Assembly (NCBI RefSeq): GCF_024347595.1
Contig: NZ_AP025507.1
Coordinates: 558,001 to 622,000, forward strand
Source of the DNA: Vibrio pomeroyi
GTDB lineage: Bacteria; Pseudomonadota; Gammaproteobacteria; Enterobacterales; Vibrionaceae
DNA: 64,000 nucleotides
Direction of reading: 5' to 3'
Each line of letters starts with the position of its first letter. Position 1 is the stretch's first letter. The position numbers were made by a program, and so were the translations under genes. This document shows positions 1 through 64,000 of the stretch, piece by piece. Below the pieces are notes generated by a model. That model was given only the letters and a program-made list of their open reading frames with translations, was not told the origin of the DNA and ran no database searches.

Positions 1-408
1 TTGCTGATGCACAGGGCACAGCAAGAAATCGATCGCTTTGTCTGGGTGTTGACGGTGAATATCATCGACTAGTTTCTGAGTTAGATCCCCACCCACACCC
101 GCTATGATAACCAAGTGTCTGCCAGTGTGCTTTTCCAATGGAATAGTTGCGACATCTAGGCAGTAGACTTGCCATTGGCTAGTGACCTTTTGCTCTAACG
201 TTTCATCTTGGGGAAAGTAACGCGTTAGCTTGCCTTCCAGTTCATTCATCAGAGACGGGACAATATCGACAAAGTGAATATGAGGGGCTTTGTTATCCGA
301 CAACAATTGAACACCCAAGAAGCCATGATCACAGCAACAGTCCCAAATATGTTGGTAGTCATTACTGACAAGAGAGTGGAGAGTTTGCAGTCGGTTACTT
401 AGCTTCAT
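1..408 (-). CDS. TrmK-like tRNA (adenine) methyltransferase, 3' end cut off by window
   Basis: The reverse strand reads open from an ATG at 406-408 to the window edge, giving 136 residues that begin MKLSNRLQTLHSLV. Near residue 24 is DCCCDHGFLGV, which resembles the SAM-binding motif I of COG2384/TrmK proteins (usual form D-x-G-x-D-H-x-Y-L). A later stretch, VIIAGVGGDLTQKLV, fits the family's GMGG-type loop. TrmK methylates N1 of adenine 22 in tRNA in Gram-positive bacteria. The substrate of the gammaproteobacterial members is less certain, so this is a family-level call. About 90-100 residues are probably missing. The gene lies downstream of the GGDEF gene on the same strand, but a strong terminator (478-509) separates them, so it is probably a separate unit. 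Confidence 0.65.
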   Translation of the reverse strand, partial: MKLSNRLQTLHSLVSNDYQHIWDCCCDHGFLGVQLLSDNKAPHIHFVDIVPSLMNELEGKLTRYFPQDETLEQKVTSQWQVYCLDVATIPLEKHTGRHLVIIAGVGGDLTQKLVDDIHRQHPDKAIDFLLCPVHQQ

Positions 409-477
409 AAGGCTCGTGTCGTTAGAAAAGGATATTGTTTTATCGAACGCGCATTGTAATGACTTTCCGTAAAAACA

Positions 478-509
478 AAAGCACCTAGGGGATGAATCCT
501 AGGTGCTTT
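478..509 (-). terminator. Rho-independent terminator after the GGDEF gene
   Basis: A perfect 12-bp stem (478-489 with 498-509) has an 8-nt loop. On the reverse strand it is followed by a T-rich tail (TTTTGTTTTT with the stem end). It ends the transcript of the gene at 562-2376. Confidence 0.85.
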
Positions 510-561
510 GTTGTTATCGGTATCGTGCCAATTGGTCCGATATGAGTGCGTTAGCTCATGT

Positions 562-2376
562 CTATGATGCTTTAGCGACAGCTCTGATGTGACCTTCCAC
601 TCGATTTTTACCAAGCTGCTGCGCAATCAGCTTGGCTTGTTCCGCGAGTGCCAAAGCAGAATCACGTTCGCCTTCTATGTGCGAGAACCCGACACTGACA
701 CCCAACGACAATGTGATGTCTGGGGTCACAATGGTTTTCTCCGCAACACCAAGTCGGCACTGATCCAGTTGGAATTTTGCATCTTTGGCATCATTCGCTT
801 TGAACAAGACGGCAAACTCTTTACCTCCAATGCGAGCTAAACAAAGTCCTTTTGGTTTAGGGAAGTAAGAACGCAGCGCTTCTGCAGTCAGCTTGATCAT
901 CTTGTCACCAACCGCTTCACCGTAAGCTCGGTTTACATGGTCAAAGTTATCGATATCAAGCAGAGCCACATAGGTGTCAGGCTTGTTTGCGTAATTCTCG
1001 ACCGCAATGTTGAAGCTGCTTTTGTTGTCTAACTGTGTCATCAGGTCCTTGCTGCTCAATTGATGTTGAAGTAGTAAATTAGATAATGAGACTTCGGTGT
1101 AATCTCTGATCATTCTTAGAATGCTCTGGCTGATCGGTAAGTTGGCGTTTAGGTAAATCACCGCGATCAACTGTTTACGAGAGTACAAAGGAATACAGTA
1201 ATGACGTTGATGTATTTTGAGTTTACGTGCCAATGGATCGGCGTACTTTCCGCTTCTGTAAGCCATGGTGTTCGGAGCAAAGCGCTCCGCTAAGGCATCA
1301 TCACAATACACCGTTGACTTGTTTCCGTGGTAGTCGATGGTACTGAATGAGTGGCTCTCAGGTTGATACAGACAGAATTGGATGCCTTTATGATAGGTAA
1401 AGCTATCCAAGATGGATTTCAATTTACGCTTAAAGCTAGCAAGATCTTCCACTTTATTCAGTCGAGACAAAGAGACGTTTAAACGGTAAGCCAGATAGTT
1501 TGCGCCAATCCACAACAGAAGCAATGAGCCAAGCACCACGCCCGTTAACGTAAATTGGTGCGAACTGGTGAGGATGTCATGGCGATCAGTGCCTGCGATG
1601 AATACCCAGTTCAAGCTGTTGTCTGCGTCAAATACCGATATTTTGAAGTTATCTTGATAGTAGTATTCGTGTTTACCGACGGTTTCACCGAGTGAGAGTT
1701 GATGACTGATTCCTGCATGATAGCTGATGGACTTAGAGCCGATACGTTTCGGATCAGGGTGAAAAACCAATCGCTCTGTCGCTCTATCCACTACGAACAC
1801 ATAACCATGGTTAAGGGTTTTTAAATCTCTTAAGCCTTGCGTGGTGTGTAGAAGATCAAACTCAATCCATATTTCCTCGTTCAACCTTTCGGCAGTGTGC
1901 TTAACGGCGAACACCCAACGACCATCTGCCTTTTGGTAAACGGAAGAGATATAGAAATCTTCAACAACACTGTCTATTGAATGCCATTGAATTGCTGATA
2001 TCTGTTCATTTGATAGAGGCAAACCTCGAGTGGAAATGTAGTTTTGAAATTGAGGTTGGTATCGAATGATATCGGAGAAGTTAGGCGTTCTTTTTAGAAT
2101 GTTATCGCTGAGTTCGCGAAATTTTTTGTCATCAAAGCTGCTGGCTTGAGGTAAGCCTAGGCTGGTTTCTAGGAAGTAAAGCTTGCCAAATACCGCTTCG
2201 ATGTTGGAACGAATAGTGGAGCTAGCAATGCGGATATTTGATGATGATTGGTTGGTTGCTGCAGTCTCTACAATTTCTAATTGAGCTGCTGCTAGGTAAA
2301 GCATTCCTCCGGTTAATAAGAGTATGTATGGTTTGAAAAGCCGAATAAGTGTTTTAGGTAAAGCCATGATATCCAA
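562..2376 (-). CDS. Membrane-anchored dCache-like / GGDEF-family protein with degenerate GGKEF signature
   Basis: This 604-residue protein has a membrane segment near residues 17-32, a periplasmic sensor region (about 35-265, double-Cache-like), a second membrane segment (about 275-298), a GAF-like linker (about 310-435) and a C-terminal GGDEF domain (about 440-600). DIDNFDHVNRAYGEAVGD (residues 474-491) keeps the magnesium-binding Asp of the fold. The signature loop reads GGKEF (517-521) in place of GG[D/E]EF, and the usual D-x-LTGLxNR entry motif is DLMTQLDNK. Active diguanylate cyclases need the acidic third signature residue, so this protein may instead be a c-di-GMP or GTP receptor, or a structural signalling protein. 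Met4 is an alternative start (2367). It is monocistronic, with its own terminator. Confidence 0.85.
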   Translation of the reverse strand: MDIMALPKTLIRLFKPYILLLTGGMLYLAAAQLEIVETAATNQSSSNIRIASSTIRSNIEAVFGKLYFLETSLGLPQASSFDDKKFRELSDNILKRTPNFSDIIRYQPQFQNYISTRGLPLSNEQISAIQWHSIDSVVEDFYISSVYQKADGRWVFAVKHTAERLNEEIWIEFDLLHTTQGLRDLKTLNHGYVFVVDRATERLVFHPDPKRIGSKSISYHAGISHQLSLGETVGKHEYYYQDNFKISVFDADNSLNWVFIAGTDRHDILTSSHQFTLTGVVLGSLLLLWIGANYLAYRLNVSLSRLNKVEDLASFKRKLKSILDSFTYHKGIQFCLYQPESHSFSTIDYHGNKSTVYCDDALAERFAPNTMAYRSGKYADPLARKLKIHQRHYCIPLYSRKQLIAVIYLNANLPISQSILRMIRDYTEVSLSNLLLQHQLSSKDLMTQLDNKSSFNIAVENYANKPDTYVALLDIDNFDHVNRAYGEAVGDKMIKLTAEALRSYFPKPKGLCLARIGGKEFAVLFKANDAKDAKFQLDQCRLGVAEKTIVTPDITLSLGVSVGFSHIEGERDSALALAEQAKLIAQQLGKNRVEGHIRAVAKAS

Positions 2377-2487
2377 AGACGTAATAGATTCATTTTTATA
2401 GTACGGCCATACTAAACAGTTTTCTTAATCACAGCAATGCAAATGATTCCATATAAATGAATGAGTTTTGTGATATTCAGCTAACAA

Positions 2488-2517
2488 AAAAGCCAGTTAC
2501 AAATATAACTGGCTTTT
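2488..2517 (-). terminator. Terminator after glgX
   Basis: A perfect 12-bp stem (2488-2499 with 2506-2517) has a 6-nt loop. The reverse-strand continuation is T-rich. The run of T on both sides makes it potentially bidirectional. Confidence 0.85.
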
Positions 2518-2545
2518 ATGATTTTTGATGTTTTATTGAGCTGAC

Positions 2546-4531
2546 TTAGCTTTTAACTTGGATTGACTCAGTCTTACCTGGCGAATAATGCAAAATAGCC
2601 ATCGAAGTTGGCGATAACAGCATTTCACCTTCAGCATGACCCGGTTTTACATTTCTCAGGTTGGTATCACAAATGGTCACCCAGTTTTGATCGCGATCCT
2701 TAGGTAATGCGAAGCGTGCAGGGGCGTTGGTTTGGTTGATGAGATAAATCAGTTCGTCGCCGTCTTTGCCGATACCAAGATGCAGTGCTACTGAACTTAA
2801 GCGGTTCCAATCATCATGCTCCATCAGCGTGCCATCGACACGGCTCCAGAAGATGCGGTTAGAGTTACGTTTTTCGCCACTGAATGCCTTAATAAATGGC
2901 ACCATGTATTGCTGACGAGCAGAAATCATTTCCGATAACCAAGTCTTGAAGTATGTCTTGCGCTCAGAATCTTCCCAGTTAAGCCAGCTTGTCACACCAT
3001 CTTGGCAGTATGCGTTGTTGTTACCCTTTTGAGTATGGGATAACACGTCTGCTGTCAGGATATGCGGAATACCGAAGGCAAACAGCAGGCTGGCCATGAA
3101 GTTACGTTTCTGCTTTTCACGGGTTGCAATAACCAATAGGTTTTCGGTCTCGCCCTCTACACCGTAGTTTTCAGAGCGATTGTCACCGTGCCCATCGCGG
3201 TTGTTCTCACCATTTTCCTCATTGTGCTTGTGCTTGTACGAAACAAGATCTTGCATGGTGAAGCCGTCGTGGTAAGTGATGTAGTTGACGGTCAATTTGT
3301 ACGGCCAGTGCGCAGCGCTGTAGATGTCACGTGAACCCATCAAGCGAGTCGCAAACTCTTTCAGGTAGCCTTGGTCACCGCGCCAGAAGCTACGAGTGAT
3401 GTCTCTAAGCTTGTCATTACACTCATTCCAACCTAGCGGGAAATTACCGACTTGATAACCATTAGGTCCAATATCCCAAGGTTCTGCGATTAGCTTAGTT
3501 TCTTTCAGTACCGGATCTTGAGCAACGGCTTTAAAGAAAGCAGCCTCAGGGTTGTAGTTGTCACCTTCTCGCCCCAGTGTTGCAGCCAAATCAAAACGGA
3601 AGCCGTCGACTTGGTACTCACTCACCCAGTAACGAAGCGTATCCATGACTAAGTTGAGTGCAGGCTGGTGGGTGAGGTCGACCGTATTACCACAACCTGT
3701 GAAGTTCGCGTAATGACAACCATGCTTGATGTAGTAGCGGCTATCTAACGCTTTTAGGTTGAAGGTTGTACCGCCTTCACCACCTTCAGCGGTGTGGTTG
3801 TACACAACGTCTAGAATGACCTCGATACCATTGCGGTGCAGCTCACGAATCGCAGTCTTAAGTTCCGTAACCGCGTCTTTCTCTGCATAGCGAGGGTCTG
3901 GCACCATGAACAAATATGGGTTGTAACCCCAGTAGTTCACTTTCCCCATATCCAATAGGTGAGGTTCGTGCATACATGCTGCAATAGGTAAAAGTTGTAG
4001 AGAGTTGATGTTTTGCTGTTTGTAGAACGCAAGCATTTCAGGACTGACTAATCCCAAGTAACGGCCTTTAGTATTGGTCTCTACTTCTGGATGAAGTTGA
4101 GATAAACCTTTTACATGGGTTTCAAATAGAACGGTCTCTTCACGGCTAATTCGCGGCTTTTCCACGTCTTGCCAATCGAAGGTGTCATCGACAACGACAC
4201 ATTTCGCCATCGCAAAGCTCTTCTCATTGCTATAGGGCGTAACGTAATCGAGCGGTTCGCTTATTGCTTTCGCGTACGGGTCTGAAAGTAGGATAGGGCC
4301 ATTGTCTGTTTCTGCAATGAAACCGTATTTTTGTCCTGCTTTAATACCTTCAATAAATACATATCTGATATCAGCGTATTCATTTTCCAATTTATAAGTA
4401 GTGAATTCATCGTTCTCATCAAAAAGAGCGAGAGAGAGAGATTTACAGTCAGGAGAATAAATTGAGAAGTTGCAGCCAGTGTTACCTAGCGTTGCGCCTA
4501 GCGGATAAGGGCGAGCGAGCGTTCTAGTCAT
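2546..4531 (-). CDS. glgX: Glycogen debranching enzyme GlgX (GH13, isoamylase type)
   Basis: GlgX hydrolyses alpha-1,6 branch points in phosphorylase-limited glycogen in the cytoplasm. The 661 residues match the usual length (E. coli about 657). An N-terminal CBM48-like domain (about 8-95, beginning YPLGATLGNTGCNFSIYSP) precedes the GH13 barrel. Visible motifs are DVVYNHT (241-247), DGFRFDLA with the Asp nucleophile at 314, AEPWD with the acid/base Glu at 350, and YHDGF with Asp 422. No signal peptide is present. It is transcribed away from lamB, sharing a regulatory region with MalT-box-like sequences. Its position beside maltose genes, away from a glgBXCAP operon, suggests control by maltodextrin supply. 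MalP phosphorylase and MalQ elsewhere in this window would use its products. Confidence 0.93.
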   Translation of the reverse strand: MTRTLARPYPLGATLGNTGCNFSIYSPDCKSLSLALFDENDEFTTYKLENEYADIRYVFIEGIKAGQKYGFIAETDNGPILLSDPYAKAISEPLDYVTPYSNEKSFAMAKCVVVDDTFDWQDVEKPRISREETVLFETHVKGLSQLHPEVETNTKGRYLGLVSPEMLAFYKQQNINSLQLLPIAACMHEPHLLDMGKVNYWGYNPYLFMVPDPRYAEKDAVTELKTAIRELHRNGIEVILDVVYNHTAEGGEGGTTFNLKALDSRYYIKHGCHYANFTGCGNTVDLTHQPALNLVMDTLRYWVSEYQVDGFRFDLAATLGREGDNYNPEAAFFKAVAQDPVLKETKLIAEPWDIGPNGYQVGNFPLGWNECNDKLRDITRSFWRGDQGYLKEFATRLMGSRDIYSAAHWPYKLTVNYITYHDGFTMQDLVSYKHKHNEENGENNRDGHGDNRSENYGVEGETENLLVIATREKQKRNFMASLLFAFGIPHILTADVLSHTQKGNNNAYCQDGVTSWLNWEDSERKTYFKTWLSEMISARQQYMVPFIKAFSGEKRNSNRIFWSRVDGTLMEHDDWNRLSSVALHLGIGKDGDELIYLINQTNAPARFALPKDRDQNWVTICDTNLRNVKPGHAEGEMLLSPTSMAILHYSPGKTESIQVKS

Positions 4532-4699
4532 TGCTTGATTTCTTGTTCGTTTATCAACATCAGTGAACTATAAGTAAAAAGCTTTGTCACAGTAAGGTCA
4601 AGCAACTTCACAGAATAATTACGGTTAAAAAAATAATTCATCGATGAAGTTCAAATTATATATTTGAAGTAGATCTCACTTATGCTGAATAATTAGATC

Positions 4700-4829
4700 T
4701 GAGTGCTGTCTACTCCTCCTAGATTAAGTGATCTACCTCTTTAAAACACCGTTCTGTATATTTTCTACTCCCCTCTAGTCCCCCTTAATTTAGTTAGGGG
4801 TGGAGGAAGTCAAACTTGTCATCCCCTCT
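4700..4829. promoter_or_regulatory. Cluster of MalT-box-like sequences between glgX and lamB
   Basis: The 434 bp between the two start codons hold several purine-rich elements resembling the MalT box (GGGGA[T/G]GAGG as I recall it). On the reverse strand the best is GAGGGGATGA (4819-4828). Weaker ones lie at 4711-4720 (AGGAGGAGTA), 4767-4776 and 4778-4786. On the forward strand GGGGTGGAGGA lies at 4797-4807. MalT binds arrays of such asymmetric boxes cooperatively, which would fit control of lamB and possibly divergent glgX. This is by eye only; no scoring matrix was run. Confidence 0.55.
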
Positions 4830-4965
4830 TAATATTGACCCCGTTGAAACGAATCAGGGGAAACCCTAAACCTCTCTATCTTACGACTACCATTACTGCC
4901 TTTGGTTGCCGCAAGAGAGCAAAAATATAAAAACCTAAAATAAATCGTCCTTAATGGAGTTAAGA

Positions 4966-6189
4966 ATGAAAAAAGTAAGTTTGATTGCTGCTGCAGTGGC
5001 GACTACGCTAGCTGCTGGCTCTGCGTTCGCTGTTGACTTTAACGGTTACATGCGTGCTGGTACTGGTATCAGCGGTAACGGTAATGGTGATGTATCAGTT
5101 AACAAAAACGGTATTGGTCGTCTAGGTAACGAAAATGACAACTACTCTGAGTTTGGTTTAGCTGAAGAACTAAAAACGGGTGAGCAAACGTGGCGCGTTG
5201 AGTCAATGATTGCTTCTGGTGCACCAGGCGCAAATGGTTGGGAAGATTCTGATTTTAACGTTGCTCAGTTCGCAGTTAAAGCGAAAGGCGTTCTATCTTT
5301 CGACCAAGAAGCGACTCTTTGGGCTGGTAAAACATACTACCAACGTAAAGACATCCACATTACTGACTTCTACTACCTAAATACATCTGGTACTGGTGGT
5401 GGTGTTGAAAACATTTCTATTGGCGACCAAAAACTATCTGTTGCATTGATTCAAGATGGCGACACTGATGATTCAACTGGTTACATCTTTGATGCTCGTC
5501 TAGCGAACATCGGTCTTTGGCAAGATGCTTCTCTAGAGTTTGCTCTAGCGTACAACTTCGCAACTGATTCAGATGACGCAAGCGAGTCTGCTGACGACGG
5601 CCTACTAGCTTCTGCGATTTTACACCAAGGAACTAGCAACGGTTTCCACCAAACAGTACTTCAGTACGGTACTAACGGCTACGGCGTACAAGCTGCAAAC
5701 TTCTGGGGTTCTGGTTCTTACTACGCACGTGGTACTGAAACATTCAACGAAGCATCTGGTTTCCGTTTAATTAACTGGGGTGTAATGAACCTTGGCGAAT
5801 CTTGGGAAATGGGTCACCAACTAGCTTACCTAGCGGGTAGCGATATTGGTGGTGCAGACAAAGATGGTAACTACACAAACAAGACTTTCGATATCGACCA
5901 GTACTCTGCTGTAGTTCGTCCAATGTACAAGTGGAACGACACTATGCGTACAGTATTTGAAGCTGGCTACAACGCTGGTGAGCGAATTGCTGAAGGTGGT
6001 CTAGCGACTGAAGATTTCGGTAACGCTAAATTCACAGTAGCTCAAGCTTGGGCTATGGGTGACAGCTTCTGGGCTCGTCCTGAAATCCGCGTTTACGGTT
6101 CTTACATCCTAGATACTGAAAACAAAGAAGCATTCAATGGCGACGATACAGAATATGTATTCGGTATCCAAGCTGAAGCTTGGTGGTAA
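4966..6189 (+). CDS. lamB: Maltoporin (LamB family outer-membrane channel)
   Basis: LamB is a trimeric outer-membrane porin for maltose and maltodextrin uptake. I chose the ATG at 4966, not the in-frame ATG at 4954, because the mature-type signal peptide starts there (MKKVSLIAAAVATTLAAGSAFA, cleaved before VDFNGYMRAG) and GGAG lies just upstream. The mature protein begins with the FNGYMRAG family signature and ends EVFGIQAEAWW-like with a terminal aromatic residue, as outer-membrane barrels do. Alternating hydrophobic strands run throughout, with no cytoplasmic domain. The length, 407 residues, is normal. Codon use is strongly biased toward highly expressed codons. It is followed by a terminator and then malM. 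Confidence 0.95.
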   Translation: MKKVSLIAAAVATTLAAGSAFAVDFNGYMRAGTGISGNGNGDVSVNKNGIGRLGNENDNYSEFGLAEELKTGEQTWRVESMIASGAPGANGWEDSDFNVAQFAVKAKGVLSFDQEATLWAGKTYYQRKDIHITDFYYLNTSGTGGGVENISIGDQKLSVALIQDGDTDDSTGYIFDARLANIGLWQDASLEFALAYNFATDSDDASESADDGLLASAILHQGTSNGFHQTVLQYGTNGYGVQAANFWGSGSYYARGTETFNEASGFRLINWGVMNLGESWEMGHQLAYLAGSDIGGADKDGNYTNKTFDIDQYSAVVRPMYKWNDTMRTVFEAGYNAGERIAEGGLATEDFGNAKFTVAQAWAMGDSFWARPEIRVYGSYILDTENKEAFNGDDTEYVFGIQAEAWW

Positions 6190-6225
6190 ACACCTAGCGT
6201 AACAAATCCTAAACTGTCCTAATTC

Positions 6226-6253
6226 ATAGCCGGCTCGCGTCGGCTATTTTTTT
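6226..6253 (+). terminator. Terminator after lamB
   Basis: The stem ATAGCCG/CGGCTAT (6226-6232 with 6241-6247) has an 8-nt loop and is followed by a run of seven T. Read-through into malM remains possible, since the gap is only about 165 bp. Confidence 0.75.
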
Positions 6254-6354
6254 AAGGAATGTACGATTAAGTTGATCGTTCCCTAGGTGAATAGTTCTCT
6301 TTGTGGTAATTAAAGTTAGTAAATTTCTTAAAAAAATAACAAGAAGGAAGGGTT

Positions 6355-7182
6355 ATGTATTTTAAAGCTCTAATGTTGAGTGGCTGTGTTGCGTTGGCCG
6401 GTTGTCAATCTGCACAAGTAGTTGAGCAAGTGCAAGTGGCACAGGCTGAACAAGTTAACTCTATTGCTGGTCTTCAATTTGCCCCGATGAAGCTTCCAAG
6501 CTCGGCAATTTTTGATGTAACACCAGACAGTCAAATTTTAAACTATCAGGGTATAAACAGCCCTGTAGTAGCGATCGAACTACCAGCGGATCGTGGTGAA
6601 TACTCTATTAAGATCACTAGCATGATCGGTGAGACTGCATTTGTTCCTAATGCGGTTATCTATGATAAGAACGGTCGTGAGTTGGAGCGTTACGGTAAAG
6701 ACAGCTTTGAATACGCTAAGCCTAGGTTGCATTTGGGCAACCGTCTTGTTGCAGAAAATGATTTCTACCCACCGACAACTGCTGAGTCTGTGTATTTAGT
6801 CATCTATACAGAGCAAGAAGATCTTGGTGGTTTTACTGATGTAATTCACCCTGCACGTCTAGATGCGGAAGGCCGTGGTAACTATTTGCCAGAAGTAGAA
6901 GACATTCCAGTTCCAAATGCGAATGTCGGTAAGATAGAAGTAACGATTGATAGAGTGGGCTTCTTCTCATTTGGCTCTAGCAGTGAATCTAACGCTAAAC
7001 CAGCGGCGGCAGCTAAGGTTGAGACAATTCAACCAGAAACACAAACTTACTACCATAATGCTATTCAGGCAGCAGTAGACGCAGACAATATTCCAAAAGC
7101 ACTTAGCTTATTAGATGAAGCAAAAGCATTGGGTATTGAAGGCGCACAAGAAGTTTTTGTAAAAGCCGTCAATAAAAAGTAG
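6355..7182 (+). CDS. malM: MalM-like periplasmic maltose-operon lipoprotein
   Basis: This 275-residue protein has a lipoprotein signal (MYFKALMLSGCVALAGC; LAGC lipobox with Cys 17). It continues into a MalM-like region with FAPMKLPSSAIFDVTPDSQ and VAIELPADRGEYSIKITSMI. MalM is the periplasmic product of the last gene of the enterobacterial malK-lamB-malM operon; its function remains unclear. A C-terminal helical stretch (about 235-275, NAIQAAVDADNIPKALSLLDEA) looks like a short tetratricopeptide-type helix pair. A good ribosome site (GAAGGAAGGG) precedes the ATG. It lies directly after lamB on the same strand, which supports the assignment. Confidence 0.85.
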   Translation: MYFKALMLSGCVALAGCQSAQVVEQVQVAQAEQVNSIAGLQFAPMKLPSSAIFDVTPDSQILNYQGINSPVVAIELPADRGEYSIKITSMIGETAFVPNAVIYDKNGRELERYGKDSFEYAKPRLHLGNRLVAENDFYPPTTAESVYLVIYTEQEDLGGFTDVIHPARLDAEGRGNYLPEVEDIPVPNANVGKIEVTIDRVGFFSFGSSSESNAKPAAAAKVETIQPETQTYYHNAIQAAVDADNIPKALSLLDEAKALGIEGAQEVFVKAVNKK

Positions 7183-7220
7183 TCGACGAGTTTGTAAATA
7201 CCGATTGATATAAAGAGAAG

Positions 7221-7244
7221 GGCTCCTAACTAGGAGCCTTTTTT
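7221..7244 (+). terminator. Terminator after malM
   Basis: The stem GGCTCC/GGAGCC (7221-7226 with 7233-7238) encloses TAACTA and is followed by six T. Confidence 0.85.
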
Positions 7245-7532
7245 ATTGCCGGTAATAAACTAAAAGCAATACTCATATTCAAAGAATACTTGAATATAAA
7301 TAACCACAGACTTACACATAATAACCAATGCTAATATAAATTCGCGTAATTCGTTATTTATGGTTTTTATTTACTTCTAGTTAAAATACTCTCGTCTATT
7401 TTATTTCCCTCAAACATTTTAATACGAACTCTATTGACGTATCACCATTTCATCTACTGACCTAAGCTCGGCTTCCTAAATTTTACGTGCACTGGAATGA
7501 GACGTTCACATGCACTCGTTATACTTTCTACT

Positions 7533-7584
7533 AAGAAGTAAGAAGTAAGAAGTAAGAAGTAAGAAGTAAGAAGTAAGAAGTAAG
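7533..7584. repeat. Seven tandem copies of AAGAAGT
   Basis: Seven exact head-to-tail 7-bp units run from 7533 to 7581, followed by a partial AAG. The tract is not in a gene. Short tandem repeats like this can vary in copy number by slippage. A related three-copy repeat of AAGAGCT lies at 28147-28167, also between convergent genes. Confidence 0.95.
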
Positions 7585-7668
7585 GTGGTTCATTTATCTC
7601 TTAACATTGGAGTTAATGGAGGCAATGGAATGATGTGGTGTATTTGGAATGGTGTTTGTTGAGCACAA

Positions 7669-7690
7669 AAAAAGGGAGACTGACGTCCCC
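7669..7690 (-). terminator. Possible pulA terminator
   Basis: On the reverse strand GGGGACGTCAGTCTCCC, an imperfect hairpin, is followed by TTTTTTT. The stem is short and imperfect, so this is tentative. Confidence 0.45.
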
Positions 7691-7748
7691 CAAAGGCTAG
7701 CTTTCGCTGGTTTTTATTATCTGTTACTTCGCTTCGATACTTTAAGCT

Positions 7749-10700
7749 TTACTGCTTAGTGACCGAAACAACTGGACCATCTACTTCTTCATCCAACTCG
7801 TGAATCGCATTCAGAGTGAATGTGTAGCTACCAGCTTCTGTTACGCTTAGTTGGCAGTTACCATCAGTACCTAGGTCGATTGAACCATCAGCAAGTTCAA
7901 CGGAATCACAACCAAAGTTAGGTGATTCCCAATCAGCATCAGCAAACTTGAAGCCATAGTTACCCGCTTCTAAGTTGCCTGTTACAGAGTAAACCCCATT
8001 AGCAATAAAGCTCATAGCCCAATCATCAACAGGATTCCATCCATTCATGTCACCACGAACGTAAACTGTTGTTTGGCCGTATGGTGGAATACTAGACACA
8101 TCCTTATCTGAGTTATCTACCGGCAAACCAGCACCTTGTGCACCGCTTTGTGCTTGCACGAACACAGCGGTGGTTAGTGCAGGTACCGTGAAGGTTTCAG
8201 TAGCAAAGCTTGCGTCTTTAACGGTGTCGTCAGCTGAGTTTTGTTGAACTGTGTGAAGTGTAAAGTCTGTCGCTCCTGTGATTTTGAACGATTGAGTTTC
8301 ATTGGTTGAGTTTACAACTGCGACAATCGCATCGTTCTCTGGATCGAGGTCTGTACCTGCGGATACACCATCATCGATAGACATGACAATCAGGCCTTCG
8401 ACTTGGTCTTCGCCAACGTTATGGAAATCGACTCGTTTCATGACTTCGTCAGCTGTATCTAAGCGGAACAGTTCACTTGAGCTACGGATCTTTAATAGCT
8501 CAAGGAATTGCTGCTTAGTTAACTCAATGTCGTCTGCGTCTGGTTTCGCCGTTGGGTCAGCAATGATAGTTTTGATCAGATCCCAGTTTGCACCGTCTTT
8601 GTCTTCACGAGGTAAGCCGACATTCCAGTTGTTATCAGTACCATCAAACATTACGCGGTTGTACCAGTCACCAGAATCGTAAGAATCGCGCTGCATCGAC
8701 TTAGAACGAAGCAGTTCAGAACCCATGTGGATGAAAGGTATACCTTGGCCTAACATCACGGTAGAAAGCGATACAGATTGCATGCGAGCACGCTTTGCAG
8801 AGCTAGTACCTGCGGCGATTTTGTAAGCGTTGTTATCCCAAAGTGTTTGGTTATCGTGTTTTGAAACGTAAGATATGTTCTCTGAAGGCATCTTGGTGTA
8901 ACCAGCCGGTGCACCGTTGTAGTCGACGTTTTTACCCAGTTTTGTATCGCCTTTGTAATCAATCAGCACGTATTCTGCGAGGTTACCCGCCATGCCTAAG
9001 CGGACAAGGTCTTGGTTGTGTAAACGACCGTTGATAGATTCTTGATCGACTTTGGTTTCATCGTTAGCAATCGCAGCGTTACCGAAGCCTTGGTTGAAGC
9101 GAAGTGGGTGATTACCTTCTGAATCGACGCCACCATCAAACGGGCTACCGCCACGAACTGCGTCACGCAAGCGGTCAGAGAAGGTGCCGATTTCTGTACC
9201 TGCCATGTTGACTTGGTTTGCTTGGTCGAAGCGTGCGTTGTTTGCTACCTCGCCAAAATCCCAACCTTCACCGTAGAACAGTGTGTTTTCGTCGATTTTG
9301 CGTACTTCAGCAAGAGCTTCTACCATCACGTCTTTCGGCTGGTGGCCCATTAAGTCAAAACGGAAACCATCCACTTTATAGTCGTCAGCCCATACCTTAA
9401 GTGAGTCGACCATCAATTTACCCATCATCAGGTTTTCGGTCGCGGTGTTGTCACAACATGTTGAGTTCTCTACGCCACCTGTGTTGACGTTAAGACGGTG
9501 GTAGTACCCAGGGACAATCTTATCCAATACTGACTTATCGTTTACGCCAGACGCGTTGGTGTGGTTGTATACCACGTCCATGATCAGCTTAAGATCCATG
9601 TCGTGTGTGGCTTTTACCATTTGACGGAACTCTAGAATACGCTTCGAACCGTTAGGATCTGTCGCGTAGCTCCCCTCTGGAACTGTGTAGTGGAATGGGT
9701 CGTAGCCCCAGTTGAAACTGTCAAGCATGCGCAGGTCGTTCATTAGCGCTTGGGCATCGCCTGTAGAAGGGTCATAACCATCGAGTACATCCTCGATGAC
9801 CTTATTTTCGTCTTCGTTTCCACACAAGGCGGCAGCAGGTTTTACATTACATAGCTTACCAACGGTGTCCGTAATATCGACACGGCTCGCTTCATCTTCA
9901 TCGACGGTAGCGATATCAAATGCCGGTAAGATATGCAGTGTCGTTAAGCCTGCTTCTTGCAGAGCTTGTAGGTGTTTGACCGACTCACGCTCTGCTTCTG
10001 TGAGAGCGAGGTATTTTCCATTTAGGTTTGCTGTACCTAGCTTGTCGCTGAAACTAAAGTCACGAAGGTGAGATTCGTAAAGTACATGATCTTCGTCTTT
10101 CTCTACGGTTGGTCGTTCGTAGTCGTCCCAGTTCGCCGGTTTCAAGGTTGAATCATTCAGGTCAATCACTTGAGAGTATGCTGAGTTCTTTGACAAACTG
10201 AGAGAGTATGGGTCTGTCACAAGGCGAGTTTCGATATTGCCTGTGGTTGGGTGATAAACCTTCACTTGGTAACGGTAGTAACTGTTCACTGCATTAGACA
10301 CGGCATCAGTCGCCCAAATGCCTGTCTCAGTGTTTTCCGTCATCGGGATTACTTGTGAACTTAGCAGATCATCACTGTACAGTACGAGTTCTACATCTTG
10401 CGCTGTTGGTGCCCAAAGTTTGAAGGTAGCCGCACTGCCTTCAACAATCGCACCTAGTTCTTCAGCCATCGCATTACCAGCATCTTCACTGGCAAATACC
10501 GCATCAAGCACACCCGGCTTTTGAACCTCAGTTGAAGAGGTAACGTCGCCATTTGAGTTGTAGGCAACAAGAATTATCTGAGACTTCAAAATGGTGCGCA
10601 GTGTTGTGTCATCAACATCAATTGCCACTGCTGGTAAGCTTGCTAGGTGTCGGAAACGTTCTTTTAATTCAGAAGATAGTTCTCCGTCTTTGCTTAGTTC

Positions 10701-11447
10701 AATTGCAGTTCCGCCGACAATCTCTTTGTCATCGTTCATTGTGATGCTGTTGTCTAGTGCATAGAAGAGCTTCACAGAGTCTGCATTGCTAGCCGCTTCC
10801 CAACCAATTGTGGTTGCATCTAGCCAGTGTGCTTTTTGGCCATCAATATTGACTGGTCGCTCTGAAATAGGGTCGTAGTACAACTCACTGCTGCCATGGA
10901 AACCGAATACGCCTTGTGAATCGCCAAGCTTAGTTAACTCGACTTTTGAGTTAGCACTGCCAAATGCTTTCTCATCACCATTGTGCAAGATGAAGTTCAT
11001 GCATTTGTGTGGGTCAGAGGCATCTGGGTCAACTTTCAACACATAATAGGCGCCGTAAGTATCGCTAATGCCGTCGTATTCGTAAGGGCTGTTCCAGTCG
11101 GTTCCGGTTTCACTTAATCCCATGCCGACTAAATCTGTGCTGGTACAGCCTTCACCATTCCAAAGGTGCAGCCCCCAACCGTCGTAAGTTGAGCCAGATG
11201 AGCTTGCAGCGGCAACATCGCGTTTGTAGTAAATAACGACTTCGTTTTCAGCTGCAGGGTATAAACCACTGTTGCCAGGGTCTGTACCGTTGTCGCTCTC
11301 ATTATCACTACCACAACCCGCGATCAAAGTAGCGGTGAAGAGCGGTAACATTGCTTTGGCCAATGTAGAGCGTTTGAAGCTCTTCTTTTTGGTGATGTTG
11401 AAGGTATTTCGTAGAGAGATAATTTTATTAATATTTATGTTTTTCAC
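7749..11447 (-). CDS. pulA: Pullulanase-type alpha-1,6-glucosidase, surface lipoprotein
   Basis: This 1232-residue enzyme cleaves alpha-1,6 bonds in pullulan, amylopectin and branched dextrins. The signal has a basic stretch (KKKSFKR) and a lipobox LIAGC with Cys 45, so it is probably anchored in the outer membrane. Domains in order: CBM41 starch binding (about 66-200), a linker domain, CBM48-like (about 320-430), the GH13 barrel with the type-I pullulanase motif NWGYDP (579-584), Asp nucleophile 698 (DGFRFDLMG), acid/base Glu 727 (GEGWDF) and Asp 865 (SKHDN), then a C-terminal starch-binding-like domain (about 1120-1232, VYVRGDMNGWNP). The start is GTG with only a weak GGA upstream; an inner ATG (Met33) leaves too little charge before the lipobox. 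MalT-like boxes lie upstream near 11650-11690. Confidence 0.92.
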   Translation of the reverse strand: MKNININKIISLRNTFNITKKKSFKRSTLAKAMLPLFTATLIAGCGSDNESDNGTDPGNSGLYPAAENEVVIYYKRDVAAASSSGSTYDGWGLHLWNGEGCTSTDLVGMGLSETGTDWNSPYEYDGISDTYGAYYVLKVDPDASDPHKCMNFILHNGDEKAFGSANSKVELTKLGDSQGVFGFHGSSELYYDPISERPVNIDGQKAHWLDATTIGWEAASNADSVKLFYALDNSITMNDDKEIVGGTAIELSKDGELSSELKERFRHLASLPAVAIDVDDTTLRTILKSQIILVAYNSNGDVTSSTEVQKPGVLDAVFASEDAGNAMAEELGAIVEGSAATFKLWAPTAQDVELVLYSDDLLSSQVIPMTENTETGIWATDAVSNAVNSYYRYQVKVYHPTTGNIETRLVTDPYSLSLSKNSAYSQVIDLNDSTLKPANWDDYERPTVEKDEDHVLYESHLRDFSFSDKLGTANLNGKYLALTEAERESVKHLQALQEAGLTTLHILPAFDIATVDEDEASRVDITDTVGKLCNVKPAAALCGNEDENKVIEDVLDGYDPSTGDAQALMNDLRMLDSFNWGYDPFHYTVPEGSYATDPNGSKRILEFRQMVKATHDMDLKLIMDVVYNHTNASGVNDKSVLDKIVPGYYHRLNVNTGGVENSTCCDNTATENLMMGKLMVDSLKVWADDYKVDGFRFDLMGHQPKDVMVEALAEVRKIDENTLFYGEGWDFGEVANNARFDQANQVNMAGTEIGTFSDRLRDAVRGGSPFDGGVDSEGNHPLRFNQGFGNAAIANDETKVDQESINGRLHNQDLVRLGMAGNLAEYVLIDYKGDTKLGKNVDYNGAPAGYTKMPSENISYVSKHDNQTLWDNNAYKIAAGTSSAKRARMQSVSLSTVMLGQGIPFIHMGSELLRSKSMQRDSYDSGDWYNRVMFDGTDNNWNVGLPREDKDGANWDLIKTIIADPTAKPDADDIELTKQQFLELLKIRSSSELFRLDTADEVMKRVDFHNVGEDQVEGLIVMSIDDGVSAGTDLDPENDAIVAVVNSTNETQSFKITGATDFTLHTVQQNSADDTVKDASFATETFTVPALTTAVFVQAQSGAQGAGLPVDNSDKDVSSIPPYGQTTVYVRGDMNGWNPVDDWAMSFIANGVYSVTGNLEAGNYGFKFADADWESPNFGCDSVELADGSIDLGTDGNCQLSVTEAGSYTFTLNAIHELDEEVDGPVVSVTKQ

Positions 11448-11801
11448 GTTTTAATATCCATATTTCACTTTTTATGAAGATGAATATCCTAGTCTTAACG
11501 ATGGTCAACTATTTGTGATGGCTATGTATAAAGTTATTTTTAATGTGTAAAAATAGGAAACCTAGTGTCAATATCACGCTTTGTATTTGGTTTGAGTTAA
11601 ATTAATTGGATCAATAACTCATATGTTTAATATCAATAGGCGAAGGCGTAGAGGATGGGAGTAGATAATAAGGATGAGAGCTCATCCTTATTAATGTGAG
11701 GAAGGTATCGAATTGAGGTGACGTTAATTTAACGTGGGAATTAAGTTATTTGTCAATTAATTAAAACTCAGATTGTTTGGGAATTAATAATGATAAATAT
11801 C
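11448..11801. promoter_or_regulatory. pulA upstream region with inverted GGATGAG pair
   Basis: These 354 bp lie between the amylase stop and the pulA start. TAAGGATGAG (11669-11678) and CTCATCCTTA (11681-11690) form a 10-bp inverted repeat around AG. Each arm contains GGATGAG, which resembles a MalT box core, and GAGGATGGGAG lies at 11651-11661. The repeat could equally be a hairpin terminating the amylase gene, since it lies just beyond that stop codon. Both readings are inference. Confidence 0.45.
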
Positions 11802-13574
11802 CTATACAGATAAGGGGAATACCCAAACCAACGAAGCCAGTGGCTTTAGTTCAAGACTAAAACTGCCAATACTTTTATCAACTTTTAATACCTGTTGTTG
11901 AATGCCTTCAATATGTTCATCTAACAAGTAACTGTCATCAGCGATTGTGAGTACTTGTATAACATCACTTGGAACGGTTAAGTGAATATTCTCGGTGACA
12001 TGTTGGCTGAAATTCGCAGCAACTATGGTCAGTTCTTGGTCGTCATAGCGCAGAAATGCGTAAACCGAATCACTCAAATTATTGCGCTGGTGTAAGTCTA
12101 GGTACTGCCCCGTCATTGAAGAGTGCTCAAGCGAAAAGTTCATTACCTTCTGATAGAAATGACGTAGTTGTTTTTCGTTATCGTCTAATAGCCCACCATC
12201 AAATGCACCTTGGTTCATCCATTTTTGGTGCTGTGGGACGCCGATGTAGTCAAAAATTGATGTACGCGAGGGTTGTCCAAAGCCTGCGTTCTCCGCGCCC
12301 GGTTCGCCGACTTCTTGTCCGAAGTAAATCATGGTTGGCGAACTGCTTAATAAGGCGCTGACTAACATTGCAGGCTTAGCAATATTAGGATTGCCAACAA
12401 ACTCTGGAGAAGCGATACGTTGTTCATCGTGGTTATCCAAGAAGTGCATCATGTGATGTTCAATATCCATCATCTGATGTTGGATTTCGGGGATGATAGC
12501 CGTTGAACCTTTGTCTTGCATGATGTCTTTAAGTCCATCGTATAGATCCACTTTATCGTATAGATAATCCATTTTTCCGAGATGTATGTAGTCACGGTAC
12601 AAGTTTGGTTGGTATACCTCTGCCATCAAAAAGGCACTGGGATTTTTCATCTTTATTGATGAGTTGAGGTAGCTCCAAAACTCAACAGGCACCATTTCAG
12701 CCATGTCGTACCGGAAACCATCAACGCCTTTGTCTAACCAGAACAAGGTGATGTCTCGGAACTTAATCCAAGAGCTAGGCACATCGACAGACTCCCAGAA
12801 ATGGTAGTGTTCAAGGTAGTCGCGTTGAGCATAGTCGTTCGGTAACTCTGGGAAGTCCTTTGAACCATCAGGGCGGACACCGTAATTTATCTTCGCAGTT
12901 TCATACCAATCGTTGAAATCAGGCTTAGCCAAGCGTGAGCCGTTGCCTGTCCATTTGGCGGGCTTTTCGATAAACGGAGAGCGAAGGTTTGGGTGTTGTT
13001 CACCACCAAGCGGGGTAAAGGTGGGCTCCATATCTGGCAGTTCAAAGGCACTATTATGGATGTAGTAAAAGTTGTTATCTCGATGGTATTCGAGTGTTGT
13101 GTCATCTTCAGCCCCAAAGTCACTGACGCCTTGTGGGTTATTTAGCCCCTCATAATGGCGCGCAACGTGATTAGGGACGATATCGATGATCACCTTTAAG
13201 CCGTTGTCGTGGCTTCTTTTGATTAATGCCTCAAACTCTTCCTGACGGAGTTCTGGGTTTTCGGCGAGATCTGGGTTTACGGAATAGTAATCTTTGACGG
13301 CATAAGGTGATCCTGCACGGCCTTTTACCACGCACGGGTGATCGTCTGAAATACCAAGGTGCTTGTAATCATTGATGAGCGCATGATGCGGCACTCCGGT
13401 ATACCAAATGTGAGTTATTCCGAGTTTACGAATTTCCGACAGCGCTTTATCTGTAAAATCACTGAACTTGCCGACGCCATTTTGTTCGATTGTGCCCCAT
13501 GGAACATGCTGGGTGTTTTTATTGCCAAATAAACGCGTAAAAACTTGGTAGATGGCGTACTTTTGGTTGTACAT
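11802..13574 (-). CDS. GH13 alpha-amylase-family protein, cytoplasmic
   Basis: From the ATG at 13574 (strong AAAGGAA site 8 nt upstream) it is 590 residues with no signal peptide. A longer reading to 13679 adds 35 residues that look non-conserved. GH13 motifs are DIVPNH (131-136), DGFRYDMAE with nucleophile Asp 290, LMAEVY with Glu 319 and FLDNHDEQ with Asp 383. A C-terminal beta domain follows (about 490-590). Substrate is not readable from sequence; a cytoplasmic maltodextrin hydrolase or glucosyltransferase fits the neighbourhood. GGATGAG-type MalT-box-like sequences lie upstream (CTCATCC at 13666-13672; GGGATGA at 13610-13616). It is transcribed in the same direction as pulA but separated from it by 354 bp. 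Confidence 0.88.
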   Translation of the reverse strand: MYNQKYAIYQVFTRLFGNKNTQHVPWGTIEQNGVGKFSDFTDKALSEIRKLGITHIWYTGVPHHALINDYKHLGISDDHPCVVKGRAGSPYAVKDYYSVNPDLAENPELRQEEFEALIKRSHDNGLKVIIDIVPNHVARHYEGLNNPQGVSDFGAEDDTTLEYHRDNNFYYIHNSAFELPDMEPTFTPLGGEQHPNLRSPFIEKPAKWTGNGSRLAKPDFNDWYETAKINYGVRPDGSKDFPELPNDYAQRDYLEHYHFWESVDVPSSWIKFRDITLFWLDKGVDGFRYDMAEMVPVEFWSYLNSSIKMKNPSAFLMAEVYQPNLYRDYIHLGKMDYLYDKVDLYDGLKDIMQDKGSTAIIPEIQHQMMDIEHHMMHFLDNHDEQRIASPEFVGNPNIAKPAMLVSALLSSSPTMIYFGQEVGEPGAENAGFGQPSRTSIFDYIGVPQHQKWMNQGAFDGGLLDDNEKQLRHFYQKVMNFSLEHSSMTGQYLDLHQRNNLSDSVYAFLRYDDQELTIVAANFSQHVTENIHLTVPSDVIQVLTIADDSYLLDEHIEGIQQQVLKVDKSIGSFSLELKPLASLVWVFPLSV

Positions 13575-13609
13575 ATTTATAATTCCTTTAACTTCCATCA
13601 TGTTATGTA

Positions 13610-13672
13610 GGGATGAAAGGGCTTGTTTGTTACTTGGCAGGCTAACTGAATTACAATATGCCTTACTCATCC
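13610..13672 (-). promoter_or_regulatory. Possible MalT boxes upstream of the amylase gene
   Basis: On the reverse strand AAGGATGAG lies at 13666-13674, identical to the arms found upstream of pulA. GGGATGA lies in the opposite orientation at 13610-13616. The match to the arms upstream of pulA suggests shared control, inferred by eye. Confidence 0.4.
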
Positions 13673-13732
13673 TTATCAAAATCTACAGGGCGTAATTGCT
13701 ACAGTATGTGAGCTATTACCCAAAAGGAGTTG

Positions 13733-14122
13733 ATGTTGTCTTCATCTATTCAAATCGCTATCACCTATCTGGTTATGGTTGCGGTGTCTGCGTTGTTTGC
13801 GGAAAGTTCGAAAGCGCTGTTGGTGTGGTATCTGGTTATCGGATTGGTGACGTTTTTTGTGTACGCGAAAGACAAGCGAGCGGCGATCAATGGCAATTGG
13901 CGCGTGCCTGAGAAAACCTTGCACATTTTTTCTGTCGCTGGTGGTTGGTTGGGGGCTTTGATCGCGCAAGATAAGCTGCGTCATAAAACGCAAAAGCAAC
14001 CGTTCAGAGCGATTTATTGGCTGACGGTGGCAATAAATATAGCAGTGTTTATATGGACGTTAACGCCGAGCGGGCAGGCGATATTTGGCCGTTGGGTTAG
14101 TGAAGTTATTGGGTTTCTTTAA
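13733..14122 (+). CDS. Small DUF1294 inner-membrane protein
   Basis: This small protein of about 129 residues has hydrophobic segments near 5-22, 28-44, 68-82 and 95-112. The family core is FVYAKDKRAAINGNWRVPEKTLH followed by GGWLGALIAQDKLRHKT, with its basic and Gly residues conserved. DUF1294 proteins are found alone or fused to cold-shock domains; no function is established. The ribosome site AAAAGGAG lies only 3 nt before the ATG at 13733, so the following TTG codon (13736) or the preceding one (13730) may also be used. The gene is divergent from the amylase. Confidence 0.8.
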   Translation: MLSSSIQIAITYLVMVAVSALFAESSKALLVWYLVIGLVTFFVYAKDKRAAINGNWRVPEKTLHIFSVAGGWLGALIAQDKLRHKTQKQPFRAIYWLTVAINIAVFIWTLTPSGQAIFGRWVSEVIGFL

Positions 14123-14129
14123 CGACAAT

Positions 14130-14157
14130 GATGGCTAGTAACTGTGTACTAACCATC
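14130..14157. terminator. Imperfect hairpin between convergent DUF1294 and LysE genes
   Basis: GATGG-C-TAGT pairs with ACTA-A-CCATC around a short loop, with one mismatch. No clear T tract follows on either side, so terminator function is tentative. Confidence 0.3.
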
Positions 14158-14176
14158 AATAGCTATAGTGAGTTGA

Positions 14177-14761
14177 TTAGAGCATCGGAATTGTCGACGC
14201 TAGCAGTAAGCCCGCCATGCCGTAATTAAAGCTTTTGATGCGTACTGGTGTTGTTAGCCAGTGTTGCAGTTGCTTGCCTGCTGCCGTCCAGAATGTCACG
14301 GATGGTAAGTTAGCTAGCGTGAAAATGGCAGCGATGATTGCAAGTTCCCACCACGAGCTGCCGCTGCTATAAACGGAAATCGCCGTCAGTGCCATCGACC
14401 AACCTTTCGGGTTCACCCATTGAAAACTTGCCGCGCCGAGAAAGGTCATCGGCTTATACGCTTCGGTACTTTTGGCTTTGCCGCTCAATGCTATCTTGAC
14501 CGCTAGGTAGACGAGGTAAGCAAGGCTCAGGTATTTCAAGACTTGGTGCGTCACTGGGTACGCGTTGAAAATCCCCATTAAGCCGAAGCCAACCAACAGC
14601 AACATGGCTGCAAACCCTAGAGCAATACCAAGCATGTGTGGAATGGTACGGGCAAAGCCAACATTCGCACCTGATGTCATGAGCATGATGTTATTTGGAC
14701 CCGGCGTGAAGGTCGAGACAAACGCAAACAAGGCAAGTGCGCTAAGTTGTTCTAAAGGCAT
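14177..14761 (-). CDS. LysE/RhtB-family amino-acid exporter
   Basis: This 194-residue inner-membrane protein is likely to export an amino acid or derivative. The ATG at 14761 (MPLEQLSAL) has GGAG upstream. The 18 extra residues of the longer open frame are unlike the family. The signature FVSTFTPGPNNIMLMTSGANVG near residues 12-34 is typical of LysE/RhtB transporters, and about six hydrophobic helices follow, with FQWVNPKGWSMAL in the middle. The adjacent divergent Lrp/AsnC regulator at 14903 is the common pairing for this family and probably controls it. Substrate cannot be told. Confidence 0.88.
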   Translation of the reverse strand: MPLEQLSALALFAFVSTFTPGPNNIMLMTSGANVGFARTIPHMLGIALGFAAMLLLVGFGLMGIFNAYPVTHQVLKYLSLAYLVYLAVKIALSGKAKSTEAYKPMTFLGAASFQWVNPKGWSMALTAISVYSSGSSWWELAIIAAIFTLANLPSVTFWTAAGKQLQHWLTTPVRIKSFNYGMAGLLLASTIPML

Positions 14762-14902
14762 AATGGTTCTCCAGCAATAAAATGAACGAAGTGACTGACC
14801 GGTCATGACTTTCACGTGTTGAGAAACATAGTAGGTGGAAAGTGAGGCAATTATGTGCTTTTATTTCCTCCATTATCACTAAATGCACAATAATAAGTAC
14901 CT

Positions 14903-15343
14903 ATGGATAGATTTGACGAAAGGATATTGCAAGAGCTTAAATTGGACGGCAGAATCTCCAACATTGAGCTTTCAGAACGAATTGGTTTGTCGGCTTCAGC
15001 GACCTTGAGACGAGTACAAGATCTTGAGCGCAAAGGCATCATCCAAGGTTACCGCGCGGTTCTCGATAATGGCTTGATGGGCGTGGGTTTTATTGCCTAC
15101 GTTTCGATTGGCTTATCGAGCCACAGCAAAGCGGCTCAGTTGGAATTTGAACAACACGTCAGCATGGAAAAAGAGGTGGTGGAATGCCACAACATTACCG
15201 GTGCTAACGAGTACTTGTTGAGAGTCGAAACCAAAGATCTGCCGGGCTATAAGAAGTTTCATGCCGATGTGCTTGGAGAATGTGCTCAGGTTCAATCCAT
15301 AACGACTATGGTTGTGATGGATACCCCTAAAGATGAACGCTAA
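14903..15343 (+). CDS. Lrp/AsnC-family transcriptional regulator
   Basis: It is 146 residues, the standard family length. The N-terminal helix-turn-helix (about 4-60: MDRFDERILQELKLDGRISN, then LSERIGLSASATLRRVQDLE) is followed by the RAM effector-binding domain (about 65-140), with GANEYLLRVETKDLPGYKKF in the ligand region. Such proteins form octameric or hexadecameric rings that sense amino acids. It starts 141 bp from the divergent LysE-type exporter, so local regulation of that gene is the natural inference. The LysR-type gene follows 26 bp later on the same strand and may be co-transcribed. Confidence 0.9.
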   Translation: MDRFDERILQELKLDGRISNIELSERIGLSASATLRRVQDLERKGIIQGYRAVLDNGLMGVGFIAYVSIGLSSHSKAAQLEFEQHVSMEKEVVECHNITGANEYLLRVETKDLPGYKKFHADVLGECAQVQSITTMVVMDTPKDER

Positions 15344-15369
15344 TCGAGTTTTATTGCAGGAGAGGCGCA

Positions 15370-16299
15370 GTGCCCAATACTAATCAGTTGTTATTGTTCT
15401 TAGATGTGGTTCAACAAGGGTCGTTTACCAAAGCGGCAACCTTGCATGATATGGACAATTCATCACTGTCTAAACAGATCAAAAAGCTTGAGCAAGACTT
15501 AGGTGTTCAGCTGCTTAACCGCTCTACGCGCTCGTTTTCGTTGACGTCGGCAGGGGAAGATATTCTCGCGCAAACCTATGTGTTGAAAGACACCATCAAT
15601 CAGATCCAAGGCATTGCTGATTCATACCAGTCTGAACCCAAAGGTGTACTTCGAATTACGTCCCCCATCTATTTTGGTCAGCAATATCTGCAACCTATCA
15701 TCACTCAATTCATGAGAAAGTACCCGGATGTTCAGATCGTACTTTCATTAGACGATAAGATCGCCAATATTATTGCGGGGCAGTTTGATATCGCATTTCG
15801 CTTCAGTAAGCTCGTTGAATCGAATTTGATTGCGAAGAAGATTGCTGACAGTAACTTCATGCTGGTCGCGTCGAATGATTTTGTGAAGCAGCACGGTGAA
15901 CCTAAGACACCACAAGATTTGTTAGCTTTGCCTGCGGTGATTTATACCAATGGCGATATGACGGTTGATCATCTGCGTATCAGTGAAGAACCGCATGGCA
16001 ACACTTTCCAAAGCCTGACGATTCGTGGCAACTATAAGGTGAGTGATGTTCGCACCATGGTGTCTTGCGTGAAAGATGGTTTGGGTTATGGCTTCCTTGA
16101 TCAATCCAACCTGTACGCCTCAATGAAAGAGCTTGGCTTAGTCACTTTGCTACCGGATTACCCGATTTCTACAATCGATACCGCGATTTATGCTGTCTAT
16201 CCACACCGCAAGCAGACCAAGTTGGTCAAAGAATTCATCACTACGGTTCAAGACTATATTGGCTCTCCAACCATTTGGGAGAAGATGCAGCAAGGTTAG
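15370..16299 (+). CDS. LysR-family transcriptional regulator
   Basis: This 309-residue regulator starts at GTG with GCAGGAGAGG upstream. The winged helix-turn-helix lies at about 5-62 (FLDVVQQGSFTKAA, then SSLSKQIKKLEQDLGVQLLNR). The effector-binding domain from about 90 onward begins LRITSPIYFGQQYLQP. It belongs to the broad CrgA/DsdC-like subgroup with a short C-terminus. No divergent target gene is present: the Lrp gene lies just upstream on the same strand and a cytochrome gene is convergent downstream. The target is unknown. Confidence 0.88.
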   Translation: MPNTNQLLLFLDVVQQGSFTKAATLHDMDNSSLSKQIKKLEQDLGVQLLNRSTRSFSLTSAGEDILAQTYVLKDTINQIQGIADSYQSEPKGVLRITSPIYFGQQYLQPIITQFMRKYPDVQIVLSLDDKIANIIAGQFDIAFRFSKLVESNLIAKKIADSNFMLVASNDFVKQHGEPKTPQDLLALPAVIYTNGDMTVDHLRISEEPHGNTFQSLTIRGNYKVSDVRTMVSCVKDGLGYGFLDQSNLYASMKELGLVTLLPDYPISTIDTAIYAVYPHRKQTKLVKEFITTVQDYIGSPTIWEKMQQG

Positions 16300-16325
16300 C
16301 TGTTTCTCTGCCATATCAAATCAAA

Positions 16326-16363
16326 AAAGGAGCCAGAACGTCATACGACCTGGCTCCTTTTTA
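16326..16363. terminator. Terminator between the LysR gene and tsdA
   Basis: The 11-bp stem AAAGGAGCCAG/CTGGCTCCTTT (16326-16336 with 16350-16360) has a 13-nt loop. T tracts lie on both outer sides, so it can serve both converging genes. Confidence 0.8.
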
Positions 16364-16454
16364 CTTTCCGGTAGTCACTAATTTACAATGTAAAGCTTAG
16401 CTATAGCTGGTGTGAGCAGCTCTTTTCTCGAAAGGAGTGACTCTTTAATTAAAG

Positions 16455-17516
16455 TTAGTGGTTGTGAATCACTGCTTTGCCACTCGGATAAGCTTTTGTA
16501 CCTAGCACGTGGCCATTAACTTCCTTACCGTAGTAGCCTTGGTGGTTGTGATAGCGTTCTGCATTAGCAGCCACATCGCCCTTGTATCTCGGATCTTGTG
16601 GGCGTTCATGGCTGTTGACGAAAGCGGCCACATCCCATGCATCTTGGATGGAAAGCTGTTGGCTCTTTCCAAGCGGCATGTTTTCGTAAATAAAGTAAGC
16701 CGCTGTGTTTACGCGGTGCATACCTGCGCCCCAGTTGAACGAGTTCTCGCCCCAAAGTGGTGGTAGGTATGAGCGACCATCAGCCCCTTTAATGCCTTCG
16801 CCATTTTGACCATGACACGTTTGGCAGCTGGTTTGGTAAACCTTCTCACCACGCGAGATCGAAGGTTCTTGTTCAGGGTTAGCAATCTTAGGATAGCCAC
16901 GACCTGCCAACTTGCTACGATCATCAATTGGGTATTTGCTTAGCAGCTCTTCAGGAAGAGGGAAGCTTTCCGCTTTACCACCGATTTGTAAATCGGCATC
17001 GCTGATCTCAGGTACGGGTGTATCTTGCATACCGTTCTTATCTAAGATGCCACCCATCGCCAACCAGTATGAATAAGCCGTGAGCGCGACCATCTCTTTT
17101 GAGCCAACGGCTGGTGGCAAGCCATTCATTGAGTAAGTGAAACAGCCTTGGATACGTTCTGCGTAGCTGTTTACCTTGTCATTTTTCTTACGGTAAGCTG
17201 GGTAGGCCATGTAAGCTCCCCAAAGAGGTGCTGCGTTTGCTTTCATGCCTGCTTGCATGTGGCAGTTGACACAGTTTTGCTCGTTACCGACGTACTCGCC
17301 GCGCATCTGCTGTGAGTCAACAAACAGCGAATAGCCCAGTTTGACTTTGTCGCCAAATTCTCCTGCAGGAATATCAACCAAGTCTCGTGGCACCAGATAT
17401 TTATTATCTTGAGGTTTCTCAACAGCGGGCAGTTCGGTTTGGCGATCGGGCAACTCACCTTCGGCGTAAGCGATTCCAGAGGTAAGGGTTGCGGTAATTA
17501 AAAGTAATGTTTTCAT
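16455..17516 (-). CDS. tsdA: TsdA-type dihaem cytochrome c (thiosulfate dehydrogenase / tetrathionate reductase family)
   Basis: TsdA enzymes interconvert thiosulfate and tetrathionate in the periplasm. The 353 residues begin with a Sec signal (cleavage after AYA, residue 18). Haem motifs are CVNCH (82-86) and CQTCH (231-235). ERIQGCFTYSMNG carries Cys 125, which aligns with the unusual Cys ligand of TsdA haem 1, and FNWGAGMHRVNTAAYFIYENMPLG carries Met 266, matching the haem 2 ligand region. The C-terminus is His-rich (YHNHQG, VIHNH) and longer than in the Allochromatium enzyme. It lies 9 bp after the tsdB-like gene, in one operon. Direction of catalysis cannot be read from sequence. The next operon upstream encodes tetrathionate reductase. 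Confidence 0.85.
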   Translation of the reverse strand: MKTLLLITATLTSGIAYAEGELPDRQTELPAVEKPQDNKYLVPRDLVDIPAGEFGDKVKLGYSLFVDSQQMRGEYVGNEQNCVNCHMQAGMKANAAPLWGAYMAYPAYRKKNDKVNSYAERIQGCFTYSMNGLPPAVGSKEMVALTAYSYWLAMGGILDKNGMQDTPVPEISDADLQIGGKAESFPLPEELLSKYPIDDRSKLAGRGYPKIANPEQEPSISRGEKVYQTSCQTCHGQNGEGIKGADGRSYLPPLWGENSFNWGAGMHRVNTAAYFIYENMPLGKSQQLSIQDAWDVAAFVNSHERPQDPRYKGDVAANAERYHNHQGYYGKEVNGHVLGTKAYPSGKAVIHNH

Positions 17517-17525
17517 GCGAGCCCT

Positions 17526-18167
17526 TTAGTATCGGAAAGATGCGAAGTAGTAAGACAGGTTTTTGATTTCATCGTCGGTCAACTTGCCAGCGATGTTGCC
17601 CATCATGTTCAAATCATCACCCTTACGAGTGCCGTTTTTCCATGCGTTGAGTTGAGTTTGAATGTAGTCGGCGTGCTGGCTCGCTAGGCGTGGAAATTTG
17701 TCTACACCCATACCACTTGGCCCATGACAGGTTGCACAAGCCGGAATGTTTCGGTCCCAATCGCCTTGGAATACCAGCTTGCGATACGGGTTATCGATAT
17801 CAGCCTGTGAGCCGCGTTGTTCTAAATCAGTGAATTCATAAGAAGGCAGTGAAGCGAAGTATTCGGCAACCTCACGACGAATTGCAGGATCAGACACACC
17901 ATCCGCCATGCCCTTCATGATCGCGCTTTGACGCTCACCACGAGAGAATAGAACCAGTTGATGTTCTAGGTAGTCAGCATTAAGCCCAGCAAGCATCGGG
18001 GCGATGTTAGGCATCCCTTTTCCGTCGGCTTGGTGGCATCCGCTACAGGTTTCTGCGGCTTCTGGCATTGGATTAGGCGCTGCTTGTGCAAAACCGGATA
18101 AAGAAAGGCTTCCCAGAGCAGCGATGCAAAGCGTTAGAGTTTGAGTTTTTATGTTCAGCTTAATCAT
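17526..18167 (-). CDS. tsdB: Cytochrome c4-like dihaem protein, TsdB partner of TsdA
   Basis: This 213-residue periplasmic electron carrier has a signal peptide (cleavage near AQA, about 29) and two class-I cytochrome domains with CSGCH (41-45) and CATCH (144-148). Met ligand candidates sit in IMKGMADGVSD and LNMMGNIAGKL. The layout is that of cytochrome c4, the family that includes TsdB, the electron-transfer partner of TsdA in tsdBA operons. It is the first gene of the two-gene unit. About 60 bp upstream is a palindrome (18227-18240) identical to one upstream of ttrB, suggesting joint regulation. Confidence 0.83.
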   Translation of the reverse strand: MIKLNIKTQTLTLCIAALGSLSLSGFAQAAPNPMPEAAETCSGCHQADGKGMPNIAPMLAGLNADYLEHQLVLFSRGERQSAIMKGMADGVSDPAIRREVAEYFASLPSYEFTDLEQRGSQADIDNPYRKLVFQGDWDRNIPACATCHGPSGMGVDKFPRLASQHADYIQTQLNAWKNGTRKGDDLNMMGNIAGKLTDDEIKNLSYYFASFRY

Positions 18168-18226
18168 GAGGCGTCGCTATTGGTTATAGTGCACGCATTT
18201 TCGACATAATTGGTTGCTCGCGCTAT

Positions 18227-18240
18227 TGTGGATTTCCACA
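18227..18240. promoter_or_regulatory. TGTGGATTTCCACA palindrome upstream of tsdB (likely TtrR site)
   Basis: This 14-bp sequence has perfect 6-bp arms around TT. Exactly the same sequence lies at 23769-23782 upstream of ttrB. Both copies lie about 60-70 bp before the start codon of the operon they precede. TtrR binding is inferred from location and the adjacent ttrSR genes. Confidence 0.6.
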
Positions 18241-18563
18241 TTAATTCACTTGGAACTTGAGGTAAGTCTCACATTAATAACCTCAGTCACCATGATGGTA
18301 TTTATGTGAATTTCGATAGGCGAATCTGATTGCCGTTAACGAAATGCAAGGGAACTGCCATGTTCGCCTCGGTGTAACTGCTTGTTAAGGCTCTTTTATG
18401 GCACCGATTGTATAAGCATAGCCGCTTTATGGTTGCTAGCTAAAAAAGTTGTGGTGAAGAGAAGAAAAGAGAAGTGAAGAATCTTTGGTTGTTGCGACTA
18501 GATTGGTTGTTGAGGCTTGGATGTCGCGGATTGAATGCTATCGATGCATTAGCTGTAAAAAAG

Positions 18564-18594
18564 CAGAGCAACTTCGAACGGTAAAGTTGCTCTG
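18564..18594 (-). terminator. Terminator after ttrBCA
   Basis: The perfect 11-bp stem CAGAGCAACTT/AAGTTGCTCTG (18564-18574 with 18584-18594) has a 9-nt loop. It is followed on the reverse strand by TTTTTT close behind the stem. Confidence 0.85.
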
Positions 18595-18641
18595 TTATCG
18601 CCCTAGCTATGTATCAGTAGGGGCGTGTATTGGATTTGTGA

Positions 18642-21600
18642 TTAGACTTTGTAGATCTTCGCCGGAAGCGCTTGTCTTGCTGCAGCGCCCACCACCCAAT
18701 CCAACATGACGCCTTTGCCTTCTCTCGTTGGGTCAATTAAACCAATGTCATTGATGTTAACGCCATCGTTTGACTTCATCTTCACTGGTTGCTGTGTGTC
18801 ACCAATCCAGTGCGCACGTTCGCCGAGTTCTTTATGGCCAAAGCCATGTTCAAAGCCTAATGTGCCCGGCTTGATGCCATCAATAACCATCGCTAACGCA
18901 TGTGTGGTTGAACTCGGTGTTTCAATGGCAAATACGTCACCGGTTTTGATGCCCGCTGAAGAGGCGTCTTGCGGATGAATGTACACCGGATTCACATCCT
19001 TGATGGATTCTAAGCGTGGCGACAGGTTAGACACCGCACTGTGAATGTTGGACTTAAAGTTAGTCAGAGTAAATGGCCACTCTTTTGCTGGGAACTGCTC
19101 AGCCAATGGCGTGCCGTCTGCCAGCTTTTGTGGATACCATGTTGGGCAACCCATGTACTGTTCGCCACTGATGGTGTTGCGAGAGGTACCAAGCTTTTCA
19201 TTCCAGATAGCCAGTGGCTTAGTCCATTTGTACTTCATAGTGTCATTGGTGTAGGCATTGGTTGCGTCTTCAAAACGACCGCCACGTGCAAAGATATACG
19301 CCACTTTTAGCATCTCTTCAGGCTTGAGTGTTTTGTTCATCGCAGGTACAAGGCGCTCAAGGCCAGACCAAACAATGTCTTCAGCATCCACATTCGGCAC
19401 GCCGCCTTTGGCAAATGCTAAGTTAGCCGCTGAGCGTAGGTAGAAATCTTCAGCACTGTGGATACCGTGCCAATTGCCTTGGCTGTCTTTGATTGCATTT
19501 TCACCGAAACCACCTAGATCAAGCGTTTTTGCCAGATCAATAAAGAAGTTCTCTAAGTTGATGGCGCGTCCGTCTTGAGTGCGTGAGGTTTTAGGCTCAA
19601 CTATCGGCCAACGAGCGGTGATCGCTTTAGTCGCGACGCCATGCCACGGTGTCGCCATGCCCCAGCTCTCGTAGGTTACTGTGTCTGGCACAAGGTAATC
19701 TGATAGTGCTGTGGTTTCATTGATGAAGGCATCGATAGAGACGATCAATCCCAGTTGCTTTGGATCCTTAAGCTTCTCGCCTAATAGGTTGTCTAACCCC
19801 GGAACGCCATAAAGTGGGTTCGCCATGTGGTTGATCCACGCTTTTGCGCGATATGGGTAGCCATCAATGGCCGCTGATAAATGCTCGGTTAACAGCGGTG
19901 CTGAGATTGGGTACCAAGGCGCACGCGTTGGGTAAGGAGATTCACCTGCCGCAACACGACGTTTGTATTCGCTGGTCTTGTGGTACGGGAATTTGCTGCG
20001 AGATAAGAACACACCTTGAGGCTTAGTTTTACCTTTGAACTTAGTAAAATCGTAACGAGGGCCTGCAACAGAAGTTGGGTAGCCGCCCGCTTTCGCCATC
20101 GCGCCGCCTTTCGCGTTGATGTTACCGATCAGCGCGTTCAGCATCAGAATAGAGAACGAGTTGTAGAAGCCATTGGTGTGCATGTTACCACCGTGAGTAT
20201 CGACGACTGCTTTTGTACCGTAGCTAGTGAAGCGTTTTGCTAGCGCAATGATCTGATCTTGAGGGATTTCACACTGTTCGCTGTAGTAAGCAAGGTCATA
20301 TTTGAAGGCTTCTTCTTTCAATCTTTGTAGAGAAGACTTAACACGAACGGTTTGACCATCGATTTCTACGTCTTGATCGACGAACAACGCCGCTTCATCG
20401 ACCTTAATATTTGATGTTAATAGTGACGTTGTCACATTTAGTGCGACGAATGCATCATCGTCAGACATCGGTTCTCCCGTTTCTAGTAAACCAATATCCG
20501 ATGTGCGAAGCATGCGCCCGTTTTGTGGGTGTTTTTCGTCGCTGATCACGAGGTGAGATGCATTACACCAGTGTGTAGTGCCTGCTTTCTGCATCGCTTG
20601 TGCGCTTGGGCGAGACAAGAAGTCGTGATTGTAGCGCTGGTTTTCGATGATCCATTGGATCATGCCTAGAACTAATGCTGAATCGGTGCCCGGTTTGATC
20701 GGAAGCCAGTTGTTGCGATCGCCCGCCGCAAGGCTTGAAGATCCTGCAGGAAGGCTTGGTGTCACTATGGTGTAGCTCAGTTTTCCGTTAGTACGCGCCT
20801 CCGCAAGCTGTCGTGCTTGGCGCTTAAACGGGTTACCCGCTTGTGCCGGAGACATACCGATGAACAGAATGAATTCAGCATTGTTGAAATCGGGTTTTAA
20901 GTGCGAGAACTTGTCTAAGTCATTCATGATCGCGCCAGAACCTGCACGGAATGCGTAGCCACAATAAGAGCCATGGTGGCCGAAGTTTCGTGTTCCGTAG
21001 CTGTTGAATGCAAAGCGTTTCAATATGTCATCACGGCCTTCATTACCCGCATTAGTCACCAACAATTGGTTGGCTTTTGGACCGTATTCAGGGTTGTTCG
21101 GATCAAGTGGTGTTTCGATGTCACGAATCGAACGTAAGCCTTCCACTTCACCTTCACCGAACAAATCACCACCTTCGGTGATCTCTGAGATAAGCTGTTC
21201 GTAGCTGATGGGTTCCCACTTGCCTTCACCACGCTTACCAACACGTTTGAGCGGTTGAGTGATTCGGTATGGGCTGTTTTGAATCTCTAACATGCCATTA
21301 CCACGGGCGCAGGCTGTCGAGCGGTTATTGATACCGGACTCACCAGACAAGCCAATGTAGGCGTCTTTTACTGGTGTTTTGAACGGGATTTGCTGATCAC
21401 TTGATAGTGGGTGGTACGGGTTGCCTGAGATACGTAAGATCTCGTCATTGCGATTATCGATACGTACACGCAAGCCACACAGCGTCCAGCAACCGAAACA
21501 CATTGATGGTGCTACGCGTTGGTTTGGATTTGGCGAGATTTTACCTTGTTCATCGACACTGTATTCCGTCTCTAACGAATTACCGTGGTGGATGTGCTTA

Positions 21601-21734
21601 GTTTTCTTACCAGCTGTGCCATCGATAGCACCGTGAACCATGTGTTTTGTGGTTGTCGCATAACCTGCAGCAAAAGCTCCAACACCACCGGCAGCAAGGC
21701 CTGTTTTCAAAAATTGACGACGTTTGTTATCCAT
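18642..21734 (-). CDS. ttrA: Tetrathionate reductase catalytic subunit A (molybdopterin enzyme)
   Basis: TtrA carries the molybdenum bis-guanine dinucleotide cofactor that reduces tetrathionate to thiosulfate in the periplasm. The 1030 residues start with a Tat signal (KRRQFLK, residues 4-10). The [4Fe-4S] motif is C79-x2-C82-x3-C86 with Cys 142 (STACARG). GSYCG carries the likely Mo ligand Cys 258. A molybdopterin dinucleotide-binding domain is at the C-terminus (about 880-1020, VYIHPQDASSAGIKTGD). GAGGAA precedes the ATG. It is the last gene of ttrB-ttrC-ttrA, 14 bp after ttrC. Close relatives include other CISM-family reductases, but the TtrBC and TtrSR context makes tetrathionate the clear choice. 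Confidence 0.93.
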   Translation of the reverse strand: MDNKRRQFLKTGLAAGGVGAFAAGYATTTKHMVHGAIDGTAGKKTKHIHHGNSLETEYSVDEQGKISPNPNQRVAPSMCFGCWTLCGLRVRIDNRNDEILRISGNPYHPLSSDQQIPFKTPVKDAYIGLSGESGINNRSTACARGNGMLEIQNSPYRITQPLKRVGKRGEGKWEPISYEQLISEITEGGDLFGEGEVEGLRSIRDIETPLDPNNPEYGPKANQLLVTNAGNEGRDDILKRFAFNSYGTRNFGHHGSYCGYAFRAGSGAIMNDLDKFSHLKPDFNNAEFILFIGMSPAQAGNPFKRQARQLAEARTNGKLSYTIVTPSLPAGSSSLAAGDRNNWLPIKPGTDSALVLGMIQWIIENQRYNHDFLSRPSAQAMQKAGTTHWCNASHLVISDEKHPQNGRMLRTSDIGLLETGEPMSDDDAFVALNVTTSLLTSNIKVDEAALFVDQDVEIDGQTVRVKSSLQRLKEEAFKYDLAYYSEQCEIPQDQIIALAKRFTSYGTKAVVDTHGGNMHTNGFYNSFSILMLNALIGNINAKGGAMAKAGGYPTSVAGPRYDFTKFKGKTKPQGVFLSRSKFPYHKTSEYKRRVAAGESPYPTRAPWYPISAPLLTEHLSAAIDGYPYRAKAWINHMANPLYGVPGLDNLLGEKLKDPKQLGLIVSIDAFINETTALSDYLVPDTVTYESWGMATPWHGVATKAITARWPIVEPKTSRTQDGRAINLENFFIDLAKTLDLGGFGENAIKDSQGNWHGIHSAEDFYLRSAANLAFAKGGVPNVDAEDIVWSGLERLVPAMNKTLKPEEMLKVAYIFARGGRFEDATNAYTNDTMKYKWTKPLAIWNEKLGTSRNTISGEQYMGCPTWYPQKLADGTPLAEQFPAKEWPFTLTNFKSNIHSAVSNLSPRLESIKDVNPVYIHPQDASSAGIKTGDVFAIETPSSTTHALAMVIDGIKPGTLGFEHGFGHKELGERAHWIGDTQQPVKMKSNDGVNINDIGLIDPTREGKGVMLDWVVGAAARQALPAKIYKV

Positions 21735-21748
21735 GATGATTCCTCAGA

Positions 21749-22897
21749 CTACAAGCTATGTGAGCGGTTAAGTGGCGATGATGTATTTTGGTTTGGCTTT
21801 GATGTTGTCTTTAGTGCAGAGCCAGTTGTTCTTGTAGATCCAACAGACACGATTTCAGAGGCGAACAAGGCAAGTGCTAACCAAAGGCCACACATACCAA
21901 CAATGCCAAGTAAACCTGCGCTACCCATTGGCAATTCATAAGGGAATGCACCCACATCGAAACGTGGAATGGTCTGAACTTCCATCATAGTGACCCAGCG
22001 TACCGCCCATGCTGAAACTATGCTCGCAAGTGCCACAAGGATGACGCCAAGCTTGCTTTGCGATAGACGCTGCAGCGGAAGAACCAAGATCATGCACAGC
22101 AAAATGCTGGTGGTCATGATGCCTAAATTAATGCCCCAAGCGTCGTTCTCATACAGGTTGAAGTGACCATGGTTAGATGCCCAAATCGACGTAAGAATGA
22201 TGGCAAGGCCGCCCGTTAAGGTAATGGTTCTTTGTACCAGAGCGAGGTCTGTCGGTTTTAAGCTAGGCTTACTTGAAGGCAGCAGAGCCCAAATCAACAG
22301 CGTTAAACCCGTTGCAGCGAAGAATGCGGTCGTAAACCAAAGCAGCGGAGAAGCCGGTTGATTCCAAAGCGGTCGGCTCGCCAAAATTGCAATCTCTGCG
22401 CCTGTGTAAAGCGCGATACTTAAGCCCGAAACTGCCGTCACAGCAGCAAGCGCAATCATCAGTTTGGTTGAAACCTGCCATTGCCCTAGGGTTAGCCAAG
22501 ACAAGCGTTTTAGTAGCGGGTTTTCACTCTCTTTAAGTTGTGCGATGTCATCACGCAGGTAAACCCAAGCCGTCGCGACAGCCAGACCAGAAAATAAAGG
22601 AAGAAACAGAGAGCCGAGTGACATCCATGACCAAGGCGTGATATGTGCGTAGAAGTGCCACGCACGTCCAGGCTGGTGTAAGTCACCTGTTAACGCTAAT
22701 GGGCCAACAATTGCGCCAATGGCCATCACAAGTACAAGGGCTGAGCGGAATTGGTGGCTAGTTGAATTTTTGAAGAACAGTGCAATCAAAAACAGAATAG
22801 CCGCCGCGTAAGCTGAACCAATGTAGAAGAAATATTGAACCGCCCACGGTAGCCAAGCGATCTCTTGAGCGGGAACTAACACCTCGGTGATATTCAT
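21749..22897 (-). CDS. ttrC: Tetrathionate reductase membrane subunit C (NrfD/PsrC family)
   Basis: This 382-residue polytopic inner-membrane protein has about nine hydrophobic helices. It anchors TtrAB and passes electrons from quinol. Family features are WLPWAVQYFFYIGSAYAAAI near the N-terminus and DLHQPGRAWHFYAHITPWSWMS, the quinol-site region of NrfD-like proteins. It is somewhat longer than Salmonella TtrC (about 340), with a polar tail rich in Ser, Thr and Asn at the end. Its start codon overlaps the ttrB stop by 4 bp (ATGA), so translation is coupled. Confidence 0.9.
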   Translation of the reverse strand: MNITEVLVPAQEIAWLPWAVQYFFYIGSAYAAAILFLIALFFKNSTSHQFRSALVLVMAIGAIVGPLALTGDLHQPGRAWHFYAHITPWSWMSLGSLFLPLFSGLAVATAWVYLRDDIAQLKESENPLLKRLSWLTLGQWQVSTKLMIALAAVTAVSGLSIALYTGAEIAILASRPLWNQPASPLLWFTTAFFAATGLTLLIWALLPSSKPSLKPTDLALVQRTITLTGGLAIILTSIWASNHGHFNLYENDAWGINLGIMTTSILLCMILVLPLQRLSQSKLGVILVALASIVSAWAVRWVTMMEVQTIPRFDVGAFPYELPMGSAGLLGIVGMCGLWLALALFASEIVSVGSTRTTGSALKTTSKPNQNTSSPLNRSHSL

Positions 22898-23700
22898 GCT
22901 GTCTCTCCTTGTTTGCTAGAGGATGAGTTATCAATGGCGGCTGGATCATAAATCGCAGGTTGACCTTCGATATGGCTAACGAATCGCTCGTTCATGCCGA
23001 TATAGAAAACATGTGGGTTGGTGTTCTGCTCTGGCTTAAGCACCTTGATGTCGTCTTGGTTTTCATTGAGCAGACGGTTGATCTCGCTGTTTGGATCTTT
23101 CAGGTCGCCAATCACACGCGCGCCACCGACACAAGTTTCTACACAAGCGGGCAGTAAGCCGTCTTCAAGGCGGTGTGCACAGAAGGTACATTTGTCGGCG
23201 GTCAGTGTGTCGTTATTAATAAAACGAGCATCGTAAGGGCAGGCTTGGACACAGTAAGCACAGGCTACGCAACGTTCGTTGTCGACCATTACAATGCCGT
23301 CTTCACGTTGGAAGGTCGCTTGAACAGGACAAACCTTGATGCATGGTGCGTTGTCGCAGTGGTTACACAGGCGAGGCAGCATGAATGATTTCACTTCTTG
23401 TTGAGCCGTCGAACCATCATCAAGAGAGACTTCATACTGTTTTACTGTGGTTCTGAACTGGCCAATTGGTGCTTGGTTTTCAACGCTACAGCCAACAGTG
23501 CATGCCTGACAGCCCACGCATTTACGCAAATCAATCGCCATGGCGTAGCGTTTGCCTACTTCGCCTTTACGGTCTGGCTGGTTGTTATTGCGAATGGCTG
23601 TGCTTGCGACTGCGGTGTTGATTCCGGTAATGGGAATGAGCGCAGCACCGGCGGAAACTTTGCCGAATTGGCTGAGAAACCGTCTTTTCAATGAGTCCAT
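22894..23700 (-). CDS. ttrB: Tetrathionate reductase iron-sulfur subunit B
   Basis: This 268-residue electron-transfer subunit has four [4Fe-4S] cluster motifs: CVGCQACTVGC, CNHCDNAPCIKVCP, CVACAYCVQACP and CTFCAH with PACVETC. The N-terminus (SLKRRFLSQFGKVSAGAALIP) is Tat-like, so it probably crosses the membrane folded, together with TtrA. It passes electrons from TtrC to TtrA. It is the first gene of the operon. The shared palindrome at 23769-23782 lies about 70 bp upstream of the start. Confidence 0.93.
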   Translation of the reverse strand: MDSLKRRFLSQFGKVSAGAALIPITGINTAVASTAIRNNNQPDRKGEVGKRYAMAIDLRKCVGCQACTVGCSVENQAPIGQFRTTVKQYEVSLDDGSTAQQEVKSFMLPRLCNHCDNAPCIKVCPVQATFQREDGIVMVDNERCVACAYCVQACPYDARFINNDTLTADKCTFCAHRLEDGLLPACVETCVGGARVIGDLKDPNSEINRLLNENQDDIKVLKPEQNTNPHVFYIGMNERFVSHIEGQPAIYDPAAIDNSSSSKQGETA

Positions 23701-23768
23701 ATTGGTACCTATAAATGGGTATTCGTTCTGTTGGGCTCATTGTCAGATTTTGACCGTACACGGGGTAT

Positions 23769-23782
23769 TGTGGATTTCCACA
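23769..23782. promoter_or_regulatory. TGTGGATTTCCACA palindrome between ttrB and ttrS (likely TtrR site)
   Basis: This is the second exact copy of the 14-bp palindrome found before tsdB. Here it is extended by GGGTA on the left and TACCC on the right, offset by one base. It sits between the divergent ttrBCA and ttrSR units, where TtrR would be expected to bind. Confidence 0.65.
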
Positions 23783-23959
23783 TACCCAGATTAAAGTTGA
23801 TCTAGAACAAATGCGGTTTTAGCAATCTAGCTGTTATGCTTTGTTTCAGAGGATTATTTAAGGCGACCTAAAGCATAAGTTAAGCGTGGAGCATGTCGCT
23901 AACCTAAAATGAAGCCAGAATAAATTGGATAAACAGTCCGTTTGGAGAAAGAGATTTCA

Positions 23960-25861
23960 GTGACCGTTCGAAAACTAATGACCGTTGTCAGCCTTTGTTG
24001 GTTGAGTCTAACTGCAGGTGTGTGTGTCGCTGCTCAATCTGAACAAGCGATAGTAGCTTCAAGCACAAGCACAAGCACAAGCACAAACCAAAACACAGAT
24101 GAACCCGACCAAATTATCGAGGTTGGTGTGTTGTCGACTCGAGGTAAGCTTTCGGCGCAACAACGTTGGCAGCCAACAATGGATTGGTTGTCTGAACGCA
24201 TTCCGGGTAAGCACTTTGTTCTCAAGCCTTTTAATTTGGAAGAGATGGCGGAAGCAGTAAAAGATGTCGCGGTCGATTTTGTTGTCACCAATCCCGGCCA
24301 AGCAGTTCGTTTAGGACGTCAATACGCGCTCTCTTGGATGGCGACCATGACCAGTCACAATTACGACGATCAAGGTGTTAGCAGCACGCGCAGTATCGGT
24401 TCTGCATTAGTGGTCAGAAGAATGTCACCGTATATCTCGTTTGAACAACTGAGTGGAAAGCCAATTGCAGCTGTCTCTGAAAATGCGTTTGGCGGCTACC
24501 TGACTATGCGCTACCAAGTCATGCAAGAAGGGCTCAATCCTAATCACTTTTTCTCTAATACTCAGTTCTTGGGTTTCCCGATTGACGCCAGTTTGTACCA
24601 ATTGCGAGAAGGACACATTGAGGCGGCAGTCGTCCCCGCTTGTTTGGTTGAAAATATGATTAGCGAAGGTTTGCTGGTGGCTGGGCAATATCGAATCATC
24701 GGTAATCAAGCGCCTGAAGGCTTCCGGTGCCAAGTGTCTACACCTCTGTATTCCAACTGGTCGTTTGCCAAAACAGAACGAGCCTCTTCGGCACTGGCTA
24801 AACAAATGAGTCAGGTGTTGTTTTCAATGCCAAAGAGCAGTGCACCAGCCATTGCAGCGAACGCCTCGGGTTGGACATCACCAACCAGCCTGCTTTCCAT
24901 CGACAAGCTGTATCAGCAGCTCGACATGCACCCACTGCAACAGCCATGGTGGAAGGAAGCGTTAATCTGGCTTAAGTTCAACCAACAATGGGCATGGGCA
25001 TTCTTCATTCTGGTGGTGTTACTGAATGCTTACCACTTCTGGTTAGAGTACAAATTCAGCCGCAGTAAAAAGCAGTTGGAAGCCACGTTACACAAGCTAA
25101 AAAGTAAGAGCGAGCAGCTAGAACACTCTCAACGAATCGCGGTGGTTGGTGAGTTAGGAAGCAGTTTAGCGCATGAGATCAATCAGCCCTTGGCAGCGAT
25201 TCGTAACTACAGCGAAGGCGGTTTATTACGGATTTCGAAGAACAAACCATTGACCGATATTGAACCTGTTTTTGAGAAGATTCAGTCGCAAGTGGATAGG
25301 GCAGACGCGATCATTCAACGCTTAAGAAACATGATAAAGAAACGCTCATCTGAGAAGTCGCAGACTGACATCGAACAGTTACTTACCGACACCATTGAGT
25401 TACTGCAATTCCGATTACAGAAACACAAGATAACCATTGAGCGCCACGCCGTAGGTAAGCCTATTGAGCTGTATGTTGATTCGGTGGGGCTACAACAAGT
25501 GATTGTAAACCTGATAAACAATGCGACCGACGCATGTAATGCACAACAGCACCGCCAACAAAGCGCTACGTCTGATATTGATAATAAAAACAGTGAACCC
25601 GCGACAATTAAAGTGATTACCGAGTATCAACCGGATAAAATGATGTTGTCGGTAATCGATAACGGTACGGGCTTAGATTTTACTGAGCAGCAGGTCACTC
25701 AAGCCTTTGTGAGTAGCAAAGAAAACGGTTTGGGGTTAGGGCTTGCAATCTGCCAAGACGTGATTGAAGACCACAGCGGTCAAATGACCATTAAGTCACT
25801 GACTCCTCATGGTTGTCACGTTGCAGTGACGTTACCTTTTTCTCTTTCAAATGATTCATAA
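23960..25861 (+). CDS. ttrS: Tetrathionate-sensing histidine kinase TtrS
   Basis: The GTG at 23960 has the ribosome site GGAGAAAGAG; an in-frame TTG at 23942 would overlap that site. The protein has about 633 residues, with a signal/anchor (about 8-24), a periplasmic PhnD-like substrate-binding domain (about 52-320, beginning IIEVGVLSTRGKLSAQQRWQPT), a membrane helix (about 343-360), a coiled linker, then HisKA with His 405 (SLAHEINQPLAAIRN) and an HATPase domain (N box NLINNATDAC, G box ENGLGLGLAIC). This is the TtrS layout, which senses tetrathionate in the periplasm. A Ser-Thr repeat encoded by four AAGCAC hexamers follows the signal. It is divergent from ttrBCA and 11 bp before ttrR. Confidence 0.93.
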   Translation: MTVRKLMTVVSLCWLSLTAGVCVAAQSEQAIVASSTSTSTSTNQNTDEPDQIIEVGVLSTRGKLSAQQRWQPTMDWLSERIPGKHFVLKPFNLEEMAEAVKDVAVDFVVTNPGQAVRLGRQYALSWMATMTSHNYDDQGVSSTRSIGSALVVRRMSPYISFEQLSGKPIAAVSENAFGGYLTMRYQVMQEGLNPNHFFSNTQFLGFPIDASLYQLREGHIEAAVVPACLVENMISEGLLVAGQYRIIGNQAPEGFRCQVSTPLYSNWSFAKTERASSALAKQMSQVLFSMPKSSAPAIAANASGWTSPTSLLSIDKLYQQLDMHPLQQPWWKEALIWLKFNQQWAWAFFILVVLLNAYHFWLEYKFSRSKKQLEATLHKLKSKSEQLEHSQRIAVVGELGSSLAHEINQPLAAIRNYSEGGLLRISKNKPLTDIEPVFEKIQSQVDRADAIIQRLRNMIKKRSSEKSQTDIEQLLTDTIELLQFRLQKHKITIERHAVGKPIELYVDSVGLQQVIVNLINNATDACNAQQHRQQSATSDIDNKNSEPATIKVITEYQPDKMMLSVIDNGTGLDFTEQQVTQAFVSSKENGLGLGLAICQDVIEDHSGQMTIKSLTPHGCHVAVTLPFSLSNDS

Positions 25862-25872
25862 GGAATCTTGCT

Positions 25873-26475
25873 ATGCCTGAACTTCATCAAACGTTGCCGG
25901 TTTATGTGGTTGATGACGATGAGTCGATGCGTGACTCACTGGTGTTCTTATTGGAAGAGCATGATTTCACGGTGTCAGCCTATGAAGATGGACCAAGCTT
26001 TTTAGGCTCTGTGGATCTCACAAAGCCGGGCTGTGTAGTGCTAGACAGCAGAATGCCAGAGATGAGAGGGCAACAAGTTCACGAGTTGATGGTGAAAGCA
26101 CAGAGCCCGCTGTCGGTTATCTATCTGACAGGGCATGGCGATGTGCCAATGGCGGTAGAAGCCTTGCAAGCAGGCGCGGTAAACTTCTTCCAAAAGCCAG
26201 TGAAAGGGGGTGAATTGGCCGAAGCAATCAAGCAAGGTTTGGAGGCTTCTGAAAAGCATCTTCACATGAATGCGTACCGCCAAGCTTATGCGTCGTTGAC
26301 CGAAAGAGAAATCGACATCCTTAAGCAGATCATTGATGGCAAGCGTAACCAGAAAATCGCCGATGAATTATGCATCGCGATGAGAACAGTCGAGGTACAC
26401 CGAGCAAGCTTGATGAAGAAATTCTCAGCGAAGACGGTTGCAGAACTGGCTTACATTTACGGGCAATTGACTTAA
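25873..26475 (+). CDS. ttrR: Tetrathionate response regulator TtrR (FixJ/NarL-like)
   Basis: This 200-residue two-domain regulator has a receiver with the acidic pocket DDDE (14-17), phospho-acceptor Asp 58 (VVLDSRMPEM), Thr/Ser switch (YLTGHGD) and Lys in FFQKPVK. The C-terminal LuxR-type helix-turn-helix begins LTEREIDILKQIIDGKRNQKIA and has MRTVEVHRASLMKKF as its recognition region. It is phosphorylated by TtrS and activates ttrBCA in other bacteria. The identical palindromes upstream of ttrB and tsdB are good candidates for its binding sites. Confidence 0.93.
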   Translation: MPELHQTLPVYVVDDDESMRDSLVFLLEEHDFTVSAYEDGPSFLGSVDLTKPGCVVLDSRMPEMRGQQVHELMVKAQSPLSVIYLTGHGDVPMAVEALQAGAVNFFQKPVKGGELAEAIKQGLEASEKHLHMNAYRQAYASLTEREIDILKQIIDGKRNQKIADELCIAMRTVEVHRASLMKKFSAKTVAELAYIYGQLT

Positions 26476-26781
26476 CTATCACTGTGCGAAATCCCTGATG
26501 AAAAACCATCAATTTTGTCACCGACATTTAGGTTTTTTCTGATGAAAGAGGGTCTTCATTTAACCCCTATATTGAAGCAAGATCACACCCTTTAGGGAGT
26601 GCATACCGATAGGCCTCTGCAGACTTTTTATCGTTATGTATTCCTGAGATACTGAACTAAGTTCATTTTAAGGTGGAACGCGTTAATAACGGCGTTTTTC
26701 CCTGTAATTCGAAACATTCACTATGGTTGATGACGCCTCGACATCGAGATTTGTATCAGCCGAGTTAGGTTAAAATATTTT
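26476..26781. other. Intergenic region after ttrR
   Basis: These 306 bp hold two weak hairpins, TGATG/CATCA (26496-26500 with 26507-26511) followed by ATTTTG, and AACGC/GCGTT (26677-26681 with 26692-26696) followed by T's. Either could end ttrSR. I see no gene. Confidence 0.4.
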
Positions 26782-28002
26782 ATGAGTACAATGGGAATCG
26801 CAATTGGTGCGACGGCTCTTTCGTTAATACTTGTGGCCGTGTGGCTGATTTCTTTATCGCTAAGAAAACAGCGCTTGGAACAAGAGCGCAAAGCTCGTGC
26901 GGTCGCTTACCGAAAAGCGATTGAAAAAGCGCGCATCCAAGAGCAAAAAGAGCGCCATTTCAAAGCAGAAACCGGACATGTTCCGTCGATTCTGTATTTA
27001 GCGAAAGAGGCCGAACGTAACAATATTAAGGAAGCCTTATATTGGTACGACAAAGCCGCGCATTTAGATAATGTCAACGGCATGTATGGCATTGTGCGTT
27101 TGAGTATGAAGCGCAAAGAAGACCTGATTTTAAGAGAAAAAGCTAATTTCTGGCAGCTGGCGATATCGGCGATGGATAATGACCTGGTGGCGAAATTTGA
27201 GATGGGTAAAGCACTCGTTTCTGGGCGCGGAACCGATAAGAACATCCCCAAGGGTTACACCTATATCGAAGAGTCGGCAATGGGCGGGAACACCGAAGCT
27301 ATGCTGTTTATGGGCGAGTGGTGTCTAGACAAAGAAAACCCAGACTACTCCGCCGAAAGCTCGTTTGAGTGGTATCACAAGGCCGCTGAAAAAAATAACC
27401 TAGACGGCAAGATTAAACTGGGTATGAGCTATTTGAACGGTGTTGGTGTTGAGCCTAATCACGGTGAAGCAGTGTACTGGTTTGAAACTGCAGCGGAAAA
27501 GAACAGCGCAGAAGCCATGTTTAGAGCAGGCGAAGCTTGGATTGACCATGGTGAACACGGCAATGCGATTGCTTATATTTGGCTATTCCTGTCGGCTCAT
27601 TTTGGCTACTCAGAAGCGAAGCATTTGCGGGATAAAGTTGGTGGTGAACTGGGTGTCGATGCCGTCGTGGGCTTACAAGCTCTAACTAAGCCGATCATGA
27701 CTAAGTTAACTCAAGAAGCGATCACCAAGCACTCAATCATTAAAGCGCTTAATAAGCTCTACAAGCGTAATATACCGATTCCTAAGAAAGTCAAAGAAAC
27801 GTCTGATGAAGAAGGCGAAGCATTAAACGTAGATGCGAGCCATTTAGATAAACAAACTTTGAGTGCTCAAGATACGAATGTCGATTACAGCCAGCAACCT
27901 AACACTGAACAAGCATCATCAGAGAGTCAAGCGACCCCAAATAGTGACCCTCTAGACTTTAGTCAGTCTGCAGTTGAGTCTAACTGGAACAGAAACCAGT
28001 AA
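26782..28002 (+). CDS. Membrane-anchored Sel1-repeat protein
   Basis: This 406-residue protein has an N-terminal membrane helix (about 5-27), a charged coiled segment (about 28-60) and Sel1/TPR-like repeats (about 68-275). Units include KEALYWYDKAAHLDNVNGMY, GRGTDKNIPKGYTYIEESA and SSFEWYHKAAEKNNLDGKIK followed by GMSYLNGVGVEPNHGEAVYW. The tail (about 330-406) is acidic and Gln/Ser-rich, probably disordered. Sel1 repeats mediate protein-protein contacts; no specific role can be assigned. The gene is alone, with its own terminator downstream. Confidence 0.8.
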   Translation: MSTMGIAIGATALSLILVAVWLISLSLRKQRLEQERKARAVAYRKAIEKARIQEQKERHFKAETGHVPSILYLAKEAERNNIKEALYWYDKAAHLDNVNGMYGIVRLSMKRKEDLILREKANFWQLAISAMDNDLVAKFEMGKALVSGRGTDKNIPKGYTYIEESAMGGNTEAMLFMGEWCLDKENPDYSAESSFEWYHKAAEKNNLDGKIKLGMSYLNGVGVEPNHGEAVYWFETAAEKNSAEAMFRAGEAWIDHGEHGNAIAYIWLFLSAHFGYSEAKHLRDKVGGELGVDAVVGLQALTKPIMTKLTQEAITKHSIIKALNKLYKRNIPIPKKVKETSDEEGEALNVDASHLDKQTLSAQDTNVDYSQQPNTEQASSESQATPNSDPLDFSQSAVESNWNRNQ

Positions 28003-28098
28003 GCCCGGCTCATTGGCTTGATAGGTTCTCCTATGGAGCCAATGACTAGGAGCTATTAAGTGATGTCGTTTCAGCTTTAACCACGAAAATCAGACAAC

Positions 28099-28126
28099 AA
28101 AAAGGGAAGCAGATGCTTCCCTTTTT
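28099..28126. terminator. Bidirectional terminator between the Sel1 gene and sstT
   Basis: A perfect 12-bp stem (28099-28110 with 28115-28126) with loop AGAT starts with five A and ends with five T, serving both converging genes. Confidence 0.9.
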
Positions 28127-28146
28127 ATTTGCGTGTTGTTTGCTTT

Positions 28147-28167
28147 AAGAGCTAAGAGCTAAGAGCT
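28147..28167. repeat. Three tandem copies of AAGAGCT
   Basis: Three exact 7-bp units lie 13 bp beyond the sstT stop codon, in the convergent intergenic region. The unit resembles the AAGAAGT repeat at 7533. Confidence 0.95.
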
Positions 28168-28179
28168 AAAACCAACAGC

Positions 28180-29397
28180 TTATGATGCTTTGTTCTGCTC
28201 AGCTTTACATACTGCAGCAGTGAACACTACGTCAGTTGAGCTGTTAAGCGCTGTTTCAGCAGAATCTTGAATCACACCGATAATGAAACCTACCGCAACA
28301 ACCTGCATCGCTACATCGTTAGAGATACCGAATAGGCCACAAGCAAGTGGGATAAGCAGTAGTGAACCGCCAGCAACACCAGAAGCGCCACATGCCGATA
28401 CCGCAGCCACAAGGCTTAGTAGAATCGCTGTGAAGATATCAATCTCAATACCCATTGTGTGTACAGCTGCAAGCGTTAATACAGTGATGGTGATTGCAGC
28501 ACCTGCCATGTTGATCGTTGCGCCTAGAGGAATCGATACAGAGTAAGTATCTTCGTCTAGGTTTAGCTTCTTACAAAGGTTCATGTTTACTGGGATGTTT
28601 GCAGCACTTGAACGGGTGAAGAATGCTGTTACGCCAGATTCACGAATACATTGCAGTACGAGTGGGTATGGGTTCTGTTTTGTTTTCACAAATACAAGCA
28701 GTGGGTTAACCACAAGTGCGATGATCAGCATTGAGCTTAGTAGAACCGCCAGCAGTTGACCGTAGCTTGCTAGAGCATCGAAGCCCGTCGTTGCGAATGT
28801 CGTTGAAACAAGACCAAAGATACCGAATGGCGCAAGACGAATGATGAAGCGAACAATGTGTGAAACACTGTGGCTTAAGTCTTCGAAAACCGCTTTGGTT
28901 GTTGCAGATGCGTGGTGCAGTGCAAGGCCAAGACCGATTGCCCAAGCAAGAATACCGATGTAGTTCGCGTTCATTAGCGCGCTAACTGGGTTATCTACAA
29001 GCTTGAATAGAAGAGTATGAAGAACCTCAGCAATACCTTGAGGAGGGTTAGCACCTTCAGCGCCCGCAACCAGTGTCAAAGTGGTTGGGAACATGAAGCT
29101 TAGTACTACAGCAGTCAGTGCAGCAGAGAAGGTACCAATCAGGTAAAGCACAATGATTGGACGCATATGGGTATGCTGACCTTTCTTTTGGTTTGCGATA
29201 GAAGCTGCAACAAGAATGAATACTAAAATTGGGGCAACAGCTTTCAGAGCACCAACAAACAGACTACCTAGTAGGCCTGCGTCTTGAGCTGCTGAAGGAG
29301 AAACCATGGCGAGAACGACACCGAAAACAATACCAGCAAGGATCTGTAGGACAAGATTCCCACGAGCGATGCGGGCGAGCATGTTGTGATTTTGCAT
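28180..29397 (-). CDS. sstT: Serine/threonine:sodium symporter SstT
   Basis: This 405-residue inner-membrane protein belongs to the dicarboxylate/amino acid:cation symporter (DAACS) family. It takes up serine and threonine with sodium. The start [20 protein letters not shown] and the segments [20 protein letters not shown] and [21 protein letters not shown] match SstT closely; the last is the serine-rich re-entrant loop. [23 protein letters not shown] is the conserved NMAG-like transport motif. On the reverse strand TATAAT lies about 25 bp before the start codon and could be its -10 element. Confidence 0.93.
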
Positions 29398-29786
29398 AAA
29401 ATACCTGCAATTGTTAAATTATTATAGTGATGTATCTTTTATAAAGTTGTACCAAATCCAACTATACACTAGTGGAATGGGCGGTCATATTAGCGGGATC
29501 TTAGAGGGTGTCTAGGAATAGTTTACTTTTAGGGTGATTGTTTGCGCTACGTGGTGTTTTTAGAGCTAAATGTTAAATAATTGTATTTTGATTGAGCTAT
29601 AAATCTGCGGAACTACATTTATTAGACCTAATATACTGTAAATTTAGAAATGTAAATGCTCATAGGTAAGAACATTGTGTGCATAAATAGTCGCTTTGCT
29701 ACCAAATTGAAACAAAAAGCCCCACGTGTTTAACACGGTGGGGCTTAGTCGTTTAAATAAAGCGTATTGTGATTAACCTGATTGGT
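29398..29786. other. Intergenic region between sstT and the RsgA-type gene
   Basis: These 389 bp hold a probable sstT promoter (reverse-strand TATAAT near 29424) and the terminator at 29714-29746. The rest is AT-rich without recognisable features. Confidence 0.5.
29714..29746 (-). terminator. Terminator after the RsgA-type GTPase gene
   Basis: AAGCCCCAC-GTGTT pairs with AACAC-GGTGGGGCTT with one bulged base (29717-29746). It is followed by TTTTT on the reverse strand. Confidence 0.8.
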
Positions 29787-30851
29787 TTAGTCGGTCGCTT
29801 TTTTTATGTTTCGGCTTTCTGATTGTACGGTTTTGTACATCTTGGAAAGCTGTTTACTGTTCGCGCGTTGCTCTGCCAATGAGGCGCCATTTCTGGCTTG
29901 CTCTCTCAATAACTTTTGATAGTTAGTAAATCGTCTTTCAGACAAATCACCCTCCTCAATGGCTTTGCGTATCTTGCATCCAGGTTCTGATTCATGATGA
30001 CAATCAGAGAAGCGGCAATGCATGGCTAACTCTTCGACATCAGAAAAGGTTTCACTTACACCTTCAGCGCAGTCAGCAAGTTGTAGCTCTCGCATTCCTG
30101 GAGTATCGAGCAGTAATCCCCCTGATGTTAGCAAGTGGAGCGATCGTGATGTGGTTGTATGACGGCCTTTGCTGTCGTCTTCACGAATACCACCCGTGGC
30201 TTGTTGAGTTTCACCAAGCAATGAGTTTACTAGCGTAGATTTGCCCACACCAGATGAGCCCATCAAAGCGACGGTTTTGCCTGTTTTACACCAAGGTGAC
30301 AAGACTTGAGTTGATTCTTGGTCTAGGCTGTTCACCGCTTCGATCATCAGCATAGAATCTAAGCTTTGCACTTGTTGTACTTTGTCTTCGTAGTCGTCAC
30401 ACAAGTCTTTCTTGGTGAGTACGATAACCGCTTCAACCTGTGCTTCATTAGCGAGTGCTAGGTAGCGTTCGATACGGCTTAGATTAAAGTCATTGTTTAA
30501 CGAAACCACGATAAAAACCGTGTCGATGTTGGCTGAGATATATTGTTCTGCGACGCGACTGCCCGCTGCTTTACGGCTGAAGAGCGATTGACGTTCTAGC
30601 AAGCGGTCAAATTGCAGCTCAGAGTTCAAGATTACCCAGTCGCCAACCGTCATTGCGGGTTGGTTTTGATGGATAGGTAGAACGATTTCGCCTTGTTCTG
30701 ACGCCAGTGTATAGCCGCTGCGATGGTGCGCGGTGATACGAGCAATGACGGAGTGGTCATAGTCTTCGAGTGTCAGTTGTTGTTGGAATACAGGTTGCCA
30801 TCCAAGCTGTTGAAGTGACATTGGATGAGAAAATGCGTTTTGTGAATTCAT
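29787..30851 (-). CDS. rsgA: RsgA (YjeQ)-type circularly permuted ribosome-assembly GTPase
   Basis: RsgA-type GTPases help mature the small ribosomal subunit. The 354 residues show an OB-fold (about 30-95), then permuted GTPase motifs: TKKDL (G4) before GSSGVGKST (G1), then RHTTTSRS (G2) and DTPGMREL (G3). A zinc-binding domain follows ([16 protein letters not shown]) with a basic C-terminal tail. The canonical RsgA N-terminus is strongly basic; this one starts [20 protein letters not shown], so it could be a second, specialised paralogue. The rest of the genome is needed to decide. The gene is monocistronic. Confidence 0.85.
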
Positions 30852-31147
30852 GTTTATTTACCCAGACGTACGAGCTTTCTTTTCTTGTAAGAGCATTAAC
30901 ATCTTGTGAGATCTCAGGTTATTGACGAGGTCAAAAAGTGTTGATGAGATAAAAGCATCGAAACGTCAAAAATGTTTTGAGCTTGGGTCGAATTCAAATA
31001 GATAGGACCCCGGATTTAGTCATGCGTTATTGAGCATGCAGGTATCGATCACTTATAGATCAATAGTAAACCGGGTAAAAGTGTGCGGTAGCCAGTCGAT
31101 GGCTTGATGTTGGTCGTTCTAGATTAAAGTTTGCTTAACCAAATAAA

Positions 31148-31195
31148 TTAACGCGTTACTTTTACTGCCAGTTTTAGTGTTTTCATTACAATCAT
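31148..31195 (-). CDS. Possible 15-residue peptide, MIVMKTLKLAVKVTR
   Basis: The reverse strand shows a strong ribosome site (AAGGAGAA) 6-7 nt before an ATG at 31195, then 15 codons and TAA. The peptide is basic and amphipathic (KTLKLAVKVTR). It lies between the copper-chaperone terminator and the RsgA-type gene, on the same strand as that gene, so it could be a leader peptide or free-standing small protein. Short frames with good ribosome sites do arise by chance, and I recognise no homologue. Confidence 0.3.
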   Translation of the reverse strand: MIVMKTLKLAVKVTR

Positions 31196-31260
31196 CTTCT
31201 ATTCTCCTTGGTTATTAATGTGGTCAGGCTTTGAATAAAAAGCGAACTCATTTTAGCAAA

Positions 31261-31291
31261 AAGCCACGATGGCGAGAAGTCATCGTGGCTT
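31261..31291 (-). terminator. Terminator after the copper-delivery cluster
   Basis: The perfect 11-bp stem AAGCCACGATG/CATCGTGGCTT (31261-31271 with 31281-31291) is followed on the reverse strand by TTTTT. Confidence 0.85.
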
Positions 31292-31318
31292 AATTTATTT
31301 CATTGATTGTGAATCCGA

Positions 31319-31777
31319 TTAGTGATGATCGTGATTCATCTTTTTCATGCCGCTCATTACTTTCTTAACAGGCGCTTCAAAGGTTTGCGTTTCACCGTTA
31401 GCGAAAGTCAGAGTCATCTCGATCTGCTCACCTTCTTTTAGACCATCTTTTAGGTCGAACAACATAATGTGCAGGCTGCCAGGTTTAAGTACCGCTTCAC
31501 CATTCGCAGGGATTGTGATCTCTTGAACTTGGCGCATCTTCATTACGTCGCCATCAACGATAACATCATGAAGCTCTACCTTGCCTGCTGCGGGTGTAGT
31601 TGCAGAGACAATAGCGCGATCTTTATCGCTGTGGTTCATCAGAGTCGTGAATACCGCGCTGTTCACTGCTGAAGGCGGTGTTGCACGAGCGTACGCGTCG
31701 TGAACCATAATATCGCTGTTCGCGTGAGCAAAGGGAGTGAGCAATAAGCCTGCTAGAGCAAGTGCTTTTAACTTCAT
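31319..31777 (-). CDS. Periplasmic copper chaperone, PCu(A)C family
   Basis: PCu(A)C proteins hold Cu(I) in the periplasm for delivery to the CuA or CuB site of cytochrome oxidase. The 152 residues have a signal peptide (cleavage near AHA, residue 19). The copper motif H-x10-M-x21-H-x-M is visible as His 70, Met 81, His 103 and Met 105. The tail is rich in Met and His (MSGMKKMNHDHH) and may add copper sites. It follows the SCO-family gene by 82 bp on the same strand, a common pairing for oxidase copper loading. Confidence 0.9.
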   Translation of the reverse strand: MKLKALALAGLLLTPFAHANSDIMVHDAYARATPPSAVNSAVFTTLMNHSDKDRAIVSATTPAAGKVELHDVIVDGDVMKMRQVQEITIPANGEAVLKPGSLHIMLFDLKDGLKEGEQIEMTLTFANGETQTFEAPVKKVMSGMKKMNHDHH

Positions 31778-31859
31778 GTTGTTGTCCTTATTTTTATGTT
31801 TTGGTCTGGGACCTGACTTTATGTTTGAACTTTATTCGTTAAGTTCTTTGTTTTTACGT

Positions 31860-32456
31860 TTACTGCGTCAACTTGTTGATGGCTTCAACAATTGGTGCAG
31901 GTGTTAACGTGTGCGGTACTTTAGTAATCAAGGTACCGTCGGGCTTTAAAAAATAAAAATATGAGCTGTGGTCAAGGGTGTATTCCAGCTCTGAACCCTC
32001 AAGCTTGGTCTTTCTGAAAATAACACCGTAGTTATGTGCAAGCGTTGTTGTCACATCTAACGGGCCACTTAACCCTTCCATCATTGGGTGGAAGTATTGT
32101 GCGTATTCGTAAGAAGCTTCTGCGGCATCGCGCTCAGGATCAAGAGAGACAAACATCGGGCGAATCTTTGCTTTTGCTTCATCTGACACTTGGTTAAGTG
32201 CGCCGGCTAACATTGCTAGTGAGGTAGGGCAGACATCTGGGCAACGTGTGAAACCGAAGTAAACGATACGAATTCTGTCGTCGGTTTGGTCAAAGATTTC
32301 CGTTGGCTGATTATCTTGACCAAAAAGGGTTGTTGCGGAGAACTCTTGCTTTGCAGCGTGCTGTTCTTGAGCTTCGTTTTGTCCATCAAGGTAACTTTTG
32401 ACACCAAAGCCAAGTACAAACGCTACCACTAATGCTAACGACCAATTCTTACTCAT
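31860..32456 (-). CDS. SCO1/SenC-family copper metallochaperone
   Basis: This 198-residue thioredoxin-fold protein is anchored by an N-terminal helix (about 5-22). Copper ligands are CPDVCP (Cys 72, Cys 76) and His 163 in LDHSSYFYF. SCO proteins assist assembly of the CuA centre of cytochrome c oxidase or act as thiol-disulfide reductases. Its start overlaps the preceding gene by 4 bp (ATGA), and the PCu(A)C gene follows, making a three-gene copper-delivery unit. No oxidase genes are in this window. Confidence 0.9.
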   Translation of the reverse strand: MSKNWSLALVVAFVLGFGVKSYLDGQNEAQEQHAAKQEFSATTLFGQDNQPTEIFDQTDDRIRIVYFGFTRCPDVCPTSLAMLAGALNQVSDEAKAKIRPMFVSLDPERDAAEASYEYAQYFHPMMEGLSGPLDVTTTLAHNYGVIFRKTKLEGSELEYTLDHSSYFYFLKPDGTLITKVPHTLTPAPIVEAINKLTQ

Positions 32457-32893
32457 CTTGCCATCCTTATTGCAGGGTTTACGGTTTCAACACCATCGGT
32501 GAGTTCGCCAAGCCAAGTCATTTTATCCATGGTACATACAGGTAAAATTACATCACCTTCATAGGTATTGTTGCCAATATTCTTTAATTGAAAACGTGCT
32601 GATCCCATTTCCATTTCTAAGCCAGTGAGTGACAGCATTAATGTTTCAGATGCTGCGCCTTCCCAAACGACTTTGATTTTAGTCGGAACCAGAGGTTGTG
32701 CCGTCTCATGTTCAAGCGTCATCGCAACAGCATTTTGCTCACACGATTCTGTTGAAAGCATGCAGTAATCATCTAAATTAACGTCAGCAGGTGTGTGTAC
32801 CATCGCTGATTTAAAATGCTGAATTGCTTGCGGCCCATAAAAGCCTGCCACGAGAGCGATTCCAAGAGCTGCAACCTTTAATGCTGGGTGCAT
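32453..32893 (-). CDS. Membrane-anchored protein of unknown function in the copper cluster
   Basis: I do not recognise this 146-residue protein by family. It has an N-terminal membrane helix (about 5-22, VAALGIALVAGFYGPQA) and a presumably periplasmic beta-rich domain. It has Cys 43 (DYCML) and Cys 50 (ESCEQ) and a later PVCTMDKM with Cys and Met. These Cys/Met residues and the 4-bp overlap with the SCO gene suggest a role in copper handling or redox maturation. It is the first gene of the unit. Confidence 0.7.
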   Translation of the reverse strand: MHPALKVAALGIALVAGFYGPQAIQHFKSAMVHTPADVNLDDYCMLSTESCEQNAVAMTLEHETAQPLVPTKIKVVWEGAASETLMLSLTGLEMEMGSARFQLKNIGNNTYEGDVILPVCTMDKMTWLGELTDGVETVNPAIRMAR

Positions 32894-32992
32894 GTCGTGT
32901 TCTCATCTAATTTTATAAGAGCGGCGATGTTATCACACCCCTCAATACGTGCTTGTATCAAAAAGCAATTTTGTGCGTATGGTAGATATAAA

Positions 32993-33017
32993 AAAGCGAA
33001 GCCATAAGCTTCGCTTT
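32993..33017 (-). terminator. Terminator after the DUF368 gene
   Basis: The perfect 10-bp stem AAAGCGAAGC/GCTTCGCTTT (32993-33002 with 33008-33017) is followed on the reverse strand by a T-rich tail. Confidence 0.85.
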
Positions 33018-33090
33018 GATTCAATTCACAAGGTGCGTCGCTATCTAAGTTCGGCACCCTACATGCTAACTTCAGCACGATTGTTAGAGG

Positions 33091-34011
33091 TTAGTCAGCA
33101 TTGCGCTCAGCAAACTTTTCTAAACCCAGCACTAGCGCGATAGCCACCAACATCATGATCACCGATAAAGTGAGCTGAGAAGGTTGAGACGTTACCGCTT
33201 CGAAATTGAACGGAGATAGGTTCTCTTGAATCAGTGGCACTTGCTCACCTTTCGAGTTGATACGCCAACTGATGGTCTCTTTCCAAGGCCAGATCTTAGG
33301 TAACGTACCAATCATCAAACCCGTTAAAAACACCAATGTGAAATCGCGGAATGAGCGTAGTAACCAAGAGAGTACGTGCGAGAAAGTCAGTAGACCAATC
33401 ACACAGCCGCCAAGGAATAGCGCAAGTACATCGATTTGAAACGATTTAACAGCGCCAAGCACTGGGCCATACATACCAATCAGAAGCAGAATAAAGCTGC
33501 CTGAAATTCCCGGTAGAATCATCGCGCAGATCGCAATCGCACCCGCAATCAAGATGTTGATACTGGTCGGCTCCATTTGCAGTGGCTTAAGCACAGTAAT
33601 GCTGTAAGCGAAGGCAACACCAAGCAGTAAAAAGACGAATCGAATCATATCGCGCTTTTCTACTTGCTTAAGAATATGGAAAACCGACACCAAGATTAGA
33701 CCAAAGAAGAAAGACCACAGTGGAACAGGGTGCGTGACCAATAACCAAGAAATCAGTTTTGCGAATGTTGCAATGCTGGTGAATACACCCGCGAACAGTG
33801 AAATCAGGAAGAAACCGTTGATGTGGTTAAACGCAGCTTTGAAGCCTTCGCGTTTCCATAAGCCAAGTACGCTAGGGTTAATTCTGCGAATGCTTTCTAG
33901 CAGCGTATCGTAGATACCAGTGATGAATGCGATGGTTCCGCCCGACACGCCAGGGACAACATCGGCTGCGCCCATTGCCATGCCTTTGAAAAAAGTACTT
34001 AAGTAGTTCAT
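33091..34011 (-). CDS. popT: DUF368 polytopic membrane protein (PopT-type undecaprenyl-phosphate translocase)
   Basis: From the ATG at 34011 (MNYLSTFFKGMAMGAADVVPGVSGG) it has 306 residues and about eight to ten membrane helices. The longer frame starts at TTG with no ribosome site. The AADVVPGVSGGTIAFITGIY motif, repeated in weaker form as CAMILPGISGSFILLLIGMY, is the DUF368 signature and suggests an internal inverted repeat. Family members, including a V. cholerae protein, were shown to return undecaprenyl phosphate across the inner membrane for cell-wall and glycan synthesis. Assignment of that activity here rests on family membership. It is divergent from the Qrr gene. Confidence 0.85.
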   Translation of the reverse strand: MNYLSTFFKGMAMGAADVVPGVSGGTIAFITGIYDTLLESIRRINPSVLGLWKREGFKAAFNHINGFFLISLFAGVFTSIATFAKLISWLLVTHPVPLWSFFFGLILVSVFHILKQVEKRDMIRFVFLLLGVAFAYSITVLKPLQMEPTSINILIAGAIAICAMILPGISGSFILLLIGMYGPVLGAVKSFQIDVLALFLGGCVIGLLTFSHVLSWLLRSFRDFTLVFLTGLMIGTLPKIWPWKETISWRINSKGEQVPLIQENLSPFNFEAVTSQPSQLTLSVIMMLVAIALVLGLEKFAERNAD

Positions 34012-34224
34012 TGCTTCATAGAGTTGAGGATGATTTTGTGCAGTATACAAACTTTAGTGTAAAAAAAGTATGAATATGCCACTGGGTCGATGCTTTTATT
34101 ACCGCTTTAACTGTAAGGCAATAAGTTGAAGTGAACTTTGGCCTAATATTTAAAATACAACCACTTAGTGATTTGTCATTAAGAGTATCGATGAAACTAG
34201 TCTCTTATCGATATTGCATCTTGG

Positions 34225-34250
34225 TTGCATTATGCAAATGCACTTTGCAA
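34225..34250 (+). promoter_or_regulatory. Two adjacent LuxO-type sites upstream of the Qrr gene
   Basis: TTGCATTATGCAA (34225-34237) is a perfect TTGCA-N3-TGCAA palindrome, and ATGCACTTTGCAA (34238-34250) follows directly. The pattern agrees with LuxO sites found before vibrio qrr genes. They lie about 90-115 bp upstream of the inferred transcription start, typical for a sigma-54 enhancer. Confidence 0.8.
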
Positions 34251-34310
34251 TTCGCATGTGAAAATCGCGGTTTTTATGCGATGCAGGGCTTATAAAACGC
34301 TAAATTAAAG

Positions 34311-34328
34311 TTGGCACGCTAACTGCAT
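34311..34328 (+). promoter_or_regulatory. Sigma-54 promoter of the Qrr gene
   Basis: TTGGCACGCTAACTGCAT has GG at 34313-34314 and GC at 34325-34326 with exactly 10 bp between, the -24/-12 spacing. The predicted start, 12 bp on, coincides with the conserved TGACCC at the RNA 5' end. Confidence 0.9.
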
Positions 34329-34337
34329 TATATTAAC

Positions 34338-34448
34338 TGACCCTTCTTAAGCCGAGGGTCACCTAGCCAACTGACGTTGTTAGTGAACTTATGATTTGTT
34401 CACAAATATATAGAGCCAATCGCGATTATTGCGGTTGGCTATTTTTTT
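34338..34448 (+). ncRNA. qrr: Qrr quorum-regulatory small RNA
   Basis: This Hfq-dependent small RNA of about 111 nt represses or activates quorum-sensing targets (luxR/hapR/opaR-type and aphA mRNAs). Stem 1 is TGACCCT/AGGGTCA (34338-34344 with 34355-34361). It is followed by the near-invariant target-pairing region CCTAGCCAACTGACGTTG (from 34362) and TTAGTGAAC, whose GTGAAC pairs with GTTCAC (34383-34388 with 34398-34403). The terminator stem AGCCAATCGC/GCGGTTGGCT (34414-34423 with 34431-34440) ends in seven T. Sigma-54 and LuxO elements lie correctly upstream. The linker before the terminator (AAATATATAG) is AT-rich. Which numbered qrr copy this is cannot be told without the other loci. Confidence 0.95.
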
Positions 34449-34574
34449 GCCTGTCGTTTGGCCATCTCTAATTTCTATCGCTTATTCCCCATTCTCCAAG
34501 CGAAAAAAAAAGCCAGCCACCATCGGTGACTAGCTTCTGTTTTTCTCGAATCAATTTCGAATCGTGAACCTGTT

Positions 34575-37283
34575 TTAGTACCCCATTAACTGAAGTAAGT
34601 TCTCTGCTGTGCTTATCGCTTCTTTACGGTTAGCAATGTTGAGCTTTTGGTACAGGTTACGAATGTGAGTCTTGATTGTGGTACCTGCTACATCAAGTTC
34701 TTGAGCGATTTGCTCGTTACTGAATCCAGAATAGATCAGACCAAGTACTTGCCATTCACGCTGGGTGAGTGGGCTCGTGCGTACAAGCTCAGGAATGTTC
34801 GGGTGATTAACCAGATTCTCTACAAAGTCTTCGTCGAAGTGTACCGAGCGACTGCGTTGAGTCGTCGAGATATCTTTCATGATTTGTTGCGCGCGGTGAC
34901 GTTCTAAGTCACCTAATCCAGGCTTGTTGCTCAACTTATCCAAGATATGCCCGATAGTACCGCCATCGACCAAGAAGTTACCGACCATACCGGTTTGGTT
35001 GGTCATGTGTAGGGCTTCTTCTAGCAATACGCGCGCACTGTCTTCATCGTTGATCTGGGTGCGTAATACCGCTTCAACGATTAAGTTTCTGTTGGTATCG
35101 GTAATCAGATGCGAACGCTGAGCTTCACTCTTTAAGAACGCCAATGCTTCTTCTGCTTCTTCATACTGTTCAAGAATGATGTGAGCACGCACGATGTTAC
35201 GCCATTGAAGCTGACAGAAGTGGTTGCTTGCTGATTCAGGGCGAACAGCAACGCTCAACCAGTCACGGATTGCGTCTTTATCGCCTTTCACTTGCCAGAA
35301 CAAGATCAGAGATAGGGAAGCATTCGCTGTCCAATCCACATGGTAAGTTGATTGGCGCAACAAGTGCTGAATCTGGTCGATAAACTTCGACGCTTTATCA
35401 ATTTCGCCACGGCTCAGTGAAATACGAGCCAGCATCGAGTAGCTGTGTAGGTGCTTACTTGGTGAATGGTGACCAAGAATATCTAAGCCCTTGTAACAAC
35501 ACTCTTCTGCTTCATCTAATCGGTTCCAACACCAGAAAATCTGAGCTCGAACGCGCAACAAGAATTCATGCAGAGGCACATATTGCAGTTGGTGCTCTTC
35601 AATCAATTTGAAGGCGCTGTCTTGCAATTCAAATGCGGCTTGAACGTAGCCTTGAGCTATCAAGATTTCACTCTGCTGAAGAATCGCCCAAAGTGCCTGA
35701 TGGTAAACCTGATATTGGCGAGCGAGCTTCTCAGTTTGCTGCATCATTGGTAGAGCACGGCTCAGATTACCCATTACGTGATTCACTTCGCCAACAACCG
35801 AGGTTGCGACAATGCGACTACGGTAAACCGTTGTATTCAGCTGGCTCAATGAAAGCTCTGCAAGCTCGAGTGCTTTCTCTGGCTCATTACTGTTGATCGC
35901 GACTTGTGCACGTAATGCGTTGTATTGGCCTTGCTGCTGAGTATCCAATTCGATGTTTCGAGCTTGATACTGAGTTTCGGCTTCTTCTAACAGAGTACCC
36001 ACTTGATCATAACGGTGCTGACTTTGCGCTAGCCATGCACGCAGCATTGATAGCTTAGGTTCGCTGTACAGTTGGTCAGTAGTCAGCTGCTTGATCGCCA
36101 TCTCTAGTGATGACAACTCACCTTGGTTGAACATCTGCCAACCGTGTTCACTGAGGATCTGAACAATCAGCTGTGGGTCGTCTGCGCGCTGTGCGTGTCG
36201 CAAAGCTTGGTGAGGTGTTTTCTGTTTGATCCAAGCCTTAGCTGCACTTCGATGCAATTCCGCTTCTTGCTGCGGAATGCGAGCTTGGCGTTCGTGGGCT
36301 AGGAACTCACCAAATAGATTATGGAAGCGATACCAGTTCTTCTCGCCTTCAAGAGGGTAGATGAACAAACCAAATCGGTTAAGCGATTCAATCATACCGA
36401 GCGCGTCTTCACGCTGTGTTAGTGCGCAAACAAGTTCGTCGTTGAAGTGATCAAGCACCGAACACTGCATCAAGAACTGTCGGGTTTCTTTGTCTAGCAG
36501 GTCAAATACTTCTTCAACCAAGTAATCCCAAAGATGGGCATGGTTAAAGTGGGAGAACGACTCGGCAGATTGTGCCAGTGTGCGCTTTTGGTGCTGTGCT
36601 TGAAGGGCAATAAGCTGTAATGCAGAAGGCCAACCCTCTACATAACTACAAATACTGCCTGCAGTGGTGTCGTCAATGCCGTCGGCTACGCGTTGATTGA
36701 AGAAGCGTGTGGTTTCTTCTGTATCAAAAGCCAGAGAGTCGTTGCCAATCTCAATCATCAAATCACGAACGCGCAGGTTAGCTGTGCCAAGCGGTGGTGT
36801 GCCACGGCTAGTCACAACAAGCGTCAGGTTGTCGGGCATGTGTTTGAGGAAAAAGCGCATCGCTTCATGGATGTCGTCATTGTTCACCAAATGATAGTCA
36901 TCCAACACAAGGAAACACTCGTGGTGGAATTCAGACATCTCAGCAAACACTTCACTTAATAAAGAATGCAACGATGAAAACTGTCGTTTCTCTGCCAGCT
37001 TTTGGGCATTCGGGCAGGCATTTTGCGTCGCTTTATTAAGGGATTGGAGTAGGTAGTTGATGAAGCGGAAGGCATCGTTGTCACTATCATCGATGCTGTA
37101 CCAACCTACATTGGGTTTTTCTACCAGCCATTGGGCAGCCATGGTGGTTTTGCCGTATCCAGCTGGAGAGCGGAACAGTACTAGCTTATAGCAATCTGCA
37201 TTCTGAAGCAGATCGAGAACCCTAGGTCGCAGAATTGCATTGTGTAAGCGGCCGGGACGAGTCAGTTTCGAAGGGATCCACAT
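34575..37283 (-). CDS. malT: Maltose-regulon transcriptional activator MalT
   Basis: MalT is an ATP- and maltotriose-dependent activator of maltodextrin genes. The 902 residues (E. coli 901) start [20 protein letters not shown], a MalT hallmark. Walker A is SPAGYGKTT (39-47), followed by the STAND-type ATPase, winged helix, and a long TPR-like superhelix (about 430-800) that binds the inducer. A LuxR-type helix-turn-helix (about 835-902) has [20 protein letters not shown] and [19 protein letters not shown]. It is divergent from malP, with CRP-like sites in between. Its 3' end converges on the Qrr terminator about 125 bp away. Confidence 0.96.
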
Positions 37284-37472
37284 GTCGAAGTTTTACACCT
37301 ATTCCGTGGCTATGTTCTGGAATATCCCAATCTATCGTTGAGTGCAGTCCAATGACATTAGCCTAATTACTTAAGTCTTTACTCATATTACGTGAAGCAA
37401 AACGATACCGACTATGATCCTCCTCAGAAACCTTGCACTCCTGCATGTTTTTGGGGTTCTACGCCCTTTATT

Positions 37473-37488
37473 TGTGACTTTGCTCACT
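37473..37488. promoter_or_regulatory. CRP-type site nearer malT
   Basis: TGTGACTTTGCTCACT keeps TGTGA-N6-TCAC of the CRP consensus. It lies about 190 bp upstream of the malT start codon, where cAMP-CRP control of malT would be expected. Confidence 0.6.
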
Positions 37489-37655
37489 TTGCGGGGTGGT
37501 TTGTGAATGTGACTTTGTCCTTTCTTACACATGTTTTTATGTAATAGATGAGAGTCCAAAAATATTTTCGTGATCTGAAACTCAGATTTGGCAATGACTT
37601 TAAATGGGTTAAATAAAAGTCACATCAATTGAAGTTAAGTTATCGAACGGGAGCT

Positions 37656-37671
37656 TGTGATCTTAATCACT
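37656..37671. promoter_or_regulatory. CRP-type site nearer malP
   Basis: TGTGATCTTAATCACT matches TGTGA-N6-TCACA at nine of ten fixed positions. It lies about 180 bp before malP, just upstream of the MalT-box-like cluster. Confidence 0.6.
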
Positions 37672-37850
37672 CCAAGTTTTTATTCTGGGCTAGAACATGA
37701 GAGTCAGATCACTAACCCAATCTGGGTACGCCCCCTACGCCCTCCCATCTACTCCTAGTTAGTCGTACGGCCGGGAGGATGTTTAGTTATTGGTGACCAT
37801 GCACGATATGTCACAGATGAATTAGAACTATTAAAAGCGAGATTTCTGAA

Positions 37851-40304
37851 ATGAAACCAACTCAGCAAAAAACTTTCGATAAAGTGTCATTCCAAGAGAG
37901 TGTTAAGAAACATCTATCTGCAACCTACGCAACAACAGTAGAAACCGCTGACAGCCGTTCATGGTATTTAGCAATGGGTCGTGCTCTTGCTGAGCTAACG
38001 ACATTCGATCTGTTAGAAACTGAAAACGATGAAAAAATCAAAAACGCGAAGAGTGTTAACTACCTTTCGCTAGAATTCTTGATTGGCCGTCTGACAGGTA
38101 ACAACCTAATCAGCATGGGCCTGTATGAGCAAATCACTCATGCAATGGAAGAGCTAGGTCAAAACCTAACTGACCTTCTAGAAGAAGAACGCGACCCATC
38201 ACTAGGTAATGGTGGTCTTGGTCGTCTAGCTGCTTGTTTCATGGATTCTTGTGCCGCTCAAGAATACCCAACAGTAGGCTACGGTCTTCACTACGAATAC
38301 GGTCTATTCAAACAGTCTTTCCAAGACGGTCGCCAACAAGAAGCACCTGACGCATGGCGCGGTGTTGAAGGTTACCCGTGGGAAGTGGCTCGTCCAGAAC
38401 TAGCACAACACATTGGTTTTTACGGTCATGTAGAAGTTGAATTCATTGACGGTAAAGAAGTTCGTACTTGGGTTCCAGGTATGGAAGTAAAAGCAATGCC
38501 TTGGGATCTACCAATCGTAGGTTACGAGTCAAGCACGGTTTACCCGCTGCGTCTTTGGGAATGTCAAGCAATCGCACCATTCTCACTAGCAAGCTTTAAT
38601 AACGGTGATTACTTCGAAGCGCAACACTCGCTAATCGATGCAGGTAACATCACTAAGGTTCTTTACCCGAACGACAACCACGAGAAAGGTAAGACACTGC
38701 GTTTAATGCAGCAGTACTTCCACTCAGCAGCATCGGTTCGCGATATTCTACGTCGCCACGAAGCAGCAGGTTTTGCTCTAGAAGATCTGCCTAAGCAAGA
38801 AACGATTCAGCTTAACGATACGCACCCAACGATTGCGATTCCTGAGCTAATGCGCATCCTGATTGACGAGAAAGGTCTATCTTGGGATCAAGCATGGGAA
38901 ATCAGTGCTCACACGTTCGCTTACACGAACCACACACTACTTCCAGAAGCGCTAGAGACTTGGTCTGAATCTTTGATCAATCGTCTTCTTCCACGTCACA
39001 TGGAAATCATCTTTGAAATCAACCACCGCTTCATGCAAGAAGTTCGCAAGATGTGGCCTGGTGACGGTGAGAAGCAAGCGAAGCTTTCTATCATCCAAGA
39101 AGGTTTCCACCGCATGGTTCGCATGGCAAACCTATGTGTGATTGGTTCTTACAAAGTGAACGGTGTAGCTGCGCTTCACTCTCAATTGGTTAAGAAAGAC
39201 TTGTTCCCTGAGTTCAACGAAATCTTCCCAGGTAAACTGACTAACGTAACGAACGGCATCACGCCACGTCGTTGGTTGAAGTTCTGTAACCCAGGTCTAT
39301 CAACGCTAATTACTGGCAAGATCGGTACTGAGTGGCCAGCAAAACTTGAGCAGCTAGAAGGCATCGCTAAGTTTGCAACAGACGCGAAATTCCAAAAAGA
39401 ATTCATGGCTGTTAAGAAAGAAAACAAACAGCGCCTTGCTGATTGGGTTCAAGAGAACATGGGTATCGAGCTAGATACTAACGCTATCTTCGACGTTCAA
39501 ATCAAGCGTCTACACGAATACAAGCGTCAGCACCTAGACTTGCTACACATTCTATCTCTGTACCACCGTATTCTTAACGAACCTGGTTTCGAGTGTGAGC
39601 CACGCGTATGTTTCTTCGCAGCGAAAGCAGCACCGGGTTACCACCTAGCGAAAGAAATCATCTTCGCAGTTAACAAGATTGCAGAGAAGATCAACAACGA
39701 TCCTCGCATTGGCAACAAGCTTAAAGTGGTATTCATCCCTGACTACCGTGTAAGCATGGCTGAAATCATCATCCCTGCAGCAGACGTTTCTCAGCAAATC
39801 TCACTGGCTGGTAAAGAAGCATCAGGTACGGGCAACATGAAGATGGCTCTAAACGGCGCTCTAACTATCGGTACGATGGATGGCGCGAACGTTGAGATTC
39901 GTGAAGAAGTTGGCGATGAGAACATCTACATCTTCGGTCTAGACGTTGATGGTGTTCAAGCACTGAAAGCTCAGGGCTACAACCCATACGACTACTACAA
40001 TGCAGACCCACTACTGAAAGCATCACTAGACCTATTGACTGGCGATGAGTTCACTCCTGGTCAACCAGGTCTTCTACGTGCAACGTTTGATAGCCTGCTA
40101 GACGGTGGTGACCCATACCTATGTCTTGCTGACTTCGCATCTTACGTGAAAGCGCATGAAGACATGGGAACGCAATACAAAGACCAAGCAGGTTGGGCTA
40201 AGAAAGCGATTCTTAACACAGCATTGGTTGGTAAGTTCACATCAGACCGCTCTATCCGCGATTACGTGAACAACATCTGGAAACTAGAAGCGGTTAACCG
40301 TTAA
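37851..40304 (+). CDS. malP: Maltodextrin/glycogen phosphorylase MalP
   Basis: This PLP enzyme releases glucose-1-phosphate from alpha-1,4-glucans. The 817 residues match the family (E. coli MalP 797). The cofactor Lys lies at about residue 664 in EASGTGNMKMALNGALTIGT, followed by MDGANVEI. SLGNGGLGRLAACFMDS and VTNGITPRRWL are phosphorylase hallmarks, and no N-terminal regulatory extension is present. Placement before malQ and after divergent malT identifies it as MalP, not a GlgP of a glycogen operon. With glgX and glgB in the same window it may serve both routes. Codon use is strongly biased, pointing to high expression. Confidence 0.95.
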   Translation: MKPTQQKTFDKVSFQESVKKHLSATYATTVETADSRSWYLAMGRALAELTTFDLLETENDEKIKNAKSVNYLSLEFLIGRLTGNNLISMGLYEQITHAMEELGQNLTDLLEEERDPSLGNGGLGRLAACFMDSCAAQEYPTVGYGLHYEYGLFKQSFQDGRQQEAPDAWRGVEGYPWEVARPELAQHIGFYGHVEVEFIDGKEVRTWVPGMEVKAMPWDLPIVGYESSTVYPLRLWECQAIAPFSLASFNNGDYFEAQHSLIDAGNITKVLYPNDNHEKGKTLRLMQQYFHSAASVRDILRRHEAAGFALEDLPKQETIQLNDTHPTIAIPELMRILIDEKGLSWDQAWEISAHTFAYTNHTLLPEALETWSESLINRLLPRHMEIIFEINHRFMQEVRKMWPGDGEKQAKLSIIQEGFHRMVRMANLCVIGSYKVNGVAALHSQLVKKDLFPEFNEIFPGKLTNVTNGITPRRWLKFCNPGLSTLITGKIGTEWPAKLEQLEGIAKFATDAKFQKEFMAVKKENKQRLADWVQENMGIELDTNAIFDVQIKRLHEYKRQHLDLLHILSLYHRILNEPGFECEPRVCFFAAKAAPGYHLAKEIIFAVNKIAEKINNDPRIGNKLKVVFIPDYRVSMAEIIIPAADVSQQISLAGKEASGTGNMKMALNGALTIGTMDGANVEIREEVGDENIYIFGLDVDGVQALKAQGYNPYDYYNADPLLKASLDLLTGDEFTPGQPGLLRATFDSLLDGGDPYLCLADFASYVKAHEDMGTQYKDQAGWAKKAILNTALVGKFTSDRSIRDYVNNIWKLEAVNR

Positions 40305-40316
40305 TAGTTCCCAAGT

Positions 40317-40341
40317 AGCCAAGGCAGCCTCTGCCTTGGCT
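40317..40341 (+). terminator. Hairpin just after malP (weak terminator or processing site)
   Basis: A perfect 11-bp stem AGCCAAGGCAG/CTGCCTTGGCT (40317-40327 with 40331-40341) has a 3-nt loop. No T tract follows, so it more likely stabilises the malP 3' end than ends transcription fully. Confidence 0.55.
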
Positions 40342-40413
40342 CAATTAGCTTGTGAGCAAACAGACGGCTTATCCGATAGCAATGCTTACAAACTGATTGT
40401 CACAAGCTAATTG
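40342..40413. repeat. 14-bp perfect inverted repeat between malP and malQ
   Basis: CAATTAGCTTGTGA (40342-40355) and TCACAAGCTAATTG (40400-40413) are exact reverse complements 44 nt apart, directly after the malP hairpin. In RNA they could form a long stem enclosing a 44-nt loop. Confidence 0.9.
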
Positions 40414-40480
40414 ATTAGTAAAAAATTAAATAAACAACCCTACAAAAATTGAAAGCGTCAGAACGTTTTCGGAGAGAGCG

Positions 40481-42661
40481 ATGAAAGAACAGACCGTATT
40501 AAAACAAGTCGCAGAAATGGCAAACATTGCCGACAGTTACGTTAGTGCGTGGGGCGATGAAGCACAGGTATCAGACGAAACTATTACGTCTCTATTGGCT
40601 TCATTGGGCTACGATACAAGCAGCGATGATGCACTATTAAAGTCAGCAGAAAGAAAACACAAAAAAGATGTACTAGACCCAGTTCTTGTCTTGCGTGATG
40701 GTGAGCCAGTAGAAGTGGCGCTGAATTTAGGTGTTAGTGCTCGTGAAAGCGAGTTCAGCTGGCGCTTAGAAACCGAGCAAGGAGAGGTACTCGAAGGCTA
40801 TCTTCAATCTCAAGTCGTTCGTGATGAGCGTGCCGAGGGTGGCCCTTTAGTGTTTGCATTGCCAAGTGATTTGGCATGGGGTTATCACAAGCTAATTGTG
40901 AGCCGTAAGCGCCGTAAGAAGCCTTACGAGATGACACTGATCATTACGCCAAAAGCGTGTTTCAAGCAGTCTCCAATTGAGCAAGGCAAAAAGCTTTGGG
41001 GACCAAGTGTTCAGCTTTACACACTAAGAACTCAACACAACTGGGGTATTGGTGACTTCGGTGACCTAAAACAGTTGGTTGCTGATATCGCGTCTCGCGG
41101 CGGTGACTTCGTTGGTCTAAACCCGATCCACTCATTGTTCCCTGCGAACCCGGAAGGTGCGAGCCCATACAGCCCGTCTTCACGTCGTTGGTTGAACATC
41201 TTATACATTGATGTGAGCTCAGTTCCTGAATTTGCATTAAGTGCAGAAGCACAACAAACCGTAGGCAGCGCAGAGTTCCAACAGCGCCTACAGAAAGCTC
41301 GTGATGCACACTGGGTGAATTACACGGAAGTGTCTGAGCTGAAGATGAGCATCTTGCCTTTGCTATTCGCAGAGTTTAAGACTCGTCACCTAGACAAGAA
41401 CAGCGATCGTGCACAAGCCTTCCTAGCGTTTGTGGAAGAGGGCGGCGACAGCCTGATGCACCAAGCGGCATTCGATGCACTGCACGGTGAATTGCATGCT
41501 GAAGATTCTGGCATGTGGGGTTGGCCGGTATTCCCTGAGAAATACCGTACATTCGACAGCCCAGCAACACAGAAATACATCAAAGAGAACCTAGAGCAAG
41601 TGCATCTTTACATGTACCTGCAATGGTTAGCAGATTGCCAAATCAACGATGCTCAATCGCTTGCTGAAGAGAAAGGCATGGCGGTTGGTCTGTACCGAGA
41701 TCTAGCGGTAGGCGTTGCAGATTCAGGCAGCGAGACTTGGGCTGACGAAGGCAACCTAGTAATGGATGCGAGCATCGGTGCTCCACCAGATATCCTTGGT
41801 CCTCTAGGCCAAAACTGGGGCTTACCACCGCTGAACCCAGAAGTGCTTCTAGAAACAAGCTACGATGCTTACATCAAGTTGCTTCGTGCGAATATGAAAC
41901 ACTGTGGTGCACTGCGTATTGACCACGTGTTAGGTCTACTGCGTTTATGGTGGATTCCAAAAGGCGAAAACGCAACGAAGGGCGCGTACATCTACTACCC
42001 AGTCCAAGATATGCTGTCGATTCTTGCGCTTGAATCTCACCGTTACCAATGTAGCGTTATCGGTGAAGATTTAGGTACGGTGCCAGATGAGATCGTAGAC
42101 ATCCTAGCGGATGCTGGCGTGCACTCTTACAAAGTGTTCTTCTTCGAAACATCAGAAGAAGATGGTGGCTTCATCTCTCCGAAACACTACGCATCGCAAT
42201 CAATGGCAGCACTGTGTACGCACGATATGCCAACATTACGTGGCTTCTGGCACTGCGATGACTTGAAGATGGGGCAAGAGATTGGTTTATACCCAGACGC
42301 AGCACAGCTAGAAACTCTGTTCGATGACCGTCTTGAGTGTAAGCAAGGTATCTTAGACTCAGTAGCATGGCACGGTTTCCTACCTGAAGGTGTTGGCCGC
42401 GATGCAAGCCAAGTACCGATGGATTCTTACCTTGCAGAAGCACTTCAACTGCACGTTGCGGCTGGTGGTTCAACACTGCTAAGTGTCCAATTGGAAGACT
42501 GGCTAGAGATGGATAAGCCAGTAAACATTCCTGGTACCGTCGATGAGTACCCTAACTGGCGTCGTAAACTATCAATGAACTTGGACGAAATCTTTGCCCA
42601 CGAAGGCGTTAATCGCATCGCTTCTAAGCTGACAGACGTTCGAGAAAAAGCAGGTAAGTAA
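40481..42661 (+). CDS. malQ: 4-alpha-glucanotransferase MalQ (amylomaltase, GH77)
   Basis: MalQ disproportionates maltodextrins, releasing glucose and building longer chains for MalP. The 726 residues include an N-terminal extension typical of proteobacterial MalQ (about 1-150) and the GH77 barrel with Asp 481 (RIDHVLGL), Glu 529 (GEDLGTVP) and Asp 582 (THDMPTL). GGAGAG precedes the ATG. It lies 176 bp after malP, with a hairpin and long inverted repeat in the gap that may set separate expression levels. Confidence 0.95.
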   Translation: MKEQTVLKQVAEMANIADSYVSAWGDEAQVSDETITSLLASLGYDTSSDDALLKSAERKHKKDVLDPVLVLRDGEPVEVALNLGVSARESEFSWRLETEQGEVLEGYLQSQVVRDERAEGGPLVFALPSDLAWGYHKLIVSRKRRKKPYEMTLIITPKACFKQSPIEQGKKLWGPSVQLYTLRTQHNWGIGDFGDLKQLVADIASRGGDFVGLNPIHSLFPANPEGASPYSPSSRRWLNILYIDVSSVPEFALSAEAQQTVGSAEFQQRLQKARDAHWVNYTEVSELKMSILPLLFAEFKTRHLDKNSDRAQAFLAFVEEGGDSLMHQAAFDALHGELHAEDSGMWGWPVFPEKYRTFDSPATQKYIKENLEQVHLYMYLQWLADCQINDAQSLAEEKGMAVGLYRDLAVGVADSGSETWADEGNLVMDASIGAPPDILGPLGQNWGLPPLNPEVLLETSYDAYIKLLRANMKHCGALRIDHVLGLLRLWWIPKGENATKGAYIYYPVQDMLSILALESHRYQCSVIGEDLGTVPDEIVDILADAGVHSYKVFFFETSEEDGGFISPKHYASQSMAALCTHDMPTLRGFWHCDDLKMGQEIGLYPDAAQLETLFDDRLECKQGILDSVAWHGFLPEGVGRDASQVPMDSYLAEALQLHVAAGGSTLLSVQLEDWLEMDKPVNIPGTVDEYPNWRRKLSMNLDEIFAHEGVNRIASKLTDVREKAGK

Positions 42662-42771
42662 TGACATTGAGTGACTTGAATATAGGTGGTTTTTTGCTTA
42701 CGGCGTACGAAACTACAACCTCGGTCACTCAATAATGAATGCTCATCTGGTAGAATAAACCGTCGTTATAT

Positions 42772-42797
42772 TGCCCGCACTAATAGCGGGCATTTTT
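42772..42797 (+). terminator. Terminator between malQ and glgB
   Basis: The stem TGCCCGC/GCGGGCA (42772-42778 with 42786-42792) with a 7-nt loop is followed by TTTTTG. Because glgB starts about 40 bp on, it may act as an attenuator with partial read-through. Confidence 0.8.
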
Positions 42798-42836
42798 GTA
42801 TTATATTTTTTGGATGTTTGGTTAGGGAGAAACGTT

Positions 42837-45020
42837 TTGGAACTAAGTTCGATTTCAAAGCAAAAACAAATATATACCCAACTATCACAGGCTTGCTTCA
42901 CAGACCCATTTGCGTTTTTAGGTCCATACCTACCTTCTGATCAAGGTGCATTACGTGTATGGATTCCTGGAGCAGATAAAGTCGAGTTGATTGTTGGAAA
43001 GGAACCTCGTATTGAGTTAACGCGAGAGGGTGAAAGTGGTTTCATTCTTAAGCAAGAAAGAGACTTACGTTTTACTCACTATAAGCTTGCAGTTGATTGG
43101 GCTGGAGTAGAGCAGATCATTGATGATCCATACCAGTACCATGATCTGTACGCGAGTTATGAAGACCTTCACACACCGAAAGATATGTACCATCACATGG
43201 GGGCTCAGTTTATTACACTAGAGCGTGATGGACAGACGATTTCAGGTACTCGTTTCTTGGTGTATGCACCGCATGCAACAGCGGCAAGTTTGGTGGGTAA
43301 CTTCAACTCTTGGGATGGTCGCCGCCACCCAATGCAACGTCTAGATTACGGTATGTGGGGCCTATTCATTCCTGAATTGGAAGAGGGCGCTCAATACAAG
43401 TTTGAGTTAAAAGGACCAGATGGCGAAGGCTTACCACATAAAGCTGACCCATGGGGTTTCTACTCCGAGCAATACCCATCATTTTCTTCTGTGACTTACG
43501 ATCACGCTCGTTACGAGTGGCAAGATGCTAAGTGGCAGAATCGTCCAGTGACGCAAAAGCGCAAAGAAGCGCTTTCGTTCTATGAATTGCATGCCGGTTC
43601 TTGGAAGCGTAATGCTGAAGGCGAATTCCTAAATTACCGTGAGCTAGCGGCAGAGCTGATTCCATACCTAACGGATCTTGGCTATACGCACGTTGAATTG
43701 ATGCCTGTTTCAGAGCACCCATTCTACGGCTCTTGGGGTTACCAACCTGTTGGTCTTTTCGCACCGACCAGCCGTTTCGGTTCACCGGATGACTTCAAAT
43801 ACTTCGTCGACCAATGTCACCAAGCGGGCCTTGGCGTTGTGCTTGACTGGGTTCCAGCTCACTTCCCAAGTGACGATCACGGTTTAGCTAATTTCGACGG
43901 TACGCCGTTGTTCCACGATCCAGACCCACGTCGTGGTTGGCACCAAGACTGGAACTCGTACATTTATGACTTAGGTCGTGAACATGTGCGTCGTTTCTTA
44001 GTGGCAAATGCGCTGTATTGGTTCGAACAATTCCATATTGATGGTATCCGTGTTGATGCGGTAGCTTCGATGTTGTACTTGGATTACTCACGTAGCCATG
44101 ATCAGTGGATTCCAAACGTAGATGGTGGCAACGAAAACTACGACGCTATCGCTACCCTTAAGTGGATGAACGAAGAAGTGTACAAGCACTTCCCGAATGC
44201 GATGACCATTGCGGAAGAATCGACGGCGTTCCCTGGTGTTTCAGCACCGACCTTTATGGGCGGCTTAGGCTTCGGCTTTAAGTGGAACATGGGTTGGATG
44301 CACGATAGCTTGTCTTACATCCAAGAAGATCCAATCAACCGTAAATATCACCACGATACGATTACCTTCCCGCTGGTTTATGCACACAGTGAGAACTACG
44401 TATTGTCTCTGTCTCACGATGAGGTGGTTTACGGTAAAGGTTCTATCCATAACAAGATGCCAGGTGATGAGTGGCAGCAAACGGCTAACCTACGTGCTTA
44501 CATGGGTTACATGTATGCACAACCGGGTAAGAAGTTGAACTTCATGGGGGCTGAATTTGGTCAAACGGCTGAATGGAACCATGACGACCAACTGCAATGG
44601 TTCTTGTTAGATTATGAGCGTCATCAAGGTGTTCAGCGCTTAACCAAAGACCTGAATAATCTGTACCGTTCTGAAGCTGCCATGCACGATCTTGATTTTG
44701 ACCCGAAAGGCTTTGAATGGCGTCTTCAAGATTCAGCAGAAGCGAGCATTCTAGCGCACGAACGTATCAGTGAATCTGGTGAGCGCATATTGGTGGTATC
44801 TAACTTTACGCCTGTACCTCACGAGCATTTCCGCTTAGGTGTGCCAGTACAAGGTAAGTACTCACTATTGTTGAATACTGACTCGACTGACTACGCCGGT
44901 AGTGGTTTTGAAGTGAAGCAGACTGCGGAGATCGAATCAGTAGAAAGCGAAGGTCTGGATACATCGATTGAGTTGCGTTTACCGCCGCTATCAACAGTCT
45001 TCTATAAACTGAATTCGTAA
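42837..45020 (+). CDS. glgB: 1,4-alpha-glucan branching enzyme GlgB
   Basis: GlgB makes alpha-1,6 branches in glycogen. I place the start at TTG 42837 (GGGAG site 7 nt upstream), giving 727 residues, equal to E. coli GlgB; the ATG at 42771 lies in the malQ terminator and adds foreign sequence. An N1 domain and CBM48 (about 15-220) precede the GH13 barrel with Asp 407 ([13 protein letters not shown]), Glu 460 (TIAEES) and the SHDEV motif near 528. The C-terminal beta domain ends [12 protein letters not shown]. It lies behind malQ, an arrangement I recall from other vibrios, linking maltodextrin supply to glycogen structure. Confidence 0.94.
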
Positions 45021-45044
45021 TATAATTCATGTAGTAGAAAGTAA

Positions 45045-45072
45045 AAAAAGGGAGCCTTCTGGCTCCCTTTTT
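45045..45072. terminator. Bidirectional terminator after glgB
   Basis: A perfect 12-bp stem (45045-45056 with 45061-45072) with loop TTCT and A/T tracts on both sides serves glgB and the converging TetR gene. Confidence 0.9.
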
Positions 45073-45098
45073 GTATTGAATATAAATGTTCGTTTAGC

Positions 45099-45569
45099 TT
45101 AATGCTGCTTGAAGTTCGTTAGATAGAACATTGAGCGTCCTACGACAGTTTCAAGAATACGAACCGAGTCGGTACCAAAGCTCTCAAACATCTTCTCACG
45201 AAATTCACCATTTGAACTGAGGTCGAACTCTTCAGGGCATTTAACCTGAGATGCATGGAAAAACATGAGTTTAATCACGTAACGGAACTGTTCATCATCT
45301 AAAGCATCTTGCCAAGATTGAACAAATGCCGCTTCTGACGAGAACTCTAAGCTTTGGATAACAATCGATAACATGTGCTTGTGAAGCACTGAGCGGATAG
45401 CGCGTGTCGATGAATAATAGCCCTGAAGCGTCGTTAAACTAATGCCAATTTCTTGAGCAATCCTTGCATAAGTTAGTGCTTCATGTCCTTCAGCCAGAAA
45501 AAGGTTTAGTACGATTTCATCGTAGTGTTTTTGGTTTTCTAGTTTCTGTACTTGAGTAATTCGAGCCAT
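45099..45569 (-). CDS. Small TetR-like transcriptional regulator
   Basis: This 156-residue protein has a TetR-type N-terminal helix-turn-helix (about 15-60: EIVLNLFLAEGHEALTYARI, then AQEIGISLTTLQGYYSS) with the characteristic GISLTTLQGYY recognition helix. The C-terminal ligand region (about 65-150) is shorter than the usual 120-130 residues. It contains one Cys (VKCPEEFD) and no obvious ligand motif. It sits between glgB (convergent) and the ECF transporter (same strand, but with its own terminator), so its target is unclear. Confidence 0.8.
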   Translation of the reverse strand: MARITQVQKLENQKHYDEIVLNLFLAEGHEALTYARIAQEIGISLTTLQGYYSSTRAIRSVLHKHMLSIVIQSLEFSSEAAFVQSWQDALDDEQFRYVIKLMFFHASQVKCPEEFDLSSNGEFREKMFESFGTDSVRILETVVGRSMFYLTNFKQH

Positions 45570-45732
45570 TACAAATCTCTATTGAGTGTAACATTCTGTA
45601 AACACGTATATTAAGAGTTTCTGATAGAAATCTCAAACCCTATAGGTAAAAAAAACGTCAGTTTATCGTCAAAAGCCGATAAACATAGATCGTTCGCTTG
45701 AATTTCAAGCAGCTCTGAGTCCATATAAAAAC

Positions 45733-45750
45733 ACCGCTCTATTGAGCGGT
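45733..45750 (-). terminator. Terminator after the ECF transporter operon
   Basis: The stem ACCGCTC/GAGCGGT (45733-45739 with 45744-45750) with loop TATT is followed on the reverse strand by TTTTTATA. Confidence 0.8.
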
Positions 45751-45790
45751 ATGTTATTTTAAGCTGTTGTTTATATATGGTAAATAAAAA

Positions 45791-46630
45791 CTAGAATGGA
45801 TACCAAAATAATTCAGGCTCAACAATACGTTTTACAATGGCCAATATCACTATCAAAGCGATGACCGTTAAGCACATAAAGTCGATACGTTTGAGAGGTG
45901 CATAGCTGTACCAAGTGCGAGATTTATGTCGTCCGAAACCGCGCAATGTCATCGCATTTGAGATCTCATCTGCTCGATCCAAGCTTGAAAAAATCAATGG
46001 CCCCAACACTTTTGCAACATTTTTGATGCGGGTAATGAGTGGTGCCTTCTTGGAAAGTTCTACACCACGAGCCTGTTGGGCGTGCATGATATTGACGAAA
46101 TCTTTCTTAACTTCTGGCAAGTAACGTAGCGTTAAGCTTACCGCATAAGCTATTTTGTAAGGAACTCCGATACGGTTGAGGCTTGCTGCGAACTCAGTTG
46201 GGTGCGTTGTGAAGACAAAGATCAGCGCGATCGGGAACATGCTCATGTATTTGAGCGTCACGGTCACCAAGTAAAACAGTGTCTCTTGGCTCAATGAGTA
46301 ATTACCAGGAAGCGTCAATAATAGCGTTTCACTGCCAATGAGTTCGGGACCTTGTTGTGGAGCCAGTAAATACATAAATAAGGCATTTAGGCTCAGAACA
46401 CTTGCAGTACCAATCAACAGCGGCTTGTAAACTCGCACAGGAACTTGAGTCAGCTTTAATAGATATAAGCCAGTCAGGATCAAAACAACGATGAGTCTAA
46501 GATCGAACGTTGTAAGGACAACGGTTACCCAAGCTAAAAACAGCGCAAACTTGGTGATGCCATTGAGAGCGTGCAGCGGCGATTTGGTATCGATGTAATT
46601 GATGCCGAATTTTACTTTTGATGCATTCAT
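45791..46630 (-). CDS. ecfT: ECF transporter transmembrane subunit EcfT
   Basis: EcfT is the coupling subunit of an energy-coupling factor importer, 279 residues with about five to six helices. The cytoplasmic motifs MHAQQARGVELSKK and ADEISNAMTLRGFGRHKSR carry the two Ala-Arg-Gly-type coupling signatures that contact the ATPases. It overlaps the ATPase gene by 4 bp (ATGA) and is the last gene of the unit. Confidence 0.9.
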   Translation of the reverse strand: MNASKVKFGINYIDTKSPLHALNGITKFALFLAWVTVVLTTFDLRLIVVLILTGLYLLKLTQVPVRVYKPLLIGTASVLSLNALFMYLLAPQQGPELIGSETLLLTLPGNYSLSQETLFYLVTVTLKYMSMFPIALIFVFTTHPTEFAASLNRIGVPYKIAYAVSLTLRYLPEVKKDFVNIMHAQQARGVELSKKAPLITRIKNVAKVLGPLIFSSLDRADEISNAMTLRGFGRHKSRTWYSYAPLKRIDFMCLTVIALIVILAIVKRIVEPELFWYPF

Positions 46631-48321
46631 TGAGCGCTTCTCTCGTAGTCGATGAAGTACTGCATAAATGCATTGGTGTCGTCGATTTTCATCATGGTCG
46701 CGAGTTCATAAATACTGGTGGTACAAAGATTTGCACGTTCTAATAGCGATGGTTGACTGAATACTTCCGTCATCGCGGCATTGGCAATCAGCTTGCTGTC
46801 TGCAATTACGATTGAACGTGTGGTGTACTCGAGAACGAGGTGCATGTCGTGTGAGATAATCACAACGGTGATGCCTAGGTCGCGGTTGAGTTTTTGAATG
46901 AACGCCAGCATCGATGTGTAGTTACGGTAGTCTTGACCTGCCGTTGGCTCATCTAAGATCAGAAGTTCTGGCTCTAAAACCAAGATAGACGCTATTGTTA
47001 CGCGCTTTTTCTGACCGTAGCTCAGTGCTTCGATTGGCCAGTGGCGGAACTTACTCAAGCCACAAAGCTCAAGAACGTATTCTACTTTGTCTTTGATTTC
47101 GTCTTCTGTAACGCCACGGTTACGAAGGCCAAATGCAACCTCATCAAAAATCATATGATGCGAGATCATATGGTTCGGGTTCTGCATTACCACACCGACT
47201 TTCTGACTTCTTTCGAAGATAGAAAGCTCAGACAAGTCTTCGCCGTTCAGGTACGAAGAGCCAGAATCCGCGTCAATCACACCCATGATGATCTTGGTGA
47301 TGGTCGATTTACCTGAACCGTTCTTACCCAATATTGAAACAAACTCACCCTTGCCAATCTTAAAGCTGACATCTTCGAGTGCGTTTTTTTCACCGTCGTA
47401 AGAGTAAGTCAGGCCATGCACTTCGAGCAAAGGCTGATACTGCCTTTCAGCAACGGGAGTAGGGCGTTCAGCAAACCAAGCTTGAACCGTAGGGCGGAAC
47501 CTTTTGTAGTCCAAAGCTTTGAGGTTGGACAGCTTGTCTTCGCTTGTTAAAGGCGCTTTGGCTGCTTTAAGTGCTGATAGATAAAGCGGTTCACGAATAC
47601 CGTGTGTCTCAAGCAGTTCAGAAGCTAAGATTTCATCGGGTGTCATGTCTGCAACGATTTCGCCGCGTTCCATTAAGATCACACGATCAATATCGCGATG
47701 TAGAACATCCTCAAGGCGGTGTTCGATAATCACGATAGTCTTGTTGGTTTCTTTATGCAGTTGGTCGATGATCTCAATCGTTGCCTTGCCCGTCTTAGGG
47801 TCAAGGCTTGCTAAAGGCTCATCAAACAGCAAGATATCAACGTCATCAACTAAGATGCCCGCTAACGAAACTCGTTGTTTTTGACCACCTGAAAGGTCGT
47901 GTGGAGAACGATCAAGCATATCCCCCAAGTCGACCATTTTTGCTGTCGACTTAACAAGAGGATACATATCGATGTTCGACATCAACTGGTTTTCCAATGC
48001 GAAGGCGATGTCTTCGCCGATACTTAAGCCGACAAATTGGCTGTCAGTATCTTGCAATACCGTGCCGACTTGCTCGGTATAGTCGTGCATTGAAAACTCA
48101 GAGATGTTCTTGCCGTTGATCTCTAAAGAGCCGGAAACCTCACCTTTAATCGCGTGAGGGATTAGACCATTAAGACACTGACCTAGGGTAGATTTACCAC
48201 TACCACTTGGTCCAATAATGACGATTTTCTCTCCTTTCTCTATCCTTAGATTGATATTTTTTAGCGTCGGTTTATCCAGCGACTCATATCTAAAAGAGAA
48301 GTTCGAAAATGCTATAGTCAT
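46627..48321 (-). CDS. ecfA: Fused double ATPase subunit of an ECF transporter
   Basis: The 564 residues hold two ABC ATPase domains. The first (about 1-240) has GPSGSGKST, LSGGQKQRVSLAGIL and DILLFDEPLASLD. The second (about 295-530) has GKNGSGKST, a variant signature LSYGQKKRVTIASIL, and ELLILDEPTAGQD. The linker (about 250-290) is unlike either. In this group the two ATPases of the ECF module are fused in one chain. It couples ATP hydrolysis to EcfT and the S component encoded just upstream (6-bp gap). Confidence 0.92.
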   Translation of the reverse strand: MTIAFSNFSFRYESLDKPTLKNINLRIEKGEKIVIIGPSGSGKSTLGQCLNGLIPHAIKGEVSGSLEINGKNISEFSMHDYTEQVGTVLQDTDSQFVGLSIGEDIAFALENQLMSNIDMYPLVKSTAKMVDLGDMLDRSPHDLSGGQKQRVSLAGILVDDVDILLFDEPLASLDPKTGKATIEIIDQLHKETNKTIVIIEHRLEDVLHRDIDRVILMERGEIVADMTPDEILASELLETHGIREPLYLSALKAAKAPLTSEDKLSNLKALDYKRFRPTVQAWFAERPTPVAERQYQPLLEVHGLTYSYDGEKNALEDVSFKIGKGEFVSILGKNGSGKSTITKIIMGVIDADSGSSYLNGEDLSELSIFERSQKVGVVMQNPNHMISHHMIFDEVAFGLRNRGVTEDEIKDKVEYVLELCGLSKFRHWPIEALSYGQKKRVTIASILVLEPELLILDEPTAGQDYRNYTSMLAFIQKLNRDLGITVVIISHDMHLVLEYTTRSIVIADSKLIANAAMTEVFSQPSLLERANLCTTSIYELATMMKIDDTNAFMQYFIDYERSAQ

Positions 48322-48327
48322 TATCGC

Positions 48328-48876
48328 TTATGCCTCAGTCAGGTTGCGGCTTTGTTTGTTACGCTTAGCGACTGATTTTAGGATCAGGAAGCCAACAACA
48401 GCGATCAGAACGGTATTACCCGCTGCGATGATAGACAGTTGAGTGAAGACTTTAGTAAACGGTTCTGCGTATAAGATGGTATCTAGGAATGCAGAACAGC
48501 CGTAGCCGACAACATTACCTGCGAGAGCCAGTACGACAAATAGCGCAAAATCTTTCATTGGCAGTTCGCCTTGTTGAAGACGGTTTTTAGTCATCATAGG
48601 GAATAGACCAATAACCATGCCCACGATACCTGAGCCTAGTACCCAAGTTAACCATACGCCCCAACCTGCGAATAAGTCTGTTACCCAGTGGCCAATGAAG
48701 CCTACCAAGAAGCCTACAATTGGGCCGAACAAAACAGAAAACAGTGCTAGAACTGCCATTGCTGGTTTCAATGTCGTGTTCGCAAACACTGGGACACCAA
48801 ACATAGGTAAACCACCAATGCCGTACAGTGCCGCGCCAATGGCGATAACGACGACTGTTTTAGCTGAAAAGTTCAT
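48328..48876 (-). CDS. UPF0397-family ECF substrate-binding (S) component
   Basis: From the ATG at 48876 (GAGGTT site) it has 182 residues, the usual UPF0397 length; a longer frame to 49011 adds a leader unlike the family. Five to six helices are visible, starting [40 protein letters not shown] and [20 protein letters not shown] are family signatures. S components bind a vitamin or metal with high affinity. The substrate of UPF0397 proteins is not settled to my knowledge, and no riboswitch I recognise lies upstream. It is the first gene of the S-A-T unit. Confidence 0.88.
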
Positions 48877-49202
48877 AGATAACCTCGAATACTGAAAGAT
48901 AAAACGTGATAAAGAACGAATATTCGCCATTATTAATATGCGTCTCAATGAGAACGTTTTTTGGGCAAATATAAAAAATAAGGCGCGCATTATACAGTAG
49001 AACACTTCCATAAGGGAAGGTAAGTGTCTAGATGTCTAAAATTCCATCTGAACACGTAAATATGATGAAAAATACGGAAATTTACGGTTAATCAAGCAAC
49101 AAAAAAGCCAGAGCGGATCTGGCTTTTTCATTCATATTAACAATGCGTTAGTTCTATTTTAGGGCTAAGCATCGCTAATTTCTTGGTTTAGCTGACGGTA
49201 AC
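48877..49202. promoter_or_regulatory. Leader/promoter region of the ECF operon
   Basis: These 326 bp hold, on the reverse strand, a clear -10 (TATAAT, 48989-48994) preceded by TG, then a leader of about 105 nt before the start codon. The leader contains the near-palindrome CGTTCTCATTGAGACG (48941-48956) and the short palindrome GAATATTC. The first could be an operator. The terminator for the HlyD gene lies at 49102-49128. Confidence 0.45.
49102..49128 (-). terminator. Terminator after the HlyD-like gene
   Basis: The perfect 11-bp stem AAAAAGCCAGA/TCTGGCTTTTT (49102-49112 with 49118-49128) is followed by T's on the reverse strand. Confidence 0.88.
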
Positions 49203-50333
49203 TTAGTGATCTAGGTATAGATAGTTCTGCCAGCTCTTCATACGAATAAGCACTTTACGCATGATAGACACGTGAGTGAAGCTGTCAGAATAAACCGAAA
49301 CCTCAACCGCAGTGCCCATAGGTAGATGGTATTCAGATAGGTCATCTGTGATGGTTAACTTAACAAACACGCGACCACTGGTACGCAGAGCATCAGTACC
49401 TAGTAAAGCACCTCGAGCTTGGAATTGGCTCTCACCAATTGCAGGCAATACTTCATCAATACGGCCTTTAAACACTTTGCCAGGCAGAGCTCTGAATAAG
49501 AACTCAGCTTCAAACCCTGGTTGCAGACGCTGCAATGAGTTCTGTCTAAAGGCTGCGGTGTAGAACTGAGCTTCGGTGTGAACAAACGTCATCACTGGCG
49601 CTAGTGGAAGTGGTACTGCCATGACTCCTGGGCGAAGAGCCAATTGCGTCACGTAACCATCCGTTGGCGCACGAACGATAGTTTGGTCTAAGTCAAATTG
49701 GGCTTTGCGTAAATCGGCAAGTAAACCTGCAACGGCTGTGTTTTCGCCACCAATTTCTGAGTTAAGTGCGATTTGAGCTTGTTGTTGATTCGCCTCAGCA
49801 ACTTTCACTGCAGCTTCCGCACCTTTGTACGCTTGTCGACGAGTATCGAGTTGTTGTTCGGTGAAGGCGCCACTTTCAAAGCCACGTTTGTATCGAGAGA
49901 ATTCACGCTGTGCTTTGTCTCGTTCTGCAATCGCTTTTATTTTGGCGGCTTCAGCTTCGCCAACTTGAGATTCTAGGCCTAGAGCGCCTTGGCTTGCTTC
50001 TTTAACTTGCGCTTCCAGTTTTGCAACGGCTGCTTCAAAAGGGATAGGATCGATCTTGAAAAGGATATCGCCTTTCTGAAGAGGCTTATTCGCTTCAACC
50101 GGTACTTCAATTACTTTACCGCGTACACCAGAAACAATCGGTGTCGTTGAGTAAACTTGGTTACCGATCTGTGTGAAAGGGTGGTTATAGTTCATCAAAA
50201 GGATCAATGTACCTATGATGATGACGCCGCCAAGTACCGCAGTTGGAACCGTCCATTTATTTAGCGGAATGTTGAACACCTTGAAGATGGTGATACAAAG
50301 TGCCGCATAGGTCATTATCAGCAGTAAATCCAT
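49203..50333 (-). CDS. HlyD/EmrA-family membrane-fusion protein (YibH-like)
   Basis: This 376-residue periplasmic adaptor has two N-terminal membrane helices (about 3-20 and 32-50), a lipoyl half-motif (about 62-95, VSGVRGKVIEVPVEANKPLQ then KGDILFKIDP), a long coiled-coil hairpin (about 100-210), the second lipoyl half (IVRAPTDGYVTQLALRPG) and a beta-barrel domain. Its start codon overlaps the stop of the DUF3302 gene (TAATG), so translation is coupled. The pair matches the yibH-yibI arrangement of E. coli, which lacks a dedicated inner-membrane pump gene next to it. Export substrate is unknown. Confidence 0.87.
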   Translation of the reverse strand: MDLLLIMTYAALCITIFKVFNIPLNKWTVPTAVLGGVIIIGTLILLMNYNHPFTQIGNQVYSTTPIVSGVRGKVIEVPVEANKPLQKGDILFKIDPIPFEAAVAKLEAQVKEASQGALGLESQVGEAEAAKIKAIAERDKAQREFSRYKRGFESGAFTEQQLDTRRQAYKGAEAAVKVAEANQQQAQIALNSEIGGENTAVAGLLADLRKAQFDLDQTIVRAPTDGYVTQLALRPGVMAVPLPLAPVMTFVHTEAQFYTAAFRQNSLQRLQPGFEAEFLFRALPGKVFKGRIDEVLPAIGESQFQARGALLGTDALRTSGRVFVKLTITDDLSEYHLPMGTAVEVSVYSDSFTHVSIMRKVLIRMKSWQNYLYLDH

Positions 50334-50728
50334 TACTTAACCTCCTGATCTTGAGCGTTATTCTGATCTTTATTTTGCTCCGCTTTAACGGAATCGGCTT
50401 GTTTGAGTTGTGCGATTTCTTGCTGAAGGGTGCTAACTTGGTCGATTAAGGCGTCAACACGGTGGTGAATATCGTGCTGCTCTTCTTCGAGTTTTGCGAA
50501 GCCCCAGCCGCGATCTTTGCGCCATAGCGTCGCCCAAATCCAAAGGAATGGCCAGATAGTGTGTAAGGTGAATAGGCTAACCCAGCCTGAGACATGAATA
50601 GCATCTTGATGAGGGTGATTGCGTTCTTTCGCAATTTCATAGGGAATATCGTGAATAACGATGATGCCGTAAAAGATTACTAATGCTACGAAAATAAGTA
50701 GACCGAGCGCAAAGTAGTCTAAAAACAT
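50333..50728 (-). CDS. DUF3302 small inner-membrane protein (YibI-like)
   Basis: This 131-residue protein has two hydrophobic helices (about 4-25 and 50-68), the DUF3302 motif IVIHDIPYEIAKERNHPHQD and WVSLFTLHTIWPFLWIWATL. A charged coiled coil follows (about 80-115), then a Gln/Asn/Lys-rich tail. It always seems to accompany a HlyD-type protein, so it may be part of the same envelope complex. Function is unknown. Confidence 0.85.
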   Translation of the reverse strand: MFLDYFALGLLIFVALVIFYGIIVIHDIPYEIAKERNHPHQDAIHVSGWVSLFTLHTIWPFLWIWATLWRKDRGWGFAKLEEEQHDIHHRVDALIDQVSTLQQEIAQLKQADSVKAEQNKDQNNAQDQEVK

Positions 50729-50978
50729 AACAGATCCTTGTAATGTTAGATATTAGTTATAAATATACTACGCTATCATCCAAGTAATTGTTATCGAAAT
50801 GATTTACCGAGTTACAAATAATGTGTTTTCGCTTCTAATGTGAACGATATTATTGCTGCATCTTATAAAATCGTCATCCTGTTTGGAGAGGTTTCTTTTG
50901 TGCTCTTGTTTGGCATTCAAATAAAGCGATGACTGGAGTAATGTTAGTGGATGCACATAACCCCAAGGATAAATACAA

Positions 50979-51881
50979 ATGTATATAGGTGAAATAGCGG
51001 CGATTGGAGCGGCTATCGTGTGGGCGTGTGCAACTTGGATTTATGGGCAGTTTGGCCATCGTTTCTCTGCAATGCAGCTCAATATTATTAAGGGTGTGGT
51101 GGCTTCAGGCATGATGTTGCTGGTGATGCCTCTTGTCCCAATGCCTGAGTTTAAACTCAGCGCCAGTCACTTTTGGATATTGGCCATTTCAGGAGTTATT
51201 GGCATTGCCATTGGAGACAGCGCTTATTTTGCAGCCTTGAAAAGAATTGGTGCGAACAAAACCTTGTTGCTTGAGTCTTTGGCTCCTCCACTCTCTGGTG
51301 TGCTCGCCTTGATGTTCCTTGGCGCAGCCTTGACCCTGCAAAGCTGGTTAGGTGTTGTCATCACGACGCTCGCCGTCACTTTTGTTGTGTTTCAACCCTC
51401 TAAACCGACCAATGGCGAATCGAGTGACAAGGCGCAGTGGGGAGGTATTGGTTATGGGCTTGTGGCGAGTGTATGTCAGGCTTCGGGCGTGGTGATTTCC
51501 CACTATGCGTTAGTCGCGGGTGATATCCCGCCATTGTTAGGCGCCTTGATTCGTCTGACGATTGGTGTTTTTGCCGTGATGCTGATTATTCCATTTATTG
51601 AGAAGAAGCCATATTCGTCAATAAAAAGAGATTTATGGGCGATGACCAAGCTCGACAAGCTCTGGCTTTTAGGGGCAATCTTTGTCGGGACGTTTCTCGC
51701 GTTATGGCTGCAGCAAGTAGCATTGAAAAATGCCAACCCAGCGATTGCTCAAACATTGATAGCGACCAGTCCGGTCTTTATTTTGGTGATTTACGCGCTT
51801 AAAGGAGAGAAGGTGTCGAAGCAAAGTATCATCGGCACACTTGCGGCGTTAGGTGGAATATCTCTGTTTTTCTATCAATAG
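50979..51881 (+). CDS. EamA/DMT-superfamily transporter
   Basis: This 300-residue protein has about ten membrane helices arranged as two EamA repeats (about 5-137 and 150-300). The first repeat ends with GANKTLLLESLAPPLSGVLA and the second with NANPAIAQTLIATSPVFILV, the usual conserved ends. Members export amino acids or other metabolites, or import nucleotide sugars; substrate is not predictable here. It is transcribed alone, convergent with the diguanylate cyclase operon. Confidence 0.88.
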   Translation: MYIGEIAAIGAAIVWACATWIYGQFGHRFSAMQLNIIKGVVASGMMLLVMPLVPMPEFKLSASHFWILAISGVIGIAIGDSAYFAALKRIGANKTLLLESLAPPLSGVLALMFLGAALTLQSWLGVVITTLAVTFVVFQPSKPTNGESSDKAQWGGIGYGLVASVCQASGVVISHYALVAGDIPPLLGALIRLTIGVFAVMLIIPFIEKKPYSSIKRDLWAMTKLDKLWLLGAIFVGTFLALWLQQVALKNANPAIAQTLIATSPVFILVIYALKGEKVSKQSIIGTLAALGGISLFFYQ

Positions 51882-51929
51882 ATCAGCCTGTTATCGATAG
51901 CTTAGATTGGATCTGCGACTTTTAATGGT

Positions 51930-51961
51930 GAGTAAGTAAAGAGCATGCTCTGCACTTACTC
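51930..51961. terminator. Long hairpin between convergent EamA and GGDEF genes
   Basis: The outer stem GAGTAAGT/ACTTACTC (51930-51937 with 51954-51961) encloses the perfect palindrome AGAGCATGCTCT (51940-51951). T tracts are poor, so terminator function in both directions is plausible but unproven. Confidence 0.4.
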
Positions 51962-51974
51962 TAATCTTACTTAC

Positions 51975-53555
51975 CTACTCAGTGCAAACCTGGTTACGGC
52001 CGTTGGCTTTGGCTCGATATAGCGCTTTATCTGCTCGGTAGAAAGTACGCTGAGTATTCTCTCCCTCGCGGTGCAGAGTGATACCAATACTGACGGTCAG
52101 GCCACGCTCTCCCAGTATCTCATGCCAACCAAATTGGAAGATGCGCTCTCGATAGTTTTCTGAGTGCATCTCCGCCTTAGCAAGATTGGTATTTTCTAGG
52201 ATTACTAAGAACTCTTCGCCACCAAATCGGACACACGAAGCACCTCTGAACTTAAAGTAAGAACGCAGCTCTTGAGACACGCTGACAATCGCTTTATCGC
52301 CGACTAAATGGCTCAGTTCATCGTTAATCGATTTAAAGTGGTCAATGTCGACAACCATTAATGCAAACGAGGTCTCGTGTAATAGCATGTCTTTTAGTTT
52401 CACATCTAACCAGCGACGGTTATGTAAACCAGTCAGCGGGTCGGTGAACACATCTTGTTGTAGCTGAGCCACGGCATTTTTGTGTTGCTCTGTGGTCTCT
52501 TTCAGCTCTCGGTTCTCTTGTTCAGAGAGAATGAGCTTGAGTTGCAGTTCGAATCGAGACAGGCGGCGAAGCTGACTTGCACCAAGTTCACTGATAGGGA
52601 TCTGTTTCATCAGGTCCGTTTCAATTCGGTAGCCTCTCTTCTCATAGCTCAGTGCTTCTTGAAAGCGTCCTTGATTCATACACACGTCGCTTAACGAGTC
52701 ATAGAAACGCTTAGCAAGTACGGGAGATGAATAAGCTTTTACACGTTTGTCAGTACTCGACAAGATCATGCTTGCGTACTCTTGCTTGCCAGTTGCGCTC
52801 AGGCAGTGGGCTAATTCGAGTCGAGTCATGGTTGCTAACCAACTTGCTTGTGTATTGTTGGCTGAATACTGAACCTTAGATAGGCAACGTAGCGCTTCGT
52901 TGTATTTCTTCTTAGCACGCAGCACCTTTGCTTGATAAAGCAAGATTTGAGCGGTAAGCAACTTGTCACTGACCAAAATACTCAGTTCTTCGCACTCATT
53001 CAGTAAATCACTGGCTGCGGTAATTCGGTTGAGCAATAACAGACTTGCCACCATATACAGCTTGAACTTGAGGCGAAGTGAGCGACTACTTATCGCATGG
53101 TCGATGCTGTTGATTTTCTGATAATAACGTAGAGCTCTACCGTGATCACCGTAGGCATCACATAGGTTGCCCATACCCAAAATCGCCATCACGTATTCAT
53201 CGATGTAGCCGTGCTCTACAGCGATTGATGAAGAACTGACGAACTCATTGAGCGCTGAGGTGTAATCACCAATTTCGACTAAGCGATCACTTAGGCTGGT
53301 TTTGACTGTCAGAATGTCTTCTATATCAGCAGGTAAGTGGAGTAGGTCGAGTGCCAACCTTAGCTCTTCGATGCTGGTTTGATTCTGTTGTAACTCAGTG
53401 CGGTATTCCGAGCTGATGATGTAGCAGTGCGCTTGCTCTGTTTTGGTCGTCGATACGTGCTGACGAATGTGATCCCAGAATATGATCGCCTCTTCACCCG
53501 ATACCGATGAAGGGTCCAAACCAGCGTCTGTGATCTTACTTAATAGCGTTTCCAT
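51975..53555 (-). CDS. TPR-type diguanylate cyclase
   Basis: This 526-residue, soluble (no signal or membrane helix) protein has TPR-like helices (about 85-315), a coiled coil (about 330-368) and a full GGDEF domain: TDPLTGLHNRR (371-381), DIDHFKSINDELSHLVGD (403-420) and FGGEEF (444-449). All catalytic residues are present, so synthesis of c-di-GMP is likely. The product-inhibition RxxD site is not kept; the matching position reads RGAS. Its ATG overlaps the stop codon of the TPR gene upstream (TAATG), so the two are translated together and probably interact. Confidence 0.9.
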   Translation of the reverse strand: METLLSKITDAGLDPSSVSGEEAIIFWDHIRQHVSTTKTEQAHCYIISSEYRTELQQNQTSIEELRLALDLLHLPADIEDILTVKTSLSDRLVEIGDYTSALNEFVSSSSIAVEHGYIDEYVMAILGMGNLCDAYGDHGRALRYYQKINSIDHAISSRSLRLKFKLYMVASLLLLNRITAASDLLNECEELSILVSDKLLTAQILLYQAKVLRAKKKYNEALRCLSKVQYSANNTQASWLATMTRLELAHCLSATGKQEYASMILSSTDKRVKAYSSPVLAKRFYDSLSDVCMNQGRFQEALSYEKRGYRIETDLMKQIPISELGASQLRRLSRFELQLKLILSEQENRELKETTEQHKNAVAQLQQDVFTDPLTGLHNRRWLDVKLKDMLLHETSFALMVVDIDHFKSINDELSHLVGDKAIVSVSQELRSYFKFRGASCVRFGGEEFLVILENTNLAKAEMHSENYRERIFQFGWHEILGERGLTVSIGITLHREGENTQRTFYRADKALYRAKANGRNQVCTE

Positions 53556-55024
53556 TAATCAGTTACCTCGGCATCGTCTTCTTCTAGTTGTTCAAGAGTG
53601 AAAGGGAACGTCAAAATGTCATTGAGGCTGACAGTCGGTTTGGAACCTTTTAATCCCTTTCTATGCCATGGATAGATATCAAGCATGGTGCTCAGCGTTT
53701 GGAAGGTTTGTTCAGCGGCTTCACCTTTTTCGGATAGCATAAGCGCGACACGTTCTGAGCTCAGTCTGGAGATGAAATCGTTCTGGTTACACAAGGCATG
53801 AGCAATCTCAGTACAGACATCTAAGTAATCAGTATCGACGTGTTGGAACATGATGATGCTGTGGTTTGAACGTTTAAGTTCTGTTTTGAAAAGTACCAGT
53901 TGTTCCCACCAAAAGGTTTCGGAAACCACATAAGATAGGTGCTTTTCTGGGTCGTATTCGTGCTGGCCACGAATGCGATTAATGAGTTTTCTGGCTCTCT
54001 GTTCAAGTTGGCGCTTTGAACTGCGCGCTTTATCTAAACCGACGCGAGTGGTTTGCTCTCGAAGCATACCGATAGAATATTGACGGTACTTTTTAAAGGC
54101 GATTAACGCGGCTTTGAAATCTTGGTTCTCTTCTGCGACTAAAGATTGTTGGTAACAAATCTGACTGAGCAGTTCACCATTGTCGAATTCGTTTGCTGAC
54201 TCTTCCGCGAGCCTAAGCAGTTCGGCTGCTTGTTCTGGTCTTTTTCTTAGCAGTTCTAGACGAGCTCGGCTGATGTAAGAGTGGGCCTTCATCCATATAA
54301 GGTTATGTTCGACAGCTAACTTATGTGCCTTGGCTGTGGCACGCTCTGCATCATCTAAACGCTCAAGGCCAAGTAGGGCTAGGCCTCTGAAATCCCAGAC
54401 TTCTGCATGCCAGGTATTATCTTTATGTTCTTTTAATGCTTCTTCTGCGCCGTCGAGTACCGACAGCATTTCAACATAGTTGTTGAGCAGGTAGTAATCC
54501 CACGCGAGCAGTATTCTTGCTTTGCCTTCTAACCAACCGATGCGACTGTTGTTCGCGACTTTTACGGCAAGTTGGTGGGTCGAGCGGGCTAGCTTATATT
54601 CATGGGTCATTCGCCAAATGTTGCCGAGGCCAATCAGGCATTCGATCTGTATTTCAACTTCATCAACCAGTGCTGACTGCTCTAAAGCATTGATCCAGAA
54701 CTGTTGTGCAGAGTAATACTTGGCTTGTCCCCAGAATTGGAGCGCGTGTAAGTGGAGGATTTCAGGGAGAAAAAGATCGGTGTCTAATCGGCTTTGTCGC
54801 TTATAGGCTTCTTTGATGTATTTTAAACCTTTCTGGTAATCCATCAGGTTCCAACAACATCTTGCCATTAACATCAGCGACTGGATCGCGCCCTCTTCAA
54901 ACAGAACTTGCTCAGATCTGACGAGGCATTGTTGCGCGATCTCAAGGATCACCAATGGTTCAGAGTCGACGCGAGTTTTGAGTTGTTCTAGTTCTGTTTC
55001 AAGAAGGTACTGATTTTTGTCCAA
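53555..55024 (-). CDS. TPR protein with a decayed GGDEF-like C-terminus, partner of the cyclase
   Basis: This 489-residue protein has TPR-like repeats along most of its length (about 15-310; for example IECLIGLGNIWRMTHEYKLA and AWDYYLLNNYVEMLSVLDGA). A coiled coil follows (about 310-345). The C-terminal region (about 350-475) resembles a GGDEF fold: IIMFQHVDTDYLDVCTEIAH sits where the metal-binding strand would be and RLSSERVALML (420-430) where RxGGDEFAxLL would be. No catalytic residue is kept. The same TPR-coil-GGDEF plan as the next gene suggests duplication followed by decay into a regulatory partner. Confidence 0.75.
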   Translation of the reverse strand: MDKNQYLLETELEQLKTRVDSEPLVILEIAQQCLVRSEQVLFEEGAIQSLMLMARCCWNLMDYQKGLKYIKEAYKRQSRLDTDLFLPEILHLHALQFWGQAKYYSAQQFWINALEQSALVDEVEIQIECLIGLGNIWRMTHEYKLARSTHQLAVKVANNSRIGWLEGKARILLAWDYYLLNNYVEMLSVLDGAEEALKEHKDNTWHAEVWDFRGLALLGLERLDDAERATAKAHKLAVEHNLIWMKAHSYISRARLELLRKRPEQAAELLRLAEESANEFDNGELLSQICYQQSLVAEENQDFKAALIAFKKYRQYSIGMLREQTTRVGLDKARSSKRQLEQRARKLINRIRGQHEYDPEKHLSYVVSETFWWEQLVLFKTELKRSNHSIIMFQHVDTDYLDVCTEIAHALCNQNDFISRLSSERVALMLSEKGEAAEQTFQTLSTMLDIYPWHRKGLKGSKPTVSLNDILTFPFTLEQLEEDDAEVTD

Positions 55025-55210
55025 GGCTTAGATCCATAATTACCGAACATATTGATAACACAATCATTATAAGAGTGTGATTTAGGATAAGCACCAATTA
55101 TCTTTCGTAGAGCGTCAAAGGAACATCTATCTTTTCCATTTATGGGTGTTACCTCATGTTGTTACTTTAAAATCAATGAGTTCCCGAATAATAAACTAGA
55201 TGCTCTGTTT

Positions 55211-56680
55211 CTATGAAAGCAGTTGCTTTAGGGTCAATGGCTGTTCTGCTACACCTAAGCGTTGCGCTGCCGTGAGCCCTTGCTTATCTTGGTAGCACAG
55301 ATTGTGCCAAGCTCTAAATATGTCGAGTAATGGAAGAATGCCCCCAGGACGAAGCTTACGTCTAGGTTCATTGATAAAGCTATCAAATAACAGCTGGAAA
55401 CGCTGTTGATAGAACTTAGTTTGTTGAATTGAGGCGGTATTAAACCACTGTTTTGGTTCTGGATTGTTACCCGTTAGATAGCAAATACCTTTCTGGTTAT
55501 CACCTTGGTTGGCAATAGCCCAACGATCGCGCCACCAACTCATATGAACGATGTCGATCTTTTCAAAACTTTGTTCGTCTTGCCAACCTGGATCTTCTTC
55601 CACATACATAAGGTCAATATTTTGACTCTGTATACGCGGCAAACATACGCTCAGGGCGGCAGATCTTAGTAATGGATCTTGTGGCATATAGATCGCAACG
55701 TGCTTGTTCTCATCACACATATCAAGGACATGCAGGAAGTGAGCATAAGACGTATAAGGCGGTCGAATGAGCGCCCCTTTTGAAGGGTAGCTAAACGTTG
55801 TGAGGTTACCCATAGGGTCTTCAACATTGCCTCTTGCCAGAATCACTTGGTATTGCTGTTCAATACGCTCTTTTAGTTTGTCTGACGGTTGAGGAAGCTC
55901 AAGGTTCGCCTCTGAAGAGTGCTCTTTGGATACGAAGCGCGCCACATCATCATAAGGGTTGTGATCAACATTCCCTGACGGCTCTTCATTTTGTGAGTAA
56001 TTCACGTGTTGGCAAAGGATATAGCCAGAATGCGCCTCACCCGTCGCTATCCAAACCACACCGTTGTTACTTTGTGGTTGTAAGCGCTGATAATGGGAAG
56101 CAAATTGATAGTCTTTGGCATGATTAACCCATCGTGCATCGATCATCGCTAATTTGCGACGGCATCGGCTGGCGATATGGTCAACATGGTCATAGAAAGT
56201 CTTTGGGTTGATCTCTAATTTTCTACAGATTTCACGTACGGAATAGCCCATGAACAATAAGCCCATGAGGTTCTCTTGAAACTGGAGTTTTTTATTGGAT
56301 CCAGACCACTTATCAACGAAGGTTGATTGGCAGTCTTTGCATCGATAACGCTGCCTGTCGCCACTGTAGCCGAAGGCATGATAAAGATGTTTATGAGTAT
56401 GAACCGATAAGCCGAAGTTACCGCAATCATCATTACGACAGGCAGGGAGCCCATCGCTGTGAAGTTGTCTTAGGCGATGAAGTTCGCTTAACACTTCACG
56501 ATTGTTAAGTAAGGGGGGGAAAGCTCCACATTCACGACAAACCATCGCTGGACGCTTAGGGTTAGCGTGTTGCAAAACATACCGTTTTGCATCGCTCAAG
56601 CCAAAGTTGTCACACGCCAATGTTTTACAAAAGTTGAGTTGCAAACCATCCGCATCTTTTGGCAGCTTGTCGTTAGACAC
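55211..56680 (-). CDS. Zinc-ribbon, transposase-like protein of unknown function
   Basis: The GTG at 56680 has an exceptional ribosome site (GAGGGGGAG), while the upstream in-frame TTG (56758) has none and the stretch between holds a hairpin. The 489 residues carry two copies of a zinc-ribbon module: C18-x4-C23-x-NFGLS with C48-x2-C51, and C81-x4-C86-x-NFGLS with C114-x2-C117. A helix-turn-helix follows (about 140-165, MGYSVREICRKLEINPKTFYDHV), then an RNase-H-like strand pair (VVWIATGEAHSGYILCQHV) where the first catalytic Asp of DDE transposases is replaced by Thr. The end (LTAAQRLGVAEQPLTLKQLL) resembles transposase C-termini. This suggests a domesticated transposase acting as a DNA-binding protein. 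It lies behind deoD. Confidence 0.7.
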   Translation of the reverse strand: MSNDKLPKDADGLQLNFCKTLACDNFGLSDAKRYVLQHANPKRPAMVCRECGAFPPLLNNREVLSELHRLRQLHSDGLPACRNDDCGNFGLSVHTHKHLYHAFGYSGDRQRYRCKDCQSTFVDKWSGSNKKLQFQENLMGLLFMGYSVREICRKLEINPKTFYDHVDHIASRCRRKLAMIDARWVNHAKDYQFASHYQRLQPQSNNGVVWIATGEAHSGYILCQHVNYSQNEEPSGNVDHNPYDDVARFVSKEHSSEANLELPQPSDKLKERIEQQYQVILARGNVEDPMGNLTTFSYPSKGALIRPPYTSYAHFLHVLDMCDENKHVAIYMPQDPLLRSAALSVCLPRIQSQNIDLMYVEEDPGWQDEQSFEKIDIVHMSWWRDRWAIANQGDNQKGICYLTGNNPEPKQWFNTASIQQTKFYQQRFQLLFDSFINEPRRKLRPGGILPLLDIFRAWHNLCYQDKQGLTAAQRLGVAEQPLTLKQLLS

Positions 56681-56704
56681 GATCTCCCCCTCGGGATTAT
56701 TTGA

Positions 56705-56726
56705 GCAGCCAAGTGAGCTTGGCTGC
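56705..56726 (-). terminator. Hairpin between deoD and the zinc-ribbon gene
   Basis: The perfect 9-bp stem GCAGCCAAG/CTTGGCTGC (56705-56713 with 56718-56726) with loop TGAG lies in the 82-bp gap and is not followed by a T tract. It may attenuate deoD read-through or stabilise its 3' end. Confidence 0.5.
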
Positions 56727-56762
56727 GGGGTAACGCTTTTCAATGTATCTTTTATCAAATCG

Positions 56763-57473
56763 TTAGATGTTGATTGCTGTCTCTAGAGCAACTTTCATCA
56801 TGTCGTTGAAAGACTTTTGACGCTCTTCAGAGCTTAGTTTCTCGCCACGGATGATGTGGTCAGATACTGTTAGGATAGTCAGTGCTTTAGCACCAAGGTC
56901 TGCAGCAACACCGTAGATACCAGCAGCTTCCATATCAACACCTAGGATGCCTAGTTTTTCCATTTTTTCGAAAAGGTCAGCTTCTGGAGTGTAGAAAAGG
57001 TCTGCAGAGAATACGTTACCAACTTTAACTGGAACTTCTTGTGCACGAGCTTGGTTTACTGCTTCTTCTAGAAGACCGAAATCAGCGATAGCAGCGAAGT
57101 CGTGGTTGTTGAAACGAATGCGGTTTACTTTTGAGTCAGTAGAAGCACCCATACCAATAACCACGTCCATTAGTTTAACGTCGTCACGTACTGCGCCACA
57201 GCTACCTACACGAATAACGTTTTTCACACCGTACTCAGCGATTAGCTCGTGTACGTAGATGCAGCATGATGGGATACCCATACCGTGGCCCATTACAGAA
57301 ACTTTCTTACCTTTGTAAGTGCCTGTGTAGCCAAACATGTTGCGAACGTCACAAACTTGCTTCACGTCATCAAGGAATGTTTCAGCAATGTATTTTGCGC
57401 GAAGCGGGTCGCCTGGCATAAGTACTGTTTCTGCGAAATCACCAGCTTGAGCATTAATATGAGGTGTAGCCAT
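56763..57473 (-). CDS. deoD: Purine-nucleoside phosphorylase DeoD
   Basis: DeoD cleaves purine (deoxy)nucleosides with phosphate for salvage. The 236 residues match E. coli DeoD (239). [37 protein letters not shown] is the family start, split here around GDPLRAKY, the phosphate loop. RVGSCGAV and the substrate residues [10 protein letters not shown] and SDHIIRGE are all present. It is separate from a deoCAB operon, so it may be a second copy, as in V. cholerae chromosome II. A CRP-like site lies upstream (57590-57605). Confidence 0.95.
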
Positions 57474-57589
57474 GGTCGTTCTCCAAAGTTTAAACGGTAA
57501 TTATAGGAACAGGATTTAATCAATTACCGATTCTGTTGAATTGAATTCGTTTTGTTGAGGCAATATTAGCGAGTTAAAACGAGGCTCCA

Positions 57590-57605
57590 TGAGATGCTTG
57601 TCACA
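57590..57605. promoter_or_regulatory. CRP-like site upstream of deoD
   Basis: TGAGATGCTTGTCACA matches TGTGA-N6-TCACA at nine of ten positions and lies about 120 bp before the deoD start. Nucleoside catabolism is under CRP in E. coli. The rest of the 347-bp gap to the next gene shows no recognisable feature; an open frame at 57516-57707 looks spurious. Confidence 0.45.
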
Positions 57606-57820
57606 AAATGGGTCTACCCATAGTGTTTTATTATTATTGATAACCAAATATGTTGAAACCTTAAAGGCAATCGATTTTGTGTGGGTAAATCGCTTTGTCT
57701 TAACCAAAGCTCAGGTCTATTGAGAGAGAAAGGGATGTGAATTTAGCGGTAACTAACCGTTGTCGCGACGTTTAATCAGCGATAATCTAAACTTTGATAA
57801 AAGACAAACCAAGGAATTGT

Positions 57821-58795
57821 ATGTCGTATTGCGCTAGCTCGACGCCTTTGCTCGCTATGAAAACGCGATTACGTAAAATCGCTTCGCTTGCTGTGCGAAC
57901 CACCTTAATTGCCGGAGGGATGGCTTCATCGTGGGTGTATGCCGCTACATTTGAGTTACCACCAGCGGAAAGTCGTATTGTAGGTAGAATACAGCAACAC
58001 GAAGTTGCAGCGGGTGAAACGTTAGCGATTATTGCAAAGCAGTACGATATTGGCTTTCTCTCTTTAATGGCGGCAAATAAGGGCGTTGATCCTTTTCTTC
58101 CTGCTGAAGGCTACGTATTAAGTATTCCTAGCCGTTTAATTTTGCCGGATACCCCAAGAAAAGGCATTGTCATTAATCTTGCTGAATTAAGGCTGTATTA
58201 CTTTGAGCCAGAGAAGAATCAGGTACATGTCTTCCCTGTCGGGATTGGTCGAGTTGGGCGTGATACGCCGGAGATGATCACTAAGATAAGCCAAAAGAGG
58301 CCTAACCCTACTTGGACGCCACCTAAGTCGATCCGTGACGAGTATTTAGAGAAAGGCATCGAATTACCGAGAGTGGTGCCAGCCGGGCCTGAAAATCCAC
58401 TGGGCGAATACGCAATGAGACTTGCTTATGGCGCAGGGGATTATTTGATCCACGGAACCAACAAAGATTTTGGTATAGGCTTGCGAGTAAGCTCTGGCTG
58501 TATCCGAATGGAACCTAAAGATATTGAATGGCTGTTTGAACAGGTGAACCGTGGTGAACAAGTCACGATCATTAATGAGCCGATTAAAGTGTCGCTCGAA
58601 CCGGATAGAAGTGTGTTTGTTGAAGCGCACGAACCATTGACGAGAAGCGACGGTTCTAAAAAGTCTCTAAAAATTCCGGTTGAATTGAAATGGTGGCTTG
58701 AAGACGCCGACCTACCTAACTCAAAAGCGAAAGCGGTTATCTTTGCGCAAAACGGTGTGCCTGTTGAGATAGCACCACCTGTGATTGAGTTCTAA
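57821..58795 (+). CDS. L,D-transpeptidase of the ErfK/YbiS family
   Basis: This enzyme cross-links peptidoglycan or attaches Lpp to it. The ATG at 57821 has AAGGA upstream; 324 residues. A longish signal peptide (cleavage near VYA, about residue 41) is followed by a LysM domain (about 57-105, QHEVAAGETLAIIAKQY) and the YkuD catalytic domain with His 211 (HGTNKDFGIGLRVSSG) and the nucleophile Cys 227 (SGCIRM). A C-terminal domain follows (about 250-324). An Lpp-like lipoprotein gene lies just downstream on the other strand, a possible substrate. Confidence 0.92.
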   Translation: MSYCASSTPLLAMKTRLRKIASLAVRTTLIAGGMASSWVYAATFELPPAESRIVGRIQQHEVAAGETLAIIAKQYDIGFLSLMAANKGVDPFLPAEGYVLSIPSRLILPDTPRKGIVINLAELRLYYFEPEKNQVHVFPVGIGRVGRDTPEMITKISQKRPNPTWTPPKSIRDEYLEKGIELPRVVPAGPENPLGEYAMRLAYGAGDYLIHGTNKDFGIGLRVSSGCIRMEPKDIEWLFEQVNRGEQVTIINEPIKVSLEPDRSVFVEAHEPLTRSDGSKKSLKIPVELKWWLEDADLPNSKAKAVIFAQNGVPVEIAPPVIEF

Positions 58796-58809
58796 TTCGA
58801 TGGTTCTTG

Positions 58810-58829
58810 GGAAAGCGTTATCGCTTTCC
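58810..58829 (+). terminator. Hairpin after the L,D-transpeptidase gene
   Basis: The stem GGAAAGCG/CGCTTTCC (58810-58817 with 58822-58829) with loop TTAT is followed by a pyrimidine-rich, only partly T-rich tract. Confidence 0.55.
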
Positions 58830-58865
58830 TCTCTCCTTTATCTTCATTTTCTTCATTCCAAATAA

Positions 58866-58893
58866 AGCACCACTTCCGTTAAGAGGTGGTGCT
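58866..58893 (-). terminator. Terminator after the Lpp-like gene
   Basis: The stem AGCACCAC/GTGGTGCT (58866-58873 with 58886-58893) is followed on the reverse strand by TTTATTT. Confidence 0.7.
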
Positions 58894-58958
58894 ATCTAAT
58901 TACTGCTTTTTACTTTTACGACTTATTTGATCTAAAGCTAGTAGCGCTTATATCTCAA

Positions 58959-59225
58959 CTACTTCGTGTAAGACTCTGCAATGTTATCGATACGGTCGTT
59001 AGCACGGTCCGCTTCTTCTTTCGCTGCCATTGCGGCTGCTTCTGCTTCTTGAGCCTTCATTTCAGCGGCTGCTTTGTCACTCTTAAGTGCTTCAACTTCG
59101 CTTGTAAGTTGAGCGACTTGGTTAGTTAGTTGATCCATTTCTGACACTGCAGCTTCTTCTGGCTCTGAAGAACAACCGGCTAAAATGAAAACTGAGGCTG
59201 CAGCTGCGATTAACGTCTTATTCAT
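58959..59225 (-). CDS. lpp: Lpp-like (Braun-type) outer-membrane lipoprotein
   Basis: The ATG at 59225 has the ribosome site AAGGAG; the longer frame upstream is unlike the family. The 88-residue precursor has a lipoprotein signal with lipobox LAGC (Cys 18), then heptad repeats forming a trimeric coiled coil (about 28-80, MDQLTNQVAQLTSEVEALKS and an Ala/Glu/Lys-rich run), ending in YTK with the C-terminal Lys available for linkage to peptidoglycan. Lpp ties the outer membrane to the wall; the neighbouring L,D-transpeptidase is of the family that makes this bond. Confidence 0.9.
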   Translation of the reverse strand: MNKTLIAAAASVFILAGCSSEPEEAAVSEMDQLTNQVAQLTSEVEALKSDKAAAEMKAQEAEAAAMAAKEEADRANDRIDNIAESYTK

Positions 59226-59586
59226 AAGAACTCCTTGCTTATTTATCATCAAAAGATGCGCTATACATTCTTTATCATATAGTCGCTTCAATAATGATTG
59301 TAGCGACTAATTTTTTAACTGCAAAAACAATAACTAAAGAAATTGCTAAATTTTTGAGCTAATTAGCTCAGTATCACGATCTGTCTCATTTATGAGATGA
59401 GAGATTTGGCATCCGATTTTAAGAGATTTAGCGCAACCATCCCTTTGTTAGCAATGCATAGAATGTTCTAGTCCACGACAGATAAAGAGATAAATTTAAT
59501 GTGATCTCTATCCTTATAAAGTACTTTCGCGGTATCATGTCACGTTAAATTAATTTTATTCAATACCATCATGACTGGAGAGTCCT
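59226..59586. other. lpp-helicase divergent region with stacked palindromes
   Basis: These 361 bp contain TAGTCGCT/AGCGACTA (59280-59287 with 59302-59309), the perfect 16-bp palindrome TGAGCTAATTAGCTCA (59355-59370) and TCTCAT-TT-ATGAGA (59384-59397). No gene is seen. The palindromes may be operators or leader RNA hairpins; a long leader is common for cold-regulated helicase genes. Confidence 0.6.
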
Positions 59587-60918
59587 TTGCACTTTAAAGA
59601 TTTAGGCTTAGATAATCGCTTACTGAAGAACTTAAAACATTACGACTTTAAGAAAGCGACAGAGATCCAATCGAAAGCGATCCCTGTTGCTATTGCCGGT
59701 AAGGATCTATTGGCTTCATCAAAAACGGGTTCAGGTAAAACATTGGCGTTTGTGTTGCCAATGATTCACAAAGCATTAAAAACCAAAGCGTTTTCTGCTC
59801 GTGATCCTCGTGGTGTAATTTTGGCTCCTACTCGTGAGCTGGCTAAGCAAGTTTACGGTGAATTACGTAGCATGCTAGGTGGTTTGTCTTACGAAGCGGC
59901 GCTTATCTTGGGTGGCGAGAACTTTAACGACCAAGTTAAAGCACTGCGTAAGTACCCTCGTTTTATCGTTGCGACTCCAGGCCGTCTTGCTGACCACTTA
60001 GAACATCGTTCATTGTTCCTAGATGGTGTTGAAACGCTAATCCTTGATGAAGCGGACCGTATGCTTGATCTGGGTTTCGCTCCAGAACTTCGTCGTATTG
60101 CCAATGCTGCTAAACACCGTCGTCGTCAGACTCTAATGTTCTCTGCAACGTTAGATCACGCTGAAGTAAACGGCATTGCCAATGAAATGCTAGACGCACC
60201 TAAGCGTATTTCTGTGGGTGTTTCTAACGAGCAGCACTTAGATATCACACAGAAATTCTACTTATGTGATCACCTAGATCACAAAGAAGCGATTTTAGAC
60301 CGTGTACTGGAAGAAGCTGAATACCGTCAGGTAATGATCTTCACAGCAACACGCGCTGATACTGACCGTTTAACAGATAAGTTGAACGAGAAGAAGCTTA
60401 AAGCGGTAGCACTGAGTGGTAACCTAAACCAAACGCAACGTAATGCTATTATGAGCCAGTTCGAGCGTGCGGTTTACAAGATCTTGGTAACGACCGATGT
60501 TGCTTCACGTGGTATTGATATTCCAAACGTGAGCCACGTTATCAACTTTGATATGCCTAAGCATACGGAAGAGTACGTGCACCGTGTAGGTCGTACTGGC
60601 CGTGCGGGTAACAAAGGCGATGCGATTTCTTTGGTTGGTCCAAAAGACTGGGACAGCTTCAAGCGTGTTGAACTTTACCTTCAACAAGATTTGACCTTCT
60701 CTGTACTTGAAGGCCTAAAAGGTAAATTCAAAGGCATTAAGCCACGTAAACCTGCGTTTGCTAAAGGCGGCCCTGCTAAGAAGAAGACCAACACTCAAGC
60801 GAAGAAAACGCCGAAGAAACCGGTTAAGCGTGATAAGAGCTTCCACCAAAATGTGGCGGTGGGTGATACGGTGTTTATCCCTAAGAAGAAAGTCGCACCA
60901 AAAGTGGACGACGAGTAA
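59587..60918 (+). CDS. DEAD-box ATP-dependent RNA helicase
   Basis: The 443 residues (TTG start with GGAGAG upstream) have a RecA-like core: Q motif (FKKATEIQSKAIP), motif I SSKTGSGKT (44-52), PTRELA, TPGRL, DEAD (LILDEADRML), SAT, and HRVGRTGRAG. The C-terminal tail (about 375-443) is rich in Lys, Pro and Gly and ends in an acidic patch, giving RNA affinity. It belongs to the RhlE/SrmB-like group involved in ribosome assembly or mRNA decay; which one cannot be settled by eye. It stands alone with a strong terminator. Confidence 0.92.
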   Translation: MHFKDLGLDNRLLKNLKHYDFKKATEIQSKAIPVAIAGKDLLASSKTGSGKTLAFVLPMIHKALKTKAFSARDPRGVILAPTRELAKQVYGELRSMLGGLSYEAALILGGENFNDQVKALRKYPRFIVATPGRLADHLEHRSLFLDGVETLILDEADRMLDLGFAPELRRIANAAKHRRRQTLMFSATLDHAEVNGIANEMLDAPKRISVGVSNEQHLDITQKFYLCDHLDHKEAILDRVLEEAEYRQVMIFTATRADTDRLTDKLNEKKLKAVALSGNLNQTQRNAIMSQFERAVYKILVTTDVASRGIDIPNVSHVINFDMPKHTEEYVHRVGRTGRAGNKGDAISLVGPKDWDSFKRVELYLQQDLTFSVLEGLKGKFKGIKPRKPAFAKGGPAKKKTNTQAKKTPKKPVKRDKSFHQNVAVGDTVFIPKKKVAPKVDDE

Positions 60919-60963
60919 TCACCAGCCAGTTTTAAAGCGTTTGCTAGTAAAACTGACATAAAT

Positions 60964-60992
60964 AAAAACCGCCAATATTAGGCGGTTTTTTT
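60964..60992. terminator. Bidirectional terminator after the helicase gene
   Basis: The stem AAAAACCGCC/GGCGGTTTTT (60964-60973 with 60981-60990), extended T run and AT loop serve the helicase and the converging phospholipase gene. Confidence 0.9.
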
Positions 60993-61033
60993 GTATCTCG
61001 ATTTTGTCTAAGCCATTAGCTTCAGGTAATTAG

Positions 61034-62284
61034 CTAGAAATCGAACGTCGAGAACGAATACGCCAAGATGTGGTCAGCAATGTATTTATGAGTAGCTGTC
61101 GTTGGGTGTGTCACGCCCCAGAATACATAGCTGTCTGAACCATAGGTGGCACAGTCATTGGTTAAGCTATGGCTTCGTAAGTAGTCCGCGGCTGAGCTTC
61201 TATTGAGATCAAGACAAGCGTCACTCGCATTTCTAAAGCCATGCTGTTCAGGGGTATCAGTAATGCTAGCGAACAACGCACTCGCATCGAACAACACCAC
61301 GTTTTTCCCCATGCTTTGGTAATACTCAGCCTGAGCTTTAATGAACTGGTTGAACTCTAAGATCTTTCCTCGGACTTTGATGATCTCTTGTTCGGTTGAA
61401 TATTTGAATTGCGGTGCTTTTGTCGCATCGGGCAATGTGAAGAGTAAGATATTACTCGCACCAGACTCGGTTAGTCGGATAAGAGCGCTACTGAAATCGG
61501 CTTTGACATCGGCGACTTCTCGATCGTAATTCATAAAGTCATTGAGCCCAAACTCGAGGGTAAACAGGGAGTTTTCAGGGCGATAGTTTTTAGCGACTTT
61601 CATGTAGGTTAAGTAGGAAGTGACTTGGTCATAGACACCAGTAAGAGCGATATATTGGTTAGTGCCTGCTGCACCGCCGACGGCCCAGTTATAAAGGGGT
61701 ACACCTTTGGCTTTGGCTAAATATTCCGTCCAAACCAAACCGTTTGAAAAGTGCCCCAGAAACCATGAGTTCGCATTGGGGAAAGCCCATTGAGATCCGT
61801 TAAATAGATTCCCAGTATCAGAAAGGCTATCACCAAAAGTAACGATGCGATTGATGGTATTGGCTTGAACTACCTTATCGTTGGTCCAGATTGAATGGTT
61901 GTAAGAGAAGCGATTGTTTGCGGCAAAATAGGTGATGTCAGCGACGTCATGCTGGATGTCGAGCGTCTCTTCACAGCGTTGTTTGATTTCAGATTGTGGG
62001 GCATCGCTATAGAACATGTTTTTGAATGAAACGGAAGACCACCAATATCCGTTGATCGTGTAATAGTCCCCGTTTTCTTTTTTCGCCCATTTCCAATCGG
62101 TAGCTGCAGAGTCATGCGACGCATCGGTTCGATACCAACATCGAACGTAAGAGTAAGTTTCTGAGCCTTGCGTGCTAAGCACTTGAGCAGATGTTATAGA
62201 TTCAGGTGTTGGTATTAGATCTTCAGCTGCATCAGCACCAAAAGGCATGGTTAACGCGAGTATTAAAGCCGTATTTTTCATCAT
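61034..62284 (-). CDS. tlh: Thermolabile haemolysin-type secreted phospholipase (GDSL family)
   Basis: This 416-residue secreted phospholipase A2/lysophospholipase (V. parahaemolyticus TLH 418) has a signal peptide (cleavage near ADA, about 19), an N-terminal domain (about 25-140), then the GDSL/SGNH hydrolase domain with nucleophile Ser 153 (FGDSLSDTGN), block III Asn in EFGLNDF and His 393 (FWGVTHPT). The residue three before the His is Gly 390, where V. parahaemolyticus TLH has the catalytic Asp. It is transcribed divergently from the lipase gene, forming a secreted lipid-degrading locus. Confidence 0.93.
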   Translation of the reverse strand: MMKNTALILALTMPFGADAAEDLIPTPESITSAQVLSTQGSETYSYVRCWYRTDASHDSAATDWKWAKKENGDYYTINGYWWSSVSFKNMFYSDAPQSEIKQRCEETLDIQHDVADITYFAANNRFSYNHSIWTNDKVVQANTINRIVTFGDSLSDTGNLFNGSQWAFPNANSWFLGHFSNGLVWTEYLAKAKGVPLYNWAVGGAAGTNQYIALTGVYDQVTSYLTYMKVAKNYRPENSLFTLEFGLNDFMNYDREVADVKADFSSALIRLTESGASNILLFTLPDATKAPQFKYSTEQEIIKVRGKILEFNQFIKAQAEYYQSMGKNVVLFDASALFASITDTPEQHGFRNASDACLDLNRSSAADYLRSHSLTNDCATYGSDSYVFWGVTHPTTATHKYIADHILAYSFSTFDF

Positions 62285-62760
62285 TGTGTTCTCTTTTTTT
62301 ATTTGAGGTGAGCCAATGGAAACGTTGTTGCTTGTTGATAAGTGAATAACTAAATGACTGGTACGACCTATACATAAAATTAATAATTTACGTCAATACA
62401 TTCAAACTATTGGAGTGTCATTAGTGGCATAAATATCAAATTTCCAACGGGTTTATGGTTGATAAATAACGGTTTAAAAGCTCGAACGTTTGCCATCGCG
62501 CTTTTGAATTTTGCGAATGTTAGGTTGATATTTTAGTTAGTTCATTGAAAGTGCGAGTTCATTTGATTGCTTTAAATGTTATTTTAATCAATTACTTAAT
62601 GTTTTGTTTTTAGGTCTTAATCTATTTGTGTTGATGTTAATCACTACTGTTTAATTCAAGTTCAATCTCACAAATATCGAGTCGCTATTTTCTGTTTTAT
62701 AAAATCATCAACTACGGTTCTTTTACTCATCAGAGGTCTAATCTGTTTAAGGAAAGAGCA
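62285..62760. other. tlh-lipase divergent intergenic region
   Basis: These 476 AT-rich bp must hold both promoters. I could not find a convincing -35/-10 pair, operator or small gene. Confidence 0.5.
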
Positions 62761-63702
62761 TTGAAAAAGATATTAATTTGGACGATAGCTTGTCTATCCA
62801 GTTTTGGTGCCTATGCAGGAACGAGCGCATCGGCATTAGAAGTCAGCGGATACACTGAAACGAAATATCCCATTGTGTTGGTACATGGCTTGTTTGGTTT
62901 CGATACATTGGCGGGCGTCGACTATTTCTATGGCGTACCTGAATCGCTGACAAAAGATGGCGCGAGCGTATACGTCGCTCAGGTTTCTGCGACCAACAGC
63001 TCTGAAGTTCGTGGCGAACAGTTACTGGCTCAAGTTGAAACACTTTTAGCGGCAACCGGAGCGAGTAAGGTGAATCTGGTTGGACACAGCCATGGCGGAC
63101 CGACTGCACGCTATGTGGCATCAGTTCGTCCAGATCTGGTTGCATCAGTGACAAGTATTGGTGGCGTTCACAAAGGCTCTAAGGTGGCCGATTTAGTTCG
63201 CGGCACCGTACCGGAAGGCTCAGCCACAGAAGGTATTGCGGTTAAACTTGCTGGTGGATTGACTACGCTCATCAACCTGTTATCTGGTGGAACGGATCTT
63301 GACCAAGACGGTCTCGCATCTCTTGAAGCTCTAACCACAGAAGGTTCGCTTGCGTTCAATCAGTTTTACCCTGAAGGTGTTCCAACATCTGAGTGCGGTG
63401 ATGGTGAATGGCAAGCAGGTAACGGCGTTTATTACTACTCCTGGACAGGGTCATCCACTTTTACCAACCTTCTTGATCCTACCGACGGAGCAATGACAAT
63501 CCTTGGCTTAGCCTTCAATGAACCGAATGATGGGTTAGTAGGAGCGTGCAGCGCACACTTAGGTAAAGTAATTGGTGACGACTATAAAATGAATCACCTA
63601 GACGAAATTAATGGGTTGCTGGGGATTCACCATCTCTTTGAGACCGATCCTGTGACGCTCTATCGTCAACACGCCAATCGATTGAAGCTGGCCGGCCTTT
63701 AG
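62761..63702 (+). CDS. lipA: Secreted triacylglycerol lipase (family I, foldase-dependent)
   Basis: This lipase hydrolyses triglycerides outside the cell. The 313 residues begin at TTG (AAGGAAAG upstream) with a signal peptide (MKKILIWTIACLSSFGAYA). The oxyanion motif VHGLFGF and nucleophile Ser 110 in GHSHGG are clear. NDGLVG carries the likely catalytic Asp and MNHLDEINGL the His. Two Cys (SECGDG and GACSAH) fit the conserved disulfide of Pseudomonas-type lipases, which leave by the type II secretion route. The gene for its steric chaperone follows 38 bp downstream. Confidence 0.93.
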   Translation: MKKILIWTIACLSSFGAYAGTSASALEVSGYTETKYPIVLVHGLFGFDTLAGVDYFYGVPESLTKDGASVYVAQVSATNSSEVRGEQLLAQVETLLAATGASKVNLVGHSHGGPTARYVASVRPDLVASVTSIGGVHKGSKVADLVRGTVPEGSATEGIAVKLAGGLTTLINLLSGGTDLDQDGLASLEALTTEGSLAFNQFYPEGVPTSECGDGEWQAGNGVYYYSWTGSSTFTNLLDPTDGAMTILGLAFNEPNDGLVGACSAHLGKVIGDDYKMNHLDEINGLLGIHHLFETDPVTLYRQHANRLKLAGL

Positions 63703-63740
63703 GTTGCCGACCCATTTATTAAGACCTTAAGGAACACATA

Positions 63741-64000
63741 ATGAAAAAGACCGCCATTTTGTCGATAACCACGATAGCCCTGATGAGTACAGCGGCGGTC
63801 TTTTTGTATCCAACCTTTTTTCCTGTAAAAACAGACGAGCTAAATTCAAACAAAAAAATAGAACAAAGCGCCTCCTCTTTGAAGGCCACCTCTCAACAAG
63901 ATACCGAAATCGATAATGCATCAGCTAAAGACATGATGGAATATTTCGTCTCAGGCAATACTGAGCTAACCCTCGAAGATATTCGTGACAACGTGGCAAA
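63741..64000 (+). CDS. lipB: Lipase-specific foldase (lipase chaperone), 5' part
   Basis: An open frame from ATG 63741 (TTAAGGAA upstream) runs off the window after 86 codons. It starts MKKTAILSITTIALMSTAAV, a membrane anchor, then a polar variable linker (about 30-65). SAKDMMEYFVSGNTELTLED follows, resembling the start of the foldase domain (family motif near YFLSxxGE). Lif proteins are inner-membrane-anchored periplasmic foldases that activate the cognate lipase. Most of the protein (about 200 residues) lies outside the window. Confidence 0.85.
   Translation, partial: MKKTAILSITTIALMSTAAVFLYPTFFPVKTDELNSNKKIEQSASSLKATSQQDTEIDNASAKDMMEYFVSGNTELTLEDIRDNVA

Follow-up and report, generated by a model that had tools for sequence, protein, structure and literature searches.

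A Qrr small RNA gene between popT and malT in Vibrio pomeroyi and its published counterpart, qrr2 of V. parahaemolyticus

The gap between a DUF368 transporter gene and malT in V. pomeroyi raises three questions: does it encode a Qrr small RNA, to which of the published Qrr genes does that RNA correspond, and is it likely to act in a LuxO-Qrr-LuxR quorum-sensing circuit? A sequence-only reading of the window (the whole stretch of DNA analysed, 64,000 nucleotides) had placed an RNA of about 111 nt here, with a pairing region and a terminator, behind two abutting LuxO sites and a GG-N10-GC promoter in register. The features located at the gap are as follows.

33091..34050, minus strand: popT (DUF368), polyprenyl/undecaprenyl-phosphate transporter gene, divergent from the Qrr gene (NF052564, 501.6 bits; PF04018)
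34162..34181, no strand assigned: candidate LuxR/OpaR-type site, low-scoring in V. pomeroyi (8.3 bits)
34225..34237, no strand assigned: LuxO box 1, TTGCATTATGCAA, a perfect match to the strict pattern TTGCAWWWTGCAA (motif search; retained in most close relatives)
34238..34250, no strand assigned: LuxO box 2, abutting box 1, with one mismatch to TTGCANNNTGCAA (motif search, promoter alignment)
34311..34327, plus strand: sigma-54 promoter TTGGCACGCTAACTGCA, with GG at 34313-34314 and GC at 34325-34326 (motif search, promoter alignment)
34338..34448, plus strand: Qrr small RNA, qrr2 orthologue, 111 nt (RF00378, 112.3 bits; fold z -5.4)
34359..34387, plus strand: invariant block of the Qrr RNA, nt 22-50, comprising most of the target-pairing core (alignment of 22 Qrr sequences)
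34414..34448, plus strand: intrinsic terminator, a 12-bp hairpin at 34414-34440 followed by a U-tract (fold, Rfam alignment)
34575..37283, minus strand: malT, encoding the HTH-type regulator MalT, convergent to the Qrr gene (NF003420, 1416.6 bits)

The RNA and its promoter

A scan of the whole window against Rfam returned Qrr (RF00378) as the sole family above its gathering score. The match at 34338-34448 spans the full length of the covariance model (1-108 of 108) and, at 112.3 bits (E 6.5e-21), exceeds the gathering score of 50. The predicted fold has an energy of -38.3 kcal/mol, a stability equalled by none of 200 dinucleotide shuffles. Nucleotides 22-50 are the same in all 22 aligned Qrr sequences, as are nt 12-20, while nt 21 deviates in one; the alignment was of our own choosing and comprises 16 of the 24 popT-malT copies, four popT-linked copies from other genomes and two further copies from the same genome. 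In the L015 copy, the stem-1 bases nt 4 and nt 21 are both substituted, with pairing retained as judged by eye. The Rfam check that had been proposed is hence passed, and the Qrr RNA is confirmed at 34338-34448 with its invariant core, hairpin and U-tract. The profile matches likewise bear out its position between the DUF368 transporter gene and malT, the true start of popT possibly lying further inside the 33091-34050 open reading frame.

The promoter elements are found in the register that had been described. LuxO boxes 1 and 2 begin 113 and 100 nt upstream of 34338, and the GC of the sigma-54 element lies at -13/-12 relative to the same position. Across 24 aligned promoters (that of the window and those of 23 further loci), the sigma-54 site has an invariant TTGGCA and an invariant TGC, and the LuxO boxes are retained in most close relatives and changed or displaced in others. 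The 5.66 Mb genome contains five strict LuxO boxes, where base composition predicts 1.03; four of them begin 102, 113, 114 and 122 nt upstream of the four Qrr genes found. The fifth (C1:1944697) lies upstream of an amino-acid ABC transporter gene; no GG-N10-GC was seen there by eye, about one such box is expected, and it was taken as chance.

Could the hairpin and boxes be a coincidence with no RNA gene behind them? Taken singly and within the window alone, the looser patterns are not significant: the double-box pattern with up to three mismatches has three matches, a number reached by 25 of 100 shuffles, and although the sigma-54 pattern is matched once exactly, a match with no more than one mismatch turns up in 36 of 100 shuffles (mean 0.39). 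However, the full-length Rfam match and the presence of a Qrr at orthologous sites refute this explanation, to which we assign a practically negligible probability. The identification rests mainly on the covariance model and on the register of the promoter parts. Rfam match, core, LuxO boxes within roughly 90-130 nt upstream, sigma-54 promoter and terminator are all present, as are genes for LuxO, LuxU and LuxR elsewhere in the genome, which are among the features that place a gene in the Qrr family.

Correspondence to qrr2 and the neighbourhood of the gene

In V. parahaemolyticus RIMD 2210633, qrr2 is described in the VPA1623-VPA1624 gap, with a start mapped by primer extension and an OpaR footprint (PMC3323551). 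VPA1624 is given as a DUF368 protein (PMC9876793), and the Qrr at 34338-34448 is therefore the qrr2 orthologue. The other neighbour, VPA1623, is treated as a LuxR-family regulator (PMC8276238), a label that fits MalT with its GerE domain, and we infer that VPA1623 is MalT. The same source describes a vpa1623 deletion that lowers a quorum-sensing reporter and raises biofilm; confounding of this phenotype through the adjacent qrr2 is possible.

The V. parahaemolyticus qrr2 reverse primer, as printed, has an exact match in 3 of 227 genomes of the genus, each at a Qrr divergent from popT, with MalT detected in the 3-kb locus of two of the three. For the primer comparison we relied on these genomes, oligonucleotide matching to Vibrio sp. 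AND4 (L020) being only partly useful. Here the reverse primer (16/18) and the primer-extension primer (17/20) match near the RNA, while further upstream the forward primer (11/18) and the OpaR box (11/20) do not match beyond the level found elsewhere. The primers for qrr3 and qrr4 reach 13/19 and 14/20.

The V. pomeroyi gene shares with V. parahaemolyticus qrr2 its RNA family, DUF368/popT neighbour and promoter class and probably its upstream LuxO control, and with V. harveyi qrr2, as described in PMC2680268, the RNA family and promoter class and probably upstream LuxO control. It differs from V. parahaemolyticus qrr2 in species and in the weakness of its LuxR/OpaR site. This candidate site, at -176, where a site near -150 to -170 was looked for, has a score equalled by 9% of 491 background windows, known sites spanning 7.5-15.8 bits in a leave-one-out comparison. 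At the same place in 23 relatives, six score 11.4 bits and five 8.3; L016 and L044 reach 17.6 and 14.9 at -174 and the AND4 locus 11.5 at -165, the remainder having lower scores there or elsewhere. Direct activation of qrr2-4 by LuxR is reported for V. harveyi (PMC2680268).

How constant is this arrangement? Among 40 named malT loci, 23 have a Qrr followed by popT, 16 lack a Qrr and one (L011) lies at a contig end. In the 16 of 39 readable loci, a core search and Rfam found no Qrr in the stretch reaching 4 kb past malT (0.8 kb in L041), and popT was not found in the same stretch in 15 of these 16. The exception is Salinivibrio (L029), with popT about 3 kb from malT. The MalT protein of V. pomeroyi is itself 97-100% identical to that of Splendidus-group strains. 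Elsewhere, V. coralliilyticus (L116) and V. furnissii (L122) being examples, popT has an adjoining Qrr and the 3-kb locus yielded no malT.

We then considered 36 Vibrio genomes, the first in handle order with at most four contigs and at least one Qrr (Qrr-less genomes, among them G013, G069 and G074, being excluded). In 28 of the 36 popT has a divergent Qrr and in the other eight it does not, so that popT is a steadier neighbour of Qrr than malT. The distance between the Qrr and the edge of the popT domain match is 186 to 380 bp, and G003 has a second Qrr at 581 bp. In G009 (C1:1216935-1217673), the popT match is split into two overlapping parts, resembling a frameshift or a sequencing error, and a Qrr still adjoins it. 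In a search of a mainly open-access body of literature, the only popT-qrr link seen was the gap described in PMC3323551.

Since the Qrr diverges from popT this often, while malT adjoins only in some genomes, the gap might be kept because bound LuxO and LuxR also tune popT. We regard this as a rather improbable reading; if true, recycling of undecaprenyl phosphate, the lipid carrier of wall building, would follow cell density.

A different proposal is that qrr2 is surplus to the other three genes and has decayed or is no longer expressed. Published Qrr copies do vary greatly in level, and V. anguillarum qrr2, with two possible boxes, is reported as undetectable on Northern blots (PMC3352281). 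The V. pomeroyi gene, however, has an intact promoter with its perfect box, as well as an intact core and terminator, and 23 of 39 readable malT loci keep a Qrr at the same place. We consider decay or silence of qrr2 very unlikely.

Sister genes, targets and the proposed circuit

Scoring 150 of 527 first-look candidates across the genome gave four Qrr matches above the cut-off, one on contig C1 (C1:2562334) and three on C2 (C2:592338, which is the copy at 34338-34448, C2:1877667 and C2:1885220). The C1 gene is qrr1 (C1:2562334-2562426; 74.2 bits), divergent from luxO, with luxU adjoining luxO. LuxO is matched nearly end to end (NF041946, 866.8 bits) and LuxU by NF041948 (143.7 bits), both above the NCBIfam cut-offs; a LuxR/HapR/OpaR-family regulator (NF040929, 405.4 bits, above cut-off) is encoded beside hpt on C1. 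Of the further C2 copies, one precedes a cytosine permease gene and the other is found between a gene without an NCBIfam match and an RhlE-like helicase gene (below NCBIfam cut-offs). The earlier suggestions that the organism uses LuxO-type quorum sensing, that this copy is separate from luxO and that the genome probably has several Qrr genes therefore hold: LuxO and LuxU are encoded, luxO stands beside qrr1 on C1 with the present gene on C2, and four Qrr genes were found.

The core of qrr1 is identical to that of the 34338-34448 gene but for one base, and it too is preceded by a strict LuxO box, together with a sigma-54-like element. It differs in missing about 10 nt of stem-loop 1, in contrast to the full stem-loop 1 of the present RNA in our alignment. 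A similar gap is the reason given for V. harveyi Qrr1 not regulating aphA (PMC8043402). The number of genes is in keeping with the family, a scan of Vibrionaceae genomes in the same source describing multiple qrr genes in most Vibrio species, commonly four or five. V. fluvialis and V. anguillarum are likewise described with four Qrr genes each, preceded by one or two LuxO (VanO) boxes (PMC11443567, PMC3352281), and a LuxO-Qrr-HapR pathway is described for V. tasmaniensis LGP32 of the Splendidus clade (PMC6262261).

Some genomes exceed the usual four or five. G131, G067, G084, G110 and G195 each have eight Qrr matches above the cut-off, with a ninth below it in G131 and three inside about 4 kb in G067; seven matches are listed for G072 (five above the cut-off) and for G111, G155 and G156. 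Tandem pairs less than 300 bp apart are seen in G003 (C2:681865-682371) and G006 (C2:611985-612362). The G003 pair adjoins popT and points to local duplication as an origin of extra copies.

Pairing of the RNA with its expected target was assessed over Qrr nt 17-46. The luxR ribosome-binding region gave -18.5 kcal/mol, ranking 5 of 89 gene starts, and this strength was reached by 25 of 2000 shuffled Qrr segments. These 89 starts are those of a previous run of 90, minus one open reading frame antisense to another Qrr copy. That run, which used long unrestricted duplexes of a longer Qrr body, was judged poor and replaced by the core-restricted one; it ranked luxR 24 and luxO 67 of 90, and gave no support for pairing with popT and malT mRNA (ranks 87 and 30 of 90 starts). 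The luxR pairing agrees with the known mechanism and is insufficient alone as proof, the test being weak and four starts scoring better.

The best duplex among the 89 starts was with a DUF4442 gene (L110:931-1416, minus strand, C1) at -29.5 kcal/mol; a stretch of 10 nt over the ribosome-binding site of this gene is perfectly complementary to the Qrr core. Orthologues were matched in 57 of 61 genomes and 30 loci were fetched; the site is present in one of these 30, that of V. pomeroyi itself. Moreover, such sites before an ATG are barely commoner genome-wide than those of a reversed-pattern control (7 vs 6). We rejected the gene as a new Qrr target, the complement probably being chance.

In the mechanism we propose, phosphorylated LuxO would at low cell density bind the boxes at 34225-34250 and drive sigma-54 RNA polymerase from 34311-34327, yielding the 111-nt RNA. 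With Hfq, the RNA would pair over the ribosome-binding site of luxR/hapR mRNA and with other targets, blocking the high-density programme; at high density LuxO would be dephosphorylated and qrr2 silent. Transcription, its dependence on LuxO and sigma-54, the use of Hfq and target repression are each expected here by analogy with relatives. The same boxes could also, or chiefly, serve another enhancer-binding protein of the SypG type, in which case the RNA could be on at high density. In V. fischeri, SypG is reported to activate qrr1 from sites that overlap the LuxO boxes (PMC10162802), while luxO is present in the V. pomeroyi genome and matched nearly end to end, and we consider this alternative unlikely. 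That qrr2, one of the four Qrr genes found, works in the standard LuxO-Qrr-LuxR circuit is to us nearly certain.

The Qrr gene is real, was correctly read and is ordinary: its kind is already known from V. parahaemolyticus qrr2 and V. harveyi qrr2, both studied experimentally. With it, this Vibrio possesses the components of the standard LuxO-Qrr-LuxR circuit, and its qrr2 is matched to its published counterpart in V. parahaemolyticus. The frequent pairing of Qrr with popT furthermore helps in assigning names to the Qrr copies of different species, and offers a cheap test of whether quorum sensing affects lipid-carrier recycling.
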